Source: Vallitaleaceae bacterium
Lineage (GTDB): Bacteria > Bacillota > Clostridia > Lachnospirales > Vallitaleaceae
Length of the DNA stretch: 64,000 bases
Assembly (NCBI GenBank): GCA_028277605.1
Contig: JANQFZ010000068.1
Coordinates: 62,001 to 126,000, forward strand
Direction: 5' to 3'
In this document: positions 1 to 64,000 of the stretch, in pieces
How positions within the stretch are numbered: position 1 is the stretch's first letter
Layout of the letters: the number at the start of each line of letters is the position of its first letter
Translations under genes and position numbers: made by a program
Notes under the pieces: generated by a model
Seen by the model: the letters and a program-made list of their open reading frames with translations, nothing else
Told to the model about the DNA's origin: nothing
Databases searched by the model: none

Positions 1-162
1 AAACTCAATAAAATAATTATACCTGGACCAGCAAAGTTTCTCGGAATGTTTGGAAAGGGTAAAGAATATCAGATTCCATGGGATAGTATTAAAAAAATAG
101 GAGAAGACATTATACTTGTTGATATTGATGTGAATAGTGCCTTAGTGGATTCTGATTATTAA
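1..162 (+). CDS. YlmC/YmxH-family PRC-barrel sporulation protein, C-terminal part
   Basis: This is the last 53 codons of a reading frame that enters from the left edge and ends at a TAA. The visible part has the pattern of the YlmC/YmxH family of small PRC-barrel proteins: a basic stretch around GKGKEY, then QIPWDSIKKIGEDIIL, a short beta-rich end. Members are about 80-100 residues long in spore-forming Firmicutes. Their molecular role is not established, although they are often linked to sporulation. The gene is followed at once by a clear terminator, so it ends a transcription unit. Family assignment rests on recall of the PWxxIKKIGxDxIIV pattern and on the usual position of this gene before nrdR in Clostridia. 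Confidence 0.7.
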   Translation, partial: KLNKIIIPGPAKFLGMFGKGKEYQIPWDSIKKIGEDIILVDIDVNSALVDSDY

Positions 163-313
163 TACTATTAGATTCAAAGACGTTAAAGCGATTAAATGAA
201 GTTCAAAATAAAATAAGAGAATCGGGTTAAATATTAGTTTATCTAATTAATAATGACTATGTAGCTACCAATAAGATGAAGTTGTATTTAAGCGATTCCC
301 ATTATAAAATAAC

Positions 314-353
314 AAAAAGGAACTCTGAGTAATTAAAGGAGTTCCTTTTTTTT
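314..353 (+). terminator. Intrinsic terminator after the ylmC-like gene
   Basis: A 9-bp perfect stem (AAGGAACTC with GAGTTCCTT) is followed by an unbroken run of eight T. The stretch from 163 to 313 between the gene end and this hairpin holds no supported gene. Confidence 0.9.
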
Positions 354-428
354 ACTAACCGTACAATCTTATGTTAAGTAATAATTAGAACAGTAAATAC
401 AAGATAAGCAAAGTTAAAAAAGTCGGTA

Positions 429-457
429 TTGACCAAATAACAGTTGTCTCTTATAAT
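429..457 (+). promoter_or_regulatory. SigmaA-type promoter for nrdR
   Basis: TTGACC (429-434) and TATAAT (452-457) are separated by exactly 17 bp and lie about 45 bp before the nrdR start. NrdR boxes were looked for by eye, but none could be asserted. Confidence 0.75.
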
Positions 458-501
458 ATAGAAGAAAAAAATAAATATACAAAATGAGCTGGGGGAATTT
501 G

Positions 502-954
502 ATGAAATGTCCGTTTTGTAACCATGGTAATACCAAGGTTGTAGATTCAAGACCGTCGGATGATAATAATAGCATAAGAAGGAGAAGACAGTGTGAAGTC
601 TGTGGGAAAAGGTTTACAACTTATGAAAAGATTGATACGATACCGTTAGTTGTCATAAAAAAAGATAAAACAAGAGAACCATACAGCAGAGATAAGCTTA
701 TATCAGGTCTTGTGCGATCTTGTCATAAACGACCAGTTTCTTTACAAGAGCTAGATATACTGGTTGATGAAATAGAAAATACGCTCTATAATTCCATGCA
801 GAGAGAAGTTGAGTCTCATGTAATTGGACAGATGGTTATGGATAAACTAAAAGAAGTCGATGAGGTGGCTTATGTTAGGTTTGCATCTGTATATAGAGAA
901 TTTAAAGATATTAATACATTTATGGATGAGCTTAAGAAAATTCTTAATGAATAA
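502..954 (+). CDS. nrdR: Transcriptional repressor NrdR
   Basis: This is the ATP/dATP-sensing repressor of ribonucleotide reductase genes, 150 residues, the usual family length. The protein opens with a zinc ribbon whose cysteines are C3, C6, C31 and C34 (MKCPFC ... CEVC). An ATP-cone domain follows from about residue 49 to 139. An in-frame ATG at 484 would add six residues, but the MKCPFC start is preceded by GGGGGA at a suitable distance and matches the family, so 502 was chosen. It has its own sigmaA-like promoter just upstream. Its regulon (nrd genes) is not in this window. Confidence 0.95.
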
Positions 955-980
955 TTCAATTAGATATCATCAATAGATAT

Positions 981-1090
981 AGAAAGTATAAAAGGTATCT
1001 GGTTAAAGCATCTAAGGAGTGCCATAGATGGGGTAACACCTATTCATTGGCACGACTGCTTTTACGAGATATTTTTTTAATTGTATACTT
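981..1090 (+). repeat. Degenerate palindromic intergenic element
   Basis: The gap between nrdR and comM contains an 18-nt stretch (981-998) identical to the left arm of the palindromic element at 62488. A nested hairpin follows: TTAAAGCA at 1003-1010 pairs with TGCTTTTA at 1057-1064, and GTGCCA at 1019-1024 with TGGCAC at 1048-1053. The outer right arm survives only as a decayed AGATATTT...GTATACTT (1068-1090). I read it as an old, eroded copy of the same repeat family. The link rests mainly on the 18-nt identity and is therefore modest. Confidence 0.45.
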
Positions 1091-1144
1091 AAAGCAAAAA
1101 GAACCGTCCCCATTGCTTGGAGTAGTATTTGCATAAGCTGTATG

Positions 1145-1153
1145 ATATAATGC
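1145..1153 (+). promoter_or_regulatory. Possible extended -10 promoter for comM
   Basis: TGATATAAT matches an extended -10 (TGnTATAAT) about 30 bp before the comM start. The hexamer at the expected -35 position (1125-1130, GTATTT) is weak. Confidence 0.45.
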
Positions 1154-1181
1154 AGAAAGGAGTTTTTAAGGGGGAAAAATA

Positions 1182-2729
1182 ATGTTTAATAAGGTTTTTA
1201 GTGCTTCGTTACTAGGAATTAACGGTTATATTATTACGGTAGAAGTAGATGTATCGGATGGTTTTCCTAAATTGGATTTAGTTGGATTGCCTGATTCAGC
1301 AGTTAAAGAATCGGCTCAAAGAGTAAGAACAGCTATTAAAAATTCAAATTTTACATTTCCATATAGAAGGATAACTGTAAATCTGGCACCAGCTCATCTA
1401 AGAAAAGAAGGCTCATCCTATGATTTGCCTATCGCTGTAGGGATTTTAACCTGCTCTAATCTTATTCCAAAAGAAGCTTTAAATAAAACACTTTTTGTAG
1501 GTGAGCTTTCACTCAATGGAGATGTAAGAGCTGTTCATGGAATATTACCAATTGTGGATAAAGCAAAGTCAGCTGGTTTTAGGCGATGTATCGTACCAAA
1601 GGCCAATGCTTCTGAAGGGGCCGTTATTAAAGATATTGATATTATTGGTATAGATAATTTATCAGAGCTTGTTCAGTATCTAAATCAGAAAACCACAATT
1701 CCACCGACAAAGATTGATGTCGATGGATTATTTTACGATCTAAAGGGTAAAGCTAATAATACACTTGATTTTAAAGATATAAAAGGGCAGGAAAACGTCA
1801 GAAGAGCATTAGAAATTGCTGCTGCTGGTATGCACAATATATTGATGATTGGTCCACCGGGATCTGGTAAAACCATGATGGCAAAACGCTTACCCACTAT
1901 TCTACCTGATCTCAGCATAGACGAAAGTATAGAAATAACCAAAATATACAGTGTAGCAGGTTTATTAAATGACAATCAATCCCTAGTTACTAAAAGACCC
2001 TTTCGTTCACCCCACCATACGCTATCCAATGCAGCTCTAACAGGGGGAGGCAGAGTCCCAAGACCAGGGGAAATCAGTCTTGCACATCATGGTGTGCTTT
2101 TTCTTGATGAACTACCAGAATTTAAAAAAGAAGTATTAGAGGTTATGAGACAGCCAATTGAAGAGGGCACAGTTACCTTATCAAGGGTGCAGGCAACTTT
2201 AACCTATCCTTGTAATTTTATGCTGGTAGCTTCAATGAATCCTTGTCCCTGTGGATTTTATCCAGATCATAAAAAATGCAGCTGCACACCTTTACAAATT
2301 AAGAGATATCTTAATAAGATATCAGCTCCTCTACTCGATCGATTAGATTTACATGTGGAAGCAGCCAGCTTGGATATTGTAAAAATGGAAAGAGAGGATG
2401 CTGTAGAATCATCAGCAATTATTAGAGAAAGAGTTAAAAATGCACAAGCCATACAGAGCGAACGATATAAAAAAGAGTCTATACACTTTAATTCACAACT
2501 AACCTCGTCCAATATACCAGTCAATTGTCCTCTCAGCAAAGATAGCAAAGCATTACTAAAACAAGCTTTTACTCATTTTAATTTTAGTGCTAGAGCTTAT
2601 CATCGAATACTAAAGGTGGCTAGAACAATAGCAGACCTAGAGCAAAAAACAAACATCAGTGAAACTCATATAGCCGAAGCCATTAGTTATAGAACCTTAG
2701 ATAATAAGTATTGGGATAGAACGAGCTAA
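1182..2729 (+). CDS. comM: YifB/ComM-family Mg-chelatase-like AAA+ ATPase
   Basis: This is a 515-residue protein of the YifB/ComM family. ComM is a hexameric helicase that drives branch migration of incoming DNA during natural transformation, and homologues occur widely outside known competent species. Residues 1-170 form the Lon-protease-like N-terminal domain. The Mg-chelatase AAA+ core has its Walker A GPPGSGKT near residues 224-231 and Walker B LFLDEL near 306. A cysteine-rich loop, NPCPCGFYPDHKKCSC, typical of the family, lies near 352-367. The start is an ATG behind a purine-rich GGGGGA site. dprA, another DNA-uptake gene, lies three genes downstream, so this locus could serve recombination of single-stranded DNA. 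Active transformation cannot be inferred from it. Confidence 0.93.
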   Translation: MFNKVFSASLLGINGYIITVEVDVSDGFPKLDLVGLPDSAVKESAQRVRTAIKNSNFTFPYRRITVNLAPAHLRKEGSSYDLPIAVGILTCSNLIPKEALNKTLFVGELSLNGDVRAVHGILPIVDKAKSAGFRRCIVPKANASEGAVIKDIDIIGIDNLSELVQYLNQKTTIPPTKIDVDGLFYDLKGKANNTLDFKDIKGQENVRRALEIAAAGMHNILMIGPPGSGKTMMAKRLPTILPDLSIDESIEITKIYSVAGLLNDNQSLVTKRPFRSPHHTLSNAALTGGGRVPRPGEISLAHHGVLFLDELPEFKKEVLEVMRQPIEEGTVTLSRVQATLTYPCNFMLVASMNPCPCGFYPDHKKCSCTPLQIKRYLNKISAPLLDRLDLHVEAASLDIVKMEREDAVESSAIIRERVKNAQAIQSERYKKESIHFNSQLTSSNIPVNCPLSKDSKALLKQAFTHFNFSARAYHRILKVARTIADLEQKTNISETHIAEAISYRTLDNKYWDRTS

Positions 2730-2766
2730 TACTATAGAGAACAGAGAAACATAAAAGTATATTTTC

Positions 2767-2795
2767 TTGCTTTAATTTGATAATCTGTTTATAAT
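2767..2795 (+). promoter_or_regulatory. SigmaA-type promoter for the alr-femX-dprA-topA run
   Basis: TTGCTT (2767-2772) and TATAAT (2790-2795) are spaced by 17 bp, 37 bp before the racemase start. This suggests that the following four tightly packed genes form their own transcription unit, separate from comM. Confidence 0.7.
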
Positions 2796-2832
2796 GATAA
2801 ATTGATAACATTACCTAGGAGGCTGCCTATTA

Positions 2833-3930
2833 ATGTCTAATAAATTTTTAGAAGTTAATTTACATAACGTTTATCATAATATAGAAAAAATTAAAAAACA
2901 ATGTAACAAAGACGTTTTGTTCATGGCGGTTGTAAAGAGCAATGCTTATGGACATGGTATGGTTGAAATATCTAAGGCAATTGCATCTAAGGTGGATTAT
3001 TTTGGGGTAGGTTTGCTGGACGAAGCACTGATGCTTCGAGCTGCTGGTATTAAAAAACCTATTTTGCTTATGAGTCCTACAATTCAATTAGATTTAGTAA
3101 TTAAACATCAACTAACACTTAGTATAACTTCCATAGAACAGTTGGAGACAATAAAGCAATTGACGAATGAGAAGCAACAGGAAATAATCTGTCACTTAAA
3201 AGTTAATACAGGAATGAACCGATTTGGTATTTCCATAGAAGAAATAGATGCATTTTTTCAGGTTATGAATGAGACGAGCTATTTAAAGCTAGAGGGCATA
3301 TACTCTCATATTGGAACCACATACAAAACGAATAAAAAGATGGTTTATAAACAAAAGGCAAAATTTGACCAATTCATTCATCGCTTAGAGTCTCATTATG
3401 ATCATTTAATTTATCATATCGCAAATAGCGAAAATGCATTGGACTGTAAGGAAGCTCATTATTCTATGATTCGATTAGGTAATGCTTTATATGGGCCATG
3501 TAACAGTAATAAGAATATTCATTTAAAACAAGTAGGTACGATTAAAGCTAAAATTATAGAAACTAAATGGATTCAAAAAGGTGAAACTGTAGGTTATGGA
3601 AATTATTTTAAAGCGTCTAGAGCAACTCAAATCGGTATTATAGAGTATGGGTTCTATGATGGATTAGGTATCACTAAAAAGCCATTAGGTGTACATTCAA
3701 AAGGATTGATACTCTACCTTTTAAAAGAAGCCTACCGATATATGTTTAGAAATCCATCGGTCATTTATTATCTCGGGAAACCATTAAAAATTCTAGGTAT
3801 ACCCAACATGCAGTTTACGATTGTAGACTTAACCCACATGGGTGATTTATCAGAACCGTATGTTGATATTAAGCTATCACCCATTTTTATAAAAGAAAAT
3901 ATTCCTAGGAACTATATATCGGAGGTATAG
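2833..3930 (+). CDS. Divergent alanine racemase-like PLP enzyme
   Basis: This 365-residue fold-type III PLP protein is of the alanine racemase family, whose members interconvert L- and D-alanine (or other amino acids) for cell-wall synthesis. The PLP lysine is K35 in VVKSNAYGHG. KVNTGMNRFG, SHIG, ANSENA and IRLGNALYG carry the conserved Arg, His, Asn-Ser and Arg of the barrel. Two things are odd. The GYADG motif holding the catalytic tyrosine of the second base reads GFYDG (273-277). The C-terminal beta domain is also poorly conserved, with NMQFTIVDLT where SMDQ-type sequence is usual. The start ATG follows TAGGAGG. Seven bases separate it from a FemX-like gene, so a joint role in peptidoglycan side-chain chemistry is likely. 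Substrate is unknown; a serine or other racemase, or a non-racemase, is possible. Confidence 0.75.
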   Translation: MSNKFLEVNLHNVYHNIEKIKKQCNKDVLFMAVVKSNAYGHGMVEISKAIASKVDYFGVGLLDEALMLRAAGIKKPILLMSPTIQLDLVIKHQLTLSITSIEQLETIKQLTNEKQQEIICHLKVNTGMNRFGISIEEIDAFFQVMNETSYLKLEGIYSHIGTTYKTNKKMVYKQKAKFDQFIHRLESHYDHLIYHIANSENALDCKEAHYSMIRLGNALYGPCNSNKNIHLKQVGTIKAKIIETKWIQKGETVGYGNYFKASRATQIGIIEYGFYDGLGITKKPLGVHSKGLILYLLKEAYRYMFRNPSVIYYLGKPLKILGIPNMQFTIVDLTHMGDLSEPYVDIKLSPIFIKENIPRNYISEV

Positions 3931-3936
3931 CCAAAA

Positions 3937-5166
3937 ATGAAATTTATCACATCTATTGATGAACAAAGATATAGAGATTTTAATAACCAGCATCCTAATG
4001 GTCATGCCCTTCAATCGATTGAATGGGGAAGCTTTAAAAGCAAAGGCGAGTGGTGCTATGAGCTTGTTGGTATGGAAGAGGCTAATGGAACTCTTATAGC
4101 TGCGGCAATGCTCCTAAGAAGAAAGCTGCCTCTAATCAGAAAATCTATTCTATATGCACCAAGAGGCTTTGTTTTGGATTATGATAATTATAATTTGATT
4201 CAGAGTTTTACTGGTGAGATTAAGAAGTATGGCAAGCAGACGGGGGCAATATTCGTTAAAATTGATCCTTGTATTGTTTACAGAGAAAGAACGATAGAAG
4301 GAGAGGTTGACCCTTCTGGAGTTAATCATGATGCACTTGTAGCGTATTTCAAAAGTATAGGCTATGTCCATAAAGGGACTCAGTTGGACTTTGAAGGCGT
4401 TCAACCGAGATTTGTGTTTAAATTAGATATTGATAAAAAGCAAAAAGAACTTTTTAAAAGTTTTCATCATAAAACCCGATATAATATTAGGCTTGCAGAG
4501 AAAAAAGGGATAGAGATTTATGAAGGTCGTAAAGAAGATTTAGTTGATTTTGAACGTATTATGCGTGTAACAGGAAAGAGAGACGGATTTATAACGCGTC
4601 CATTAAAGTACTTTGAAGATATGTATCATACTATGGAAAAAACAGGTAAAATGAAGCTGTTTATGGCTAAATATAATGTGAAAAAAGCATACAATCAAGC
4701 CAATGAAGACTTAGACAAAGAAAAGAATGCTAAAAAACCCAATGAAGACAGAATTAAAAAATTAGAAGTACAGATACCCAAGATGAAAGCGCTTATCAGC
4801 CAGCATCCAGAGGGGCTTGTTATTTCTGGTACTATTTTACTGCTTAATGGTAAAAAAGCTTGGTACCTCTATGGTGCAAGTGACAACATCTATAGAAATC
4901 TTATGCCAAACTACTTGCTACAATGGGAAATGATAAAGTACGCTATGGCTCATCAATGTACCTTATATGACTTTAGAGGTATATCTGGTAATCTTGACCC
5001 TAAACATCCATTATATGGTCTCTATCGCTTTAAAAAGGGCTTTAACGGGCAGTTTGTAGAGTACATTGGTGAATTTGATCTAATTGTGAGCCGATTCTAT
5101 TATGCTCTATGGGTATTTTGGCTTCCAAAGCTAAAGAAAGTATTGAGAAAGATAAAAGGTTCTTAA
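3937..5166 (+). CDS. FemABX-family lipid II aminoacyltransferase (FemX-like)
   Basis: This 409-residue protein is of the FemABX family. Relatives use aminoacyl-tRNA to add amino acids to the peptide stem of lipid II, building the cross-bridge or side chain of peptidoglycan at the cytoplasmic face. It has the two GNAT-like lobes of the family, interrupted by the charged helical insertion near residues 249-290 (a Lys/Glu-rich, coiled-coil-like segment) that binds tRNA in characterised members. The C-terminal part has LYGASDNIYRNLMPNYLLQWEMI and YDFRGISG-type signatures. It starts 7 bp after the racemase-like gene and is followed 14 bp later by dprA. The added amino acid cannot be read from sequence. 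Many Clostridia with direct cross-links still carry one such gene. Confidence 0.85.
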   Translation: MKFITSIDEQRYRDFNNQHPNGHALQSIEWGSFKSKGEWCYELVGMEEANGTLIAAAMLLRRKLPLIRKSILYAPRGFVLDYDNYNLIQSFTGEIKKYGKQTGAIFVKIDPCIVYRERTIEGEVDPSGVNHDALVAYFKSIGYVHKGTQLDFEGVQPRFVFKLDIDKKQKELFKSFHHKTRYNIRLAEKKGIEIYEGRKEDLVDFERIMRVTGKRDGFITRPLKYFEDMYHTMEKTGKMKLFMAKYNVKKAYNQANEDLDKEKNAKKPNEDRIKKLEVQIPKMKALISQHPEGLVISGTILLLNGKKAWYLYGASDNIYRNLMPNYLLQWEMIKYAMAHQCTLYDFRGISGNLDPKHPLYGLYRFKKGFNGQFVEYIGEFDLIVSRFYYALWVFWLPKLKKVLRKIKGS

Positions 5167-5180
5167 TCAGGAGGGGAGAT

Positions 5181-6272
5181 ATGAATAAGGACATGTATTG
5201 GTTATGGTTAACCAATATAAAGGGGATAGGTAGGAAAAAAACCCAATATTTACTGGAGTTATATAAACAACCAATGAATATTTGGGAATTAGAGTCATAC
5301 CATATTAACAAATTGAAATTTTTAACTAGGGAAAATAAAAATCATTTGCTAGCAAGCAGAGATGAAAATAGAATCAATCATATTTATAGTCTATTAAAAG
5401 AACATAAGATTACTTATGTATCTATAGATCATCCACATTATCCAGAGTACCTCAAGCATTTGTATGATAGCCCTTATGGTCTCTACGTTAAGGGAAAGCT
5501 GCCAAATGTCAAGCAGCCTAGTCTCGCTATCGTGGGTGCAAGAAAATGTAGTTCGTATGGAAGAAATGTTGCTAAGTACTTCGGACAAGAGCTTGCTAAA
5601 CTAGGATTCACTATCATCAGCGGTATGGCAAGAGGGATAGATACCGCTGCTCACCAAGGGGCACTAAAGGGCGGTGGAAAAACTGTAGCTGTTTTAGGAA
5701 GTGGTGTTAATGTGTGCTATCCATCAGAGAACAAAAGTCTTATGGAGCAAATTCAGCACTCTGGGGCGGTAATATCTGAATTCTCGGTGAATGCAGCTCC
5801 TTTAGCCGGTCATTTTCCACTTAGAAATCGGATTATCAGTGGGTTAAGTGATGGTGTACTCATTGTTGAAGCAGCTGAAAAAAGCGGTACGTTAATAACA
5901 ACAGATATGGCATTAGAACAAGGAAAAAATGTCTATGCTATACCAGGCAGAATAACGGATGATCTATCTAAAGGAACGCATCAATTAATTCAGTCTGGTG
6001 CCAAGATGGTCACTCGTTTAGAAGATATATTAGAGGATTTTAGTATGAATGAAACGGTACATAAATGGTGCCAGAATACAATAGAACTTGAAGAAAATGA
6101 AAAAATAGTGTATGATTGTTTAAATTCAGATCCTATCTTTATTGATGATATCTATTATGAAACAGGTATAGCGATGAGCGAATTAAAGCACCTATTATTA
6201 AAGCTAGAGATTAAAGGATTGATTAAACAAATACCAAATAAGTATTTTGTTAAAGTATTTTGTGGAGGGTAA
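5181..6272 (+). CDS. dprA: DNA-processing protein DprA
   Basis: DprA (Smf), 363 residues, binds single-stranded DNA and loads RecA during transformation. The N-terminal helix-hairpin-helix region includes the IKGIGRKK loop near residues 12-19. The Rossmann-like core has GARKCSSYG near 118 and SGMARGIDTAAHQGAL near 147. The GTLIT motif and the PGRI segment follow. A winged-helix-like C-terminal domain spans roughly 290-363. The longer in-frame start at 5109 overlaps femX and lacks a ribosome site, whereas ATG 5181 follows GGAGGGGAG, so it was chosen. The order comM...dprA-topA-codY is typical of Clostridia. Confidence 0.95.
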   Translation: MNKDMYWLWLTNIKGIGRKKTQYLLELYKQPMNIWELESYHINKLKFLTRENKNHLLASRDENRINHIYSLLKEHKITYVSIDHPHYPEYLKHLYDSPYGLYVKGKLPNVKQPSLAIVGARKCSSYGRNVAKYFGQELAKLGFTIISGMARGIDTAAHQGALKGGGKTVAVLGSGVNVCYPSENKSLMEQIQHSGAVISEFSVNAAPLAGHFPLRNRIISGLSDGVLIVEAAEKSGTLITTDMALEQGKNVYAIPGRITDDLSKGTHQLIQSGAKMVTRLEDILEDFSMNETVHKWCQNTIELEENEKIVYDCLNSDPIFIDDIYYETGIAMSELKHLLLKLEIKGLIKQIPNKYFVKVFCGG

Positions 6273-6274
6273 AA

Positions 6275-8338
6275 ATGGCAAAGAATTTAGTAATAGTAGA
6301 GTCTCCAGCTAAAGCAAAAACAATTAAAAAATTTTTGGGCAGTACTTATAAAATAGAAGCATCTATGGGGCATGTAAGAGATTTGCCTAAAAGTCAGCTG
6401 GGAGTAGATATAGATAATAATTTTGAACCCAAATATATTACAATAAGAGGAAAAGGTGAATTATTAAAAAATCTTAGAAAAGAAGTAAAAAAAGCAAAAA
6501 AAATATATCTCGCTACTGACCCTGATAGAGAGGGAGAAGCTATCTCCTGGCATTTGGTTCACGCTTTAAATTTAGAAGAAAATACAACTTATCGAATTAC
6601 ATTTAATGAAATAACCAAAAGTGCTGTCAAGCAGTCTATTAAACAAGCAAGAAATATCAATATGGATTTGGTTGATGCACAGCAGGCAAGAAGGCTTTTG
6701 GATAGAATTGTTGGCTATAAGATAAGTCCTCTTTTATGGAGAAAAATCAAAAAAGGTCTAAGTGCTGGCAGGGTTCAGTCTGTCACTTTACGATTAATTT
6801 GTGATCGAGAGAAAGAAATTATAGAGTTCATACCAGAAGAATACTGGTCCATTACAGCTGAGCTGAAGGATAATGATACTGGAGATACATTTAATGCGCT
6901 TTTTTATGGAGAAAAGAATAAAAAGATAAAAATAACTTCAAAAGAACAGGTTGAGGAAATTTTAGGATCAATTAAAGAGCAACCCTTTAAGATACATGAG
7001 GTTAAGCAGAGTGAAAGAATAAAAAAGCCATTACAGCCTTTTATCACCAGTACACTTCAGCAGGATGCGTCAAGAAAAATCAATTTCAGTACATCCAAAA
7101 CCATGAGAATTGCACAGCAGCTCTATGAGGGGATTGATATTAAGGGAGAAGGAACGGTAGGTCTAATTACTTATTTGCGTACAGACTCCACTAGAATTTC
7201 AGATGAAGCAGATACTCATGTGAAAAACTATATTCAAAATGAATATGGTGATAAGTATGTAAATACTAATCTAGTCACCAAAAAAAAGAAAGGCAATGTT
7301 CAAGATGCCCATGAAGCTATCCGTCCTACCTATGTCCATCTAACACCAGATAGAGTGAAAGAATCACTTAGTCGTGACCAGTACAGACTGTACAAGTTAA
7401 TATGGAGTAGATTTACGGCAAGTCGTATGCAGCCAGCTGTTTATGCAACAAAATCAGTAAAAATAGATGTGGGTTCATATCGATTTAGTGCTTCTGGTTC
7501 TGTACTTAAATTTGATGGATTTTTAAAAGTATATAAATTAGAAGAAGAAAAAGAAGAAGCTGCTCATATAAAAAATATCCATGAAAAATCTAAGTTAACG
7601 CTTAAAAATTTACAAGAAAAGCAGCATTTTACACAACCTCAGCCTAGATATTCTGAAGCATCATTAGTTAAGACTCTTGAAGAAAACGGCGTAGGAAGAC
7701 CTAGTACTTACGCACCTATTATCACTACTCTTCTTGCAAGAGGCTATGTTATAAAAGAAAAGAAACAAATTCATCCTACAGAGCTTGGAGAAATAGTCAA
7801 TGAAATCATGAAAAATTATTTCAAAAATATTGTAGATGTTAAATTTACGGCAGAACTTGAAGAACAGCTGGATAAAGTTGAAAAGGGGCAGATTAAATGG
7901 AAACAGGTATTACAGAGCTTTTATCCAGACTTTCATAAGACCATTGATATAGCAGAAGAGGAGATCAGTAAGATAGAAATTAAGGATGAGGTAACAGATG
8001 TTATTTGTGAAAAATGTGGTAGGAATATGGTTGTAAAAATGGGACGGTATGGTAAATTTTTAGCTTGTCCTGGATTTCCTGAGTGCCGCAATACTAAGCC
8101 TTATTATGAGAAACTAGAGGGTATCAAATGCCCTAAATGTAACGGAGACATATTGATTAAGAAAACTAAAAAAGGTAGGAAGTACTATGGATGTGAACAT
8201 AATCCAGAATGTGATTTTATGACATGGTATGAGCCTACCAATCAAAGGTGTCCTAAATGCGGTGATGTATTGGTAATAAAAGGAAAATATTTAAAATGTT
8301 TAAATGATGAATGTAATTATCACCAGTTAATAGAATAA
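6275..8338 (+). CDS. topA: DNA topoisomerase I
   Basis: Type IA topoisomerase, 687 residues, which relaxes negative supercoils by single-strand passage. The Toprim domain begins at the N-terminus (LVIVESPAKAKTI) and includes the DPDREGEAISWH motif. The nucleophilic tyrosine is Y300 in LITYLRTDSTR. The C-terminus from about residue 579 carries three zinc-ribbon-like repeats with CxxC pairs (CEKC...C, CPKC...C, CPKC...C), the usual DNA-binding tail. The start ATG follows GGAGGG and lies 2 bp after the dprA stop, so the genes are translated together. An upstream in-frame TTG at 6260 is rejected because it has no ribosome site and would extend the MAKNLVIVES start. Confidence 0.97.
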   Translation: MAKNLVIVESPAKAKTIKKFLGSTYKIEASMGHVRDLPKSQLGVDIDNNFEPKYITIRGKGELLKNLRKEVKKAKKIYLATDPDREGEAISWHLVHALNLEENTTYRITFNEITKSAVKQSIKQARNINMDLVDAQQARRLLDRIVGYKISPLLWRKIKKGLSAGRVQSVTLRLICDREKEIIEFIPEEYWSITAELKDNDTGDTFNALFYGEKNKKIKITSKEQVEEILGSIKEQPFKIHEVKQSERIKKPLQPFITSTLQQDASRKINFSTSKTMRIAQQLYEGIDIKGEGTVGLITYLRTDSTRISDEADTHVKNYIQNEYGDKYVNTNLVTKKKKGNVQDAHEAIRPTYVHLTPDRVKESLSRDQYRLYKLIWSRFTASRMQPAVYATKSVKIDVGSYRFSASGSVLKFDGFLKVYKLEEEKEEAAHIKNIHEKSKLTLKNLQEKQHFTQPQPRYSEASLVKTLEENGVGRPSTYAPIITTLLARGYVIKEKKQIHPTELGEIVNEIMKNYFKNIVDVKFTAELEEQLDKVEKGQIKWKQVLQSFYPDFHKTIDIAEEEISKIEIKDEVTDVICEKCGRNMVVKMGRYGKFLACPGFPECRNTKPYYEKLEGIKCPKCNGDILIKKTKKGRKYYGCEHNPECDFMTWYEPTNQRCPKCGDVLVIKGKYLKCLNDECNYHQLIE

Positions 8339-8362
8339 ACTGTGAATTTTTAAGATTAATAC

Positions 8363-8391
8363 TTGATCCGTTAAAGCTTTTTTATTATAAT
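8363..8391 (+). promoter_or_regulatory. SigmaA-type promoter for codY
   Basis: TTGATC (8363-8368) and TATAAT (8386-8391) are separated by 17 bp, 54 bp before the codY start. Confidence 0.75.
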
Positions 8392-8445
8392 AATACTGTA
8401 ATTGTTTTAATATTGGATTAATGAAACACATAGGAGGGAAAAACC

Positions 8446-9213
8446 ATGAGTGTACAATTACTGGATAAGACGAGAAAGATTAATCATCTTCTCAAAAAAA
8501 CTGGAACACAGAGAGTTATATTTACAGATATCTGTGAAATTTTAAGCGATATTCTGAGTTCCAATGGATTGGTCATTAGTAAGAAAGGAAAACTGCTAGG
8601 TATTTTTACCAAAGAGGAGATTGATCCGATAGCAGAACTGCTTCAAGATGAACTAGGTGAGTATATTGACGAGCAACTTAATGAAAGGCTGCTTAACATT
8701 TTATCAACTAAAGAAAATGTTAATTTAGAAACATTAGGCTTTTCTCCAGAAGTCAATACAAACAACTATGTTGCTATTATTGTTCCTATTGATATTGCGG
8801 GTGAGCGTCTAGGCACATTATTCTTGTACAAGAATAACGAGCAGTATAAAATTGAAGATATTATTTTAAGCGAATATGGTGCAACAGTTGTAGGATTAGA
8901 AATCATGCGTTCTATTAATGAAGAAACCAATGAGGAACTAAGAAAATCAACCATTGTAAAATCTGCATTAGGAACATTATCCTTCTCAGAACAAGAAGCT
9001 ATCAAACATATTTTTGATGAACTTAATGGAAGTGAAGGTATTTTAGTTGCTAGTAAGATTGCAGATCGTGTTGGTATTACAAGATCCGTTATTGTCAATG
9101 CACTTAGAAAGTTTGAAAGTGCTGGTGTTATTGAATCTCGTTCTTTAGGAATGAAAGGAACGTATATTAAAGTACTCAATGACGTACTAGTAGAAGAAAT
9201 TAATAAATTATAA
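8446..9213 (+). CDS. codY: GTP-sensing global regulator CodY
   Basis: CodY, 255 residues (family about 259), is the Firmicutes repressor/activator that senses branched-chain amino acids and GTP and links nutrition to metabolism, motility and virulence genes. The N-terminal GAF-like domain spans about 1-155. The winged helix-turn-helix near 201-226 contains ASKIADRVGITRSVIVNALRK, and the tail is GMKGTYIKVLN. The start ATG has a strong AGGAGGG site. The gene has its own promoter and terminator, so it forms a single-gene unit directly before the flagellar operon. In Bacillus, codY likewise neighbours flgB and CodY represses motility; whether it does so here is inference. Confidence 0.97.
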   Translation: MSVQLLDKTRKINHLLKKTGTQRVIFTDICEILSDILSSNGLVISKKGKLLGIFTKEEIDPIAELLQDELGEYIDEQLNERLLNILSTKENVNLETLGFSPEVNTNNYVAIIVPIDIAGERLGTLFLYKNNEQYKIEDIILSEYGATVVGLEIMRSINEETNEELRKSTIVKSALGTLSFSEQEAIKHIFDELNGSEGILVASKIADRVGITRSVIVNALRKFESAGVIESRSLGMKGTYIKVLNDVLVEEINKL

Positions 9214-9243
9214 GAAGTTTAAAAAATGGATAGGCAGAGAAAG

Positions 9244-9271
9244 AGAAGCACTTAATTGTGCTTCTTTTTTT
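9244..9271 (+). terminator. Intrinsic terminator after codY
   Basis: An 8-bp perfect stem (AGAAGCAC / GTGCTTCT) with loop TTAATT is followed by six or more T. Confidence 0.9.
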
Positions 9272-9713
9272 GCCATGTAACTATGGCGAACGATAGGATA
9301 AAATGCCGATATCCTATTGTAAGTATGTTGGTGCTAATTAATAGGCTAGTCATAAAGTTCTACTTTACATGTGATACAAGGTTTTCTATTATGGATAATT
9401 GTGGTATATTATTAATATAACACACAATATAAACTTGAAATAGGAAGAAATTTACATAATTATAATATAAGCTTAAACATAATATAATCGACATAGATTA
9501 TGATTTTCTTAATAACATATATACAAATATTGACAAAGATATTGTATAATGTAACATAACCTGATACAATATATAGTATTAACAATTTCGACAATTTATA
9601 AGGACTAATTCCTTATTTCGATTGACTTGCAATTCTTTACAAATAATTTATAATATTAAATAATAAAACTTCCTTAAATGTCATATCATGGATTAGGAAA
9701 AGGTGGTACTCAA
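9272..9713 (+). promoter_or_regulatory. Long AT-rich region ahead of the flagellar operon
   Basis: About 440 bp between the codY terminator and flgB contain no supported reading frame. I see a candidate promoter near the right end (listed separately) and two small palindromes: ATAGGAT/ATCCTAT near 9293-9324 and AAGGA/TCCTT near 9600-9613. The middle is very A+T rich. The conserved GCAAA/GCC loop features of a c-di-GMP-I riboswitch were searched for by eye and not seen. This is the obvious place for control of the whole fla/che cluster. Confidence 0.5.
9627..9654 (+). promoter_or_regulatory. Candidate promoter of the fla/che operon
   Basis: TTGCAA (9627-9632) and TATAAT (9649-9654) are 16 bp apart and 60 bp before the chosen flgB start. 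Other -10-like words exist in this A+T-rich region, so the assignment is provisional. Confidence 0.45.
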
Positions 9714-10085
9714 ATGATGAATCAATCTTTATTTGGTTATACAAATATTATGAATCAAGCACTTAATGCAAGCTGGCTAAGAAATGAACTTATTTCTGAA
9801 AATATTGCTAATAATGATACACCGGGCTATAAGAGAAAAGACGTTGCCTTTGAATCATTTCTTCAAACAGCTCTGCAGACAGAGCAGCCTAAAGAAATGT
9901 TGATTGAACAAATTGAACCTCAAATTTACGTAGACAATCAGCATATGAAGCTACGACTTGATGGTAATAATGTTAATGTTGAAACAGAAATGGTTGAAAT
10001 GAAAAAAAACGCCATAAGATATGAAGTGCTTGCTGACTCTGTTAGATTTAATTTTAATAGACTTAGAACTGTGATTAAAAGGTAA
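9714..10085 (+). CDS. flgB: Flagellar proximal rod protein FlgB
   Basis: FlgB, 123 residues, is a proximal rod subunit of the flagellar basal body exported by the flagellar type III system. The hallmark near the N-terminus is the rod/hook motif SENIANNDTPGYKRKDVAFE. Hydrophobic N- and C-terminal helices would pair in the rod. An in-frame ATG at 9678 would add 12 residues, but AGGTGG sits 7-8 bases before ATG 9714, which also matches the family start. It is the first gene of the fla/che cluster, with flgC following after about 90 bp. Confidence 0.93.
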   Translation: MMNQSLFGYTNIMNQALNASWLRNELISENIANNDTPGYKRKDVAFESFLQTALQTEQPKEMLIEQIEPQIYVDNQHMKLRLDGNNVNVETEMVEMKKNAIRYEVLADSVRFNFNRLRTVIKR

Positions 10086-10177
10086 TTGACAGATTTTCAT
10101 TAAGCAAAAGATCAACTATTTTACATAAGAATAACATATAAAAAAATATAGTAGATACCTATCTAGGAGGATTATAC

Positions 10178-10615
10178 ATGTCATATTTTAATTCGATGAA
10201 TGTGAGTGCCTCGGCTTTAACCGCTCAAAGACTAAGAATGGATATAATATCTCAAAATATTGCCAATGCCAATACGACAAAAACAGAAAACGGAAAGCCG
10301 TATAGAAGAAAAGTCGCTGTTTTTGAACAAGGAAAAGAGCCTTTTGGTACACTTTTAAATGATTATCTTGGTAAATATGAAGGTTCAAAAGGTGTGAGAG
10401 TGTCTAGTATTATAGAAGACAATTCCCCATTTAGAAAGGTATATGATCCCAATCATCCAGATGCAGATAAAGAAGGCTATGTAGAAATGCCGAATGTAAC
10501 CATTATTGAAGAGATGGTAAACATGATATCTGCTAATCGTTCCTATGAAGCGAATGTTACGGCCATTAACACAAGCAAATCTATTGCTTTAAAAGCTCTA
10601 GAAATTGGAAAATAG
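10178..10615 (+). CDS. flgC: Flagellar rod protein FlgC
   Basis: FlgC, 145 residues, is the second rod subunit. The N-terminus has the family pattern MNVSASALTAQRLRMD followed by ISQNIANANTTKT, and the C-terminus has the conserved VEMPNVTIIEEMVNMISANR stretch shared by rod and hook proteins. The start ATG follows TAGGAGG. The stop codon region overlaps a spurious GTG that would extend fliE, and the real fliE start lies 27 bp on. Confidence 0.96.
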   Translation: MSYFNSMNVSASALTAQRLRMDIISQNIANANTTKTENGKPYRRKVAVFEQGKEPFGTLLNDYLGKYEGSKGVRVSSIIEDNSPFRKVYDPNHPDADKEGYVEMPNVTIIEEMVNMISANRSYEANVTAINTSKSIALKALEIGK

Positions 10616-10641
10616 TGAGTGACTACGAAGAGGTGAAAGTT

Positions 10642-10950
10642 ATGTCAATACAAGTTTCTGAATTACAGACATTGATAAAACCTATACAAGGATCCAATCA
10701 AACTAATAAGCAAGAAGCTGGCATTCAATTTGAAGATGTTTTTAATCAAGCAATGAGCTTTTTAGATGAAACCAATAACTTCCAGAAACAGGCTGATAAA
10801 GCAACTCTAGATTATGCTGCTGGAAAAACGGATAATATTCATGAAGTTATGATAGCTCAAGATAAAGCTTTAACCACACTTCAATTAACCGTTGAAATAA
10901 GAGATCAATTACTCGAAGCGTATAGAGAGATTATGAGAATACAAGTTTAA
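10642..10950 (+). CDS. fliE: Flagellar hook-basal body protein FliE
   Basis: FliE, 102 residues, joins the MS ring to the rod. The C-terminal half (DKATLDYAAGKTDNIHEVMIAQDKA then LTVEIRDQLLEAYREIMRIQV) is the conserved part of the family. The frame is open back to a GTG at 10615, but AGAGGTG precedes ATG 10642 at correct spacing and the resulting length is normal. It follows flgC closely and precedes fliF by 144 bp. Confidence 0.94.
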   Translation: MSIQVSELQTLIKPIQGSNQTNKQEAGIQFEDVFNQAMSFLDETNNFQKQADKATLDYAAGKTDNIHEVMIAQDKALTTLQLTVEIRDQLLEAYREIMRIQV

Positions 10951-11035
10951 CTATAGTGTTATATATCACATAAATACATAAGTAGAATAAATAATGGACT
11001 ATACTATTATGTCAAGGATGACTGGTTTAACCTAC

Positions 11036-11064
11036 TAACTATCGTGGTTAGCATCGTATAGTTA
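11036..11064 (+). promoter_or_regulatory. Hairpin in the fliE-fliF gap
   Basis: A stem TAACTATCG (11036-11044) pairs with CG-ATAGTTA (11055-11064, one bulged T). It has no T-run and lies about 30 bp before fliF, so it may be an mRNA-processing or stability element rather than a terminator. Confidence 0.4.
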
Positions 11065-11094
11065 AAACGCTTCAAATCATAAAGGGGTGTACTT

Positions 11095-12693
11095 ATGCCA
11101 GATTCTTTGAACAAAATATCTGAGCAGATTACAAATTTTTGGAAGAAATTCGACAGACGTCAAAAAATGCAAATGTTAGTTATAGCATTAATCGTAATAA
11201 TCCTATTAGTTATCCTGACTATGGTGTTAAGTAAACCGACTTATGTGCCTTTTGTATCAGGTTTAGAACCAAAGAAGACCAATGAAGTTAAAGCGGTATT
11301 AGAAGAAAAAGGTATTGAATACCAAGTGAGAAACAATGCAACAGCTCTATATGTCGAATCTAAAAAAAAGCAGGACGCCCAAATGGCTGTTGATAGCCTT
11401 GGGATCATATCCAACGCTGAGATGGATTGGAAGGAAGCTTTTAACAACAGCTTAAATACTACCCAATCAGAAATGAAGCTCAAGTATCAGCTAGCCTTTG
11501 AAAATGAATTATCCAACAAGGTAGCAACACTTCAAAATGTGGATAAAGCCATTGTTAAGATTGTTGTACCCAATCAGGATAGAACCATTTTTGACGATGC
11601 TAAAGAATCAAAAGCCTCTGTTATTTTAACAACCAAATCAGACCTTAATAGTCAGCAGATTCTTGGAATTGCTAATTTTGTGGCTTCTGCTGTTGAGAAT
11701 TTAGAATTGAAAAATATAAGGATTATTGATAATACAGGTAAGATTTTGTTTTTGGGAGAGAATGATGACTCTGCTACAGCTGGGCTGACTAGTCAATTGG
11801 ATTATGAATTAGCAAGAGAAGACGAAATAAGAAGAAAGGTTATCAGTCTTTTACTAGCAAGAGGTGAATATAATGACGCTGAAGCTCAGGTTAATTTAAC
11901 CATTAACTTTGATCATCTCAGTTCAGTGACTGAGAAATATTCAACGCCAGAAGGTCAAACCAAAGGAATTCCTTCAAGTACCTATAGTTATGAATCCAAA
12001 GGAAGTACTTCTGAACCTGGTGGAGTGCCTGGTACGGATACGAATGATGCAATTCCAGATTATCCTATAGACACCAATACGGATTCTAATAATGAAACCA
12101 ATATTGAAAAGTTTGACTATGAAGTCAATAAAACGATTACCAATCAAACGAAACATGCTGGTGATATAGATTTTGAACAATCGGCTATATCTGTAGTAGT
12201 TAATAAATACAAGTTTTATAACCAAGAGGTCATAGAAAAACAGGGACTTCTAGAAGATAATAACTGGGAAGCTTATAAACAGAATATAACATCTAATAAA
12301 ATAACGGTTGATGATGATATTATTGCTTTAGTGAAGAACGCAACCAATATCAGCAAGGTTCAAATCATTGGATATGAGGTGCCTATATTCATTGATAAAG
12401 AAGTTAAAGAACTGCCGTTAATGAATTATTTACCGGTTGCTATTATTCTTTTACTTATAGCGTTGCTTGCCTATGCTGTTTATAAAGGAACAGAGCCTGT
12501 TGAAGTTACAGAAATTGAACCTGAGTTATCAGTAGAAGATATGCTGGCAACAACCAAAGAACGACAAGAACTAGAAAATATTGAGTTTGATGATAAATCC
12601 GAAACAAGACAACATATTGAAAAATTTGTGGATGAAAAACCAGATGCAGTTGCACAATTGCTAAGAAATTGGCTTAATGAGAATTGGGAGTGA
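11095..12693 (+). CDS. fliF: Flagellar MS-ring protein FliF
   Basis: FliF, 532 residues, assembles the MS ring in the membrane. Transmembrane helix 1 lies at about 27-46 and helix 2 at about 441-464. Between them are the ring-building motifs, with a low-complexity Ser/Gly/Asp/Asn-rich loop near 300-335. The C-terminal tail of about 65 acidic residues ending LRNWLNENWE is the FliG-binding region. The ATG is preceded by AAAGGGG. The stop codon lies 4 bp before the fliG start. Nothing is truncated. Confidence 0.97.
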   Translation: MPDSLNKISEQITNFWKKFDRRQKMQMLVIALIVIILLVILTMVLSKPTYVPFVSGLEPKKTNEVKAVLEEKGIEYQVRNNATALYVESKKKQDAQMAVDSLGIISNAEMDWKEAFNNSLNTTQSEMKLKYQLAFENELSNKVATLQNVDKAIVKIVVPNQDRTIFDDAKESKASVILTTKSDLNSQQILGIANFVASAVENLELKNIRIIDNTGKILFLGENDDSATAGLTSQLDYELAREDEIRRKVISLLLARGEYNDAEAQVNLTINFDHLSSVTEKYSTPEGQTKGIPSSTYSYESKGSTSEPGGVPGTDTNDAIPDYPIDTNTDSNNETNIEKFDYEVNKTITNQTKHAGDIDFEQSAISVVVNKYKFYNQEVIEKQGLLEDNNWEAYKQNITSNKITVDDDIIALVKNATNISKVQIIGYEVPIFIDKEVKELPLMNYLPVAIILLLIALLAYAVYKGTEPVEVTEIEPELSVEDMLATTKERQELENIEFDDKSETRQHIEKFVDEKPDAVAQLLRNWLNENWE

Positions 12694-12697
12694 CACA

Positions 12698-13714
12698 ATG
12701 GCTTTACATAAGGAAAAAATTGTAACCGGGTTACAAAAAGCAGCTGTTTTGTTAATATCTCTAGGTCCTGAAAAATCAGCAGAAATATTTAAGCATCTTA
12801 AAGAAGAAGAAATTGAACAGCTGACTTTAGAAATAGCAAATACTAGAAGTGTATCACCAAAAGAAAAAGATATAATTCTACAAGAATTCTATGAAATATG
12901 CTTAGCTCAACAATACATCGCTGAAGGTGGTATTGGATATGCTAAAGAACTTTTAGAGAAAGCGCTAGGTCCTGATAAAGCATTAGGTGTTATTGGTCGA
13001 TTGACTTCAAATCTACAGGTCAGACCCTTTGAATTTGTTAGAAAAACAGATCCAAGTCAATTACTGAATTTTATTCAGGATGAGCATAACCAAACAATTG
13101 CTTTGATATTATCTTACTTAAGCCCCGCTCAGGCATCCATGATACTTGCCGCACTGCCCCAAGATAAACAGGCGGATGTTGCTAAGAGGATTGCTCTAAT
13201 GGACAGAACATCACCCGATATTATTAAAGAAGTAGAGACGGTGCTTGAGAAAAAGCTATCATCTTTAGTTACACAGGATTATACAGTTGTTGGTGGTGTA
13301 GATTCTATTGTTCAAATATTAAATTCTGTTGATAGAAGTACTGAAAAATATATCATGGAAACATTAGAAATTGAAGATACAGAATTAGCTGAGGAAATAC
13401 GCAAGAAAATGTTTGTATTTGAAGATATTATTTCCTTGGATGATCGCTCGATTCAAACTATACTACGTGAGGTGGAAAATAACGATCTGGCACTTGCTTT
13501 GAAGGGAACAGGCGAAGAAGTAAGGAATGTTATCTTTAACAACTTGTCAAAACGCTTATCCACAATGATTAGGGAAGATATGGAGTATATGGGACCGGTT
13601 AGGCTTAGAGATGTAGAAGAAGCACAGCAAAAAATCGTTAATGTTATTAATAAACTTCAAGATACAGGTGAGATTGTTATATCCAGAGGTGGAGGTGACG
13701 AAATTATTGTCTAG
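12698..13714 (+). CDS. fliG: Flagellar motor switch protein FliG
   Basis: FliG, 338 residues, is the C-ring protein that touches FliF and transmits stator torque. The N-terminal domain includes KAAVLLISLGPEKSAEIFKHL. The middle domain includes EHNQTIALILSYL. The C-terminal torque domain has FVFEDIISLDDRSIQTILREV with the charged residues that face MotA. An ATG at 12698 behind GGGAG was preferred over the in-frame start inside fliF at 12677. The 3' end overlaps the start of fliH by about 8 bp. Confidence 0.97.
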   Translation: MALHKEKIVTGLQKAAVLLISLGPEKSAEIFKHLKEEEIEQLTLEIANTRSVSPKEKDIILQEFYEICLAQQYIAEGGIGYAKELLEKALGPDKALGVIGRLTSNLQVRPFEFVRKTDPSQLLNFIQDEHNQTIALILSYLSPAQASMILAALPQDKQADVAKRIALMDRTSPDIIKEVETVLEKKLSSLVTQDYTVVGGVDSIVQILNSVDRSTEKYIMETLEIEDTELAEEIRKKMFVFEDIISLDDRSIQTILREVENNDLALALKGTGEEVRNVIFNNLSKRLSTMIREDMEYMGPVRLRDVEEAQQKIVNVINKLQDTGEIVISRGGGDEIIV

Positions 13715-14450
13715 TATTATTAAGTCCCCATTTATAACCATTGCAAAAGAGAAAAACCGTCTTATCTCATTTGCTAGTAATACTGAAGAATACAGTGTTG
13801 ATCTTGAAGAATCGGTCATAAAGCAACTTAAAAATTCAGCGAGCTTAGAGCTTGCTGCTGCTAGAGAAGATGGGAATAAATTGATTAGCGAGGCGAAAAT
13901 AAAAGCAGAGAATATTATTCATCAGGCATCTATAGAAGCTGAAGAGATAAAGAATAAAGCTTTAGAAACAGGCAGAACCCAAGGCTATGAAAAAGGACTT
14001 GCTGATGGAGAACAACAAGGCAATGCCATTAAGAAGCAGGCGGAAGATGTTTTACGTCAAGCTCAAAGTCAAAGAGAACAGACGATTAAAGACATTGAAC
14101 CTAAAATGGTGGATTTAATAACCTCCATTCTTTACAATCTTTCAGGACATGTAGTTGAAAAAGAGACTCTAATTCTTAATCTCATCCGTAAGGGATTTAT
14201 GGAGATTGAAGTTTTAAGAAACATAGTTATTCATGTACCTAAAGAAGACTTTGACTATGTTAATGAAAACAAACAATGGATTTACGAAGAACTGGGAGAG
14301 AACACAGAATTTGAGATTCTAAAAGATCATAATCTGAGTCGAGGAGACTGCCTCATAGAAACTGAGGTTGGTACTATTGATTCAAGTATATCAACGCAGC
14401 TCGCTCTTTTAATTCAAGATTTGAAGCTTATATTGAATCATCAATCTTAG
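13707..14450 (+). CDS. fliH: Flagellar export apparatus protein FliH
   Basis: FliH (about 247 residues) is the stator-like regulator of the export ATPase FliI. A short LSSIIKSPF start resembles other FliH N-termini. A long Ala/Glu/Gln/Lys-rich coiled coil containing a GYEKGLADGEQQG Gly-repeat segment follows, and then the V-ATPase E-subunit-like C-terminal domain. No ATG fits: the open frame extends into fliG. TTG 13707 was chosen because GGAGGTG lies 9 bases before it and the sequence then matches relatives. GTG 13695 is an alternative. The gene overlaps fliG. Confidence 0.85.
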   Translation: MSSIIKSPFITIAKEKNRLISFASNTEEYSVDLEESVIKQLKNSASLELAAAREDGNKLISEAKIKAENIIHQASIEAEEIKNKALETGRTQGYEKGLADGEQQGNAIKKQAEDVLRQAQSQREQTIKDIEPKMVDLITSILYNLSGHVVEKETLILNLIRKGFMEIEVLRNIVIHVPKEDFDYVNENKQWIYEELGENTEFEILKDHNLSRGDCLIETEVGTIDSSISTQLALLIQDLKLILNHQS

Positions 14451-14466
14451 AGACAGAGGTGTATCA

Positions 14467-15792
14467 TTGAACGCTATAAATTTTGATAAATACAATGCTC
14501 TAATACATAAATCTTATATTCGTCACATTGGCAAAGTTAAGCGTGTGGTTGGATTAACCATTGAATCTCTAGGTCCGCAGGTAAGTCTAGGAGAATTATG
14601 TAAAATTACATCCACCGATAAGAGGCAGGAAGTATTTGCTGAAGTTGTAGGGTTTAAGGAGAACCGTGTTCAGCTTATGCCATTAAGCCATTTAAATGGC
14701 ATCGATAGCGGTTGCGTAGTAGAAGCACTAGGTCACTCCATACAAGTACCAGTCAGTGATAAGTTACTGGGCAGGGTGTTAGATGGACTTGGTAAACCAA
14801 TTGATAATCAACAGCCCATTTATTCAGATAACTATTATACTATTGAGAATGAACCTCCAGATCCTCTAAAAAGACAGAGGATAAAGGATGTTATCCCTGT
14901 AGGGGTTAAGGCTATAGACGGTTTGTTGACCATTGGGAAAGGGCAGAGAGTTGGTATTTTTGCTGGTAGTGGTGTTGGGAAAAGCACACTTCTAGGTATG
15001 ATAGCTAGAAATACCAAGGCGGATATGAATGTGATTGCTCTTATTGGAGAAAGAGGAAGAGAAGTTAGAGAATTTTTAGAAAAAGATCTGGGTGAAGAAG
15101 GGTTAAAACGTTCGGTTGTTGTTGTTGCTACTTCTGATAAGCCCGCACTGGTAAGGCAGAAAGCGGCTAAGACAGCAACGGCCATAGCAGAATATTTTAG
15201 AGATAAAGGGCAGGATGTTTTATTAATGATGGATTCTTTAACACGTTTTTCAATGGCGCAAAGAGAGATTGGACTAGCAATAGGTGAGCCGCCAGTCAGC
15301 AGGGGATACACGCCATCTGTTTTTTCTGTTATGCCTAAGCTACTTGAAAGAGCAGGTAACTCAGAGACTGGTTCAATCACAGGGCTTTATACGGTGCTTG
15401 TGGATGGAGATGATATGAATGAACCGATTACAGACACAGCTAGAGGTATATTAGATGGTCATATTGTCTTATCAAGAAATCTGGCTAATAAAAATCATTA
15501 TCCTGCTATTGATATATTGCAAAGTGTTTCTAGAGTAATGTCTGATATTATTAGTGATGAGCATAAGGATTCTGCTTACTTGCTTAAATCTATGCTGGCT
15601 ACGTATAGAGAAGCGGAAGATCTCATCAATATTGGTGCTTATGCAAAAGGAAGCAATGAAGAAATTGATCAGGCTATGCAGTACATACAAGGTATCAATA
15701 ACTATCTCACTCAAAGAACAAATGAACATATACCGTTTCATAAGGAGTTGGAAGCGTTACAAGACCTATTTAGTCGTAATGAAGCAGACTAA
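14467..15792 (+). CDS. fliI: Flagellum-specific ATPase FliI
   Basis: FliI, 441 residues, is the F1-beta-like ATPase of the flagellar export system. The Walker A GSGVGKST lies near residue 166, followed by ALIGERGREVREF and Walker B LLMMDSLTRF. GEPPVSRGYTPSVFSVMPKLLER is strongly conserved. The start is TTG, with AGAGGTG five bases upstream and no better ATG. The gene lies 16 bp after fliH and 36 bp before fliJ. Confidence 0.97.
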   Translation: MNAINFDKYNALIHKSYIRHIGKVKRVVGLTIESLGPQVSLGELCKITSTDKRQEVFAEVVGFKENRVQLMPLSHLNGIDSGCVVEALGHSIQVPVSDKLLGRVLDGLGKPIDNQQPIYSDNYYTIENEPPDPLKRQRIKDVIPVGVKAIDGLLTIGKGQRVGIFAGSGVGKSTLLGMIARNTKADMNVIALIGERGREVREFLEKDLGEEGLKRSVVVVATSDKPALVRQKAAKTATAIAEYFRDKGQDVLLMMDSLTRFSMAQREIGLAIGEPPVSRGYTPSVFSVMPKLLERAGNSETGSITGLYTVLVDGDDMNEPITDTARGILDGHIVLSRNLANKNHYPAIDILQSVSRVMSDIISDEHKDSAYLLKSMLATYREAEDLINIGAYAKGSNEEIDQAMQYIQGINNYLTQRTNEHIPFHKELEALQDLFSRNEAD

Positions 15793-15828
15793 GAAAGCTT
15801 CTAGTAGATTTTAAAGCAGGTGAAAGAG

Positions 15829-16263
15829 ATGAAATTCCACTATCCTATGCAGAACTTATTAAATATCAAAGAAAAAATGGAAGAACAGAAAAAAATGGCA
15901 CTGGGACAAGCTCAAGCTATCTTAGCTCAAGAAATAAAACAGTTACAGCATATGTGCAGCAGACAAGAATCAAGCAGACGCACGCTAGTTGATACGATGA
16001 ATAAAAAAGTAAATGCAAAGACACTACAGAGTTTATATCAAGCTTTAAAATACTTTGAGATTAACATAAAAGAACAGGAGAATCATGTAACCCTTGCAAG
16101 AAACAATGTAGAAAATAAAAGAGAACAGGTTAAACAAGCTATGATTGAGAGAAAAACACAAGAAAAACTAAAAGATAGAGCTTATCTTGAGTTTGTTAAG
16201 CAAGAAGCCATAAAGGAACAAAAAAAGGTCGATGAAATTATAAGTTTTAAATACAGCCTTTAA
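15829..16263 (+). CDS. fliJ: Flagellar export chaperone FliJ
   Basis: FliJ, 144 residues, is a coiled-coil protein that links the ATPase ring to the export gate. The sequence is almost all charged helix, rich in Glu, Lys and Gln, with the family start KFHYPMQNLLNIKEKMEEQKK shortened here to a typical YxLQxLLxIKE-like pattern. GTG 15820 would add three residues, but ATG 15829 behind CAGGTG is better placed. The identification rests on position between fliI and the MotE-like gene as well as composition. Confidence 0.88.
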   Translation: MKFHYPMQNLLNIKEKMEEQKKMALGQAQAILAQEIKQLQHMCSRQESSRRTLVDTMNKKVNAKTLQSLYQALKYFEINIKEQENHVTLARNNVENKREQVKQAMIERKTQEKLKDRAYLEFVKQEAIKEQKKVDEIISFKYSL

Positions 16264-16276
16264 CATGGAGGACACT

Positions 16277-17002
16277 ATGGAGCAAGAATCAGTTAAACAA
16301 AAAACAAAACCTATGATAGGTCCTGTTATTATCATTGTACTTCTTCTTATTATAGGATTAGGTGCTGTTATCAAACTGGATATAGCAGGTATAGGAACAT
16401 CAGTATTCACACCTCTATTAAAGGATGTTCCGATCATTCAAGCAATACTTCCTGAACGTGCAGAAGAGACTATGGCTGAAAAGGATGCCCATCAGTATAC
16501 ATCAATTGAAGAGGTTGTTGAACGCCTAAAGGCAACTGAAAAATTACTCAGTGAAAAAGAATTAGAAGTAGAAGGTCTAAATGAACAAAATAGCATTATG
16601 CAAGCAGAAATTGAACGATTAAAAGTTTTTGAAAATGATAAAATACAATTTGATGCTGATAGAAAAGCCTTTGATGAGCAAATTGTGTTTTCGGATAAAG
16701 CCCCCAATCTAAGTGATTATATTAGTTTTTATGAATCTGTCAATCCAGATAATGCTGCAGAACTGTATCGTGAAGCTATTATAATGCAAGCGCATGATAA
16801 GGAGGTGGATGATTATGCTAATACTTATGGTACTATGAAACCAGAAGAAGCAGCGAGAATTATGGAAGCTATGACTTCCAATATGGATTTAATTGTCTTA
16901 ATTCTAAACCGTATCAACATCGAACAGCGGGCAGATATATTAGGTGAAATGGATCCTGAAATAGCAGCAAAAATTACTAAATACATGGTACCAGAGCTAT
17001 AA
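16277..17002 (+). CDS. MotE/YlxF-like protein with MgtE N-terminal domain
   Basis: This 241-residue protein has one transmembrane helix near residues 13-33, a long coiled coil around 65-125, and a C-terminal domain near 155-240. The last domain contains YGTMKPEEAARIMEAM and ADILGEMDPEIAAKITKYM, the MgtE intracellular N-terminal repeat. Proteins of this build (YlxF, MotE) sit in this operon slot in many bacteria. MotE is reported to chaperone the stator protein MotC, but for most members the role is unknown. ATG 16277 follows GGAGG at five bases; an ATG at 16265 overlaps that site and was rejected. Confidence 0.8.
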   Translation: MEQESVKQKTKPMIGPVIIIVLLLIIGLGAVIKLDIAGIGTSVFTPLLKDVPIIQAILPERAEETMAEKDAHQYTSIEEVVERLKATEKLLSEKELEVEGLNEQNSIMQAEIERLKVFENDKIQFDADRKAFDEQIVFSDKAPNLSDYISFYESVNPDNAAELYREAIIMQAHDKEVDDYANTYGTMKPEEAARIMEAMTSNMDLIVLILNRINIEQRADILGEMDPEIAAKITKYMVPEL

Positions 17003-17139
17003 AGGGATTAATTTATAAAAGGTATTCTTTGCAATTAATAGAAGTAATGTTTACTTTTTATGGATTTATCCATAGTAAAAGGTTATTCCAAACTTGGACT
17101 AGCCACTGTATCATTTTAACTGAGAAAGGAGGTGTCATG

Positions 17140-18411
17140 ATGACAAATCAGGTAGCTTTAAATCTAGATATAATCGGTAGTACCACTAATACTAAAAACA
17201 GTGTCAAGCAGTCAAAACAAAATTTTGAAGTATGTTTATCTGAGGCTGGTCAGAATAAACAATCTAGTCAACAAGAAGCTAAAAAGCTGACTCAATCGGA
17301 ACATAAGGATTTATATAATGAAAACTGCTCTAAAACCAAGAAAAAGCAACTAGCGGATGCAGAGCCGGTTAAAGAAACAGAAGAGAACTCATTAGAAAAT
17401 GTCAATCCAGTAGAAGCGAAGAAAGAAATTGAAAAAGAATTAGTACAGTCCATAACTGAAATACTTGGTATTTCAGAGGAAGAACTCAATAGTATTCTTG
17501 CTAATCTTAATTTAACAGTATTAGATTTATGTCTTAAAGATAATATGCAGCAGTTTTTACAAGCTTTTTTTCAAGTTGAAGATCCGCTCGTTTTATTACT
17601 GGATGCAGATATGTCTGATAAAATTTCAGAACTCAATGGCAGTATAAAAAAAGCACTGAAATCTTTAGAAGAACAAGACATTCCGATCCAGCAAGTGGTG
17701 ACCAACATACAAAATAATTCATTGCCTGTGCAGCATAGTGAAAGTCCAGAACAAGCTAAAGCACAAGAAGTAACGTCCTCTGATAAAGTATTAGTTAACA
17801 GCGAAGAACATACCGTTGAAGTCATCGATCAGAGAACGACAGAAACTAATGACAGCTTGGTTCAGAACGGTCAAAATGCTATAGAATCTGATGTTCTAGA
17901 TACAAGCATGCTTCAATCTAATGAGATTAAGGATGTACAACCACAAGCTTTTGTGATGAATCATGAAGGTGTGCCGTCACAGGTAGAGGTAGCCGATCTA
18001 ATACAGCAAATTACAGAGCATGTCAATGTGACTTTAAAAGATGATTCTTCTTCAATGGTACTACAATTAAAGCCTGAATTTTTAGGTAAACTTACTTTTG
18101 CTGTCACGTCGGAAGAAGGGATAGTGACTGCAAGATTTATGGCTGAGAATACTTTTGTAAAAGACTTAATTGACAATAATCTAGCCTATCTAAAAACTTC
18201 TTTAGAAGAACAAGGTATTGAGGTCAACAAAATGGAAGTAGTTGTTGGTGACGACGGGTTGTTACAAAACAAGGAACAAGAACAATTTAAAGATCCTTCC
18301 AATAAAAGACGTAAGAAATATGCTGTCAGGATAGAATCAGAAGAAGCAGAAGACAACGTTCAACCCAAGGAGTTAGAAAACGAAAGCCAAATGATTGATT
18401 ATGTAGTATAG
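17140..18411 (+). CDS. fliK: Flagellar hook-length control protein FliK
   Basis: FliK, about 423 residues, is secreted through the flagellar export gate and acts as the hook-length ruler and specificity switch. The N-terminal two thirds are Gln/Glu/Ser/Lys-rich and low in conservation. The C-terminal domain near 290-370 has the family signature LKDDSSSMVLQLKPEFLGKL followed by GIVTARFMAEN. The frame runs back to 17029, but AAGGAGGTG at 17126-17134 sets the start at ATG 17137 or 17140; the second has better spacing. The upstream extension contains an imperfect hairpin around TGGATTTATCCA. Confidence 0.88.
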   Translation: MTNQVALNLDIIGSTTNTKNSVKQSKQNFEVCLSEAGQNKQSSQQEAKKLTQSEHKDLYNENCSKTKKKQLADAEPVKETEENSLENVNPVEAKKEIEKELVQSITEILGISEEELNSILANLNLTVLDLCLKDNMQQFLQAFFQVEDPLVLLLDADMSDKISELNGSIKKALKSLEEQDIPIQQVVTNIQNNSLPVQHSESPEQAKAQEVTSSDKVLVNSEEHTVEVIDQRTTETNDSLVQNGQNAIESDVLDTSMLQSNEIKDVQPQAFVMNHEGVPSQVEVADLIQQITEHVNVTLKDDSSSMVLQLKPEFLGKLTFAVTSEEGIVTARFMAENTFVKDLIDNNLAYLKTSLEEQGIEVNKMEVVVGDDGLLQNKEQEQFKDPSNKRRKKYAVRIESEEAEDNVQPKELENESQMIDYVV

Positions 18412-18423
18412 GAGGTGTATTCA

Positions 18424-19110
18424 ATGGCTGACGAAGTTAATAGTATTGCATCAAGTATCATGGAACAATATGGTCAAAGGATTGAAAGAGGAAGCACAGG
18501 TGACGAGCTGGGAAAAGATGCTTTTTTGAATTTACTCGTTAAGCAGCTTCAATATCAGGATCCCTTAAATCCTATGGAAAATAAGGATTTTCTAGCTCAA
18601 ATGGCTCAATTCTCAGCCTTGGAGCAGATGCAGAATCTAAACAGTTCCGCGTCTATGTCTCAGGGTTATGCTTTGCTTGGAAAGACGATTTTAGGCGTTA
18701 GTGTACATCCAGATACCTTAGAGCAGACTTATGTTGAAGGAGTAGTCAGTGCGGTTACCAATCAGTCAGGGAAAGTGTATTTAGATGTAGGAGGCAAGGA
18801 TGTTGCTTTAGACAAGGTTGAAGCCGTTCTGCCAGATGCAGTTGCACAATCAAGTGCCTATTCTTTAATTGGCAAATCCATCCAAGGAGCGATTGTAGAT
18901 CCTACAACGCTAGAGGTCGAAGAGGTGGAAGGTGTTGTAACAGGCATTAAATCTGTATTAGGTGAGCTTTATGCACAAGTTGACAGCAAGCTGGTACCCC
19001 TTGGTAATGTTAGTGCGGTTACAGCTGATAGTATAGTAAAAGACATAGAGAGTTTAAAAGAATCTGTCGAAGAGATAAAAAAGCACTTAAACCAAGGGAA
19101 TGAAGAGTAG
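18424..19110 (+). CDS. flgD: Flagellar hook assembly protein FlgD
   Basis: FlgD, 228 residues, is the hook-capping scaffold that allows FlgE to polymerise. The N-terminal half is diagnostic: DAFLNLLVKQLQYQDPLNP then ENKDFLAQMAQFSALEQMQ. The C-terminal half holds two repeated beta-rich segments (VEGVVSAV near 102 and VEGVVTGI near 165), suggesting an internal duplication. The ATG follows TAGGAGGTG, and the stop codon of fliK is just 12 bp upstream. The following TIGR02530-type gene is 16 bp away. Confidence 0.95.
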   Translation: MADEVNSIASSIMEQYGQRIERGSTGDELGKDAFLNLLVKQLQYQDPLNPMENKDFLAQMAQFSALEQMQNLNSSASMSQGYALLGKTILGVSVHPDTLEQTYVEGVVSAVTNQSGKVYLDVGGKDVALDKVEAVLPDAVAQSSAYSLIGKSIQGAIVDPTTLEVEEVEGVVTGIKSVLGELYAQVDSKLVPLGNVSAVTADSIVKDIESLKESVEEIKKHLNQGNEE

Positions 19111-19126
19111 CAAAGGATGATGTTTT

Positions 19127-19504
19127 ATGAGAATTAATCAGCAGAGTCTATCTCGTATAGGGGTAAAAAACACAAGAAAAGAAACGCCATCCAATGTGAA
19201 CCATCAGGGTCAGTCCTTTAAACAGATTTTAGATGCACAGCAAAAACGTTCAGAGCCTCTTAAGTTTTCTAAGCATGCTGTTATGCGGTTAAAGCAAAAG
19301 GATATACAGCTGACAAAGGCGCAGATGACGAAGCTGACTGAGGGTATTGAACAGGCTGATCAAAAGGGTATCAATGAATCCTTAGTACTCATGGATGATG
19401 TTGCTCTTGTGGTAAATGTAAAGAACAAAACCATTGTAACAGCAATGGATAAAACAAACAGCGCACAGATTTTTACTAATATTGATGGTGCTGTCTTGTT
19501 ATAA
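19127..19504 (+). CDS. TIGR02530-type flagellar operon protein
   Basis: This 125-residue protein matches the conserved flagellar operon family usually found between flgD and flgE in Firmicutes. The recognisable stretch is FSKHAVMRLKQKDIQLT, then GINESLVLMDDVALVVNVKNKTIVTA, with a final IFTNIDGAVLL. The family has no settled function; it may act in hook assembly because of its constant position. The first 50 residues are polar and probably disordered. It is co-directional and tightly spaced with its neighbours. Confidence 0.85.
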   Translation: MRINQQSLSRIGVKNTRKETPSNVNHQGQSFKQILDAQQKRSEPLKFSKHAVMRLKQKDIQLTKAQMTKLTEGIEQADQKGINESLVLMDDVALVVNVKNKTIVTAMDKTNSAQIFTNIDGAVLL

Positions 19505-19584
19505 GCGGTTGGACCTCTTAGAGGAGACTGCCAATCTTGGAATGAAAGAAGAGATTGAATTACAGATTGAGGAGGTTAAGCATT

Positions 19585-20898
19585 ATGATGCGATCCATGT
19601 ACTCAGGCGTATCAGGTCTGAGAATACATCAAACAAAAATGGATGTTATAGGAAATAATATTGCCAATGTTAATACACCTGCATTTAAATCCAGTCGGGT
19701 GACTTTTAATGAGATATTTAGTCAAACACTACAGGGCGCCAGTGGCCCAAGTGCTGATTCACCAGGAGTTAATCCTATGCAGATTGGATTAGGAGCGAAT
19801 GTATCTTCTATCGATACATTGATGACAGAGGGTGCAGCGCAGAGAACAGATAATCCTTTAGACATTAAAATAGAGGGTGATGGTTTTTTTGTAGTTAAAG
19901 ACGCAAGTGGCTATAAGTATACACGTGCAGGAGCCTTTTATGTGGACGAAGCAGGTACTCTAGCATACAATGGAATGCATGTCATGGGATGGAGTCCTGA
20001 TTCAGACGGCGTTATTCAAAAATCAAAGGTGGATAAGATTGATATACTAGGGCCAGAGAATTTATACTCCGAGCCAGATAAGACAACGAATATGAACATA
20101 TCTGGTAATATTGATATTACAGATCCAGCGCTCAAAACAGCCAATGGACATACCATACTTGCTAAATTTTATGATAGCTTAGGGTATACTTATACGGCTG
20201 AGATTTCAATAAAATATGATGCAACAAACCATGAATATGACTTTACATTTCCTGCTGACTCTATAAAAGATGAAGATGGTAATACAATAACTAATGATCA
20301 ATTTGATGTTGGAGTTGAATTCACTGCAGATGGTAAAATTGACCTAGACGCAGCAAAATGGGCTGGTTCACCTGGTATTGGTATTGAGCAGATAACAGGT
20401 TTAAGTAAAGCTAATTACAATGGTGAAATAGGTCCTACAATAGACATTGACTTTACAACCCTAACCTTTTACAATAGTGGAATGTCGGTAGAGGCTAGTA
20501 GAGGAGATTTGGAGGTGTTAGGCGGCGGTGCTCAGGCTGGTAGTATATCAGGCTATGAAGTCGGTGGAGATGGTAAAGTACTTGCCCGCTATACTAACGG
20601 TAAAACCAAATTATTAGGGCAAGTCATTGTTACCACCTTTAAGAATCCTGCTGGACTACAAAAAGTAGGCGGCAACCTATTTGATGTTACCACCAACTCT
20701 GGAGACTTTGATGGTATTGGTAAGGATATTACTGCTATAGGCGGTAAACTAAATGGTGGTGTTTTAGAAATGTCCAATGTTGACCTGTCTAGAGAATTTA
20801 CAGATATGATTACTACCCAGAGAGGTTTTCAAGCAAACTCTAGAATTATTACCTCATCAGATGAGATGCTCCAAGAGCTTGTAAATCTTAAGAGATAA
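19585..20898 (+). CDS. flgE: Flagellar hook protein FlgE
   Basis: FlgE, 437 residues, polymerises into the hook. The N-terminus MYSGVSGLRIHQTKMDVIG then NNIANVNTPAFKSSR and the C-terminus VDLSREFTDMITTQRGFQANSR are the coiled-coil ends shared by all rod/hook proteins. The middle is the variable surface domain. An in-frame start at 19555 adds ten residues without a ribosome site, whereas GAGGAGGT precedes ATG 19585 by eight bases; ATG 19588 is also possible. A large perfect hairpin lies after the stop codon. Confidence 0.96.
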   Translation: MMRSMYSGVSGLRIHQTKMDVIGNNIANVNTPAFKSSRVTFNEIFSQTLQGASGPSADSPGVNPMQIGLGANVSSIDTLMTEGAAQRTDNPLDIKIEGDGFFVVKDASGYKYTRAGAFYVDEAGTLAYNGMHVMGWSPDSDGVIQKSKVDKIDILGPENLYSEPDKTTNMNISGNIDITDPALKTANGHTILAKFYDSLGYTYTAEISIKYDATNHEYDFTFPADSIKDEDGNTITNDQFDVGVEFTADGKIDLDAAKWAGSPGIGIEQITGLSKANYNGEIGPTIDIDFTTLTFYNSGMSVEASRGDLEVLGGGAQAGSISGYEVGGDGKVLARYTNGKTKLLGQVIVTTFKNPAGLQKVGGNLFDVTTNSGDFDGIGKDITAIGGKLNGGVLEMSNVDLSREFTDMITTQRGFQANSRIITSSDEMLQELVNLKR

Positions 20899-20924
20899 GA
20901 TGAATTAGTACTATAGGATACCCT

Positions 20925-20959
20925 TCTAGAATAGAAAGGCTTCTCCTTTCTATTCTAGA
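20925..20959 (+). terminator. Strong hairpin between flgE and flbD
   Basis: A perfect 15-bp stem (20925-20939 with 20945-20959) with a 5-nt loop lies in the 117-bp gap. Only three T follow it, so it is probably a leaky terminator or an RNA-stability element rather than a full stop. It would separate the hook genes from the motor genes. Confidence 0.6.
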
Positions 20960-21015
20960 TTTAACTCTTAATCATTCGTTGGTTAGACTGATAATAAAGT
21001 AAATGGGGGATTCAT

Positions 21016-21243
21016 ATGATTGAAGTCACTAAATTAAATCATAGTACGATTGTTATTAATGCTGAGTTGATAGAGCTTATCGAAGAAACACCAGATACTA
21101 TCATAACGATGACAACAGGTAGAAAGATATTGGTTAAAGAATCAACCGAAGTCATTATTGATAGGGTCATTCAATATAAAAAGAAATTAAACACGTTGGA
21201 TTTAAACTTACTTTCCCAAGAAGACGATCCATGTGATTCATAA
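21016..21243 (+). CDS. flbD: FlbD/SwrD-family flagellar protein
   Basis: This is a 75-residue member of the FlbD family. Its Bacillus relative SwrD (YlzI) increases flagellar power, apparently through the stators. The family signature is MIEVTKLNHSTIVINAELIE followed by ETPDTIITMTTGRKI and a short C-terminal helix. The start ATG follows GGGGGA. It directly precedes motA by about 40 bp, consistent with a role at the stator. The mechanism is not known. Confidence 0.88.
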   Translation: MIEVTKLNHSTIVINAELIELIEETPDTIITMTTGRKILVKESTEVIIDRVIQYKKKLNTLDLNLLSQEDDPCDS

Positions 21244-21284
21244 TAAATAAGCTGTAACAGCATCACAGAGCGAGGTGAGAAGAT

Positions 21285-22085
21285 TTGGATATTGCAAGTA
21301 TTGGTGGACTCATAGCAGGTATTGTATTCATTATTATTTCTATTACGCTAAAAGGAAATCTTAGTAGCTTTGCAGATTTAGCTTCTGTAATGATTACGAT
21401 TGGTGGTGCTTTTTCTGCTACTCTTATTTCTTATCCATTAGGGAAATTTGTAAATTCAATTAAATCTATTAATTTAATTTACAAATCTCAAAATTTCAAT
21501 GAGGGAGATGTTATACATAAAATTATCGAGTTGTCAAATATCGCTAGAAAAGAAGGACTTCTTGCTTTAGAAGAAGCGGCAGAAACGATTAATGATGATT
21601 TTTTGAAAAAAGGAATTTTGTTAATCGTAGATGGAACCGACCCAGAATTAGTTAGAAACATACTTGAGACAGAGTTAGCCTTTATACAAGGTAGACATAA
21701 AGATGTGCAGGGGTTTTGGGAAAGAATAGGTGAATATGGTCCATCTTGGGGTATGATTGGAACTTTGATTGGACTTATTAGTATGCTAGAAACAATGAAT
21801 GATCCTTCTACTGTTGGTCCTAAAATGTCAGTTGCTTTGTTAACGACGATGTATGGATCTGTATTAGCTAACCTATTAGCTCTACCTGTAGCCAATAAAT
21901 TAAAGGTTAGGAGTGGAGAAGAAATCCTTTTAAAAGAAGTTATGATAGAAGGACTTTTATCCATTCAAGCTGGAGAGAACCCAAGAGTGATAGAAGAAAA
22001 GCTTAAAGCCTTTTTAGCACCAGTTCTAAGAAAACAGTTAGGAACCGATGAAGCGCTAGAAGAAGAAGGTGAGCCTAATGCGTAG
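21285..22085 (+). CDS. motA: Flagellar stator protein MotA
   Basis: MotA, 266 residues, is the five-subunit part of the proton- or sodium-driven stator. Four hydrophobic helices are visible: near residues 5-23, 32-51, and two in the region 145-200 around WGMIGTLIGLISML and MYGSVLANLLALPVANKL. The cytoplasmic loop has the charged residues that act on FliG. The only suitable start is TTG 21285 with GAGGTGAG six bases upstream. The gene overlaps motB by 8 bp, so translation is coupled, as expected for a fixed-ratio complex. Confidence 0.95.
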   Translation: MDIASIGGLIAGIVFIIISITLKGNLSSFADLASVMITIGGAFSATLISYPLGKFVNSIKSINLIYKSQNFNEGDVIHKIIELSNIARKEGLLALEEAAETINDDFLKKGILLIVDGTDPELVRNILETELAFIQGRHKDVQGFWERIGEYGPSWGMIGTLIGLISMLETMNDPSTVGPKMSVALLTTMYGSVLANLLALPVANKLKVRSGEEILLKEVMIEGLLSIQAGENPRVIEEKLKAFLAPVLRKQLGTDEALEEEGEPNA

Positions 22086-22866
22086 AAATCTAAGAGAACT
22101 GGATGAAAAAAAGGGAGCTGGGTGGATGAGTACCTATTCTGATTTAGTCACCCTATTACTCTGCTTTTTTGTTATGCTATTTGCTATGTCTAGTATTGAT
22201 ATAGAAAAATTTAGAGCTGTTTTAAATTCATTTACTAGAAATGTAGATGTATTACCTGGTGGGGCATCAGTTTCAAATGAAGCTTTAATTTCTAGTGGTG
22301 TTAGTCAAATGACAGAGTTAGAAGTATATTTTGAAAGTCGTTCTGCCATGGACAGTACAGAAGATGGTCAAGAGTTAAACGATGAAATGTTAAAACTAGC
22401 TGAGCGTATTAAATCGTATCTTCAAAAGCAAGGCTATGGGAGTGATGTTAATGTTGAGTATAGTGCTCAATTGATAAAGCTTACACTTCCGGGTGAAATA
22501 CTCTTTGATAGCGCAAAAGCTGACTTAAGAGAAGAAGCGGTTGAATTAGTAGAAATCATAGCAACCATGCTTAAGCAGGATGCTTTTATGGATAAGACCA
22601 TTCAGATAGAGGGGCATACAGATAATCTACCTATTCATACCATAAGATATTTAAGCAATTGGGAGCTGTCATCTTCACGTGCCATATCAGTTGCGCGCCG
22701 TTTTATACAGAATTATGGCTTTAGTCCAGATAAAATTGCTGCAACAGGATATGGAGAGTATAGACCAGTTGCTGATAATACTACAGTTGAGGGACGTGCA
22801 CGAAATAGACGTGTGGAAATCAAAATTATCAATGAAGTATACATAGAAGAAAATGATTTAGATTAA
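22078..22866 (+). CDS. motB: Flagellar stator protein MotB
   Basis: MotB, 262 residues, anchors the stator to peptidoglycan and carries the channel aspartate. The single transmembrane helix near 21-42 contains D22 in TYSDLVTLLLCFFVML, the ion-binding residue. The OmpA-like domain near 140-255 contains IEGHTDNLPI and a WELSSSRAISVARR helix. The GTG at 22069 is an alternative that adds three residues; ATG 22078 with GAAGGTGAG upstream is preferred. Whether the ion is proton or sodium cannot be decided confidently from sequence. Confidence 0.96.
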   Translation: MRRNLRELDEKKGAGWMSTYSDLVTLLLCFFVMLFAMSSIDIEKFRAVLNSFTRNVDVLPGGASVSNEALISSGVSQMTELEVYFESRSAMDSTEDGQELNDEMLKLAERIKSYLQKQGYGSDVNVEYSAQLIKLTLPGEILFDSAKADLREEAVELVEIIATMLKQDAFMDKTIQIEGHTDNLPIHTIRYLSNWELSSSRAISVARRFIQNYGFSPDKIAATGYGEYRPVADNTTVEGRARNRRVEIKIINEVYIEENDLD

Positions 22867-22888
22867 AGGTAGAGTTAGGAGAGCCGAT

Positions 22889-23359
22889 ATGAATAGAAAA
22901 AGTATCATAATAGTGTTAATAGTGCTAGGAATAGTCTTAGGTGGTATTGGTTATTTTTTGATGGATCAGCGGAATAAAAGTGAACAGGAAGAAGAAAGTG
23001 GGAAAATTCCTATAGAGCAGCTTGTAACGGTAGAATACGAAAACCCCATTATTGCTACCATACCTTTTAAAGACAATGAAACGAAATGGCTGAATGTCAG
23101 TCTTACAGTTGGTTTTGCGTTAGATTCAAAGAAAAAAGCAGCAGATAATATGAAAGTACAATTAGAAGAAAAAACAGGGTGGGTTACCCATAAAGTTCGA
23201 ACGCTGCTAACAGCTAAAGATGGTGATGCAGTTATAGAAAAAACATTTGAAGAAACATTTGCGCAAGATATATTAAGTATGATTCAGAAGGAGCTGGATA
23301 CAGACGCTGTAATAGAAATATATTTTAAAGAATTTCTATATAGTGTTAAACATATATAA
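22889..23359 (+). CDS. fliL: Flagellar basal body-associated protein FliL
   Basis: FliL, 156 residues, is a single-pass membrane protein that surrounds and supports the stators. The transmembrane helix is near residues 5-24. The extracellular domain has TVEYENPIIATIP then WLNVSLTVGFAL, and ends with the family pattern VIEIYFKEFLYSV. The start ATG follows TAGGAGAG, 22 bp after motB. Its place next to motAB and fliM is the usual one in Firmicutes. Confidence 0.93.
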   Translation: MNRKSIIIVLIVLGIVLGGIGYFLMDQRNKSEQEEESGKIPIEQLVTVEYENPIIATIPFKDNETKWLNVSLTVGFALDSKKKAADNMKVQLEEKTGWVTHKVRTLLTAKDGDAVIEKTFEETFAQDILSMIQKELDTDAVIEIYFKEFLYSVKHI

Positions 23360-23411
23360 ATCTTAGTTTTATTTTTTTCGTTATACTTCAGGCATTACAG
23401 GAGGTGAAGCA

Positions 23412-24395
23412 ATGGGTGAAGTATTATCACAAAATGAAATTGATGAGCTGTTGCATGCCTTGGATAAAGGGGAATTAGATGTTAATGATTACAAAGCGGA
23501 CGGTAATGAACAAAAGGTTAAAGATTACGATTTTGCACGTCCTTCAAAATTTTCTAAAGAACACCTAAGAACGCTTGAAATCATATTTGAACATTACGCA
23601 AGATTAATATCCACAACACTTCCTGCTTACTTACGTATTCCTACGCAAGTAGAAGTGGTTAATTCAGAGGCTATCTCCTATTCAGAATTTTGTAATGCCT
23701 TATCTAACCCAATTTTACTAGGACTAGTGGACTTTCAACCATTAAATGGGTCGATAATTGTTGATTTATCAGCTAATTTAGGTTATGCTATAATCGATAG
23801 AATTCTTGGAGGGACAGGCGAAACGCTTGAAAAAAAGAGAGAGTTCTCAGAAATTGAATTAAGTCTTATTGAGAAAGTTATGGTCGTTTGTATACATCAG
23901 ATGATAGAACCTTGGATAAATGTCATTGAAATTAGTCCAACCCTAGATAGAATTGAGACAAACTCCCAATTTGCTCAAATTATAGCTCCAAATGAGATTA
24001 TTGCTTTAATAACACTAAATCTCAAAATTGGAAAAGTGGAAGGTTTGTACAATATTTGTATTCCCTATATTTGTGTTGAGCCTATTATGGACAAGTTGAA
24101 TACTAAATACTGGTATTCAACCATGAAGGAATCTAACAAGCAAATTTATAAAGACTACATAGAGAAACAGATAACATCTTCTAAAATACCCATTAAGGCT
24201 ATCTTGGGTAATAGCTTTATATCGGTTAGAGATTTTATACACTTACAGCAGGGTGATATAATTAAGTTAGATAATAAAGTGGATGATCCGATTGAGATAT
24301 TGGTTGGAAATCTAAGAAAATTCACCGCACAGCCAGGAATACATAATCGAAATCGTGCTGTTAAGATAGATTCTATCATAGGAAAGGAGGAGTAA
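23412..24395 (+). CDS. fliM: Flagellar motor switch protein FliM
   Basis: FliM, 327 residues, is the C-ring protein that binds phospho-CheY. The N-terminal CheY-binding peptide LSQNEIDELLHAL lies at about residues 5-17. The middle domain starts with YDFARPSKFSKEHLRTLEIIFEH, split here as YDFARPSKFSKEH and RTLEIIFEHYARL. The C-terminal SpoA domain includes LQQGDIIKLD. The start ATG follows CAGGAGGTG. The stop codon is one base from the fliY start, and the fliY ribosome site lies inside the end of fliM. Confidence 0.97.
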   Translation: MGEVLSQNEIDELLHALDKGELDVNDYKADGNEQKVKDYDFARPSKFSKEHLRTLEIIFEHYARLISTTLPAYLRIPTQVEVVNSEAISYSEFCNALSNPILLGLVDFQPLNGSIIVDLSANLGYAIIDRILGGTGETLEKKREFSEIELSLIEKVMVVCIHQMIEPWINVIEISPTLDRIETNSQFAQIIAPNEIIALITLNLKIGKVEGLYNICIPYICVEPIMDKLNTKYWYSTMKESNKQIYKDYIEKQITSSKIPIKAILGNSFISVRDFIHLQQGDIIKLDNKVDDPIEILVGNLRKFTAQPGIHNRNRAVKIDSIIGKEE

Positions 24396-24396
24396 C

Positions 24397-25638
24397 ATGA
24401 GTGACATGTTATCTCAGGAAGAAATTAATGCGCTGTTAAATGGTTTGGAAGAAGAAAACAGCTCAGATGCTGCTGATACAGAGGCTCATACTAATACAAG
24501 TACGACCGTATTAAGCGAAGATGAAAAGGATGCTATTGGTGAAATTTCCAATATAAGTATGGGAACAGCGGCGACAACCTTATTTACCTTGGTTAATAAT
24601 AAAGTTGTTATTACAACCCCTCAAGTTTCCTTATCTAGCTGGAAAGAGTTTTCGAAAATGTTTGTTAAACCATTAGTTGCCATACAGATTATCTACAAAG
24701 AAGGTTTAGATGGTTCAAATGTTTTAATGTTAAAGGAAAAGGATGTTAAAATTATTACAGATCTCATGATGGGTGGTGATGGTTCTAATATTGATGATAC
24801 AGAACTTTCGGATTTACATTTAAGTGCTATAAGTGAAGCAATGAATCAAATGATTGGTTCATCAGCAACATCTATGTCTTCTATGTTTAAGAAAAAGATT
24901 GATATTAATCCACCTATTTCTAATCTTGTTAATATGCAAGAAGAAGTGGATACATCAGACATTGCTGAGTTTCTTAGCGATGAATTTATTCTTGTATCCT
25001 TTAGGATGCAAATTGGAGATTTAGTCGATAGTCAAATTATGCAGCTGTATCCTTTGAATTTTGCTAAAGATTTGTTTGACTCATTTACGAATGCTAAATC
25101 AGAGGAGCAGGCTGAAAGTGCTGAGAAGAGTGAAGAAGTTAGTGCTCCAGAGCAGGTTCAACAGACCATGCAACAAGCAGCGCCAACTGTTTCAAATGAA
25201 ACTGTTCAGCAGCCTCAAAATCCTTATCCGAATGCACAGAGTCCTAATTTTAATTTTAACCCTTCAAATATGGGAATGGGTTACGAGCAAGACAGATTTA
25301 GAAATGTAGAAGTTCAAAATGCTCAATTTCAAAACTTTGACGTGGGTGCTGTTATGCAGCAGAAAGAAAACATCGGTTTAATTATGGATGTACCATTAGA
25401 GGTAACAGTTGAGCTAGGTAGAACAAAGAAATCAATTAAAGAGATATTAGAGTTTTCACCTGGAACCATATTAGAGCTAAATAAACTAGCTGGTGAGCCT
25501 ATAGATGTATTGGTAAATGGCAAGATGGTAGCAAAAGGTGAAGTTGTCGTTATAGACGAAAACTTTGGTATTAGAATCAATGAAATCATAAAACCTGTCA
25601 AATTAGATTTCTATGGCAGTGAACAATCCACACTATGA
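24397..25638 (+). CDS. fliY: Flagellar motor switch phosphatase FliY
   Basis: FliY, 413 residues, replaces FliN in the C ring of many Firmicutes and dephosphorylates CheY. An N-terminal FliM-like peptide MLSQEEINALLNGL comes first. The CheC-like phosphatase domain near 40-225 has two copies of the active-site pattern: DEKDAIGEISNISMGTAATT and LHLSAISEAMNQMIGSSATS. A Gln/Asn/Pro-rich linker (about 230-310) follows. The FliN-like SpoA domain at the end has VTVELGRTKKSIKEILEFSPG and LNKLAGEPIDVLVNG. No separate fliN is present. Confidence 0.96.
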   Translation: MSDMLSQEEINALLNGLEEENSSDAADTEAHTNTSTTVLSEDEKDAIGEISNISMGTAATTLFTLVNNKVVITTPQVSLSSWKEFSKMFVKPLVAIQIIYKEGLDGSNVLMLKEKDVKIITDLMMGGDGSNIDDTELSDLHLSAISEAMNQMIGSSATSMSSMFKKKIDINPPISNLVNMQEEVDTSDIAEFLSDEFILVSFRMQIGDLVDSQIMQLYPLNFAKDLFDSFTNAKSEEQAESAEKSEEVSAPEQVQQTMQQAAPTVSNETVQQPQNPYPNAQSPNFNFNPSNMGMGYEQDRFRNVEVQNAQFQNFDVGAVMQQKENIGLIMDVPLEVTVELGRTKKSIKEILEFSPGTILELNKLAGEPIDVLVNGKMVAKGEVVVIDENFGIRINEIIKPVKLDFYGSEQSTL

Positions 25639-25647
25639 TAAAAATTA

Positions 25648-25707
25648 AGAGAAATTCATGATTATTAAAGTTGCATCTTCAGTTTAATTAAAATTATGAA
25701 CTTCTCT
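25648..25707 (+). promoter_or_regulatory. Long hairpin in the fliY-cheY gap
   Basis: AGAGAAATTCATGAT-type sequence at 25648-25662 pairs with ATTATGAACTTCTCT at 25693-25707 with only two mismatched or wobble positions, around a 30-nt loop. It occupies most of the 102-bp gap and lacks a T-run. Confidence 0.5.
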
Positions 25708-25740
25708 CAATAAGAATATGAATAAAAAGGAGAGAGAGTA

Positions 25741-26106
25741 ATGGCAGGCAAGAATATCTTAATTGTAGACGATGCTGCATTTATGAGAATGATGATTAAG
25801 GACATTCTTACAAAGAACGGATATAATGTCATTGGTGAAGCAGAAAATGGAATGAAAGCAGTTGAAAGATTTAATGAACATCAACCAGATTTGGTTATTA
25901 TGGATATCACAATGCCTGAAATGGATGGTATTCAAGCAGTTAAAAAAATAAAAGAATTGTCTCCCGAAGCAAGTATTATTATGTGTTCGGCTATGGGACA
26001 ACAGGCTATGGTTATAGAATCCATACAAGCTGGAGCTAAGGATTTTGTTGTGAAGCCTTTTCAAGCAGACAGAGTTATAGAAGCAGTAGCAAAAGCATTA
26101 GGTTAG
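25741..26106 (+). CDS. cheY: Chemotaxis response regulator CheY
   Basis: This 121-residue stand-alone receiver domain carries the acidic pair D10-D11, the phosphorylated D55 in VIMDITMPEMDG, and the lysine in DFVVKPF. Phospho-CheY binds FliM to alter flagellar rotation. It lies directly after fliY, the phosphatase that acts on it, and before the export gate genes, as in Bacillus. AAGGAGAGAG gives a strong ribosome site. A large hairpin precedes it. Confidence 0.96.
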   Translation: MAGKNILIVDDAAFMRMMIKDILTKNGYNVIGEAENGMKAVERFNEHQPDLVIMDITMPEMDGIQAVKKIKELSPEASIIMCSAMGQQAMVIESIQAGAKDFVVKPFQADRVIEAVAKALG

Positions 26107-26119
26107 GAAAGGAAGAGAT

Positions 26120-26464
26120 ATGAATTTTGGAGATTTTTTGCACTTGTTTTTATTATTAATCGCTTTTTTTGCTGTTCTATTTGGAGCTTATTATGTTACG
26201 AAGTTGTTTGCACGCTTTCAAAGTAAAAAGGTCTTAGGGAATAATATAAAGGTGATAGAATCTATTATGATTGGACCTCAAAAAACAATTCAACTTGTGA
26301 AAGTGGGACAGGAGTATTTATTAATCGGTGTAACCAAAGATCATATCACTTATTTAAAATCAATTGAAAACGATCAAGTAACTTTTAACGAGGAAAAATT
26401 AAATGGCAGTCGTAACGATACCTTTAATAAGCTACTTGAAAAAATTATGAAAAAACATGTTTAA
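26120..26464 (+). CDS. fliO: Flagellar biosynthesis protein FliO
   Basis: FliO (FliZ in Bacillus), 114 residues, helps assemble the FliP ring of the export gate. It has one transmembrane helix near 8-29 and the cytoplasmic family motif KVIESIMIGPQKTIQLVKVG followed by EYLLIGVTKDHITYL. It lies 13 bp after cheY and 18 bp before fliP. FliO is short and variable, so position supports the call. Confidence 0.88.
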   Translation: MNFGDFLHLFLLLIAFFAVLFGAYYVTKLFARFQSKKVLGNNIKVIESIMIGPQKTIQLVKVGQEYLLIGVTKDHITYLKSIENDQVTFNEEKLNGSRNDTFNKLLEKIMKKHV

Positions 26465-26482
26465 CAATGCTGGAGTGTCCTT

Positions 26483-27283
26483 ATGAAAAACAACTTTAAG
26501 TGGATAAAAAACAATAAATTTTGCTGGATAGGCTTGGCGTTAATGATACATAACCTGTTTTTTGCTCTGAGTACTTTTGCTTCACCAGCAGGTGACGATT
26601 CAGTTCCTGTACCGCTATCTTTTGATTTTAGTATCGGTGCGGCTGAGAACGGTAAAGATGTTGTTAATAGCCTTCAAATATTGTTTATGCTAACTATTAT
26701 TGCTCTAGCCCCTGCAATCCTTGTAATGATAACTTCATTTACAAGGATAATTGTTGTTTTACACTTTGTTCGATCAGCCTTATCAACACAGCAATCTCCT
26801 CCTAACCAAGTTTTGGTTGGTTTGGCTTTGTTTTTAACTTTTTTTATTATGTCGCCGGTTATATCTCAAGTCAATGATGATGCACTAAAGCCGTATTCAG
26901 CAGGAGAATTATCACAGAATGAGGCTATTGAAATCGGGTTAGAGCCAATAAGGGATTTTATGCTTGAACAGGTGAATGATAAGGATTTGTCTTTATTCTT
27001 AGATATTGCAAAAATTGATAGTATTGAGACCTATGATGATATTCCAACCTCGGTTTTAATTCCTGCTTTTATTATCAGTGAGTTGAGAGCGGCTTTTATT
27101 ATTGGGTTTTTAATTTATATTCCTTTTATCGTTATAGATATGGTTGTTGCATCAACACTAATGTCGATGGGGATGATGATGCTTCCACCAGTTATGATTT
27201 CACTACCTTTTAAAATATTATTATTTATCCTTGCGGACGGATGGAATTTAGTCATTGGAGAGCTTGTTAAAACGTTCTATTAA
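26483..27283 (+). CDS. fliP: Flagellar export gate protein FliP
   Basis: FliP, 266 residues, forms the core of the export gate with FliQ and FliR. A cleavable signal sequence is visible (about residues 1-35, ending STFASPAG). Four membrane segments follow. The signatures are SFTRIIVVLHFVRSALSTQQSPPNQVLVG, here SFTRIIVVLHFVRSAL then TQQSPPNQVLVGLALFLTFF, and FIISELRAAFIIGF. The ATG follows CTGGAG. Length and motifs are normal. Confidence 0.97.
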   Translation: MKNNFKWIKNNKFCWIGLALMIHNLFFALSTFASPAGDDSVPVPLSFDFSIGAAENGKDVVNSLQILFMLTIIALAPAILVMITSFTRIIVVLHFVRSALSTQQSPPNQVLVGLALFLTFFIMSPVISQVNDDALKPYSAGELSQNEAIEIGLEPIRDFMLEQVNDKDLSLFLDIAKIDSIETYDDIPTSVLIPAFIISELRAAFIIGFLIYIPFIVIDMVVASTLMSMGMMMLPPVMISLPFKILLFILADGWNLVIGELVKTFY

Positions 27284-27358
27284 TGATAATAGCAGGTCGC
27301 TATAAGGTAATCAAGTAACTACTCAAACATGAGAAAGTGTGAAAGGAATGATAGTGGT

Positions 27359-27631
27359 ATGAACGAAGTGATGGTTATAGATGTTGCAAAAGATGCGTTA
27401 ATGTCAGTTATTACCATAGCTGCTCCTTTGCTTCTCGTAGCATTAACAGTTGGGTTTATTGTTAGTATTTTTCAAACTGTAACATCTATTCAGGAACCGA
27501 CATTAGCGTTTATTCCCAAAATATTAGGGGTATTTATCACACTTATTGTGTTAGGCCCGTGGATGCTAAACCAATTAGTTGAGCTTGTTAATAGGCTGTA
27601 TACTAGCTTTTCCACATTTATTAGAAGTTAG
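27359..27631 (+). CDS. fliQ: Flagellar export gate protein FliQ
   Basis: FliQ, 90 residues, has two membrane helices and is part of the gate. Its hallmark is IVSIFQTVTSIQEPTLAFIPK. The open frame extends to 27329, but this would add ten charged residues, while relatives begin as MNEVMVIDVAKDA does here. The ribosome site for ATG 27359 is weak (AAAGGA about ten bases upstream), so the exact start is less sure than the identity. Confidence 0.94.
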   Translation: MNEVMVIDVAKDALMSVITIAAPLLLVALTVGFIVSIFQTVTSIQEPTLAFIPKILGVFITLIVLGPWMLNQLVELVNRLYTSFSTFIRS

Positions 27632-27640
27632 GAGCGTTAT

Positions 27641-28426
27641 ATGGAATTAATACTAAGCGATCCTTTTCAATTCTTAGATACATTTCTATTAACCTTTGTA
27701 AGAATGTTAAGCTTTATTAGTGTTGTGCCTATTTTCAGTATTAGAAATGTACCTATGATTACAAGAGTTATCTTTGCATTTTTTTTAGCTGCTATAGTAG
27801 TTAATATCTATCCGTCAACGCTTAGTATAGTCAGTGATCAATTCATGTCTTTTCTATTGTTGATTGTTAAAGAATTTATTGTGGGGGTATTACTTGGATT
27901 TGGAGCCTATCTTGTTTTTTCCATTGTTACGTTGGCTGGACAGCTCATTGATTTTCAAATTGGATTTACCATGGTTAATGTGTTTGATCCGTTAAGTCAG
28001 ATCCAGTTGACCATAACAGGAAACTTGTACTACTATTTGTTTATATTGATCATGATCACAACGAATCTACATTTTTTCCTTATAAGGGCGATTGTTGAAA
28101 GCTATAAGTTTATACCACTGGGGCAGGCTTTTGTACAACCAGAATTATATACATCATTTTTAGGATTTTTTACAACTTATTTTGTGTTAGCAGTTAAAAT
28201 AGCTTTACCGATATTAGGAGTTATGTTTTTGTCTAACGTGGTATTGGGAATAATGGCAAGAACCGCCCCACAAATGAATATGTTTGTTATTGGAATGCCG
28301 TTAAAAATTTTCGTAGGTCTAACCATCCTATTATTGATGCTCAATATTTTTTCTACCATTAGTCATGCATTATATGATTATTTGGTTCAGTTTATGGACA
28401 GTCTGATCAAGGGGTTGATGCCATAA
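27641..28426 (+). CDS. fliR: Flagellar export gate protein FliR
   Basis: FliR, 261 residues, has about six membrane segments and caps the FliPQR gate. Typical stretches are FVRMLSFISVVPIFS near residue 18, LIDFQIGFTMVNVFDPLSQIQ near 105, and GIMARTAPQMNMFVIGMPLKI near 205. The start ATG follows TAGGAG. The stop codon TAA overlaps the first base of the flhB start, so the two are translationally coupled. Confidence 0.95.
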   Translation: MELILSDPFQFLDTFLLTFVRMLSFISVVPIFSIRNVPMITRVIFAFFLAAIVVNIYPSTLSIVSDQFMSFLLLIVKEFIVGVLLGFGAYLVFSIVTLAGQLIDFQIGFTMVNVFDPLSQIQLTITGNLYYYLFILIMITTNLHFFLIRAIVESYKFIPLGQAFVQPELYTSFLGFFTTYFVLAVKIALPILGVMFLSNVVLGIMARTAPQMNMFVIGMPLKIFVGLTILLLMLNIFSTISHALYDYLVQFMDSLIKGLMP

Positions 28427-29523
28427 TGATAGTTCTCAACCTTCAATTTTTTGCGGATGGGCCGGGTGGTGAAAAAACTGAAAAAGCCACACCTAGAAAA
28501 AGAAGGAAAGCAAGAGAAGAAGGTCGTGTTGCAAAGAGTATAGAGGTTAATACTGCTCTTATACTCATTACATTATTTGCATCAATTAAAATCTTTGGTT
28601 CCAATACTTATAATAAGCTAATTCTAGTATTTAAAAATACTTACTCATTATTTAAAACTTATAGAGATACCTTATCAATAAAAACAATAATGGAGTTAAT
28701 GCAAAATAGTCTTATTTCAATTGTTGAAGCTGTTTTACCTTTTATGGTGACATCCCTGATCATTGGATTAATTGCCAGCTTCATGCAGGTTGGATGGCAT
28801 CCAAGTACCAAGCCTTTAAAGCCTAAGTTTAATAAGTTAAGTCCGATTAGCGGTTTTAAAAGATTGTTTTCTATGCGGTCTATAATGGAATTAATTAAAT
28901 CTATTGTTAAGATTGTGGTTATTTTTGCCATTGTTTATGTTATTATCAACAATAAAAAGAAATGGATCTATGCAATTTTTGATTTGTCATTAATTGATGG
29001 GGTTAGGTTGGTATTTGACTTAGCAATACAAATTGGCATAGCTATTGGTGGTTTCTTCCTTATTATTGCTTTAGCAGATTTTCTATATCAAAAATTCTCA
29101 TTTGAAAAAGAGATGAAAATGACCAAGCAGGAAGTCAAAGAAGAACATAAAGAGGTTGAGGGAAATCCTCAAATTAAATCAAAAATAAGGCAAAAAATGA
29201 GAGAAGTTTCTATGAAACGAATGATGCAGGATTTACCTGCGGCTGATGTTGTCATTACGAATCCAACGCATTTTGCTGTTGCAATACAGTATGATTCTAA
29301 TCAATCAGATGCGCCGCGGGTTTTAGCAAAGGGTGTTGATTTTTTAGCAGCTAAGATTAAAGAAGCAGCTAAAGAGTATCATATAGAAATTGTTGAAAAC
29401 AAACCGCTTGCCAGGTCTTTGTATTATACCGTAGATATTGGTGAAGAAATCCCTGGTGAACTATATCAAGCTGTGGCAGAAGTCCTAGCATTTGTTTATA
29501 GTTTAAAGCGTAATCAACAGTAA
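28426..29523 (+). CDS. flhB: Flagellar export switch protein FlhB
   Basis: FlhB, 365 residues, controls the change from rod/hook to filament export. The N-terminal tail GGEKTEKATPRKRRKAREEG is the family signature. Four membrane helices lie between about 40 and 220. The autocleavage motif NPTH is at residues 279-282. The protein begins with an extra hydrophobic IVLNLQFFADG stretch, common in Clostridia. It overlaps fliR by one base and is followed by flhA 13 bp later. Confidence 0.97.
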   Translation: MIVLNLQFFADGPGGEKTEKATPRKRRKAREEGRVAKSIEVNTALILITLFASIKIFGSNTYNKLILVFKNTYSLFKTYRDTLSIKTIMELMQNSLISIVEAVLPFMVTSLIIGLIASFMQVGWHPSTKPLKPKFNKLSPISGFKRLFSMRSIMELIKSIVKIVVIFAIVYVIINNKKKWIYAIFDLSLIDGVRLVFDLAIQIGIAIGGFFLIIALADFLYQKFSFEKEMKMTKQEVKEEHKEVEGNPQIKSKIRQKMREVSMKRMMQDLPAADVVITNPTHFAVAIQYDSNQSDAPRVLAKGVDFLAAKIKEAAKEYHIEIVENKPLARSLYYTVDIGEEIPGELYQAVAEVLAFVYSLKRNQQ

Positions 29524-29536
29524 GAAGGTGCATATT

Positions 29537-31579
29537 ATGAAGATTAAAGCTGGAGATATTATATTAGGTATTTTTATTATCATAGCTATCATTGTGATGA
29601 TACTACCTTTACCTACTGTATTGTTAGATATTTTTATTACGTTAAATCTTGCTGTAGCATTGATTATACTATTTAATGCTCTTTTTGCTAAAGAAGCTTT
29701 AAGTATGTCTAGTTTTCCAACGATACTATTGTTTATAACGGTCTATAGATTAGCTCTTAATGTTTCCTCCACACGATTAATTTTAACACAGGGTAATGCA
29801 GGAGATGTTATTCAAGTTTTTGGGAGTTTTGTAGGTGGTGGGAATATTATTGTCGGTATTATTATCTTTATTATTCTTATCATCATTAACTTTTTAGTTA
29901 TTACTAAAGGTTCAGAAAGGGTAGCGGAGGTTTCCGCTCGTTTTACACTGGATGCTATGCCTGGTAAGCAGATGGCTATAGATGCTGATTTAAATTCTGG
30001 TCTTATTAATGAACAGGATGCGAGAATGAGAAGAGAGAAGATACAAAATGAAGCAAGCTTCTATGGAGCTATGGATGGTGCTAGTAAATTTGTTAAAGGG
30101 GATGCCATTGCAGGATTGATTATTACCTTTATCAATATTGCAGGAGGTATAGTGACAGGTATCATCACACAAGGATACTCTATGACTGAAGCTCTTAATA
30201 TCTATACACTACTTACGATTGGTGATGGTTTGGTGAGTCAAATACCTGCCATTTTAATTTCATTAGCCACAGGTATTCTAGTCACGAAAGTATCAAAAGA
30301 AGCAGAAGTCAGTGATGAGTTATTAGGTCAGCTATTCTCATTACCCAAGGTTCTATATTTAGCAGGAGGTGTCTTAATTTTTCTTGGAGCTTTTTCACCT
30401 TTAGATTTCTTTATTGTATCAGGAACAGGTATTTTGATGGTGGTAGCGGCATCAAGAATCAATCGACAGCTTAAGCTTCAATCGGTTGAGGAAGAAATTG
30501 CAACTGAAGATTTTGAAGCAGAAGAGATAAGGAGACCAGAAAATGTGGTTTCCCTACTGCATGTCGATCCAATAGAATTGGAATTTGGTTATGGCATTAT
30601 TCCATTAGCTGATGTTAATCAAGGTGGTGATTTGTTAGATAGAGTGGTTATGATACGAAGACAGATCGCTTTAGAGCTAGGGACTGTGGTTCCCATTATA
30701 CGGTTAAGAGATAATATTCAGTTAAATCCAAATCAATACCTTATAAAGATAAAAGGATATGAAGCTGCTGAAGGAGAAATTCTATTTGATCATTATTTAG
30801 CTATGAATCCAGGTTTTGTTGAGGAAGAAATGGACGGTATTGAAACCATTGAGCCGGCATTTAAGCTACCAGCTATTTGGATAACTGAAAGTCAGAGAGA
30901 AAAAGCTGAAACACTAGGCTATACAGTTGTTGACCCCCCTTCTATTATTGCTACGCACTTAACAGAGGTTATTAAAAGGCATTTGGATGATTTATTAACA
31001 CGACAGGATGTGCAGGTTTTAATTAATAATGTTAAAGAAGAGCATCCAACATTGGTTGAAGAACTGGTTCCTAAGCTGTTATCTGTTGGTGAAATTCAAA
31101 AAGTTCTTATGGCCCTATTAAAAGAGGGTATTTCTATCAAGGATTTGGTTTCAATTTTCGAAACATTAGCGGATCATGCAGCAACTAATCGAGATCCAGA
31201 TATTTTAACAGAATACGTTAGACAGGACTTGAAGCGAGCGATATCATCGAAATTTTTAAAGACTAATGAAACCAATACAGTGGTTACTCTAGACCCAGCA
31301 GTTGAACAAAAAATTATGGAATCAGTTAAGCAGACGGAACAAGGTACCTATTTATCCCTTGATCCTGAAGTGACAAGGAAAATCTATGATGTACTTGATA
31401 AAGAAATGAATAAGCTGGTTTCACTAGGGAAATCTCCTATTATTTTAACATCACCTATTGTAAGATTATATTTTAAAAGGCTTACTGAAGAACATATGCC
31501 AGATCTTATTGTTCTTTCCTATAGTGAGTTGGAATCCAATGCAGAAATACAATCAATCGGGATGGTGAGTATTAATTGA
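29537..31579 (+). CDS. flhA: Flagellar export protein FlhA
   Basis: FlhA, 680 residues, is the large export gate subunit driving substrate delivery with proton motive force. About eight membrane segments fill the first 310 residues, with the FHIPEP-family stretches LFITVYRLALNVSSTRLIL and GFVRFTLDAMPGKQMAIDADL-like ARFTLDAMPGKQMAID. The cytoplasmic domain with ring-forming subdomains fills the rest. The GTG at 29528 is in frame, but ATG 29537 follows AGAAGGTG at good spacing. The stop codon overlaps the flhF start. Confidence 0.97.
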   Translation: MKIKAGDIILGIFIIIAIIVMILPLPTVLLDIFITLNLAVALIILFNALFAKEALSMSSFPTILLFITVYRLALNVSSTRLILTQGNAGDVIQVFGSFVGGGNIIVGIIIFIILIIINFLVITKGSERVAEVSARFTLDAMPGKQMAIDADLNSGLINEQDARMRREKIQNEASFYGAMDGASKFVKGDAIAGLIITFINIAGGIVTGIITQGYSMTEALNIYTLLTIGDGLVSQIPAILISLATGILVTKVSKEAEVSDELLGQLFSLPKVLYLAGGVLIFLGAFSPLDFFIVSGTGILMVVAASRINRQLKLQSVEEEIATEDFEAEEIRRPENVVSLLHVDPIELEFGYGIIPLADVNQGGDLLDRVVMIRRQIALELGTVVPIIRLRDNIQLNPNQYLIKIKGYEAAEGEILFDHYLAMNPGFVEEEMDGIETIEPAFKLPAIWITESQREKAETLGYTVVDPPSIIATHLTEVIKRHLDDLLTRQDVQVLINNVKEEHPTLVEELVPKLLSVGEIQKVLMALLKEGISIKDLVSIFETLADHAATNRDPDILTEYVRQDLKRAISSKFLKTNETNTVVTLDPAVEQKIMESVKQTEQGTYLSLDPEVTRKIYDVLDKEMNKLVSLGKSPIILTSPIVRLYFKRLTEEHMPDLIVLSYSELESNAEIQSIGMVSIN

Positions 31580-32691
31580 AGATAAGAACGTATAACGGAA
31601 GTACTGAAACTGAAGCCATGCTAAAAGTTAAAGAAGAGCTAGGTAAAGATGCATTAATCGTTAGCATGAGAACAATAAAGCCTAAAGGAATTTTTAAACT
31701 GTTTAAAAAACCAACGGTAGAAGTAACGGCAGCTTTGGATGAACGTAATATTACGATTAGTAAAACAGATGAACCTATGCTGGATCCATCTAGCTATATA
31801 CCAAAAAACTTCTTTGAGCCAAAACCATCTGAAAGTAACAACATAACACACAAACAAGAAAAACCTAAGTCAACACCACAGAACAAGTTCATAAAGCTTC
31901 TATATAAGCAATTGATGCATAATGATGTCAATGAGTCAGTGATTAATGACCTATTACTTGGACTAGAAGGAACAGACTTAGCGACTCAAATAGAGCTCAA
32001 AGATTTGATTTCTAAAGTCTATGAGCGTATTTATGATCACTTAAATGATGTAGAAACCATTCAAATAGATAATAAGCAAAAGCCTAATATCGTTGTTTTT
32101 ATTGGTCCTACAGGTGTTGGAAAAACAACAACGATTGCTAAGATTGCTTCTTACTTCAGTCTCAATAAAAATAAGAAGGTGGGTTTGATTACAGCAGATA
32201 CCTATAGAATTGCTGCGGTTGAACAACTAAAAACTTATGCAACCATACTTGATCTTCCTGTTCAGGTTATTTATACTAAGGATGAAATACACACAGCCAT
32301 AGAAGCGCTTAATGATAGAGATTTGATTCTCATTGATACAGCAGGACGCTCCCATAAGAATGAGGAACAATTAAATGAGCTTGAGGAACTGCTTTATGAG
32401 ATTGATAAAAAGAAGGTGTTTGTTGTTTTAAGTCTTACAACTAAATACAAAGACTTAAAGAAAATGATAGGTATCTATTCAAAAATAAGTGATTTCAATG
32501 TCATATTTACTAAGCTTGATGAAACATCTACATTTGGGAACATTCTAAATCTTAAGCATGAGACAGGCTATAAGCTTTCCTATATCTCATATGGTCAAAA
32601 TGTTCCAGATGATTTTAGTCAAATTAATATACAAGATATCACCAACAATCTCTTAGGAGGAGATGAAGATGGATCAAGCCTCGAATCTTAG
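31576..32691 (+). CDS. flhF: SRP-family GTPase FlhF
   Basis: FlhF, 371 residues, sets the position and number of flagella. The N-terminal B domain begins KIRTYNGSTETEAMLKVKEELG. The NG GTPase core has G1 GPTGVGKTTT at about 177-186, ITADTYRIAAVEQLKTYA, and LIDTAGR. The C-terminal FNVIFTKLDETSTFGNILN has the G4-like TKLDE. The start is TTG 31576, overlapping the flhA stop; GATGGTGAG provides the ribosome site. The 3' end overlaps flhG, its regulatory ATPase. Confidence 0.96.
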   Translation: MKIRTYNGSTETEAMLKVKEELGKDALIVSMRTIKPKGIFKLFKKPTVEVTAALDERNITISKTDEPMLDPSSYIPKNFFEPKPSESNNITHKQEKPKSTPQNKFIKLLYKQLMHNDVNESVINDLLLGLEGTDLATQIELKDLISKVYERIYDHLNDVETIQIDNKQKPNIVVFIGPTGVGKTTTIAKIASYFSLNKNKKVGLITADTYRIAAVEQLKTYATILDLPVQVIYTKDEIHTAIEALNDRDLILIDTAGRSHKNEEQLNELEELLYEIDKKKVFVVLSLTTKYKDLKKMIGIYSKISDFNVIFTKLDETSTFGNILNLKHETGYKLSYISYGQNVPDDFSQINIQDITNNLLGGDEDGSSLES

Positions 32692-33550
32692 AAGAATGAT
32701 AAAAGAAAATCACTTAAGGGATCAAAGAAAGGCGCGCGTCATTACCATTACTAGTGGTAAGGGTGGTGTAGGTAAATCTAACATAACTGTAAATCTAGCT
32801 GTTCATTTACAGAAAATGGGCAAAAAGGTTATCATACTGGATGCTGACTTTGGATTATCCAATGTAGAAATCATATTCGGCGTGCTACCAAAATACAATT
32901 TATTTGATGCCATATATAACGGAAAAACTGTACAAGATATTTTAACCAGTGGTCCCTATGGTATAGAATTTATCTCAGCTGGTTCTGGTATTGATACCAT
33001 AGCAGAGCTAAATGCAGAACAGATAGAGAAATTAACAAGTTTTTTGGATGACATTGATAACTTTGCAGATATTATTTTGATTGATACTGGTGCTGGTATC
33101 TCTGATGCTATCATGAATTTAATCGCAGCATCCAATGAGGTTTTGCTAATTACGACACCCGAACCAACAGCTATTACAGATGCTTATGCCTTACTAAAAA
33201 CCTTAAATAGTAGAATTGAAGACAATAAAAAGCAATCGCTTGGTGTTCATTTGCTTGTTAATCGAGTGGAAAACGAAAGAGAAGGATTAGTCATCTATAA
33301 GAAGCTTAATACTGTAACCAAGCGTTTTTTAGATTGGAAGTTAAGTAATATAGGTTTTTTGCCACAAGATAAGATGCTTGTAAAATCTGTTATTAAACAA
33401 ACACCAGTAACTATACTATATCCACAGGCTAGTATATCAAAAGCATTAAAGACAATTGCTGATAATTTAACTGAAAATAAAACGTATGCACCAACAAAAA
33501 AAACGGGTATTTCACGCTTATTTAGTCATTTATTGAAATTAAAAACATAG
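32669..33550 (+). CDS. flhG: MinD-like ATPase FlhG
   Basis: FlhG (YlxH/FleN), 293 residues, limits flagellar number with FlhF. The deviant Walker A SGKGGVGKSN lies near residue 29. ILDADFGLSNVEIIFG and LIDTGAGISDAIMNLI mark the switch regions, and a C-terminal amphipathic helix (about 275-293) probably binds membrane. TAGGAGG leaves only two bases before ATG 32663 but eight before ATG 32669, so the latter was chosen. The N-terminal NLRRMIKE resembles the DQAxxLR activator helix that stimulates FlhF. Confidence 0.95.
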   Translation: MDQASNLRRMIKENHLRDQRKARVITITSGKGGVGKSNITVNLAVHLQKMGKKVIILDADFGLSNVEIIFGVLPKYNLFDAIYNGKTVQDILTSGPYGIEFISAGSGIDTIAELNAEQIEKLTSFLDDIDNFADIILIDTGAGISDAIMNLIAASNEVLLITTPEPTAITDAYALLKTLNSRIEDNKKQSLGVHLLVNRVENEREGLVIYKKLNTVTKRFLDWKLSNIGFLPQDKMLVKSVIKQTPVTILYPQASISKALKTIADNLTENKTYAPTKKTGISRLFSHLLKLKT

Positions 33551-33565
33551 TGAGGATGAATAAAA

Positions 33566-34231
33566 ATGTTAATTCAAACAATTCAACTAGGGGATAAAGT
33601 TGAAATTGCTGAACAAGACTATATTAAAAGTGACAAAGCGGATGTTAATATCTGGGGGAGCAGTATTCAAGAAATTATAGACAATGTAACATGGATCATA
33701 TCGGCACCTTTAGATAATGGTAGTATCGTACCTCTAGAGGAACAAAGAAGCTATATTATCTATGTATATACAAACAAAGGTCTATATCAAGGAAAAATAA
33801 GAGTTAATGAGAGATATAAAGAAGACAGACTGCATTTAATAAAGGTTAGCTTAATAATACCAATGAAAAAAATTCAACGGAGACAGTATTACCGTCTGGA
33901 ATGTCTTCAAAATATTAAGTTTCTTGTTGATGAAAAACAATGGTGTGAAGGGGTTGTTTTAGATATAAGCGGTGGAGGATTACGCTTTACGTCTAAGGAA
34001 AAACTCAAAAAAGGAGATACTATAACATGCCTTTTAGAATTACCTTTAAAAGAGGATGCCATGCTTAAACTTAATGGAAAGGTTCTTTTATCAGAGTATA
34101 ATATAGATGAAAACCATTATGAGATTAGGATTAAATTTTTTAAAATCTCTAACTATGATAGGGAAACCATCATTCAATATATATTCCATGAACAGCGTAA
34201 GCGAAGACAAAAGGAAAAAGGGCTGATATAA
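33566..34231 (+). CDS. YcgR-like PilZ domain protein
   Basis: This 221-residue protein has an N-terminal YcgR-type domain (about 1-95) and a C-terminal PilZ domain. The c-di-GMP-binding residues are present: the RxxxR pattern in RRQYYRLE near residue 106 and DISGGG near 133. Related proteins act as a brake on flagellar rotation when c-di-GMP is high. Its place between flhG and cheB supports a motility role. The stop codon overlaps the cheB start by one base. c-di-GMP binding is predicted from the motif only. Confidence 0.9.
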   Translation: MLIQTIQLGDKVEIAEQDYIKSDKADVNIWGSSIQEIIDNVTWIISAPLDNGSIVPLEEQRSYIIYVYTNKGLYQGKIRVNERYKEDRLHLIKVSLIIPMKKIQRRQYYRLECLQNIKFLVDEKQWCEGVVLDISGGGLRFTSKEKLKKGDTITCLLELPLKEDAMLKLNGKVLLSEYNIDENHYEIRIKFFKISNYDRETIIQYIFHEQRKRRQKEKGLI

Positions 34232-35316
34232 TGACGAAAAAGAAAAAAATTTTGATTATAGATGACTCTGCATTCATGAGAAGGGTATTATCTGATATAA
34301 TGAATAGTGATCCAAGATGTGAAGTAGTTGGAACTGCTAGAAATGGTAAAGAGGGTTTAGAAAAGGTTAAAGTTCTTCACCCTGATGTGATTACTTTAGA
34401 TATTGAAATGCCAATTATGAACGGGTTAGAAACCCTCAAAGCTTTGAAGGATGTAAGACCTACACCTGTTATAATTATGAGTACTTTAGCAAAAGAAGGC
34501 GCAAAAGAAACCATAACTGCTTTGGAGCAGGGAGCGGTTGATTTTGTAACAAAACCAGAAAATATCTTTAAGGTTAATACAGAGAAAATCAAGTCAACAC
34601 TTATCACTAAGGTTTTAACAGCAGCTCAAGCCAAACATCAGCAGTCCTATCACATAGTGGACAGACTCAAAAACCAGAAAAAAGCGGTTACATACAGACC
34701 CAGCTTAGACCATTCTAACTGTCATAATCGTCCTGTACAAAATATTGTCTCTATTGGTTGTTCAACAGGAGGACCAAGGGCATTGCAATATGTTTTGCCT
34801 TATTTACCTAAAAATCTTAATGCAGCTATCGTTATTGTCCAGCATATGCCACCGGGATTCACAAAATCTTTAGCGGATAGATTAAATCAACTAAGTCATA
34901 TTACGGTGACAGAGGCACAGGATAAAGATAGACTCATCAATGGAAAAGCTTTTATAGCACCTGGTGATAGACACATGTTGGTTAATAAGGAATCTACTGG
35001 CGATTATTGTATACGACTAACCAACGATCCGCCTGTTGGAGGACATAGACCTTCGGTGGATTCTATGATGGTTTCATTAGCTCATATTTCCTGTAAAAGC
35101 TTAGTAGGTGTTATAATGACTGGAATGGGAGCAGATGGTAAAAAAGGTTTGCAGCAGATACGTCAAAACCGATCCATCCATATTATTGCTCAGAATCAGG
35201 AAACATGTGTTGTTTATGGTATGCCTAAAGCTGTGGTTGAAGAAGGAATGGCTGATCATATTATACCTTTAGAATCTATATCAGATTCAATAATTAAACA
35301 AGTGGGGGTGCTGTAA
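34231..35316 (+). CDS. cheB: Chemotaxis methylesterase CheB
   Basis: CheB, 361 residues, removes methyl groups from receptors and deamidates them for adaptation. The receiver domain has D11, D12 and the phosphorylated D57 in ITLDIEMP. The esterase domain has the nucleophile S178 in IGCSTGGPRAL, the histidine in VQHMPPGFTKSLADRL, and aspartate in MTGMGADGKKG. No CheR methyltransferase gene lies in the window, so its partner must be elsewhere. Confidence 0.97.
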   Translation: MTKKKKILIIDDSAFMRRVLSDIMNSDPRCEVVGTARNGKEGLEKVKVLHPDVITLDIEMPIMNGLETLKALKDVRPTPVIIMSTLAKEGAKETITALEQGAVDFVTKPENIFKVNTEKIKSTLITKVLTAAQAKHQQSYHIVDRLKNQKKAVTYRPSLDHSNCHNRPVQNIVSIGCSTGGPRALQYVLPYLPKNLNAAIVIVQHMPPGFTKSLADRLNQLSHITVTEAQDKDRLINGKAFIAPGDRHMLVNKESTGDYCIRLTNDPPVGGHRPSVDSMMVSLAHISCKSLVGVIMTGMGADGKKGLQQIRQNRSIHIIAQNQETCVVYGMPKAVVEEGMADHIIPLESISDSIIKQVGVL

Positions 35317-35318
35317 TT

Positions 35319-37328
35319 ATGGATATCAGTCAATATCTAGAAATATTTATTGAAGAATCAAAGGAACACCTTCAGAGCTTAAATGAATCCTTACTAGAAT
35401 TAGAGAAGGTTCCAGACAATGTTGAATTAATTAATGAAGTGTTTAGAGTAGCACATACCTTAAAAGGTATGGCGGGAACTATGGGATTTAAGCGTATGCA
35501 GAAATTAACCCATGATATGGAAAATGTTTTATCTGAGATTAGAAATGGCAACATTAAAGTCAATTCTGAATTATTAGATGTTTTATTTCGATGTTTAGAT
35601 AACTTAGAGTTTTATATAGACAGTATTATTGACTCAGGCAATGAATCAGCTAAGGATAATCAGGAGCTTCTCCAAAAGCTTAGTCAAATACTTAATAATG
35701 ATGTAGCAGAAAAACAAGTAGCAGCTGCGGTACAGCCGTTAGAAAGCACAGCAGCATCTACTTATGAAAGAAAGCATCTGAATATTACATTTACTGATTA
35801 TGAGAAGAATGCTATCAGTAAGGCTTATGAGCAGAAATTTAATGTTTACAGCTTAACTATATATATTAACAAAAACTGTGTTTTGAAGTCAGCTAGAGCT
35901 TTTATTATTTTTAGAACCCTTGAAAAGTTGGGTCAGGTTATTAAATCCTATCCTATTGTTCAAGATATAGAAGATGAAAAGTTTGAGGATTTCTTTTCCG
36001 TCTGTGTTATAACCAATAGTGACAAAAGTGTATTTTTAAAGGAATTGAATTCTATAGCTGAAGTGGAAGAGGTTCTCATTGACACAGTAAGCATAGAAGA
36101 ACAGGAAGAAATAATAACAACTAACAAAAAGGTACATAATGAAGGGGTTAAGAAAAAGGATACCCTTCAAAAGAATAACAAGCCTAAAACGAATAGAACG
36201 GTTAGAGTTGATATCGAAAGACTAGATACCCTTATGAATTTAGTCAGTGAATTAATTATTATTAAAAATGGATTAGAAACTATTGAAGATGCAAATCAGA
36301 ATTTTATTGAACAGATTGAGTATTTAGAAAGAATAACTACGAATCTGCATGATGCTGTTATGAAGGTTAGAATGGTTCCTATTGAACGAGTTTTTAACCG
36401 TTTCCCAAGATTGATTAGGGATTTATCAAGAAAGCTCGACAAACAGATTCATCTAGCAATGTCAGGTGAAGATACAGAATTGGATAGAACAGTCATAGAC
36501 GAGATAGGTGATCCACTTCTTCATTTATTAAGGAATGCAGCTGATCATGGATTAGAAACTACGCAAACTAGACTAAGAAATGGAAAATCTGAAGAAGGTA
36601 ATGTTTTCTTAAGGGCTTATCAAGATGGTAATAATGTTGTCATAGAAGTAGAGGATGATGGTCAAGGGATAGATTCTGAACTCATCAAATCAAAAGCTAT
36701 TAACAATGGTGTGCTATCTTTAGAAGAAGCAGAAAATTTATCAGAGCAGGATTGTATTGAACTTTTATTTAGACCAAGCTTTAGTACCGTAGACCAAATA
36801 TCGGATGTTTCTGGAAGAGGCGTAGGATTAGATGTTGTTAAGACTAAAATCGAGGCATTAGGCGGTGACATTGAGGTTAAAACAAAGCCTGGCGAGGGTA
36901 GTAAATTCATCATTCGCCTCCCATTATCATTAGCTATAATACAAGCGCTAATGGTTAATATTGGTGAAGAAAAATATGCTATACCATTAAATACCATTCA
37001 AAATATTGAAGATGTTAAATTGAGCGATATTAAATTTGTTCAAAATCAAGAGGTTTATCATTTAAGAGGACATGTTATTCCTATTGTTAGATTAGATAGT
37101 ATATTAGATGTACGTAAAGAAGAAGAGGATAAAGAGTCATTAACCGTTGTTATTGTAAACAAAGGTGAAAAGCAAGCTGGTTTTGTTGTTGACAGTTTAC
37201 TTGGACAGCAGGAAATTGTCATAAAGACACTTGGAAAATATCTTAGCTATATTAAGTTGATTTCAGGAGCAACCATCCTAGGAGACGGTGAAGTTGCACT
37301 TATTCTTGATGTTAATACTTTAGTTTAA
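35319..37328 (+). CDS. cheA: Chemotaxis histidine kinase CheA
   Basis: CheA, 669 residues, is the receptor-coupled kinase. The P1 domain holds the phosphorylated H46 in RVAHTLKGMAGTMGF. A P2-like CheY/CheB docking region covers about 150-265. The P3 dimer helices begin near 295 (VDIERLDTLMNLVSELI). The P4 ATPase has HLLRNAADHGLE, EVEDDGQGID and SGRGVGLDVVKTKI. The P5 CheW-like domain ends the protein. It follows cheB by 2 bp and precedes cheW by 14 bp. Confidence 0.97.
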   Translation: MDISQYLEIFIEESKEHLQSLNESLLELEKVPDNVELINEVFRVAHTLKGMAGTMGFKRMQKLTHDMENVLSEIRNGNIKVNSELLDVLFRCLDNLEFYIDSIIDSGNESAKDNQELLQKLSQILNNDVAEKQVAAAVQPLESTAASTYERKHLNITFTDYEKNAISKAYEQKFNVYSLTIYINKNCVLKSARAFIIFRTLEKLGQVIKSYPIVQDIEDEKFEDFFSVCVITNSDKSVFLKELNSIAEVEEVLIDTVSIEEQEEIITTNKKVHNEGVKKKDTLQKNNKPKTNRTVRVDIERLDTLMNLVSELIIIKNGLETIEDANQNFIEQIEYLERITTNLHDAVMKVRMVPIERVFNRFPRLIRDLSRKLDKQIHLAMSGEDTELDRTVIDEIGDPLLHLLRNAADHGLETTQTRLRNGKSEEGNVFLRAYQDGNNVVIEVEDDGQGIDSELIKSKAINNGVLSLEEAENLSEQDCIELLFRPSFSTVDQISDVSGRGVGLDVVKTKIEALGGDIEVKTKPGEGSKFIIRLPLSLAIIQALMVNIGEEKYAIPLNTIQNIEDVKLSDIKFVQNQEVYHLRGHVIPIVRLDSILDVRKEEEDKESLTVVIVNKGEKQAGFVVDSLLGQQEIVIKTLGKYLSYIKLISGATILGDGEVALILDVNTLV

Positions 37329-37342
37329 TAGGAGGTGTCAAG

Positions 37343-37789
37343 ATGGAAGAGACGACTGCAATTGGCAGCAAACAATTTATTATTGTAAAACTAGGAAAAG
37401 AGTTATATGGTATTGATATCCAATATGTTCTCAATATAGATAGGATGACATCTATTACAAGAGTACCTAAGAGTCCTAGTTACATAAAAGGTGTTATGAA
37501 TCTTAGAGGCGATGTTATTCCTGTTATGAGCTTAAGGCTTAAGTTTAACCTTAATGAAGATTCATACGATAATAACACAAGAATTATTATAATCAAAATA
37601 GAAGGACATCCAATTGGTATTATTGTTGATGCAGTACGAGAGGTAATTGAAATATCAGAAGATAGAATAGAAGTTATAGACAGGGATTCAACTGATGATC
37701 AACACCACTATATTCTTGGCGTAGCAAGAGTTGAATCAGATTTAGTATCTTTACTTAATCTGCAAGGCTTAATAGACTCTATTCGATAA
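37343..37789 (+). CDS. cheW: Chemotaxis coupling protein CheW
   Basis: CheW, 148 residues, bridges receptors and CheA. It has the two SH3-like subdomains, with KELYGIDIQYVLNI, ITRVPKSPSYIKGVMNLRGDVIPVMSLR (the family core, here cited in parts), and IGIIVDAVREVIEI. The start follows GGAGGTG. It is unremarkable in length and position. Confidence 0.96.
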   Translation: MEETTAIGSKQFIIVKLGKELYGIDIQYVLNIDRMTSITRVPKSPSYIKGVMNLRGDVIPVMSLRLKFNLNEDSYDNNTRIIIIKIEGHPIGIIVDAVREVIEISEDRIEVIDRDSTDDQHHYILGVARVESDLVSLLNLQGLIDSIR

Positions 37790-37815
37790 GAATAGAAGAA
37801 AGGATATAGAGGAAT

Positions 37816-38436
37816 ATGTTTTTTGAAGATATCAATAATTATCAATTAGATGTTTTGAAGGAATTAGGGAATATAGGTGCTGGAAATGCTACAACAGCAC
37901 TTTCTCAAATGATTGATAAAAAAATAGATATGGGTATACCCCAAGTCAATATTGTAGAGTTTAAAGATTTGGCTGATGTACTCGGTGGTGCTGAGAATCC
38001 TGTTGTGGGCATTCTTCTCAATGTTGAAGGAAACATCAATGGAATGATGATGTTTGTATTAGAACAACACTCTGCTCATAATTTAGTTAATTTACTAATG
38101 AATAGGGATATTAATGCCTTTGAAGATTTTTCAGAAATGGATTTATCTGCAATCAAAGAAATCGGCAATATTATTTCTGGTGCTTATTTATCTTCATTAT
38201 CTGCTTTAACAAATTTAAAAATAATATCATCTGTTCCATATATGGCAATAGATATGGCAGGAGCTATTCTAAGTGTACCAGCAATAGAATTTGGAAAAGT
38301 AGGGGATCGAGCTTTATTAATTCAGACAGATTTTGGCGAAGGGCAAAATAAAGTCTATGGATACTTTATTTTAATCCCAGATATTGATTCCTATAAAACT
38401 ATCTTGGAATCATTAGGAGTTTCACTTGAACCTTAG
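37816..38436 (+). CDS. cheC: CheY phosphatase CheC
   Basis: CheC, 206 residues, dephosphorylates CheY-P in complex with CheD. The two active-site helices are LDVLKELGNIGAGNATTAL near residue 14 and LSAIKEIGNIISGAYLSSL near 112, each with the essential Glu and Asn. It is thus a second CheY phosphatase beside FliY. Its last 11 bp overlap cheD, coupling translation of the two interacting proteins. Confidence 0.96.
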   Translation: MFFEDINNYQLDVLKELGNIGAGNATTALSQMIDKKIDMGIPQVNIVEFKDLADVLGGAENPVVGILLNVEGNINGMMMFVLEQHSAHNLVNLLMNRDINAFEDFSEMDLSAIKEIGNIISGAYLSSLSALTNLKIISSVPYMAIDMAGAILSVPAIEFGKVGDRALLIQTDFGEGQNKVYGYFILIPDIDSYKTILESLGVSLEP

Positions 38437-38920
38437 GACAAATGTTATTAAGGTTGGTATGGCAGATATGAATGTATGTAAGTCCCCACATATATTAACC
38501 ACACTTGGTTTAGGATCATGCGTTGGTATTGTCTTATATGATCCGGTTACTAAAGTCAGTGGGTTAGCTCATATTATGTTACCAGATAGTACGCAGATAA
38601 AGAACAACTCTAATCAAGCAAAGTTTGCAGATACTGGTGTTAAAAAGCTTATACGTGATATGGTTCACATAGGTGCCAATGAAAAAAGACTGATCGCAAA
38701 ACTAGCTGGTGGAGCACAAATGTTTTCATTTAATACAACCAATGATTTGATGAGAATTGGTGATCGCAATGTTGCTGCATCTAAAAAAATACTAGGCGAG
38801 CAAGGCATTCGAATTTTAGCACAAGATACAGGTAAAAATTATGGTCGCACAATAGAGTTTTATTCTGATAATGGAGAATTGTTAATTAAAACTATGGGAA
38901 AAGAAAAGAAAGTCATTTAG
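38426..38920 (+). CDS. cheD: Chemoreceptor glutamine deamidase CheD
   Basis: CheD, 164 residues, deamidates receptor glutamines and activates CheC. The catalytic Cys is in LGLGSCVGIVLYD near residue 32, and the His in GLAHIMLP near 50. KLAGGAQMF and GRTIEFYSDNGEL are family signatures. The start is TTG 38426, inside cheC, with TAGGAG six bases upstream. ATG codons downstream (MADMN) would cut conserved residues. Confidence 0.95.
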   Translation: MNLRTNVIKVGMADMNVCKSPHILTTLGLGSCVGIVLYDPVTKVSGLAHIMLPDSTQIKNNSNQAKFADTGVKKLIRDMVHIGANEKRLIAKLAGGAQMFSFNTTNDLMRIGDRNVAASKKILGEQGIRILAQDTGKNYGRTIEFYSDNGELLIKTMGKEKKVI

Positions 38921-38935
38921 TCAGAGGATGATCAC

Positions 38936-39205
38936 ATGAAGTTAAAAAATATTGAGATTATTTTAATGCTGGTGGCAGGCATTATCTGTAGTATTATCAG
39001 CTTAATTAATGGAGATACATTGATAGACATGTCTATTAAATTGGTGATTGTATTACTTGTGTTTTTTATCATTGGTCTCATCTTTCAAAAAATAATTAAT
39101 AGAATAATGGAGAAAGCTGAACAAGCAGATAAAGAAAGAGAAAAAGCTGAGTTAGACAAACAAATTGAAAAAATGACTTTTGAACAGGAGAAGGGTATGG
39201 AGTAA
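38936..39205 (+). CDS. Small two-helix membrane protein of the che region
   Basis: This 89-residue protein has two predicted membrane helices (about 7-24 and 32-52) and a highly charged Lys/Glu tail of about 35 residues that should be helical. It is the last gene before the 234-bp gap that precedes the sigma factor. Similar small membrane proteins occur in this slot in Lachnospiraceae-type operons, but I recognise no named family. A role at the basal body or in placing the che array would be a guess. Confidence 0.7.
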   Translation: MKLKNIEIILMLVAGIICSIISLINGDTLIDMSIKLVIVLLVFFIIGLIFQKIINRIMEKAEQADKEREKAELDKQIEKMTFEQEKGME

Positions 39206-39279
39206 ATTTTTATTACAACATCAAGTCATATGTTTTGTGTTATGATTACCATTATCAAATTAATAGAAATAACCGATAT

Positions 39280-39337
39280 AATATATATTAAACTTGACAA
39301 TTGATAGAACGAGTTGTCCATAAGTTTAATATATATT
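39280..39337 (+). promoter_or_regulatory. Long perfect palindrome ahead of the motility sigma factor gene
   Basis: A 16-bp perfect stem (39280-39295 with 39322-39337) continues, after a 3-nt bulge on the right, with GACAA (39296-39300) pairing TTGTC (39314-39318). It lies in the 234-bp gap between the small membrane protein gene and sigD. No T-run follows. TTGACA (39294-39299) lies within it, but no -10 fits at 16-18 bp. It could be an operator, an attenuator or an RNA-processing stem. The rest of the gap shows nothing I can name. Confidence 0.55.
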
Positions 39338-39439
39338 CCTTTATTTTATAGGTCATACAAATTCTAATTACAATTTTTAATTTAATCTATAAGACAATCA
39401 TAGCCGAATGATTTATTTTACAGGAGCATAGACAAAATA

Positions 39440-40207
39440 ATGAAGGATAATAAAACTAAGTTGTGGATAGAATATGCTAAAACTAAAACACCAGAGTTAA
39501 AGGAAAAAATAATAATTGAATATGCCGTGCTAGTGAAGTATGTTGCTGGAAGGCTAAGCATGTATCTAGGCAGTCACGTGGATTATGAAGATCTAGTAGG
39601 CTATGGTGTTTTTGGATTGATTGATGCAATTGATAAGTTTGATATCAACAAAGGTGTCAAATTTGAAACCTATGCCTCCTTGAGAATCAGAGGTGCCATT
39701 TTTGATAACATTAGAAAGATGGACTGGATACCTCGATCCTTACGTAAAAAACAGAAACTGATAGATAAGGCAGAACACAAAATTGAGTTTGAAACAGGTC
39801 GAGAGCCCACAGATAAAGAAATGATTCAAGAACTTAATATTTCAAAAGAAGAGTACTATCAATGGCTTAATCAAACAAAATTGCTTACCTTAACTTCACT
39901 TGAAGAGTTTATAGAACAAGGTACTGAATATAAGATTAAATCACTGAATAAGAGCAATACTCATCAGCCTGAAGAAGCTGCTATGAAAAACGAACTGAAA
40001 TCAATGATAGCTGATGCAATAGACAAACTAACGGACAAGGAAAAAACTGTTATAACACTGTATTATTATGAAGAACTAACTTTAAAAGAAATAAGTAGTA
40101 TTCTAAGTGTTTCAGAATCTAGAATATCACAGCTTCACACTAAAGCTTTGAGTAAGATGAAGAAAATCCTTGGATCCTATATTACAATTCTAACTCGTAA
40201 TGTTTAA
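39440..40207 (+). CDS. sigD: FliA/WhiG-family motility sigma factor
   Basis: This RNA polymerase sigma-28 family factor, 255 residues, is expected to drive late flagellar and chemotaxis genes. Region 2 has YGVFGLIDAIDKFD and KFETYASLRIRGAIFDNIRKMDW. Region 3 has RKKQKLIDKAEHKIE, and region 4 the helix-turn-helix LTLKEISSILSVSESRISQLHTKAL, quoted here in parts. The start follows CAGGAG at a rather long 12 bases. It lies behind an unusual palindrome in a 234-bp gap, so it may be transcribed both from the long operon and locally. FlgM, its usual anti-sigma factor, is not in the window. Confidence 0.94.
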   Translation: MKDNKTKLWIEYAKTKTPELKEKIIIEYAVLVKYVAGRLSMYLGSHVDYEDLVGYGVFGLIDAIDKFDINKGVKFETYASLRIRGAIFDNIRKMDWIPRSLRKKQKLIDKAEHKIEFETGREPTDKEMIQELNISKEEYYQWLNQTKLLTLTSLEEFIEQGTEYKIKSLNKSNTHQPEEAAMKNELKSMIADAIDKLTDKEKTVITLYYYEELTLKEISSILSVSESRISQLHTKALSKMKKILGSYITILTRNV

Positions 40208-40221
40208 GGTATGGTGATAAA

Positions 40222-41613
40222 ATGGGAAATAACAATAATAAGGATAAGCTGTTTTCAATTCAGCTATCGCAGGATAAGTTAAAAGCTTTTATACATTTTT
40301 TTCAGCCTGAAGAGGGTGAAGAGCTAAGTTTAGAGGCTATTCAACAATTGCTAAAAAAAATGAATATTGTATATGGGGTAAAAACTGATGTTTTAGAGGA
40401 ACTTATAAAAAAACATGAGTTTTATAAAGATTATTTAGTTGCAGAAGGCAAGCCTTCGATACTTGGAAAGGATGCTGAAATAGAATATCTTTTTCCTACT
40501 GAATTAGATTGCAGGCCTCAACGCATGGAAGATGGTTCAGTGGATTATCATCAGTTAAATCTTCTTGCTAGAGTGGAACGTGGAAAGGTAATTACACAGT
40601 TGATTCCTGAAATTGAAGGCGAGGATGGTATGAATGTCCTTGGGCAGGAAATAAGAGCACCTAAGCCAAAAACTAAAAAACTGCGCTTTGGAAAGAACGT
40701 CAAAGTTTCTCAGGATGGACTAGGATTAATAGCAGCAAAGAACGGTCATGTTAAGCTCGAAAAAGACAAAGTGGTCGTCTATGATTATTTTGAAGTTAAT
40801 TCTAATGTCGATAGTTCAACAGGTGATATTCAGTTTGACGGTACGGTCATTATTAATGGTAACGTTCTCACTGGATTTTCCATATCGGCAACAGATATTG
40901 AAGTTTATGGTGTTGTTGAAGGAGCAACGTTAAGAGCAAAAGGCAATGTAACTGTGAGTAGAGGCATAAGGGGTATGGGTAAATGTTTTATAAAGGCAGA
41001 TGGTAATATTGGTGCAAAGTACATAGAAAACAGTGAAGTTATCTCAGGTGGGCGTATTGTAAGCGAAGCAATATTGCATAGTTTTGTATCTGCCAAAGAA
41101 GAAATCATTGTAGATGGAAAGAAAGGTATGATTTCGGGTGGTGATGTGCGTTCTGGAATTCAGGTAGAAGCCAAAATACTAGGATCCCATATGGGAACGA
41201 TTACAAATATTGATGTTGGTGTAGATCCAAAGTTACTGGATGAATATAACGAAATAACTCAGCTAGTCGATAAAAGCAGAGCCGAGGTTCATAAATTGGG
41301 GCAGGTCATAACACTATTAAATAAAAAAAAGATGACGGATGGTGATCTGGATTCTGATAAGCAGAAAATGTTAGTCTCTGCAACAAGAAATAAAATTCTT
41401 ACAAGTAATGAACTTTCTAAAAATGAAAAGAGATTAGAAGAGATTATGGATTGGCTTAAGCATAAGAATAATGGAAAAGTTAAAATAATGGGAAGTGCTT
41501 ATCCGGGTGTTAGAGTAACCATTGGTAATGTTAAATATTATGTGAGAGAAGAAATTAAGTACTGTACACTTTATCAGGATGGTGCAGATATTAAGCTTGG
41601 TAGCTATCAATAG
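40222..41613 (+). CDS. fapA: Flagellar assembly protein A (DUF342/FapA family)
   Basis: This 463-residue protein is of the DUF342/FapA family. The N-terminal part (about 1-90) is alpha/beta. The centre, roughly 90-330, is a beta-helix-like polymerising domain, with repeated VxVxGxVxxG patterns such as IQFDGTVIINGNV and IEVYGVVEGATLRAKGNVTV. A coiled coil follows near 345-415, and a short C-terminal beta domain ends the protein. FapA has been linked to polar flagellar assembly in Vibrio, but the mechanism is unsettled. Its position after the motility sigma factor is common in Clostridia. Confidence 0.85.
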   Translation: MGNNNNKDKLFSIQLSQDKLKAFIHFFQPEEGEELSLEAIQQLLKKMNIVYGVKTDVLEELIKKHEFYKDYLVAEGKPSILGKDAEIEYLFPTELDCRPQRMEDGSVDYHQLNLLARVERGKVITQLIPEIEGEDGMNVLGQEIRAPKPKTKKLRFGKNVKVSQDGLGLIAAKNGHVKLEKDKVVVYDYFEVNSNVDSSTGDIQFDGTVIINGNVLTGFSISATDIEVYGVVEGATLRAKGNVTVSRGIRGMGKCFIKADGNIGAKYIENSEVISGGRIVSEAILHSFVSAKEEIIVDGKKGMISGGDVRSGIQVEAKILGSHMGTITNIDVGVDPKLLDEYNEITQLVDKSRAEVHKLGQVITLLNKKKMTDGDLDSDKQKMLVSATRNKILTSNELSKNEKRLEEIMDWLKHKNNGKVKIMGSAYPGVRVTIGNVKYYVREEIKYCTLYQDGADIKLGSYQ

Positions 41614-41624
41614 GAGGGTAAAGG

Positions 41625-41930
41625 ATGTCATTAAAACCTTTAGATATGCAGGTTATGATTCCTAAGACGCAAGAAATAGCACAACTTAATCATCTAAGAC
41701 AACAGCAAGGGCACTTAAATCAGAATCAAATTCATCATACAATGAGTCAAACCGTACAAAAAGAAATAAAAAATGTCAATAAACCCAATGAGAAAGAACA
41801 AGCATTTTCTAAATTTGATGCTAAAGAAGAGGGGAAAAATGCTTATCATCAAACACCTCATCAAAAGAAAAAGAAAGAGATGCCAAAGAAGAAAACACTC
41901 AAAACTAATAGAATAGATATAAGAATTTAA
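41625..41930 (+). CDS. Small basic protein of unknown function
   Basis: A 101-residue, highly polar, Gln/Lys/His-rich protein that is probably disordered except for a short N-terminal segment (PLDMQVMIPKTQEIAQ). The C-terminus is strongly basic (QKKKKEMPKKK). It has a good TAGGAGGG ribosome site, 12 bp after fapA, and overlaps nothing. A short protein with the same opening is commonly found beside fapA in related Clostridia, as far as I recall, but no function is known. It is real by ribosome site and context rather than by homology I can name. Confidence 0.65.
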   Translation: MSLKPLDMQVMIPKTQEIAQLNHLRQQQGHLNQNQIHHTMSQTVQKEIKNVNKPNEKEQAFSKFDAKEEGKNAYHQTPHQKKKKEMPKKKTLKTNRIDIRI

Positions 41931-41945
41931 AGGGGAAACAAATGC

Positions 41946-42437
41946 ATGGAAGCAATAGAGATCACTATTTTTATTATGTTCGTGATAGGCATAGCTTTTA
42001 TTATCATGAGTTTTATTGTGAAAGAGCGAATTCAAACTGTAAACACTATAATACCTTCAGTGTCTGCTAAAACCCAAGATTCTATGGATGCGTTTGATGC
42101 TGTTTCAAAAGAAGTTAATGGAAAAATAATGGAGCTAAATGATTATACAGACTTTGTTCATAAAGAAATGGAAAACAAGCATAAAGAGCTTCTGTTTTTG
42201 TATCAACTCATTAGCGAAAAAGAAAAAGACATAACCTCAGACGATGTTAAGCAATTAAAAACCCACGTAAAAGAGACTCTAAAGCCTAAGCGTCAAAAAA
42301 TATCCCTTAATGAAGGAAATAACCACAACAAAGCAATTATTAGTTTGTATCAACAAGGGTATAACGTTACTGAAATAGCAAAAAAGTTATCTATTGGAAA
42401 AGGAGAAGTTAAATTAGTAATCGACTTATTTAGATGA
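41946..42437 (+). CDS. DUF6115-like membrane-anchored protein with C-terminal helix-turn-helix
   Basis: This 163-residue protein begins with a membrane helix (about 5-26), continues with a charged helical coiled segment (about 40-100), and ends with NKAIISLYQQGYNVTEIAKK then LSIGKGEVKLVIDLF. That end has the shape of a resolvase-like helix-turn-helix. The arrangement suggests a membrane-tethered DNA-binding or scaffold protein. I believe it belongs to DUF6115, found near fapA in Clostridia. Its last 4 bases overlap the ATG of the upstream-extended next frame. No function is established. Confidence 0.7.
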   Translation: MEAIEITIFIMFVIGIAFIIMSFIVKERIQTVNTIIPSVSAKTQDSMDAFDAVSKEVNGKIMELNDYTDFVHKEMENKHKELLFLYQLISEKEKDITSDDVKQLKTHVKETLKPKRQKISLNEGNNHNKAIISLYQQGYNVTEIAKKLSIGKGEVKLVIDLFR

Positions 42438-42448
42438 GGTGCTTGCAT

Positions 42449-42985
42449 ATGACTAAAAAATACTTTTTTAGAGGTTTAGGTGTGGGGATAATAGCAGCAA
42501 CAGCTGTTTTTTTTATCATGATACGTTTTAATGATAATGAAAACAAATCTGTATCCTATAGTCAAAATGAAATCATTGAGAGAGCAAAAAAACTAGGAAT
42601 GATATTTGTCAGTGAAGTAAAACCTAATAAAGAAAGCATTTTTACAGAAAACGAAATCATAAGAAAAGCAAAAAGTCTAGGGATGATTTATCCTGAGGAA
42701 GCAGAAGTACAAGAGAAAGAGATTAATGCAAACAATGAAAATATGGATACTATAAAAAACTCCAAAGATAGATTAGAGAATACAATAGAAATCACCATAC
42801 CTTTAGGAGCTTCATCAGAAGAAATAGCACAACTATTATTTGAACATAATGTCATAGATAATATGAAGACTTTTAATTCTTATATTTATAAAAAAGGTTA
42901 CTCTAAAAAATTACCCTATGGTACCTATACATTCACTGAATCAATGACTATAGAGGACGTTATTCAGATATTTAGAAAACAATGA
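42449..42985 (+). CDS. MltG/YceG-like protein lacking the catalytic domain
   Basis: This 178-residue protein has one membrane helix (about 8-26). Two imperfect repeats follow (NEIIERAKKLGMIF near 41 and NEIIRKAKSLGMIY near 68), then a polar linker. The C-terminal domain, about 112-178, resembles the LysM-like N-terminal part of MltG: IPLGASSEEIAQLL, VIDNMKTFNSYIYKKG, LPYGTYTFTESMTIEDVI. The catalytic transglycosylase region of MltG (about 200 further residues) is absent, so it should not cut glycan. ATG 42449 follows GAGGT at eight bases; the frame start at 42434 overlaps the previous gene. Role unknown, possibly peptidoglycan or divisome binding. Confidence 0.7.
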   Translation: MTKKYFFRGLGVGIIAATAVFFIMIRFNDNENKSVSYSQNEIIERAKKLGMIFVSEVKPNKESIFTENEIIRKAKSLGMIYPEEAEVQEKEINANNENMDTIKNSKDRLENTIEITIPLGASSEEIAQLLFEHNVIDNMKTFNSYIYKKGYSKKLPYGTYTFTESMTIEDVIQIFRKQ

Positions 42986-43005
42986 AATTCAAGTATTAAA
43001 ACTAC

Positions 43006-43034
43006 TTGCCTATTGAGAGGGTTTATGATATACT
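43006..43034 (+). promoter_or_regulatory. SigmaA-type promoter of the rpsB-tsf unit
   Basis: TTGCCT (43006-43011) and TATACT (43029-43034) are spaced by 17 bp. Transcription would start near 43041, at the base of the structured leader. Confidence 0.7.
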
Positions 43035-43040
43035 ATCACT

Positions 43041-43125
43041 CGTGAAAATACACGCATCTAGATTTTTAGAAGGGTGCCAAACGGTCTTTTAAAAAGATGA
43101 GAGATGCGGAAGCATAACCAAATGG
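43041..43125 (+). promoter_or_regulatory. Structured mRNA leader of rpsB, candidate autoregulatory site
   Basis: The predicted leader opens with a CGTG/CACG hairpin (43041-43044 with 43051-43054). A two-part stem follows. GCATCT (43054-43059) pairs with AGATGC (43102-43107), enclosing a 10-bp stem of 43063-43072 with 43086-43095 whose 13-nt loop is GGTGCCAAACGGT. The rpsB ribosome site lies just after. Ribosomal protein leaders often bind the encoded protein to shut off translation; here this is inference from structure and position. Confidence 0.55.
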
Positions 43126-43135
43126 AGGTAAGTCA

Positions 43136-43870
43136 ATGAGTGTAATATCCATGAAACAATTATTAGAAGCAGGTGTGCATTTTGGTCATCAGACAAGAAG
43201 ATGGAATCCCAAAATGGCAGAGTACATTTATACTGAAAGAAACGGTATTTATATTATCGATCTTCAAAAAACAGTAAGAAAAATCGATGATGCGTATAAT
43301 GCTGTTAAACAAGTCATTGAAGAAGGCGGAAACATTCTTTTTGTTGGAACTAAAAAACAAGCTCAGGATTCTATAAAAGTAGAATCTGAACGTTGCGGTA
43401 TGTATTATGTAAACCAAAGATGGTTAGGTGGTATGTTAACTAACTTCAAAACAATACAAGGTAGAATTAACCGTTTGAAGCAGTTAGAGAAAATGCAGGA
43501 AGATGGAACCTTTGATGTTCTTCCAAAAAAAGAGGTCATTAAGCTTAAACTACAAATGGAAAAGCTTGAAAAGAACCTAGGTGGAATCAAAGAAATGAAA
43601 GATTTGCCTGACTTAATGTTTATTGTTGATCCTAGAAAAGAACGTATTGCTATACAAGAAGCGCATATACTTGGCATACCAATTGTTGCTATTGTAGATA
43701 CTAATTGTGACCCTGAAGAAGTGGATTATGTTATTCCTGGTAATGACGATGCAATTCGTGCTGTTAAGCTTATTGTATCTAAAATGGCAGATGCTGTTAT
43801 AGAAGCTAATCAGGGTGCTCAAACCAATATTGAAGAAACACCTAAAGAAAAAGTTCAAGCAAGCAAATAA
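43136..43870 (+). CDS. rpsB: 30S ribosomal protein S2
   Basis: Ribosomal protein S2, 244 residues, needed to load S1 or mRNA on the small subunit. The N-terminal [20 protein letters not shown] and the [13 protein letters not shown] and [18 protein letters not shown] segments are diagnostic. The start follows TGGAGG. It is the first gene of the conserved rpsB-tsf-pyrH-frr order and is separated from tsf by an unusual 120-bp inverted-repeat element. Confidence 0.98.
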
Positions 43871-43884
43871 TAATTAAATTTTTT

Positions 43885-44004
43885 GGGGGCTGTCTCCAAA
43901 TACATTTTTTACCCTTCAAGGAATGCGCTGTATTCGATAGAATATTAAATAATCGTATAGTCCTTAAACGATGGCCGTCAATAAAATGTATTTAGAGACA
44001 GCCC
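43885..44004 (+). mobile_element. MITE-like inverted-repeat element between rpsB and tsf
   Basis: A 120-bp block has 23-bp terminal inverted repeats (43885-43907 and 43982-44004) that match at 22 of 23 positions and begin GGGGCTGTCTC. The core has weaker nested complementarity (AAGGA...TCCTT) and no reading frame. Ends of this type resemble those of some Firmicutes insertion sequences, so a non-autonomous transposon is likely; the family is not proven. No target duplication was seen. Transcribed RNA would fold into a long stem. Confidence 0.65.
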
Positions 44005-44050
44005 CAATTGTATAATAAATTCTAAGAAAAAGTTTGGAGGTTTTTATAGT

Positions 44051-44974
44051 ATGGCAGTTACAGCAAGTATGGTTAAAGAGCTTAGACAAAGAACAGGTGC
44101 TGGAATGATGGATTGTAAAAAAGCCCTGACAGAAAAAGATGGTGATTTAGAAAAAGCGATTGAGTTACTAAGAGAAAAAGGATTGGCTAAGGCTGCTAAA
44201 AAAGCAGGTAGAATCGCGGCAGAAGGTTTAGTACAAGCTTGTGTTACAGACGATGGTAAAACAGCTGCTTTAGTTGAAGTAAATAGTGAAACAGATTTTG
44301 TTGCAAAAAATGAAGATTTTAAGACATATGTATTGGATGTAGCTGTTCAGGCTTCCAAAACTAATGCCTCTGATTTACAAGCATTTATGGAAGAACCTTG
44401 GTTAAAAGATGAAAGTAAATCCGTCAAAGAAATTCTAACAGACAAAATTGTGAAAATTGGAGAAAACATTTCAATAAGACGCTTTGAAAAGGTGGTTACA
44501 GATGGTTTTGTAACTTCTTATATACATGGTGGAGGTCGAATAGGTGTACTTGTAGAACTTGGCTGTGACAGCATCAACGATGCTGTAAAGGCATGTGCTA
44601 AGAATATAGCTATGCAGGTTGCAGCTGTGTATCCTAAGTATGTTAGTAGAGACGAGATGCCAGAAGAACAAATAGAAAAAGAAAAGCAATTGTTAAAGAC
44701 CCAGGCTATGAACGAAAATCCAGACAAACCAGAGCATATTATTGATAAAATGATAATAGGTCGTTTAAATAAACAGTTAAAGGAAATATGTCTAATGGAT
44801 CAGCCCTATGTAAAGGATCCAGATTTAACAGTTGATAGATACCTTAAGTCCTGTTCAAAAGAAGCGGGCTCTGCTCTAACAATCAAAAGTTTTAAAAGGT
44901 TTGAAACGGGTGAAGGTCTCCAAAAAAGAGAAGAGAACTTTGCTGATGAAGTTGCTAAGCAAATGCAAAAATAG
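44051..44974 (+). CDS. tsf: Elongation factor Ts
   Basis: EF-Ts, 307 residues, is the nucleotide exchange factor for EF-Tu. The N-terminal UBA-like domain reads VKELRQRTGAGMMDCKKAL. The TDFVAKNEDF motif contacts EF-Tu, and the core ends with KQLKEICLMDQPYVKDP. The ribosome site GGAGG lies rather far (about ten bases) from the ATG. Expression must pass through the inverted-repeat element upstream unless a promoter lies within it. Confidence 0.97.
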   Translation: MAVTASMVKELRQRTGAGMMDCKKALTEKDGDLEKAIELLREKGLAKAAKKAGRIAAEGLVQACVTDDGKTAALVEVNSETDFVAKNEDFKTYVLDVAVQASKTNASDLQAFMEEPWLKDESKSVKEILTDKIVKIGENISIRRFEKVVTDGFVTSYIHGGGRIGVLVELGCDSINDAVKACAKNIAMQVAAVYPKYVSRDEMPEEQIEKEKQLLKTQAMNENPDKPEHIIDKMIIGRLNKQLKEICLMDQPYVKDPDLTVDRYLKSCSKEAGSALTIKSFKRFETGEGLQKREENFADEVAKQMQK

Positions 44975-44994
44975 TGCTTTTTGGTTAGTATAAC

Positions 44995-45025
44995 AAAAAA
45001 GAAACACGATGTGTTTCTTTTTTTT
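44995..45025 (+). terminator. Intrinsic terminator after tsf
   Basis: A 13-bp stem (AAAAAAGAAACAC / GTGTTTCTTTTTT) with a 3-nt loop and a T tract closes the rpsB-tsf unit. Confidence 0.92.
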
Positions 45026-45095
45026 GGAAAGAAATATTAAAATTATATAGAAAAAAACTTGAAGGTATGATAAATTATAGTTTAGAGGTGTTAAA

Positions 45096-45806
45096 ATGAG
45101 CAAATATAATAGAGTATTACTTAAATTAAGTGGAGAAGCATTGTCTGGTAGTAAGGGATTTGGATTTGATGAAGCAGTTGTATTAGAAGTTGGAAGGCAG
45201 GTCAAGAAGAGTATAGAAAAAGGCATTCAAATCGGTGTTGTAATCGGTGGCGGAAATATCTGGAGAGGTAGAAGTTGCGACCACATGGACAGAGTTAAAG
45301 CTGATCAGATTGGAATGATGGCAACCGTTATTAATGCTTTATATGTAGCAGAGATATTTAGAACCATAGGTTTGAAAACAGTTGTTCAAACACCTTTTAA
45401 AATAGGAACTGTCACAGAAGAATTCTCAAAGGATGCTACACTAGGGCATCTTAACAATGGCAGTGTAGTTTTTTTTGCTGGGGGCACAGGGCATCCAATG
45501 TTTTCAACAGATACAGCTGCTGCGCTAAGGGCGATTGAGATAGAAGCAGATGTTATTTTACTTGCTAAGAATATTGATGGTATCTATGATGATGATCCTA
45601 AAACTAATCCTAATGCAAGAAAATATGACCACATTTCTTTAAAAGAAATTATCGATAAGAAATTAAAAGCATTAGATTTAACTGCTGCTATCATGTGCTT
45701 AGAAAATCATATGCCAATGATTGTATTTGGCTTATGTGAGTCTAATGGTATTACCTTGGCTATGAATGGAGAAACCAGCGGTACAGTAATTTTAGATAAT
45801 GAATAG
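45096..45806 (+). CDS. pyrH: UMP kinase
   Basis: Bacterial UMP kinase, 236 residues, makes UDP from UMP and ATP as a hexamer. Signatures are LLKLSGEALSG at the N-terminus, VVIGGGNIWRG near 50, and FFAGGTGHPMFSTDTAAALRA, quoted in part, near 130. The start ATG follows TAGAGGTG. It lies after a terminator, so it needs its own promoter, but no strong one is visible in the short gap. Normal length and order. Confidence 0.97.
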   Translation: MSKYNRVLLKLSGEALSGSKGFGFDEAVVLEVGRQVKKSIEKGIQIGVVIGGGNIWRGRSCDHMDRVKADQIGMMATVINALYVAEIFRTIGLKTVVQTPFKIGTVTEEFSKDATLGHLNNGSVVFFAGGTGHPMFSTDTAAALRAIEIEADVILLAKNIDGIYDDDPKTNPNARKYDHISLKEIIDKKLKALDLTAAIMCLENHMPMIVFGLCESNGITLAMNGETSGTVILDNE

Positions 45807-45907
45807 ATATGATTAGAATTTTTTATGACTTATAGTTATAGCATATAGACTAAAACTAGATATAGGTTTAGATACTCCATAAGTAAATAAAAAATTGAAA
45901 GGAATGT

Positions 45908-46468
45908 ATGAAGATGAAGGATGAACTCAAAAAATATGAAAGCAAAATGCAAAAAACAATTCAAGCATTAGAGGATGAGTTTAATACCATAAGAGCTGGG
46001 CGTGCTAATCCACATATTTTAGACAAAGTTAAAGTAGACTACTATGGACAGCCTACACCAATTGAACAAGTAGGTAATGTCTCTATACCTGAACCAAGAC
46101 TTATCCAGATCCAACCTTGGGACGCAAGTATTATTAAGCAGATTGAAAAAGCAATATTAGCTTCTGATGTAGGCATTACACCATCTAATGACGGCAAAGT
46201 CATTCGATTGGTTTTTCCTGAGCTGACAGAAGAAAGACGTAAGCAGTTGTCTAAAGAGGTTAAGAAAAAGGGAGAAGATGCTAAGGTTGCAGTAAGAAAT
46301 ATACGAAGAGATGCAATGGATTATTTTAAAAAGGCAGAAAAAAAACATGAGATTACTGAAGATGATTTAAGAGACTATGAGCATGAAATACAGACCTTAA
46401 CAGACCAATTTATCAAGGATGTAGATAATCACATATCCAATAAAACACAGGATGTTTTACAGGTATAA
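45908..46468 (+). CDS. frr: Ribosome recycling factor
   Basis: Ribosome recycling factor, 186 residues, splits post-termination ribosomes with EF-G. It has the KMQKTIQALEDEFNTIRAGRANP start of the triple-helix domain (quoted in part: FNTIRAGRANP), VDYYGQPTPIEQVGNVSIPE, and RNIRRDAMDYFKK. The start could be ATG 45908 or 45914; GAAAGGA upstream lies four or ten bases away, so either is acceptable. A weak terminator-like hairpin follows the stop codon. Confidence 0.97.
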   Translation: MKMKDELKKYESKMQKTIQALEDEFNTIRAGRANPHILDKVKVDYYGQPTPIEQVGNVSIPEPRLIQIQPWDASIIKQIEKAILASDVGITPSNDGKVIRLVFPELTEERRKQLSKEVKKKGEDAKVAVRNIRRDAMDYFKKAEKKHEITEDDLRDYEHEIQTLTDQFIKDVDNHISNKTQDVLQV

Positions 46469-46507
46469 CTCCATATTAGGAAGATGATTATGGTGTTCAA
46501 TTAAAGA

Positions 46508-46541
46508 GAAAGCTCCTTAATAGGGGGTTTTCTTCCTTTGA
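46508..46541 (+). terminator. Weak terminator-like hairpin after frr
   Basis: A 9-bp stem with two G-U pairs (46508-46516 with 46524-46532) is followed by a T-rich stretch interrupted by C. It may attenuate transcription into uppS rather than stop it. Confidence 0.4.
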
Positions 46542-46559
46542 TTTTTAGGAGGCAGTTTT

Positions 46560-47297
46560 GTGGCTACGAAGGATGAACTTAAAAATTTAAAAATCCCAAA
46601 ACATGTTGCTATTATCATGGATGGCAATGGGAGATGGGCTACAGGTAAAGGTAAATCAAGACAATATGGACATAAAACAGGAAGCAAAACTCTAGAAACC
46701 ATTTGTGATGATGCTTATAGCTTAGGGATCCAATATATGACTGTATATGCCTTTTCAACAGAGAATTGGATAAGACCTGCTAAAGAAGTTCATTATTTAA
46801 TGCATTTATTACGTCATTACTTAAAAGACAGCATTAAAAAGTCAAAAAAAGATAATATACGTATTCGTGTAATAGGCAATGTTCAAGGATTAGACAATGA
46901 TATTATAGAAAAAATTCAAACCCTTGAATCGTCATCAAGTACTAATACTGGGTTGAATCTTCAAATTGCTTTAAATTATGGAGGACGGAATGAAATTATA
47001 CGTTCTATAAAAAAAATCTATCATGATATAGAAAACAATCAACTTCATATAGAGGATGTTAATGAGGAATTATTTAATCATTATCTAGATACACAGGATA
47101 TTCCTGACCCTGATTTGTTAATAAGAACCAGCGGCGAATGGCGTATTAGTAATTTTTTATTATGGCAGCTCGCCTATACTGAGTTTTATTTCATTGACAA
47201 ACATTGGCCTGATTTTACTCATACAGATCTTATACAAGCCATTAAGTATTATAATAGCAAGCACAGGAGATATGGGGGATTAGTAAATGAAGCGTAG
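46560..47297 (+). CDS. uppS: Undecaprenyl diphosphate synthase
   Basis: Cis-prenyltransferase, 245 residues, makes the C55 lipid carrier for cell-wall synthesis. The catalytic D21 sits in IIMDGNGRWA. YAFSTENWIRP and DLLIRTSGEWRISNFLLWQ are family motifs. The start is GTG 46560, preceded by AGGAGG at seven bases. It overlaps cdsA by 11 bp. Confidence 0.97.
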   Translation: MATKDELKNLKIPKHVAIIMDGNGRWATGKGKSRQYGHKTGSKTLETICDDAYSLGIQYMTVYAFSTENWIRPAKEVHYLMHLLRHYLKDSIKKSKKDNIRIRVIGNVQGLDNDIIEKIQTLESSSSTNTGLNLQIALNYGGRNEIIRSIKKIYHDIENNQLHIEDVNEELFNHYLDTQDIPDPDLLIRTSGEWRISNFLLWQLAYTEFYFIDKHWPDFTHTDLIQAIKYYNSKHRRYGGLVNEA

Positions 47298-48093
47298 AAT
47301 AATTACAGGACTTGTAGCATTACCTATTGCCGTTATTCCGCTTTTGTTGGGTCATGCTATTTTGATTGGTTTGATTTTTATTGTTTCTATTATTGGCTTA
47401 TATGAATTTTATAAGGCCTATAATATTAGGAGTACGTTTTTAAAAGCTATGGGATATGTTTTAAGTATTATCTATTATTACTATATTGTTTTTGAAGGTT
47501 TAATAGCTTTTCAGGTCATGTTTGGTGCCTATATATTAATTCTATTAGCTTATTATGTTATTACCTATCCTAAATACGATCTGAAGGAGATTGCTATTGT
47601 TTGCTTTGGATATATATATATTCCTTACTTGCTTTCTCATGTAGCTTTGATACGGATTGAACCAAAATATGGTGCATGGTTTGTATGGCTTATTTTTATT
47701 GTTGCTTTTGGAAGTGATACATGTGCGTATTTTACAGGCAGACTATTTGGAAAGAGAAAACTAGCTAAGCAGTTAAGCCCAAATAAAACAGTTGAAGGTG
47801 CCATTGGAGGTGTCATTGGTTCCGTGCTTTTGTGCGTACTTTTTGGCATTATTCTAATGTCTATGGGTAAGTTTAATAATGATAGTCCTATATTAATTTT
47901 ATTAAGTATTATTGGTTTGGTTGGATCGGTTCTATCTCAAATTGGAGATTTAGCTGCATCAGCTATCAAAAGACAGGTAGGTATAAAGGATTTTGGAAAT
48001 CTCTTACCAGGACATGGAGGGCTGTTAGATAGATTAGATAGTATTTTATTTACAGCACCATTTATTTATTACATTATGCAGTTTTTTATATAG
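47287..48093 (+). CDS. cdsA: Phosphatidate cytidylyltransferase
   Basis: CDP-diacylglycerol synthase, 268 residues, is the entry enzyme of phospholipid synthesis. It has about eight membrane segments. Near the C-terminus is the family signature SQIGDLAASAIKRQVGIKDF followed by GNLLPGHGGLLDRLDS, and GSDTCAYFTGRLFGKRKL lies near residue 140. It is translationally coupled to uppS. A palindromic repeat fills the gap after the stop codon. Confidence 0.96.
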   Translation: MKRRIITGLVALPIAVIPLLLGHAILIGLIFIVSIIGLYEFYKAYNIRSTFLKAMGYVLSIIYYYYIVFEGLIAFQVMFGAYILILLAYYVITYPKYDLKEIAIVCFGYIYIPYLLSHVALIRIEPKYGAWFVWLIFIVAFGSDTCAYFTGRLFGKRKLAKQLSPNKTVEGAIGGVIGSVLLCVLFGIILMSMGKFNNDSPILILLSIIGLVGSVLSQIGDLAASAIKRQVGIKDFGNLLPGHGGLLDRLDSILFTAPFIYYIMQFFI

Positions 48094-48112
48094 TTTTTAA
48101 TTTATTTTGACA

Positions 48113-48178
48113 AAGGGTTAATCGTATTAGCTTCGCTGGTTCTTTTAGGGGGTTATGGAGTTAATACTATTAGCCCTT
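48113..48178 (+). repeat. Palindromic intergenic element A
   Basis: Two 20-nt arms (48113-48132 and 48159-48178), AAGGGTTAATCGTATTAGCT and its near-complement, match at 17 of 20 positions, with a 26-nt centre. The arm sequence resembles those of the element at 57707. It separates cdsA from dxr and may also act in transcript termination. Confidence 0.65.
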
Positions 48179-48209
48179 GAATTATTGCATAACTCAAACT
48201 AAGTATGCA

Positions 48210-48238
48210 TTGACATTTCATAAAAAGTAGATGATAAT
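48210..48238 (+). promoter_or_regulatory. SigmaA-type promoter for dxr
   Basis: TTGACA (48210-48215) and GATAAT (48233-48238) are spaced by 17 bp, about 22 bp before the dxr start, giving a very short leader. Confidence 0.7.
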
Positions 48239-48260
48239 TATTACTAGATGGGGTGAAAGC

Positions 48261-49400
48261 ATGAAAAGAATTGCAATCTTAGGTTCTACGGGTTCTATTG
48301 GATGTCAGACCTTGGATATTGTGATGCGAAATGATGATATACAAGTAATGGGTTTAACCGCTCATACGAATATTGACCTATTAGAACAACAAATTCATGC
48401 CGTACATCCTAAGGTAGTTGCTGTTATGGATAAAGATAAGGCGGCAATACTTAAGAATAGGGTGGGAAATCAAGTTCAAGTACTTGCTGGACTTGATGGG
48501 TTAATAGAAGTAGCAGCTTTTGAAGGAGTAGATTTAGTTGTTACAGCGGTTGTAGGTATGATAGGTATACAACCTACCGTTAGCGCCATAAAAGCTGGTA
48601 AAGATATTGCACTAGCAAATAAGGAAGCATTAGTAACAGCTGGTGAGTTAATCATGAACTTAGTTGAACAGTATCAGGTTCAATTATTACCTGTTGATAG
48701 TGAGCATTCAGCTATTTTTCAATGCTTAAATGGTGAAAATAGTCGTCAAATCAACAAGGTAATTCTTACAGGATCAGGTGGTCCTTTTAGAGGTATGAAG
48801 GAAAGGGATTTTTCTAATATAACGGTAGAACAAGCACTTAAGCATCCTACTTACTCCATGGGCAAAAAAATATCGATTGATTCTGCTACATTAATGAATA
48901 AAGGATTAGAAGTTATAGAAGCCAGTTGGCTATTTCATTTAAAACCTAGCGAAATTGACGTCATCATTCATCCTCAGAGTATCATTCATTCAATGATTGA
49001 ATTTATAGATGGTTCCGTCATGGCTCAAATGGGTCTCCCAAATATGAAGGTACCGATTCAATATGCTTTATTCTATCCTGATAGAAAACCCAACAGCTGT
49101 AAAAGATTAAATCTTGCTGAGATGAGTCAGTTGACATTTGAAGAACCAGATGTCACGTCCTTTAGGTGTTTACAGTTAGCTTATCATGCACTTGAAATTG
49201 GTGGAACGCTGCCCACAGTACTCAATGCAGCTAATGAATATGCTGTTTCAAAATTTCTAAAACAACAACTTGACTTTAAAAATATACCTAAAATCATTGA
49301 ATATGCAATGGAGAGACATAAGGTTACTCCAATAACAGATGTGCAGAATGTCCTAGATACAGAGAAATGGACTTATGAATTAATAGAAAGCAGGTGGTAG
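48261..49400 (+). CDS. dxr: 1-deoxy-D-xylulose 5-phosphate reductoisomerase
   Basis: DXR, 379 residues, performs the second step of the MEP isoprenoid pathway, using NADPH and a divalent metal. The NADPH-binding motif LGSTGSIG lies at the N-terminus. VDSEHSAIFQ, LTGSGGPFRG and TYSMGKKISIDSATLMNKG carry metal and substrate residues. The frame runs back to 48231, but GGGGTGA precedes ATG 48261, which matches the family. It is followed 1 bp later by rseP and later by ispG of the same pathway. Confidence 0.97.
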   Translation: MKRIAILGSTGSIGCQTLDIVMRNDDIQVMGLTAHTNIDLLEQQIHAVHPKVVAVMDKDKAAILKNRVGNQVQVLAGLDGLIEVAAFEGVDLVVTAVVGMIGIQPTVSAIKAGKDIALANKEALVTAGELIMNLVEQYQVQLLPVDSEHSAIFQCLNGENSRQINKVILTGSGGPFRGMKERDFSNITVEQALKHPTYSMGKKISIDSATLMNKGLEVIEASWLFHLKPSEIDVIIHPQSIIHSMIEFIDGSVMAQMGLPNMKVPIQYALFYPDRKPNSCKRLNLAEMSQLTFEEPDVTSFRCLQLAYHALEIGGTLPTVLNAANEYAVSKFLKQQLDFKNIPKIIEYAMERHKVTPITDVQNVLDTEKWTYELIESRW

Positions 49401-49401
49401 T

Positions 49402-50430
49402 ATGAATATAATTGTTGCTATACTTATATTTGGACTTATAGTACTTGTTCACGAGTACGGTCATTTTATAGTTGCTGTAAAGAACGGTATACTTGTTGAG
49501 GAATTTGCCATTGGGATGGGACCTAAACTTGCAGGTATAAAAAGAGGAGATACTCTTTATTCTATTAGACTTCTACCTTTTGGTGGATATTGTAAGATGC
49601 TTGGAGAAGATCAAGAGGTAGATGATAAAAGATCTTTTTCTAGTCAATCTGTCTGGGCTAGAATAGCTGTAGTAGTTGCTGGTCCTTTTTTCAATTTTAT
49701 CTTAGCTTTTGTTTTTGCCTTTATTTTTACCATCATAGCAGGAAATCAAACAACCGTTATTGATAGTATTGTACCTGATTCGCCTGCGCAGCAAGCAGGA
49801 CTTATGCCAGAGGATAAAATCATTAAGGTTAATGGGCATCGGTTAGTTTCTTTTAAAGAGATGAAATTTTATATTAGTGAAGCAAAAGGACAAGTAGTAA
49901 CCATTCAATATTCTAGGGATGGTGTGAGTAATACAATTAATATTGTGCCTATGGAAACTGAAGATGGTTCATGGTTGATTGGCATCTCTCCTAAGTCTAT
50001 TGATAAAGGAAATATTTTTCAGGTTATAAAAGCCAGTTTCCTAGAAATGGTATTTTGGATAAAGATGGTATTTATAAGCCTTGCAAGTTTAATTGCAGGA
50101 AATGTCTCAGCTAAACAATTATCAGGACCTGTTGGTATTGTCGGCTTTATTAGTCAAGGCTATAAAGAAAGTGTGAAAAATGGTTTATTATCCGTTATAC
50201 AAACGATATCCTTTTACATTGTTTTACTTAGTGCTAACCTAGGTATTGTTAATCTACTGCCTATACCAGCACTTGACGGTGGAAGGCTTGTATTTTTACT
50301 TATAGAAGCAGTAAGAGGGAAACCTATTAATCAAAAAAGAGAAGGTTTTGTACATTTTATAGGTTTTGTTTTGCTCATGGTGCTGATGGTCTTTATGGTC
50401 TTTAATGATGCTAGGAATTGGTTTTTTTAG
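49402..50430 (+). CDS. rseP: Site-2 intramembrane metalloprotease RseP
   Basis: M50 zinc protease, 342 residues, cuts membrane-anchored regulators, such as anti-sigma factors, within the membrane. The zinc motif HEYGH is at residues 17-21 in the first membrane helix. A PDZ domain spans about 115-185. The third ligand motif, PALDGGRL, lies near residue 290. Four membrane segments are visible. It starts 1 bp after dxr, so the two are coupled. Confidence 0.95.
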   Translation: MNIIVAILIFGLIVLVHEYGHFIVAVKNGILVEEFAIGMGPKLAGIKRGDTLYSIRLLPFGGYCKMLGEDQEVDDKRSFSSQSVWARIAVVVAGPFFNFILAFVFAFIFTIIAGNQTTVIDSIVPDSPAQQAGLMPEDKIIKVNGHRLVSFKEMKFYISEAKGQVVTIQYSRDGVSNTINIVPMETEDGSWLIGISPKSIDKGNIFQVIKASFLEMVFWIKMVFISLASLIAGNVSAKQLSGPVGIVGFISQGYKESVKNGLLSVIQTISFYIVLLSANLGIVNLLPIPALDGGRLVFLLIEAVRGKPINQKREGFVHFIGFVLLMVLMVFMVFNDARNWFF

Positions 50431-50442
50431 ACAACTCATATG

Positions 50443-50471
50443 AAAAAGGTAATCTTTGGATTGCCTTTTTT
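50443..50471 (+). terminator. Intrinsic terminator between rseP and ispG
   Basis: A 12-bp stem (AAAAAGGTAATC / GATTGCCTTTTT, one G-U pair) with a TTTG loop ends in a T tract. Confidence 0.85.
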
Positions 50472-50515
50472 AGTCTAACCTAAAAGTATCTTTATTCTAT
50501 AAAGGAGGCTATTTT

Positions 50516-51595
50516 ATGCTTAGAGATAAAACAAAAACCCTATGTATTGGTGATAAAGTCATTGGTGGAGGTCATCCTGTATTGATTCAATCGATGACCA
50601 ACACAAAAACAAAAGATGTAAAGGCTACGGTTGGTCAGATTAAGAGGCTTGAAGCCGCTGGCTGTGATATCATTCGTGTTGCCGTACCTGATATGGAGTC
50701 GGCTAAGTGTATTGAGGATATTAAGAGTAGCATAAGTATACCACTGGTAGCAGATATTCATTTTGATTACCAACTAGCTATAGCTTCAATAGAGTATGGT
50801 GCAGATAAAATTCGAATTAATCCTGGAAATATAGGTAATGAAGATAGGGTCTATCAGGTTGTTGAAGCTGCAAAGCGTTGTCATATTCCTATTAGAGTGG
50901 GGGTCAACAGCGGTTCATTAGAAAAAAAAATACTAAGAAAATATGGCAGGGTATGTGCAGAAGCTTTAGTTGAAAGTGCTTTAAATAAGCTTAAGCTCAT
51001 AGAGTCTATGGATTATAGGCAGTTAGTTCTTTCTATAAAATCATCCGATGTGCTTATGAGTATAGAAGCACATGATCAAATTGCTAAACAAGTACCTTAT
51101 CCTTTACATGTAGGGATCACGGAATCAGGTACCATTAAAATGGGCACCATTAAGTCCTCAGTTGGTTTAGGTATAATTCTGCATAAGGGAATAGGAGATA
51201 CGATTCGGGTATCTTTAACAGGAGATCCAGTAGAAGAAATAATAGCTGGCAAAAAAATTCTTCAAACCTTAGGATTGAGAGAACAAGAGGTGAATATTAT
51301 TTCATGTCCGACGTGTGGACGAACGGAAATAAATTTAGTCGAGCTGGCAAATGAGGTTGAAAAGCGGTGTGGACACCTTAAAGAGAATATTAAGATAGCA
51401 GTTATGGGATGTGAAGTTAATGGTCCAGGGGAAGCAAGAGATGCAGATATAGGAATTGCAGGCGGGAAAAAAACAGGTCTTATCTTTAAAAAAGGAAAGG
51501 TTGTTAAGAAGGTTCCAGAAGATCAATTACTTGATGCCTTTATGTCTGAGTTGGATCAACTACTGAATGAAATGAAAACAGATGAACAAACTTAA
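50516..51595 (+). CDS. ispG: 4-hydroxy-3-methylbut-2-enyl diphosphate synthase
   Basis: IspG (GcpE), 359 residues, is a [4Fe-4S] enzyme of the MEP pathway. The TIM-barrel start has GGGHPVLIQSMTNT, and GADKIRINPGNIG follows. The cluster ligands are in ISCPTCGRTE near residue 264, MGCEVNGPGEA near 300, and a nearby Glu. The ATG follows AAAGGAGG. Its terminator-bounded position suggests that it starts a unit that includes polC, whose start is about 17 bp away. Confidence 0.97.
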   Translation: MLRDKTKTLCIGDKVIGGGHPVLIQSMTNTKTKDVKATVGQIKRLEAAGCDIIRVAVPDMESAKCIEDIKSSISIPLVADIHFDYQLAIASIEYGADKIRINPGNIGNEDRVYQVVEAAKRCHIPIRVGVNSGSLEKKILRKYGRVCAEALVESALNKLKLIESMDYRQLVLSIKSSDVLMSIEAHDQIAKQVPYPLHVGITESGTIKMGTIKSSVGLGIILHKGIGDTIRVSLTGDPVEEIIAGKKILQTLGLREQEVNIISCPTCGRTEINLVELANEVEKRCGHLKENIKIAVMGCEVNGPGEARDADIGIAGGKKTGLIFKKGKVVKKVPEDQLLDAFMSELDQLLNEMKTDEQT

Positions 51596-51612
51596 GAGTT
51601 ATGGGTGATAAA

Positions 51613-54600
51613 ATGGATAAAAAAGCATTTTTAGAAGTATTCCCTGATATTGATATGAAAGATGAATGCCTGTTTTATTTTAAAGAAGCTTTAGTTGAAG
51701 AGGTTCTTATAAATAAAGATAAGAAGCTCATTCAAATATACTTACAGCTTAATCAGATAACACATAAAAAGTTTATAATAGAGGTTGAAAAAATATTAAA
51801 AAATAAGCTGTGTCAGACTAGTGATTTGGAGATTGAACTGATAGATAGATACCACTTAGAGCCTAGTTATTCATTAAAAAAACTATGGATGCTTTACAAG
51901 GACAGTATTATATATGAAATTAAATGTCTTAGTCCTATATGTTCGGGTATTCTTAGTGATTCGGAATTCATTATTCATGATAATAGCATATGTGTTAAGC
52001 TCAAAAATAAGATTAACACTCTAAAAGAAAGACAAATCAGCAGTATTATAGAAAAAACCGTAAAAGACAAATTTGATTGGACAATTAATGTTACATTAGA
52101 AACTTGTGAACAATCAAATGAAGCACATCAAGAGTTTGAATCTAAAAGAGATGAAAAGGAACAAGCCATTATATCACAAATTGTTTCAGCACAACCTGTT
52201 ATAAAAGAGAAGGTATCACCTATCCCTAAAGAAAACAAAGCTTATAAATCCTCTAGTGTATCTAGAGCTTACAAAACTACTTCTGAAGAGGGCATGATTT
52301 TAGGAAGAAAAATCAATGGAATGGTGACACCGATTCAAGATATACAAGGAGAGTATGATGAAATTATTACAGATGGTACAATACTATCTGTTCAGGTTAG
52401 AGAACTCAAATCAGGTAAATATCTAATGGTTATGGATATAACCAATTTTTTAGATTCAATTACTATAAAGTGTTTTTTAAGAAAAGAACAGTATGAAAAT
52501 AATATTAATAATAAAATAAAAAAAGGTATGACTATAAGGGTAAAAGGTCAGCTTCAATTTGATACATACTCTAAAGAAACCAACATCATGTGTCGAAGCA
52601 TTATGGCTATTGACCCTATTAAGAAAGAAAGAGTGGATACGCATCCAATAAAAAGAATTGAGTTAAATGCACATACGAGAATGAGTGACATGGATGGTAT
52701 TGCCAGTGCTAAAGCGTTGATAGAACAAGCGGTTAAATGGGGACATGAAGCTATAGCTATTACCGATTACGGTGTGGTACAAGCTTATCCTGATGCTTTT
52801 CATGCGGCACATGGCAAAGATATTAAGGTTATTTACGGTTTAGAAGCTTATCTAGTGGATGACTTAAAATCGGTTGTCAAGTATTCTAAAAACCAAAGTC
52901 TTAATGGTCACTATATTATTTTTGATATTGAAACAACTGGATTTTATCCTGGTAGAGATAAAATAACAGAAATTGGTGCCGTTCGAGTTAAGGACGGTAA
53001 AATTATAGACTCATATAGTAGCTTAATCAATCCACAAGTTCCTATACCACCCAAAGTTGTTAAGTTAACAGGTATTACAGATGAAATGGTTAAGAATGAA
53101 AGACTTGTTGATGAGGTTTTACCTGAGTTTATTGATTTTATTGAAGACGCTGTTTTGGTTGCGCATAATGCTGATTTTGATATAAGTTTTATTAAATACT
53201 ATGCCAGTCAATTAGGTATGTCCGTAGATAATACCATTTTAGATACATTAGAATTGGCGAGGGCTTTGCTTAAGAATTTAAAAAATCATAAGTTAAACAC
53301 CATTGCTAAGGAATTAAATGTTTCTCTTGAAAATCACCATAGAGCTGTGGATGATGCAAAAGCGACAGCTGATATTTTTATTGAATTTAAGCATCGTCTT
53401 GGCAATAATAATGTCTATACACTAGATGAGTTAGAACAGTTTTGTCATGATACTGGTAAGAATGTAAAAAAACTAAAGTATTATCATGCTACAATTTTGA
53501 CGAAGAATCTTACAGGTTTAAGAAATCTATATGAATTAGTATCAAAATCCCATATTGATTATTTCTTTAAAAAACCTAGAATACCTAAAAGTGTTTACTT
53601 AAAGTATAAGGATGGGTTATTGATTGGTTCGGCGTGTGAAGCAGGAGAGCTATATAGAGCAATATTAGGGGATAAACCAAAAGAAGAAATTAACGCTATT
53701 GTTGATTTTTATGATTACTTAGAGATTCAGCCTGTTGGCAATAGCGAATACCTCTTAAGAGAAGGAGCTGTTGAGAACAGAGCAGCCTTAGAAAGTATTA
53801 ATAGGCAAATCGTTGCACTGGGTGATGAGCATAATAAAAATGTGGTTGCTACTAGTGATGTGCATTTTTTAAACCCTGAGGATGAAGTTTATAGAAGGAT
53901 TATTAAAGCTGGACAAGGCTTTAAGGATGCTGATTTTCAAGCTCCATTGTATTTTAGAACAACAGATGAAATGCTTCAAGAGTTCCAGTACTTAGGTCAA
54001 GAGGTAGCAGAGGCAGTTGTTATACATAATACAAAAAAAATTGCCAACAGCATCGAGTGTATCGATCCAGTACCGCCAGATAAATATCCACCGGTTATTG
54101 AAGGTTCTGATGCCCAGTTAAGAGAGATATGCTATAACAAAGCTATGTCTATTTATGGCGATCCACTTCCTCAGCTTGTAAAAAAACGCTTAGATAGAGA
54201 GCTCAACTCAATTATATCCAACGGATTTGCTGTGATGTATATTATAGCTCAAAAACTTGTATGGAAATCCAATGAACACGGTTATCTTGTTGGTTCAAGA
54301 GGTTCAGTTGGGTCTTCTTTTGCTGCAACTATGTCAGGTATCACAGAGGTTAACCCATTGCCACCTCACTATATATGTCCCCATTGTGATTATGTAGACT
54401 TTGATTCAGATGCAGTCAAGAGTAATTCTGGTAACTCTGGCTGTGATATGCCAGATAGAGTATGCCCTAAATGCGGACATGCATTAGTTAAAGAAGGTCA
54501 TGATATTCCATTTGAAACATTTCTTGGTTTTAAGGGAAACAAAGAACCAGATATTGACCTGAACTTTTCAGGGGATTACCAAAGTAAAGCTCATGAGTAC

Positions 54601-55971
54601 ACAGAGGTATTGTTTGGTGAAGGGCATGTCTTTAGAGCTGGAACCATAGGTACTTTGGCAGATAAAACGGCCTATGGTTTTGTGAAAAAATACTTTGATG
54701 AGAAGAATGTCACAAAGAGAAATGCAGAAATTAATCGATTGGTTGCTGGTTGTACTGGAATAAGAAGAACAACAGGGCAGCATCCAGGTGGTATCATTGT
54801 TGTTCCTAGTGATCAAGAAATCTATAAGTTTACGCCAGTACAAAGACCTGCAAATGACATGAAAACTAAGATAATCACCACGCATTTTGATTATCACTCC
54901 ATCGATCATAATTTACTAAAGCTTGATATACTGGGTCATGATGATCCAACCATGATAAAAATGCTGGAGGACTTAACAGGGAAAGATGCCAAGACTATTC
55001 CTCTAGACGAACATAAGGTTATGTCCTTGTTCAAATCTACAGAGGCACTCGGTATTAAGCCTGAGGATATAGGGGGATGCCCTATCGGTTCATTAGGTAT
55101 ACCAGAATTCGGTACAGATTTTGTTATTCAGATGCTGCTGGATACCAAACCTAAAACATTTTCTGATTTAGTAAGAATATCGGGACTCTCCCATGGAACG
55201 GATGTATGGCTAAACAATGCACAGGAATTAATTAAAAATCGTAAAGCAGATATATCAAGAGTTATATCTACGAGAGATGATATCATGACCTATTTGATAC
55301 ATCAGGGATTGGATAAAGAGCTTTCTTTTACCATTATGGAAAGTGTTCGTAAAGGTAAAGGTTTAAAAGAAGAATGGGAGAAAGCCATGTTGGAGAAAGA
55401 GGTGCCCGATTGGTATATTTGGTCCTGTAAACAGATTAAGTATATGTTCCCAAAAGCGCATGCTGTTGCCTATGTTATGATGGCTTATCGTATTGCTTAC
55501 TTTAAAGTGTATTATCCTGCTGCTTACTATACAGCCTTTTTTAGCATTAGAGCTTCTGATTTTGACTATGAGATCATGTGTCATGGAAAAGGAAAGCTGG
55601 ATCAAACCATTCACGACTACAAATCCAGATTGAATGAATTAACCAAAAAAGAAAAAGATACACTAAAGGATATGAAAATTGTCCAAGAGATGTATGCAAG
55701 AGGTATAGGATTTATGCCTATCGATTTATATAAGGTACATGCAAGTCAATTTCAAATGATAGATAATAAAATTATGCCATCACTCAGTGCTATACAGGGA
55801 TTAGGAGAAAAAGCAGCTGAAAATATTGTAGTAGCAAGAGAGGCAGGTCCATTTTTATCAATAGATGATCTAAGACAGAGAACTAAAATTAGTAAAACCG
55901 TCATAGAAGTCATGAAAACGCAGCATATTATTGATGACTTACCTGAATCCAATCAGTTGAGTTTATTTTAA
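51613..55971 (+). CDS. polC: DNA polymerase III subunit alpha, Gram-positive PolC type
   Basis: PolC, about 1452 residues, is the main replicative polymerase of low-GC Gram-positives. An N-terminal domain and an OB fold (about 230-345) precede a PHP domain split by an inserted 3'-5' exonuclease. The exonuclease has IFDIETTGFYPG near 437 and HNADFDISFI. A four-Cys zinc motif (CPHC...CPKC) lies near 920-955. The polymerase core has EPDIDLNFSGD near 980. The last residues, QLSLF, match the sliding-clamp-binding peptide. The start could be ATG 51601 or 51613; the latter has GGGTGAT upstream. One PHP motif reads TDY where TDH is usual. Confidence 0.97.
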   Translation: MDKKAFLEVFPDIDMKDECLFYFKEALVEEVLINKDKKLIQIYLQLNQITHKKFIIEVEKILKNKLCQTSDLEIELIDRYHLEPSYSLKKLWMLYKDSIIYEIKCLSPICSGILSDSEFIIHDNSICVKLKNKINTLKERQISSIIEKTVKDKFDWTINVTLETCEQSNEAHQEFESKRDEKEQAIISQIVSAQPVIKEKVSPIPKENKAYKSSSVSRAYKTTSEEGMILGRKINGMVTPIQDIQGEYDEIITDGTILSVQVRELKSGKYLMVMDITNFLDSITIKCFLRKEQYENNINNKIKKGMTIRVKGQLQFDTYSKETNIMCRSIMAIDPIKKERVDTHPIKRIELNAHTRMSDMDGIASAKALIEQAVKWGHEAIAITDYGVVQAYPDAFHAAHGKDIKVIYGLEAYLVDDLKSVVKYSKNQSLNGHYIIFDIETTGFYPGRDKITEIGAVRVKDGKIIDSYSSLINPQVPIPPKVVKLTGITDEMVKNERLVDEVLPEFIDFIEDAVLVAHNADFDISFIKYYASQLGMSVDNTILDTLELARALLKNLKNHKLNTIAKELNVSLENHHRAVDDAKATADIFIEFKHRLGNNNVYTLDELEQFCHDTGKNVKKLKYYHATILTKNLTGLRNLYELVSKSHIDYFFKKPRIPKSVYLKYKDGLLIGSACEAGELYRAILGDKPKEEINAIVDFYDYLEIQPVGNSEYLLREGAVENRAALESINRQIVALGDEHNKNVVATSDVHFLNPEDEVYRRIIKAGQGFKDADFQAPLYFRTTDEMLQEFQYLGQEVAEAVVIHNTKKIANSIECIDPVPPDKYPPVIEGSDAQLREICYNKAMSIYGDPLPQLVKKRLDRELNSIISNGFAVMYIIAQKLVWKSNEHGYLVGSRGSVGSSFAATMSGITEVNPLPPHYICPHCDYVDFDSDAVKSNSGNSGCDMPDRVCPKCGHALVKEGHDIPFETFLGFKGNKEPDIDLNFSGDYQSKAHEYTEVLFGEGHVFRAGTIGTLADKTAYGFVKKYFDEKNVTKRNAEINRLVAGCTGIRRTTGQHPGGIIVVPSDQEIYKFTPVQRPANDMKTKIITTHFDYHSIDHNLLKLDILGHDDPTMIKMLEDLTGKDAKTIPLDEHKVMSLFKSTEALGIKPEDIGGCPIGSLGIPEFGTDFVIQMLLDTKPKTFSDLVRISGLSHGTDVWLNNAQELIKNRKADISRVISTRDDIMTYLIHQGLDKELSFTIMESVRKGKGLKEEWEKAMLEKEVPDWYIWSCKQIKYMFPKAHAVAYVMMAYRIAYFKVYYPAAYYTAFFSIRASDFDYEIMCHGKGKLDQTIHDYKSRLNELTKKEKDTLKDMKIVQEMYARGIGFMPIDLYKVHASQFQMIDNKIMPSLSAIQGLGEKAAENIVVAREAGPFLSIDDLRQRTKISKTVIEVMKTQHIIDDLPESNQLSLF

Positions 55972-56031
55972 GACTATCTCTATTAATACTTTGATTCACT
56001 ACACATATGATAATAGAAAGGATGAGAAACT

Positions 56032-57129
56032 ATGCAATACAAAACATTTGGGAATACTGGAAAAAAATTATCAGCCATTGGTTTTGGAGGTATGAGATTT
56101 AAAAAAGAAGACTATGCTCACTCATTTGTCAAGGCAGCCGAGGTTGTTCGACATGCGAGTCAATTAGGCATCAATTACTTTGATACAGCTCCCTTCTATT
56201 GTGATGATAAGAGTGAAGAAATCATGGGGGAAGCCTTTAAAGCCATGCCAAATCCTTTTTATGTTTCTACCAAAAGTACTATTAATGTTGAACCTACAGC
56301 AGATGATTTGAGAAAACGTGTAGAGCTATCTCTTAAGCGGTTAGGCTTAGAAAAAATAGATTTCTTACAAATGTGGTGTATTTTAGATTTAGATCAATAC
56401 AAGAAAGTCATTGCCAAAGGAGGTCCTTATGAGGGCGCCTTAAAACTAAAAGAAGAGGGGCTTATCGATCATATTTGTTTTTCAACCCATGCTACTGGTG
56501 AGGAAATTGAAGTCATGGTTAAGGATGGTCGATTCGAAGGTGTAACCTTAGGTTACAATGCCATCAATTTTGCTTACCGTCAAAAAGGAATAAAAGCTGC
56601 TTATGAACAGGGGCTAGGAGTGGTTACTATGAATCCATTAGGTGGAGGTATTATTCCTCAAAACCCAGATCATTTTTCATTTATTAAGCAAAACCAAGAA
56701 GAGACATTAGCTCAGGCGGCTTTGAAATTTAACGCTTCTCATAAGGAAATTACGGTTGTATTGTCTGGAATGAGTTCTATACAGGAAGTAGAAGAAAATA
56801 TTCTTGCTGGTAATAGCATCGAAGCTCTCAATGAAGAGAGGACTAAAGGAATAGCAAGTCATCTATCTGAAGGTCTTGATACACTATGTACAGGCTGCGG
56901 TTACTGTTTAGGATGTCCTGTCGGCATTAACATTCCTAAATTTATGGATGCTTATAATCTGTATATACTAACCAAGAAGGATGAAGTTGTCAAAGATCGT
57001 TTAGGAATGCATTGGGGGCTTAGTACTGAAGAAGCAACTAAATGTATTGCTTGTGGGAAATGTCTTGAAAAATGTACTCAGCATTTGCCTATTATTAAGA
57101 GACTCCAATATATTGGTTCTCTGAAATAA
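56032..57129 (+). CDS. Aldo/keto reductase with C-terminal ferredoxin domain
   Basis: This 365-residue protein has an aldo/keto reductase barrel (about 1-270) with the catalytic-type residues D50/Y55 region FDTAPFY and a K in VSTKST, but the usual catalytic Lys/His context is altered. A 4Fe-4S domain follows, with CTGCGYCLGC near 285 and CIACGKCLEKC near 337. Members of this iron-sulphur family are common in anaerobes. Their substrates are largely unknown, and electrons may come from ferredoxin. The start follows GAAAGGA. No partner gene is adjacent. Confidence 0.9.
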   Translation: MQYKTFGNTGKKLSAIGFGGMRFKKEDYAHSFVKAAEVVRHASQLGINYFDTAPFYCDDKSEEIMGEAFKAMPNPFYVSTKSTINVEPTADDLRKRVELSLKRLGLEKIDFLQMWCILDLDQYKKVIAKGGPYEGALKLKEEGLIDHICFSTHATGEEIEVMVKDGRFEGVTLGYNAINFAYRQKGIKAAYEQGLGVVTMNPLGGGIIPQNPDHFSFIKQNQEETLAQAALKFNASHKEITVVLSGMSSIQEVEENILAGNSIEALNEERTKGIASHLSEGLDTLCTGCGYCLGCPVGINIPKFMDAYNLYILTKKDEVVKDRLGMHWGLSTEEATKCIACGKCLEKCTQHLPIIKRLQYIGSLK

Positions 57130-57192
57130 TTTATGATACCACACGATTTATAGTAAGATTAAGTATTAGAATCATAATAGGGGGGAATGTAT

Positions 57193-57678
57193 ATGCATCA
57201 GGTTCTTATCTATACAGATGGAGCTTGTCGCGGCAATCCTAATGGTCCGGGAGGCTACGGGGTTGTTCTTTTCTATACAGATGCATCAGGGAAAAAGCAT
57301 ACCAAAGAACTATCTGGCGGCTATAAAAGTACAACGAATAATAGGATGGAATTGATGGCTGTTCTGAAAGGATTAGAGGCCTTAACTAAGCCGTGTAAAA
57401 TTAAGCTATACTCAGATTCTCAGTATATTGTTAAAGCTTTTAATGAAGGATGGCTTGAGAATTGGATTAAGCATAATTGGAAAAGAGGCCGTAAAAAAAC
57501 AGAGCCTGTTAAAAATGTTGACTTGTGGAAAAAAATACTAAAAGCAAAGGAAATTCATGAGCTTGAGCTGATTTGGGTTAAAGGACATGCAGGACATGTG
57601 TACAATGAAAGATGTGATATTTTAGCTACAGATGCAGCTGATGGTACAGATTTATTAGACGATAGTGTGGACGAATGA
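57193..57678 (+). CDS. rnhA: Ribonuclease HI
   Basis: RNase HI, 161 residues, cuts the RNA strand of RNA-DNA hybrids. The catalytic acids are D9 (IYTDGACRGNP), E53 (NNRMELMAV) and D75 (LYSDSQY), with the His in WVKGHAGH. It has the basic-loop segment KRGRKKTEPV typical of the E. coli type. ATG 57193 has GGGGG seven bases upstream, while the ATG at 57187 is too close to it. Confidence 0.96.
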   Translation: MHQVLIYTDGACRGNPNGPGGYGVVLFYTDASGKKHTKELSGGYKSTTNNRMELMAVLKGLEALTKPCKIKLYSDSQYIVKAFNEGWLENWIKHNWKRGRKKTEPVKNVDLWKKILKAKEIHELELIWVKGHAGHVYNERCDILATDAADGTDLLDDSVDE

Positions 57679-57706
57679 TTTTTCTTTATAGTTTTTGATA
57701 AACAGT

Positions 57707-57810
57707 CAAGGGTTGATAGTGTTAGCTTCATGCCCACTAAACATCACCTCGTTTAGTATGGGTTACGCTCTACTTCTGTTTCATTGCGTAGCTAATACTA
57801 TTAACCCTTG
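57707..57810 (+). repeat. Palindromic intergenic element B
   Basis: Two 21-nt arms (57707-57727 and 57790-57810) pair at 19 of 21 positions, the rest being G-U. An inner hairpin CCCACTAAAC/GTTTAGT-ATGGG (57733-57762) lies within. The interior (CTTCAT ... TTACGCTC, TCTGTTTC) closely follows that of the elements at 62488 and 62721, though the arms differ, so it is a diverged member of the same family. The gap 57679-57997 otherwise holds an AT-rich leader with TATAAT at 57927 but no matching -35. Confidence 0.7.
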
Positions 57811-57997
57811 CTATAAGTTGGAGCATAATGCTACTTCAAGATTTTGTTGATTAACGTTATCTATGTCGCCATCTATGTATTGAGATAAAAGTTAGAGTTG
57901 TAATAATGAATAATAAAATTTTTTCATATAATATAAAAGCTTATGTTAAGTGTTTATGAAGCTTTATATCGGTTGATTGTAGTAAAGGAGAAAAACT

Positions 57998-58816
57998 ATG
58001 AAAAAAGTTATTATTCAGCAGCTAATTTTTTTATTGATACTTAGTTTTACTATCTGCTTATTATTAGAGACATTGCTGTTTTCTAAGCAAAATTCTATCG
58101 ATAGTCCTCAATACTTAGATATAGATAAAATTGCAGCTTTTAACATTACGGATTCATCATTACATCATATTAAACAGTATTGTGCAGAAAACCAATTGGA
58201 TTTCATTGAGTTTTTCAGTGCTTATATGACCTTTAATGACTACGAGGTAGATAGCCTTACCTATGATTATAATAGGAACTATTATCAAAATGTTACTTAT
58301 CCTAAGTCACTAAAAAAAATATATGAGGCTATACTACTGGATTTAAGGGTTTTTCCAATTCCTGAGCTAGAATCAGAAGACCTCTTTTGGTATCTAAATA
58401 CTTGGGAAGCTGAACGAACCTATGGCGGTGATAGAAAGCATTATGGAACGGATATTATGGACACGCATAATACAAGGGGAATGATACCCATTGTGAGTAT
58501 GACAGATGGTAAGGTTGAGAAGGTTGGGTGGCTAGAGCTTGGTGGCTGGCGAATAGGTATAAGAACAAAACGAGGCGCTTATTTTTACTATGCCCATTTA
58601 GAACGCTTTGAAGAGAGCATACATAAGGGAGCTAAGGTTAAAGCAGGTCAAATTATTGGGTATATGGGGAACAGCGGCTATGGTGAAGAAGGAACAACAG
58701 GGAAATTTCCAGTTCATCTACATCTAGGTATATCCTTACAAATCGATAAGAAAGAGACATGGATTAACCCTTATTGGATTTTAAAATATATACAGAATGA
58801 ACAAGTAAAACTCTAG
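57998..58816 (+). CDS. Membrane-anchored M23 (LytM-type) peptidase
   Basis: This 272-residue protein has an uncleaved signal or membrane helix (about 7-27) and an extracytoplasmic zinc endopeptidase of the M23 family in the second half. The zinc ligands are visible: H148 and D152 in HYGTD, and H242 in HLH (240-242), with the supporting YAHL segment near 200. Such enzymes cut peptidoglycan cross-bridges. The N-terminal 90 residues show no known domain. It stands alone behind a repeat element, and AAAGGAG precedes its ATG. Confidence 0.9.
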   Translation: MKKVIIQQLIFLLILSFTICLLLETLLFSKQNSIDSPQYLDIDKIAAFNITDSSLHHIKQYCAENQLDFIEFFSAYMTFNDYEVDSLTYDYNRNYYQNVTYPKSLKKIYEAILLDLRVFPIPELESEDLFWYLNTWEAERTYGGDRKHYGTDIMDTHNTRGMIPIVSMTDGKVEKVGWLELGGWRIGIRTKRGAYFYYAHLERFEESIHKGAKVKAGQIIGYMGNSGYGEEGTTGKFPVHLHLGISLQIDKKETWINPYWILKYIQNEQVKL

Positions 58817-58847
58817 TTTAATCCATTAAGTCAACCGTAACAAATTA

Positions 58848-58856
58848 TGGTATAAT
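58848..58856 (+). promoter_or_regulatory. Extended -10 promoter for the alarmone synthetase gene
   Basis: TGGTATAAT (58848-58856) is an extended -10 word about 35 bp before the start of the next gene. No good -35 is visible. Confidence 0.5.
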
Positions 58857-58890
58857 AGAGTTGAAATACAGCAGTATATGAGGTGATACA

Positions 58891-59694
58891 ATGGAAATAC
58901 AACAATGGAGAGAGATCCTAATTCCATATCAGCAGGCGGTACAGGAATTAAAGGTTAAGTTTGAGAGTATTGCGAATGAAAACCGTAAGCTTAGCCAGTA
59001 TTCGCCAATAGAATATGTGACTGGAAGGGTTAAAAAAATATCAAGTATATTGGAAAAAGCTCAGAAAAAAGCCATATCTTTATCTAGCATTGAAAATGAA
59101 ATTGAAGATATTGCAGGCATTAGAATCATATGCCAATTTGTTGAAGATATTGACAAAGTGGTAGAGTTCATTAAATCTAGAAAAGATATGCAGGTTAAAA
59201 GTGAGAAGAATTATGTTTCCAACACAAAACCAAGCGGCTATAGAAGCTATCATATTATTGTTTATTATGATGTGCATACTGCTTTAGGAGCAAAAAAACT
59301 CCAAGCAGAAATACAAATTAGGACATTAGCTATGAATTTCTGGGCAACCATTGAACATTCCTTGAAATATAAGTATGAAAAAAATATCCCAGAGAAAATT
59401 GTTGAACGCTTAAGTAATGCTGCACATGCAGCTTATGTACTGGATAGGGAAATGTCACGTATTCGAATTGAAATATTGGAGGCTCAGAAGTCTTTTCAAT
59501 ATAAATCGAATATTATTGCAGATATATTAAATACCTTACAGAATCTTAATCATGTAGGAAATAAAAATGAAATTGTTAGTATCCAAAGCGAGTTTAATAG
59601 AATTCTAGAAAAAGGAACAGTTGAACAGCTGGCTTCATTAAGTAAAAGATTAGATGTCATTGCTCAAGGGTATAAGGTTCAAAGCCTAACATAG
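58891..59694 (+). CDS. Small alarmone synthetase, RelQ/YjbM-like GTP pyrophosphokinase
   Basis: This 267-residue protein has a single RelA/SpoT synthetase domain and no hydrolase or regulatory domain, which defines small alarmone synthetases that make (p)ppGpp. Motifs include YVTGRVKKISSILEKAQ near 43, IEDIAGIRIICQF near 70, KPSGYRSYHIIV near 114, and EIQIRTLAMNFWATIEH near 145. The C-terminal helix (about 185-260) is probably the oligomerisation region. With CodY, which senses GTP, in the same window, starvation signalling could cross-talk; that is inference. Confidence 0.93.
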   Translation: MEIQQWREILIPYQQAVQELKVKFESIANENRKLSQYSPIEYVTGRVKKISSILEKAQKKAISLSSIENEIEDIAGIRIICQFVEDIDKVVEFIKSRKDMQVKSEKNYVSNTKPSGYRSYHIIVYYDVHTALGAKKLQAEIQIRTLAMNFWATIEHSLKYKYEKNIPEKIVERLSNAAHAAYVLDREMSRIRIEILEAQKSFQYKSNIIADILNTLQNLNHVGNKNEIVSIQSEFNRILEKGTVEQLASLSKRLDVIAQGYKVQSLT

Positions 59695-59733
59695 AAATTT
59701 TTGAATTTATTTTATTAAATGATGGTGATAAAA

Positions 59734-60438
59734 ATGGCAATCTATGCTATTGGAGATTTACACTTAAGCTTTAGTTCTAATAAACCCATGAATAAATTTG
59801 GCGAACATTGGGACATGCATTATGAAAAAATAAAAGATGATTGGTTATCTTGTGTTAGTGATTCAGATACAGTTTTAATTTCTGGTGATATATCTTGGGC
59901 GATGAAGCTTGAGGAAGCTAAAGAAGATATGATGTTTATTAGCCAATTGCCAGGTCGAAAAATATTAATCAAAGGAAATCATGATTATTGGTGGCAGTCT
60001 TACAATAAAGTAGCTGCTGTTTATCATGAACTCAGCTTTATTCAAAATAACAGTTATCAAGTAGGTTCTATAGCTATCTGTGGGACAAGAGGCTGGTTAT
60101 GCCCAAATGAAAGAAACTTTACAAAGAATGATAAGAAAATTTATAATCGCGAATGCAATCGATTAGAACTATCCTTATCAACAGTAAACAAGGCGTGTGA
60201 AGATATTTATGTTATGCTTCATTACCCTCCAACTAACGATAGATTTGAATCCTCTGGCTTTACTGAAGTACTCAAAAAATACAGTGTATCCAAGGTTTTG
60301 TATGGACATCTTCATGGACACAATGCTTTTAAAGCAGGAATAAAGGGACTGGTTGATGGCATTGAGTATCATTTAGTCTCCGCTGATTATCTAAATTTTA
60401 AGCTTAAGAAGATTACGGATTGTGAGGAGCAGCTATGA
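59734..60438 (+). CDS. Calcineurin-like metallophosphoesterase
   Basis: This 234-residue phosphoesterase has the metal-binding pattern GDLHL near residue 8, SGDISW near 50, KGNHDYWW near 80, HYPPT near 165, and YGHLHGHN near 192. The substrate is unknown; relatives hydrolyse nucleotides or protein phosphates. GATGGTGATAAAA precedes ATG 59734, and the frame start at 59719 is rejected. The stop codon overlaps the next start in an ATGA arrangement, so the two are coupled. Confidence 0.9.
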   Translation: MAIYAIGDLHLSFSSNKPMNKFGEHWDMHYEKIKDDWLSCVSDSDTVLISGDISWAMKLEEAKEDMMFISQLPGRKILIKGNHDYWWQSYNKVAAVYHELSFIQNNSYQVGSIAICGTRGWLCPNERNFTKNDKKIYNRECNRLELSLSTVNKACEDIYVMLHYPPTNDRFESSGFTEVLKKYSVSKVLYGHLHGHNAFKAGIKGLVDGIEYHLVSADYLNFKLKKITDCEEQL

Positions 60439-61802
60439 AGTTACCCACCCCATACTTGGAACGTATGAAAAAACTATTAGGAGATACCTATGACTCTTTT
60501 ATGGATTCTATGAATCAAACGGTTTATTATGGATTAAGAGTTAATACTTTAAAGATATCTACTGAGGACTTTATCAAACAATCACCATTTGAAATAAAGC
60601 AAGTGCCATGGATAGATAATGGATTCTATTATCATAAAAAAGAGCAACCATCCAAACATTCTTATTATCATGCTGGATTATACTATTTACAAGAGCCTAG
60701 TGCAATGACTCCAGCATCCTGTATGCCTATTAATGAAGGTGACAAGGTTTTAGATTTATGTGCAGCACCGGGAGGTAAGAGTACTGAGTTAGGTACACGA
60801 TTAAATCAATCAGGAATACTAGTGAGTAATGATATCAGTCCTTCTAGAACAAAAGGATTATTAAAGAATATTGAATTATTCGGAATTACAAACAGTGTGA
60901 TTATGAGTGAATCACCTGCTAAGCTCACACATTACTTTCCAGAGTATTATGATAAAATATTAGTGGATGCCCCTTGTTCTGGTGAGGGAATGTTTAGAAA
61001 AGATCCCTCTATGGTAAAAGGGTGGGATCAAAACAAAATCATACACTATACATCACTTCAAAAGGATATATTAAGTTCAGCTGCTAAAATGTTAAAGCAG
61101 GGTGGTTTATTACTCTACTCAACTTGCACCTTTTCTCCAGAGGAGAATGAAGGAACCATCGACTCATTTTTAAATCATCATGCTGAGTTTGAATTGGTTG
61201 AACTACCTTTTTTTGAAGGTTCTTCTAGGGGGCATACTGAGTGGGTAAATGCTAAACATGATATGTCAAAAGCAATGCGACTCTGGCCGCATAAGATACA
61301 AGGGGAAGGGCATTTTATAGCTCTATTAAGAAAAAAGGGCATTTCATCTAGTGGCATCCTTCATAATAATAGAAGAGTTCTTAATAAGAAAGTATTAGAG
61401 CCTTACTTAGATTTTGAAAAAAACTATTTAAAGTTTCAATTAGATATATCAAGACTTGAGTTGAAAAATAATAAACTAATTTATATGCCTAAAGAAATAC
61501 CTGAGCTTAAGGGTCTAAGATTATTGAGAACAGGGTGGTATATTGGAGAAATTAAACAGAATAGATTTGAACCTTCTCAAGCCTTAGCGATGGGGATAAA
61601 AAAGGAACAGGTTATTCATAGTATTGATTTAAGCGTTGAGGATGTTCAGGTAATAAAATATCTTAAGGGAGAAACTCTTAATATTAAAGTTCCAAAGGGC
61701 TATTACTTAGTATGTACAGATGGATATCCGCTTGGATGGGCAAAATCCAATCAACAGCTTCTTAAGAATAAATATTACAGCGGCTGGCGCAGGCTGCATT
61801 AA
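60435..61802 (+). CDS. RsmF-like rRNA (cytosine-C5)-methyltransferase
   Basis: A 455-residue NOL1/NOP2/Sun-family m5C methyltransferase, probably acting on 16S rRNA. The SAM-binding loop LDLCAAPGGKST lies near residue 112. The two catalytic cysteines are in DAPCSGEGMF near 182 and YSTCTFSPEENE near 231. The C-terminal 150 residues match the RsmF-type pre-PUA/PUA region. The usual clostridial length is about 450. The exact target base is not readable from sequence. Confidence 0.93.
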   Translation: MKLPTPYLERMKKLLGDTYDSFMDSMNQTVYYGLRVNTLKISTEDFIKQSPFEIKQVPWIDNGFYYHKKEQPSKHSYYHAGLYYLQEPSAMTPASCMPINEGDKVLDLCAAPGGKSTELGTRLNQSGILVSNDISPSRTKGLLKNIELFGITNSVIMSESPAKLTHYFPEYYDKILVDAPCSGEGMFRKDPSMVKGWDQNKIIHYTSLQKDILSSAAKMLKQGGLLLYSTCTFSPEENEGTIDSFLNHHAEFELVELPFFEGSSRGHTEWVNAKHDMSKAMRLWPHKIQGEGHFIALLRKKGISSSGILHNNRRVLNKKVLEPYLDFEKNYLKFQLDISRLELKNNKLIYMPKEIPELKGLRLLRTGWYIGEIKQNRFEPSQALAMGIKKEQVIHSIDLSVEDVQVIKYLKGETLNIKVPKGYYLVCTDGYPLGWAKSNQQLLKNKYYSGWRRLH

Positions 61803-61826
61803 GAAAGATTATTTGAGGTGAAAAGC

Positions 61827-62474
61827 ATGCTGACAGATATTCAAGCAGTAATTTTTGATTTAGATGGGACATTAATAGATTCTATGTGGCTGTGGCAATC
61901 TATAGATGAAGAGTATCTTAAACTACATCATATTGATATGCCCGATGGTTTTCAAGATGATTTAGAAGGGATGAGTTTTACTGAGACAGCCAGATATTTT
62001 AAAGAGCGTTTCCAGTTGTCGGAATCAATTGAGAAGATCAAAGATGACTGGAATAAGATGGCATGGGATTATTATGCCCATCGAGTAGACTTAAAGGATG
62101 GCGTTGTGGCATTTTTAGATTATCTACGTAATAAAGAGCTTCCAATAGGAATAGGGACAAGTAACTCGAGAGAGCTGGTAGAGCTGGTAGTTAGCAAGTA
62201 TCATATAGAGAAGTATTTTACATCTATTAGGACATCTTGTGAGGTAGATAAAGGGAAGCCGCATCCAGATATTTATTTGAAGGTTGCTTCTGATTTGGGA
62301 GTTGATCCTTCAACATGTTTGGTTTTTGAGGATATTCCTAATGGAATTGTTGCTGCTAAACGTGCTGGTATGAAAGTGTGTGCTATAGAGGATGATTTTT
62401 CTAAAGCGATGAAGGATAGGAAGGTTGAGTTGGCGGATTACTTTATTGAGAGTTATTATGAGGTGATGAAGTAA
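61827..62474 (+). CDS. HAD-superfamily phosphatase, beta-phosphoglucomutase-like
   Basis: This 215-residue HAD hydrolase has the nucleophile and acid D11 and D13 in FDLDGTLIDS. The helical cap covers about 18-85, followed by IGTSNSRELV, KGKPHPDIYL and FEDIPNGIVAAKRAGMKV. The layout is that of beta-phosphoglucomutase-like phosphatases; the substrate is unknown. GTG 61818 is in frame, but ATG 61827 has GAGGTG six bases upstream. Two palindromic elements follow the stop codon. Confidence 0.9.
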   Translation: MLTDIQAVIFDLDGTLIDSMWLWQSIDEEYLKLHHIDMPDGFQDDLEGMSFTETARYFKERFQLSESIEKIKDDWNKMAWDYYAHRVDLKDGVVAFLDYLRNKELPIGIGTSNSRELVELVVSKYHIEKYFTSIRTSCEVDKGKPHPDIYLKVASDLGVDPSTCLVFEDIPNGIVAAKRAGMKVCAIEDDFSKAMKDRKVELADYFIESYYEVMK

Positions 62475-62487
62475 AGAGTGGGGTGAA

Positions 62488-62641
62488 ATTTTGGCTTGGA
62501 GTAAGCGAAAGAAAGTATAAAAGGTATTAGCTTCATAAACCCCTAAACGTCCTTGTTTAGCAGGGTTTACGCTCCACTCCTGTTCCGCTGTTTCGCTAAT
62601 ACCTTTTATACTTTCTGAGATGGGGTATGCGAAGCCAAAAT
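62488..62641 (+). repeat. Palindromic intergenic element C
   Basis: A 154-bp element has nested symmetry. Outer arms are ATTTTGGCTT (62488-62497) and AAGCCAAAAT (62632-62641). A perfect 22-bp inner pair lies at 62510-62531 and 62595-62616. A central AAACCCCTAAAC/GTTTAG-CAGGGTTT hairpin lies at 62537-62568. No reading frame of note is present. Downstream sequence (TATCTCTGTGGTGGT) is also shared with copy D. Confidence 0.85.
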
Positions 62642-62720
62642 ATCTCTGTGGTGGTGTGTTTGAGTAAACTAGATAACGAAGGTATTTTTCCATCGAGTGA
62701 GATATAGTAAAACAGTCAAA

Positions 62721-62874
62721 ATTTTGGCTTGGAGTAAGCGAAAGAAAGTATAAAAGGTATTAGCTTCATAAACCCCTAAACGTTCGTGTTTAGCAGGGTT
62801 TACGCTCCACTCCAGTTCCCCTGTTTTACTAATACCTTTTATTTTTTCTAAGACGGAGTATGCGAAGGCAAAAT
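62721..62874 (+). repeat. Palindromic intergenic element D, second copy of C
   Basis: This 154-bp copy aligns with element C without gaps, starts 233 bp after it and in the same orientation, and carries scattered substitutions, mostly in the right half. The right inner arm is partly eroded (62828-62849). The spacer between copies (62642-62720) has no gene. Together the pair fill the 509-bp gap between the HAD gene and the YgiQ-type gene. Confidence 0.85.
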
Positions 62875-62983
62875 ATCTCTGTGGTGGTATATATGAGTAA
62901 ACACGATTATGTGGTACATTGAGTTAGGAATAATATGTATAGTGTTTTAAATAGATTGGTTTTTGAGAGGATTGGACTTGTTT

Positions 62984-64000
62984 ATGATTAGGGATTTTTT
63001 GCCTATTAGTAGAATGGATATGGAGAAGCGGGGATGGGATAGTGTTGATTTTGTTTTTGTGACGGGTGATGCTTATGTGGATCATCCTTCTTTTGGTGTT
63101 GCAATTGTGACTAGGCTGCTTGAGACGCATGGCTTTAAGGTAGGGGTTGTTGCTCAGCCTAGATGGAAAACGACTGAGGATATTGAAGTGTTTGGCAGAC
63201 CTAGATTAGGATTTTTGGTGTCTTCTGGGAATATTGATTCTATGGTGAATCATTATACAGTTGCTAAGAAGAGACGTAAGAAGGATTCTTATACACCGGG
63301 TGGACAGATTGGGAAAAGACCAGATCGTTCGGTTATTGTTTATTCTAATCTTATTAGACAGGTTTATAAGGATGTGCCGATTATTATTGGGGGTATTGAA
63401 GCTTCTTTGAGACGATTGGCACATTATGATTATTGGAGTAATAAGGTAAGACGTTCTGTTTTGCTTGATTCAGGGGCAGATTTATTAGTTTATGGAATGG
63501 GAGAGCATGCTATTGTTGAGATTTCTGAAGCACTAGACAGTGGTATTCCAGTGAATGAAATAACCTATATTACGGGTACGGTTTATAAGACAAATAGTAT
63601 GGAGGATGTGTATGATGCTGTAGTATTACCTTCTTTTAAGACGATTACTTCCAGTAAGAAAAGCTATGCAGAGAGCTTTATGAAACAGTATATTAATACG
63701 GATCCTTTTAATGGCAGGCGTTTGGTAGAGAGTTATAATGACCATACCTTTATTGTACAAAATCCACCTGCTAAGCCGTTGACTGAGTCTGAGATGGATG
63801 CTGTGTATTCATTGTACTATGAACGAACCTATCATCCTATATATGAAGAATTAGGTGGTGTGCCAGCCATTCAAGAAGTTAAGTTTAGTTTGGTATGCAA
63901 TAGAGGATGCTTTGGTGATTGTAGTTTTTGTGCATTGACATTTCATCAAGGGAGAATTGTTCAGCGTAGAAGTCAGCAATCGTTGGTTAATGAGGCAAAA
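62984..64000 (+). CDS. YgiQ-family radical SAM protein, N-terminal part
   Basis: The first 339 codons of a YgiQ (UPF0313) family protein, which continues past the right edge. The N-terminal domain begins FLPISRMDMEKRGWD followed by VDFVFVTGDAYVDHPSFG, the family hallmark. GGIEASLRRLAHYDYWS follows. The radical SAM cluster CNRGCFGDCSFC starts near residue 304, with the ligands that bind the 4Fe-4S and SAM. Function is unknown. ATG 62984 is chosen by homology; TTG 62978 has a better-spaced GAGAGG site and is a fair alternative. Confidence 0.92.
   Translation, partial: MIRDFLPISRMDMEKRGWDSVDFVFVTGDAYVDHPSFGVAIVTRLLETHGFKVGVVAQPRWKTTEDIEVFGRPRLGFLVSSGNIDSMVNHYTVAKKRRKKDSYTPGGQIGKRPDRSVIVYSNLIRQVYKDVPIIIGGIEASLRRLAHYDYWSNKVRRSVLLDSGADLLVYGMGEHAIVEISEALDSGIPVNEITYITGTVYKTNSMEDVYDAVVLPSFKTITSSKKSYAESFMKQYINTDPFNGRRLVESYNDHTFIVQNPPAKPLTESEMDAVYSLYYERTYHPIYEELGGVPAIQEVKFSLVCNRGCFGDCSFCALTFHQGRIVQRRSQQSLVNEAK

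Follow-up and report, generated by a model that had tools for sequence, protein, structure and literature searches.

The window, by which we mean the whole stretch of 64,000 nucleotides analysed here from a Vallitaleaceae bacterium (contig JANQFZ010000068.1), carries close to its end two direct repeats of 189 bp each, which are 91% identical and start 233 bp apart. Copy C (62486 to 62674) and the second tandem unit, copy D (62719 to 62907), lie on the + strand, and both were delimited by self-comparison and by matches to two models of the element, R1 and R2. Within copy C, all on the + strand, folding gives an outer stem with its 5' arm at 62488 to 62497 and its 3' arm at 62632 to 62641, and self-comparison gives a middle stem that is perfect over 22 bp (62510 to 62531 with 62595 to 62616). 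Enclosed by these are an inner hairpin predicted by folding (62536 to 62569), whose conserved tip CTAAACGTCCNTGTTTAG was placed at 62543 to 62560 by pattern search, and the second small hairpin region of a three-way junction (62570 to 62594, from alignment A2), which reads CTCC in copy C and GTCCNT in many relatives. The initial annotation had described two tandem nested palindromes 233 bp apart with these perfect middle arms, and both are real; the unit is indeed a nested palindrome, but the repeated length measures 189 bp and not 154 bp as proposed.

Copy C matches R1 over 62490 to 62634 (119.1 bits) and also R2, whose source copies all come from other genomes (71.6 bits, E = 1.8e-21); the corresponding values for copy D are 96.9 bits for R1 and E = 1.7e-14 for R2. 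Folded as RNA, copy C reaches -60 kcal/mol (z = -5.2), a value equalled by none of 200 shuffles, and copy D -45.9 kcal/mol (z = -2.5), equalled by 3 of 200. The 17 differences between them all lie at or 3' of 62551. Fifteen fall within the folded stretch, and 5 of these strike a pair of copy C, none being compensated in D; copy D is therefore partly decayed, which bears out the earlier suggestion that scattered changes partly break its pairing. Whether the differences respect pairing thus has two answers: they do not between C and D taken alone (0 of 5 compensated) and they do across the whole family, and it is only at that level that compensation is visible.

The R1 match of copy C starts 16 bp 3' of the stop codon of a HAD hydrolase gene, in the same sense. 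On the minus strand an open frame of 127 aa (62310 to 62693), probably spurious, overlaps copy C and the last part of the HAD gene in antisense. A third, diverged copy (57687 to 57830, + strand; R1 71.6 bits, E = 1.4e-17) has no R2 match at E 0.01, and its R1 match begins 9 bp 3' of the stop codon of an RNase H gene (ORF 57187 to 57678, Pfam RNase_H), again in the same sense. A possible decayed relic lies at 48089 to 48199, where weak R1 matches occur on both strands (20.9 to 22.3 bits, E = 0.0014 to 0.0035); it lacks the conserved inner tip and has no R2 match at E 0.01. The neighbouring radical-SAM protein has no relative among the viral contigs.

The proposal that these copies belong to a genome repeat family was confirmed by a whole-genome search, which brought the number of copies, some of them partial, to at least 23. 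The DNA search returned 24 matches, 3 of which are mere second-strand arms, and the count also takes in one further partial copy and two found by covariance model. It enters once the matches at C53:148806 and C52:75877, which are probably a single copy split by a contig break. There, two contig ends (C53:148806 to 148897 and C52:75877 to 75959) share an unusual form of the element, and the two contigs probably adjoin through it, the assembly having broken inside the element. Another copy of this genome (L123, 1670 to 1856) is followed at a short distance by a ribosomal protein L10 leader (RF00557, 84.4 bits). When 18 full copies from this genome were aligned, the outer stem proved variable, followed by the stem of about 20 bp, and the core proved conserved; two-sided changes were already present in 9 of 39 predicted pairs.

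To follow the element into relatives we used the covariance model R1, made from 40 copies, which belong to this genome and to genus g3. The underlying alignment A2 comprises 40 of 52 windows, 12 windows of g3 having been dropped for near-identity, an inserted hairpin, a deletion or truncation. R1 finds the element in 9 of the 22 genomes of the same taxonomic family, with 1 to 80 matches per carrier genome (E 0.01, some weak second-strand matches included). The second model, R2, was made from 28 copies of genus g3 alone to avoid circularity, and it recovers C, D and all 15 other loci of this genome that were supplied. Across these genomes the element measures about 150 to 210 bp. Its outer stem and a further stem of about 20 bp lead to a three-way junction bearing two small hairpins, both of whose loops carry GTCC (the second one CTCC in this genome). 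In one sub-branch of genome G021 (L039, L043, L063, L067 and L070) the inner hairpin holds an additional short hairpin with the sequence GTGCAACATGTCAATGTTGCTT or nearly so. At L217 (genome G008) and L243 (G017) the flanks and element ends look identical and the neighbouring ORF lengths agree, in what are supposedly different species; either a recent transfer or cross-contamination of the assemblies would account for this.

Of 392 genomes of the order, 4 contain the 18-nt core tip CTAAACGTCCNTGTTTAG; this genome is among them, and all four belong to the same taxonomic family. Searches outside the family were exact or near-exact, with records near this genome excluded, so that distant forms would be missed. 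Within that scope, a 191-bp query had no match in plasmids or phages, and the few matches to the core elsewhere, three to a 19-nt core among genome contigs (one Staphylococcus, two Aerococcus) and two to an 18-nt core among viral contigs, were dismissed as chance, their surroundings showing no stems by eye. A literature search returned no title describing this repeat, beyond the work on TwoAYGGAY considered below.

The stems of the element covary very strongly across the family. In the 40-copy alignment two-sided changes are present in 25 of 34 pairs, 98.5% of the 1359 cells are paired, and none of 500 shuffles matches the observed covariation on any of five measures; control structures slid along the alignment are 33 to 47% paired. 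These figures come from related copies, whose cells are not independent, and from a covariance alignment, which slightly favours the structure. Substitutions in other copies are compensatory, a point that the initial annotation had put forward for checking, and stems are replaced wholesale between branches, the junction and loops remaining constant.

Covariation of this kind may reflect constraint on RNA or on DNA, and the mismatches can help to distinguish the two. From a Watson-Crick pair one transition leads to G-U and the other to A-C, and reading the other strand swaps them; selection on an RNA should make G-U dominant, and without it the two should be about equally frequent. As a G-T on one strand is an A-C on the other, the count tests both strands at once. 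Among 93 distinct copies and all 34 pairs there are 118 non-Watson-Crick cells (33 G-U, 38 A-C and 47 other), and in the 28 clean pairs, six of uncertain register having been dropped, there are 24 G-U, 20 A-C and 35 other. If each pair-and-type event is counted once, among copies with no more than 3 such cells, there are 13 G-U, 15 A-C and 25 other for the 34 pairs, and 12, 11 and 19 for the clean ones. Cell counts restricted in the same way give 15 G-U against 19 A-C in clean pairs (89 copies), and 16 against 31 when all 34 pairs are taken (86 copies). The last figure is the one that leans towards an RNA, since these A-C cells would be G-U on the strand whose loops read GGA; however, 8 of the 31 sit on one pair, 7 of these 8 in copies of G008, and the excess is therefore largely a matter of shared ancestry. 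The G-U share of clean-pair cells is 0.9%, as against 6.6% in 51 tRNAs of two related genomes, a control for which ARAGORN printed pairs without any mismatch, so that only this share is usable. A long RNA, into which the initial annotation had thought that the palindrome could fold, finds no support in the full counts, G-U pairs being no commoner than A-C mismatches.

Comparison of copy with copy, again leaving out the six pairs of uncertain register, points in the same direction. One-sided differences stay at 2.7 to 5.1% of pair columns in all bins up to a loop divergence of 0.65, whereas two-sided Watson-Crick changes climb from 0.7% to 45.5% (at 0.45 to 0.50) and remain at 36 to 40% up to 0.65. 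The two bins of highest divergence, with 57 copy pairs, differ: the one-sided share rises there to as much as 10% and the two-sided share falls to 22 to 27%. The arms of a copy are more alike to each other than to the arms of other copies (24 copies; 0 of 202 shuffles), and in one copy, L221, an insertion in one outer arm is mirrored in the other. From these sequences, spreading lineages look to have changed both arms together, and one-sided changes look to be mostly private decay after insertion. The covariation pattern and the mirrored insertion fit a DNA hairpin with arm-to-arm correction. A template switching process that produces two-sided changes without an intermediate has been proposed for hairpins in the available text of PMC8794818, and the likeness lies in just such changes. 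That text calls circumstantial the evidence that short RNA stems are maintained in this way, whereas the signal here comes from a whole repeat family.

The position of the element relative to genes is far from random. Behind an upstream ORF, 73 copies lie in the same sense and 18 in the opposite sense (n = 91 with an upstream ORF, p = 5e-9), and copies within tandem gene pairs are in sense 32 times and antisense 6 times (p = 2.4e-5); 39 matches lie between convergent ORFs and 9 between divergent ones. The count used 94 of 97 matches, three second records of counted copies being omitted, and gene calls were mechanical ORFs. Removal of four redundant places, with the neighbouring copies L181, L231 and L236 retained, left both biases in place (p = 3e-8 for the upstream sense, p = 4e-5 for tandem pairs). 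Moreover, 53 of the 73 same-sense matches start within 100 bp past the end of the upstream ORF.

Such a location raises the possibility of an element acting at the 3' ends of mRNAs, as a bidirectional intrinsic terminator or as a 3' stabiliser, spread and kept for its function at gene ends. Besides the closeness to ORF ends, this would accord with a branch present in G008, G013 and G021 whose outer stem GGGGCTGTC..GACAGCCCC is often flanked, by eye, by A-rich and T-rich sequence, and with deletion derivatives that retain this stem after loss of the core. In G021, six loci (L131, L134, L136, L140, L144 and L147) are short hairpins that keep the GGGGCTGTC outer stem while their interiors shrink, and the element seems to decay there into terminator-like hairpins. 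Survival of the GGGGCTGTC outer stem after core deletion suggests later use as a terminator. As an account of the element itself we nevertheless consider a 3'-end function quite improbable: no terminator-like site was found in the window between 62350 and 63100 in a search for loops of 3 to 8, the outer stem there is A+T-rich, neither a conserved core nor a fixed orientation is necessary for termination, and an excess of G-U is absent.

A more specific candidate for an RNA is offered by the Rfam family TwoAYGGAY (RF01731), which gives full-length matches at 9 of the 26 loci taken from relatives, at 30.9 to 39.2 bits. Every match is below the gathering score of 43 and falls on the element itself, on the strand opposite to the orientation of the element used here; 2 of 10 loci were matched at E 0.1, and 7 of 20 at E 1, those 20 including 4 of this genome, none of which was matched. 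E values in the scan range from 0.0038 to 0.71, and L172 scanned alone gave 4e-5. At the window copies neither Rfam scan returned a match. The loops GTCCNT read ANGGAC on the opposite strand, and in the alignment of L172 to RF01731 a long helix encloses two hairpins, each with an AYGGAY loop. The likeness thus lies in a long helix closing a junction with two AYGGAY-loop hairpins (opposite strand here), and the differences in scores below 43, in the unmatched copies of this genome among those scanned, and in the element being a multi-copy dispersed repeat whose pairing statistics fit DNA better than RNA. On balance the element family is probably a diverged branch of TwoAYGGAY.

According to the available text of PMC2864571, TwoAYGGAY is listed as a probable RNA that is not cis-regulatory, from human gut, gamma-Proteobacteria and Clostridiales; that of PMC4333381 reports matches to the CsrA motif and suggests that TwoAYGGAY is a small RNA of Clostridia to which CsrA binds. 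One might then suppose that the element is this small RNA, multiplied by chance mobility, its ANGGAC loops sequestering CsrA. The full-length matches in relatives, the strong conservation of both loops and their fit to AYGGAY, the reported CsrA motifs and the tally of 31 against 16 in the cleaner copies all speak for it. We regard it as unlikely nonetheless. Over the 93 copies and over distinct events G-U is favoured on neither strand. In 73 of 91 cases the gene upstream is oriented against the GGA strand, so that read-through would yield the strand without GGA. In this genome only the first loop reads ANGGAC, the second being CAGGAG and not AYGGAY, and RF01731 matches neither the window nor any of the four loci of this genome that were scanned. 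The present data, which are sequence data, are mostly against the idea of a CsrA sponge, and a plain RNA element was rejected as the best reading, with G-U not above A-C and the strand bias against it.

The initial annotation had also raised the possibility that the repeats are mobilised by a transposase elsewhere. Mobility is indicated indirectly, by one element nested inside another (L279), by a 69 to 72-bp derivative with a nearly identical internal junction at five loci of G021, and by one gene pair flanking a copy in G008 whose orthologous pair in G017 has no element, an empty site in a relative of the kind that had been looked for. The derivative either spread itself or arose several times over at one and the same short repeat. 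Tandem copies in direct orientation are seen more than once, on contig C57 of this genome and three in a row in L071/L089. No responsible transposase was identified in a search that covered the Y1 family. The Y1 transposase family Y1_Tnp (PF01797) is found in 17 of the 22 genomes of the family, with one match in this genome and 16 in G020, which yet has a single element match; it was not found in G008 and G017, both 94% complete and rich in copies (80 and 29 R1 matches). Mobilisation by a Y1 transposase of the RAYT type was set aside on this absence.

Ordinary MITEs, with terminal inverted repeats, a DDE transposase and the core as passive cargo, would offer another route. In the GGGGCTGTC branch terminal inverted repeats are present, and the GGGGCTGTC ends are conserved even though that stem is variable further in; the derivative at five loci, moreover, lacks the core. 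The ends differ between branches, however (GTAAATG.. and GTCAAAATTTTAGC.. in others), and the core is the same. Target-site duplications of 2 to 9 bp were in no excess over shuffled flanks in the one G021 branch analysed, where most loci were counted in both orientations; flank complementarity in G021, counted likewise, was marginal (p = 0.044 at 4 bp, 0.07 to 0.27 at other lengths). In a search for an autonomous copy, 43 exact end matches were obtained in G021 and 82, with up to 2 mismatches, in G008; none of the 13 of 30 end loci read in G021 flanks a gene, and the same holds for the 13 of 30 read in G008, where 11 have a close partner end and 2 (L281 and L291) a degenerate one, with no gene between the ends. 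A MITE of this sort is consequently as improbable in our judgement as a 3'-end function. By eye, there is no clear replichore bias in G021.

A further comparison is with the extragenic hairpin repeats. Like REPINs and REP doublets, as the available text of PMC3116915 presents them, the element consists of dispersed extragenic hairpin units with compensatory changes in their arms; such changes are described there as common, and a single-stranded hairpin is proposed as the transposition intermediate. Unlike REPINs, it shows no invariant 16-mer end pair, and it is 150 to 210 bp long with a three-way core. It also differs from the REPIN/RAYT system in that no Y1 transposase was found in the copy-rich G008 and G017. 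Relative to ERIC sequences, whose architecture differs, and to other stem-loop repeats, the peculiarity here is that stems are rewritten between copies and junction and loops are constant. With ERIC it shares an intergenic location (PMC2267715, in the text available).

Taken together, we believe that the best reading is that of dispersed, non-autonomous mobile DNA palindromes, similar to REPINs and ERIC sequences, whose arms are kept matched at the level of DNA, and we give it a probability of about 0.58. Spreading copies would have Watson-Crick-perfect stems, which are most simply explained if they work as DNA hairpins, either single-stranded or extruded, in which one arm is corrected from the other by template switching or by mismatch repair. 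An inserted copy would then decay regardless of RNA pairing. Insertions would build up just 3' of stop codons, mainly in the sense of the upstream gene, and the outer stem could persist as a terminator-like hairpin once the core is deleted. As the core is conserved beyond the needs of mobility based on end repeats, it may serve a separate function.

One might speculate further, although we consider it unlikely, that TwoAYGGAY and the branch found in this genome together constitute a hairpin-DNA replicator of Clostridia and not an RNA. In such a replicator arm would be copied from arm at each cycle and stems would be rewritten in mirrored steps, with junction and loops fixed through recognition by an enzyme other than Y1 and with strand-specific insertion behind genes. 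A catalogued bacterial "RNA", proposed as a CsrA sponge, may be a mobile DNA palindrome. The comparison of A-C with G-U counts separates constraint on RNA from constraint on DNA for both strands, and could be applied to other RNA families known from covariation only. The family itself would be a natural record of how the identity of palindrome arms is kept up, with many divergences, few intermediates and a mirrored insertion.
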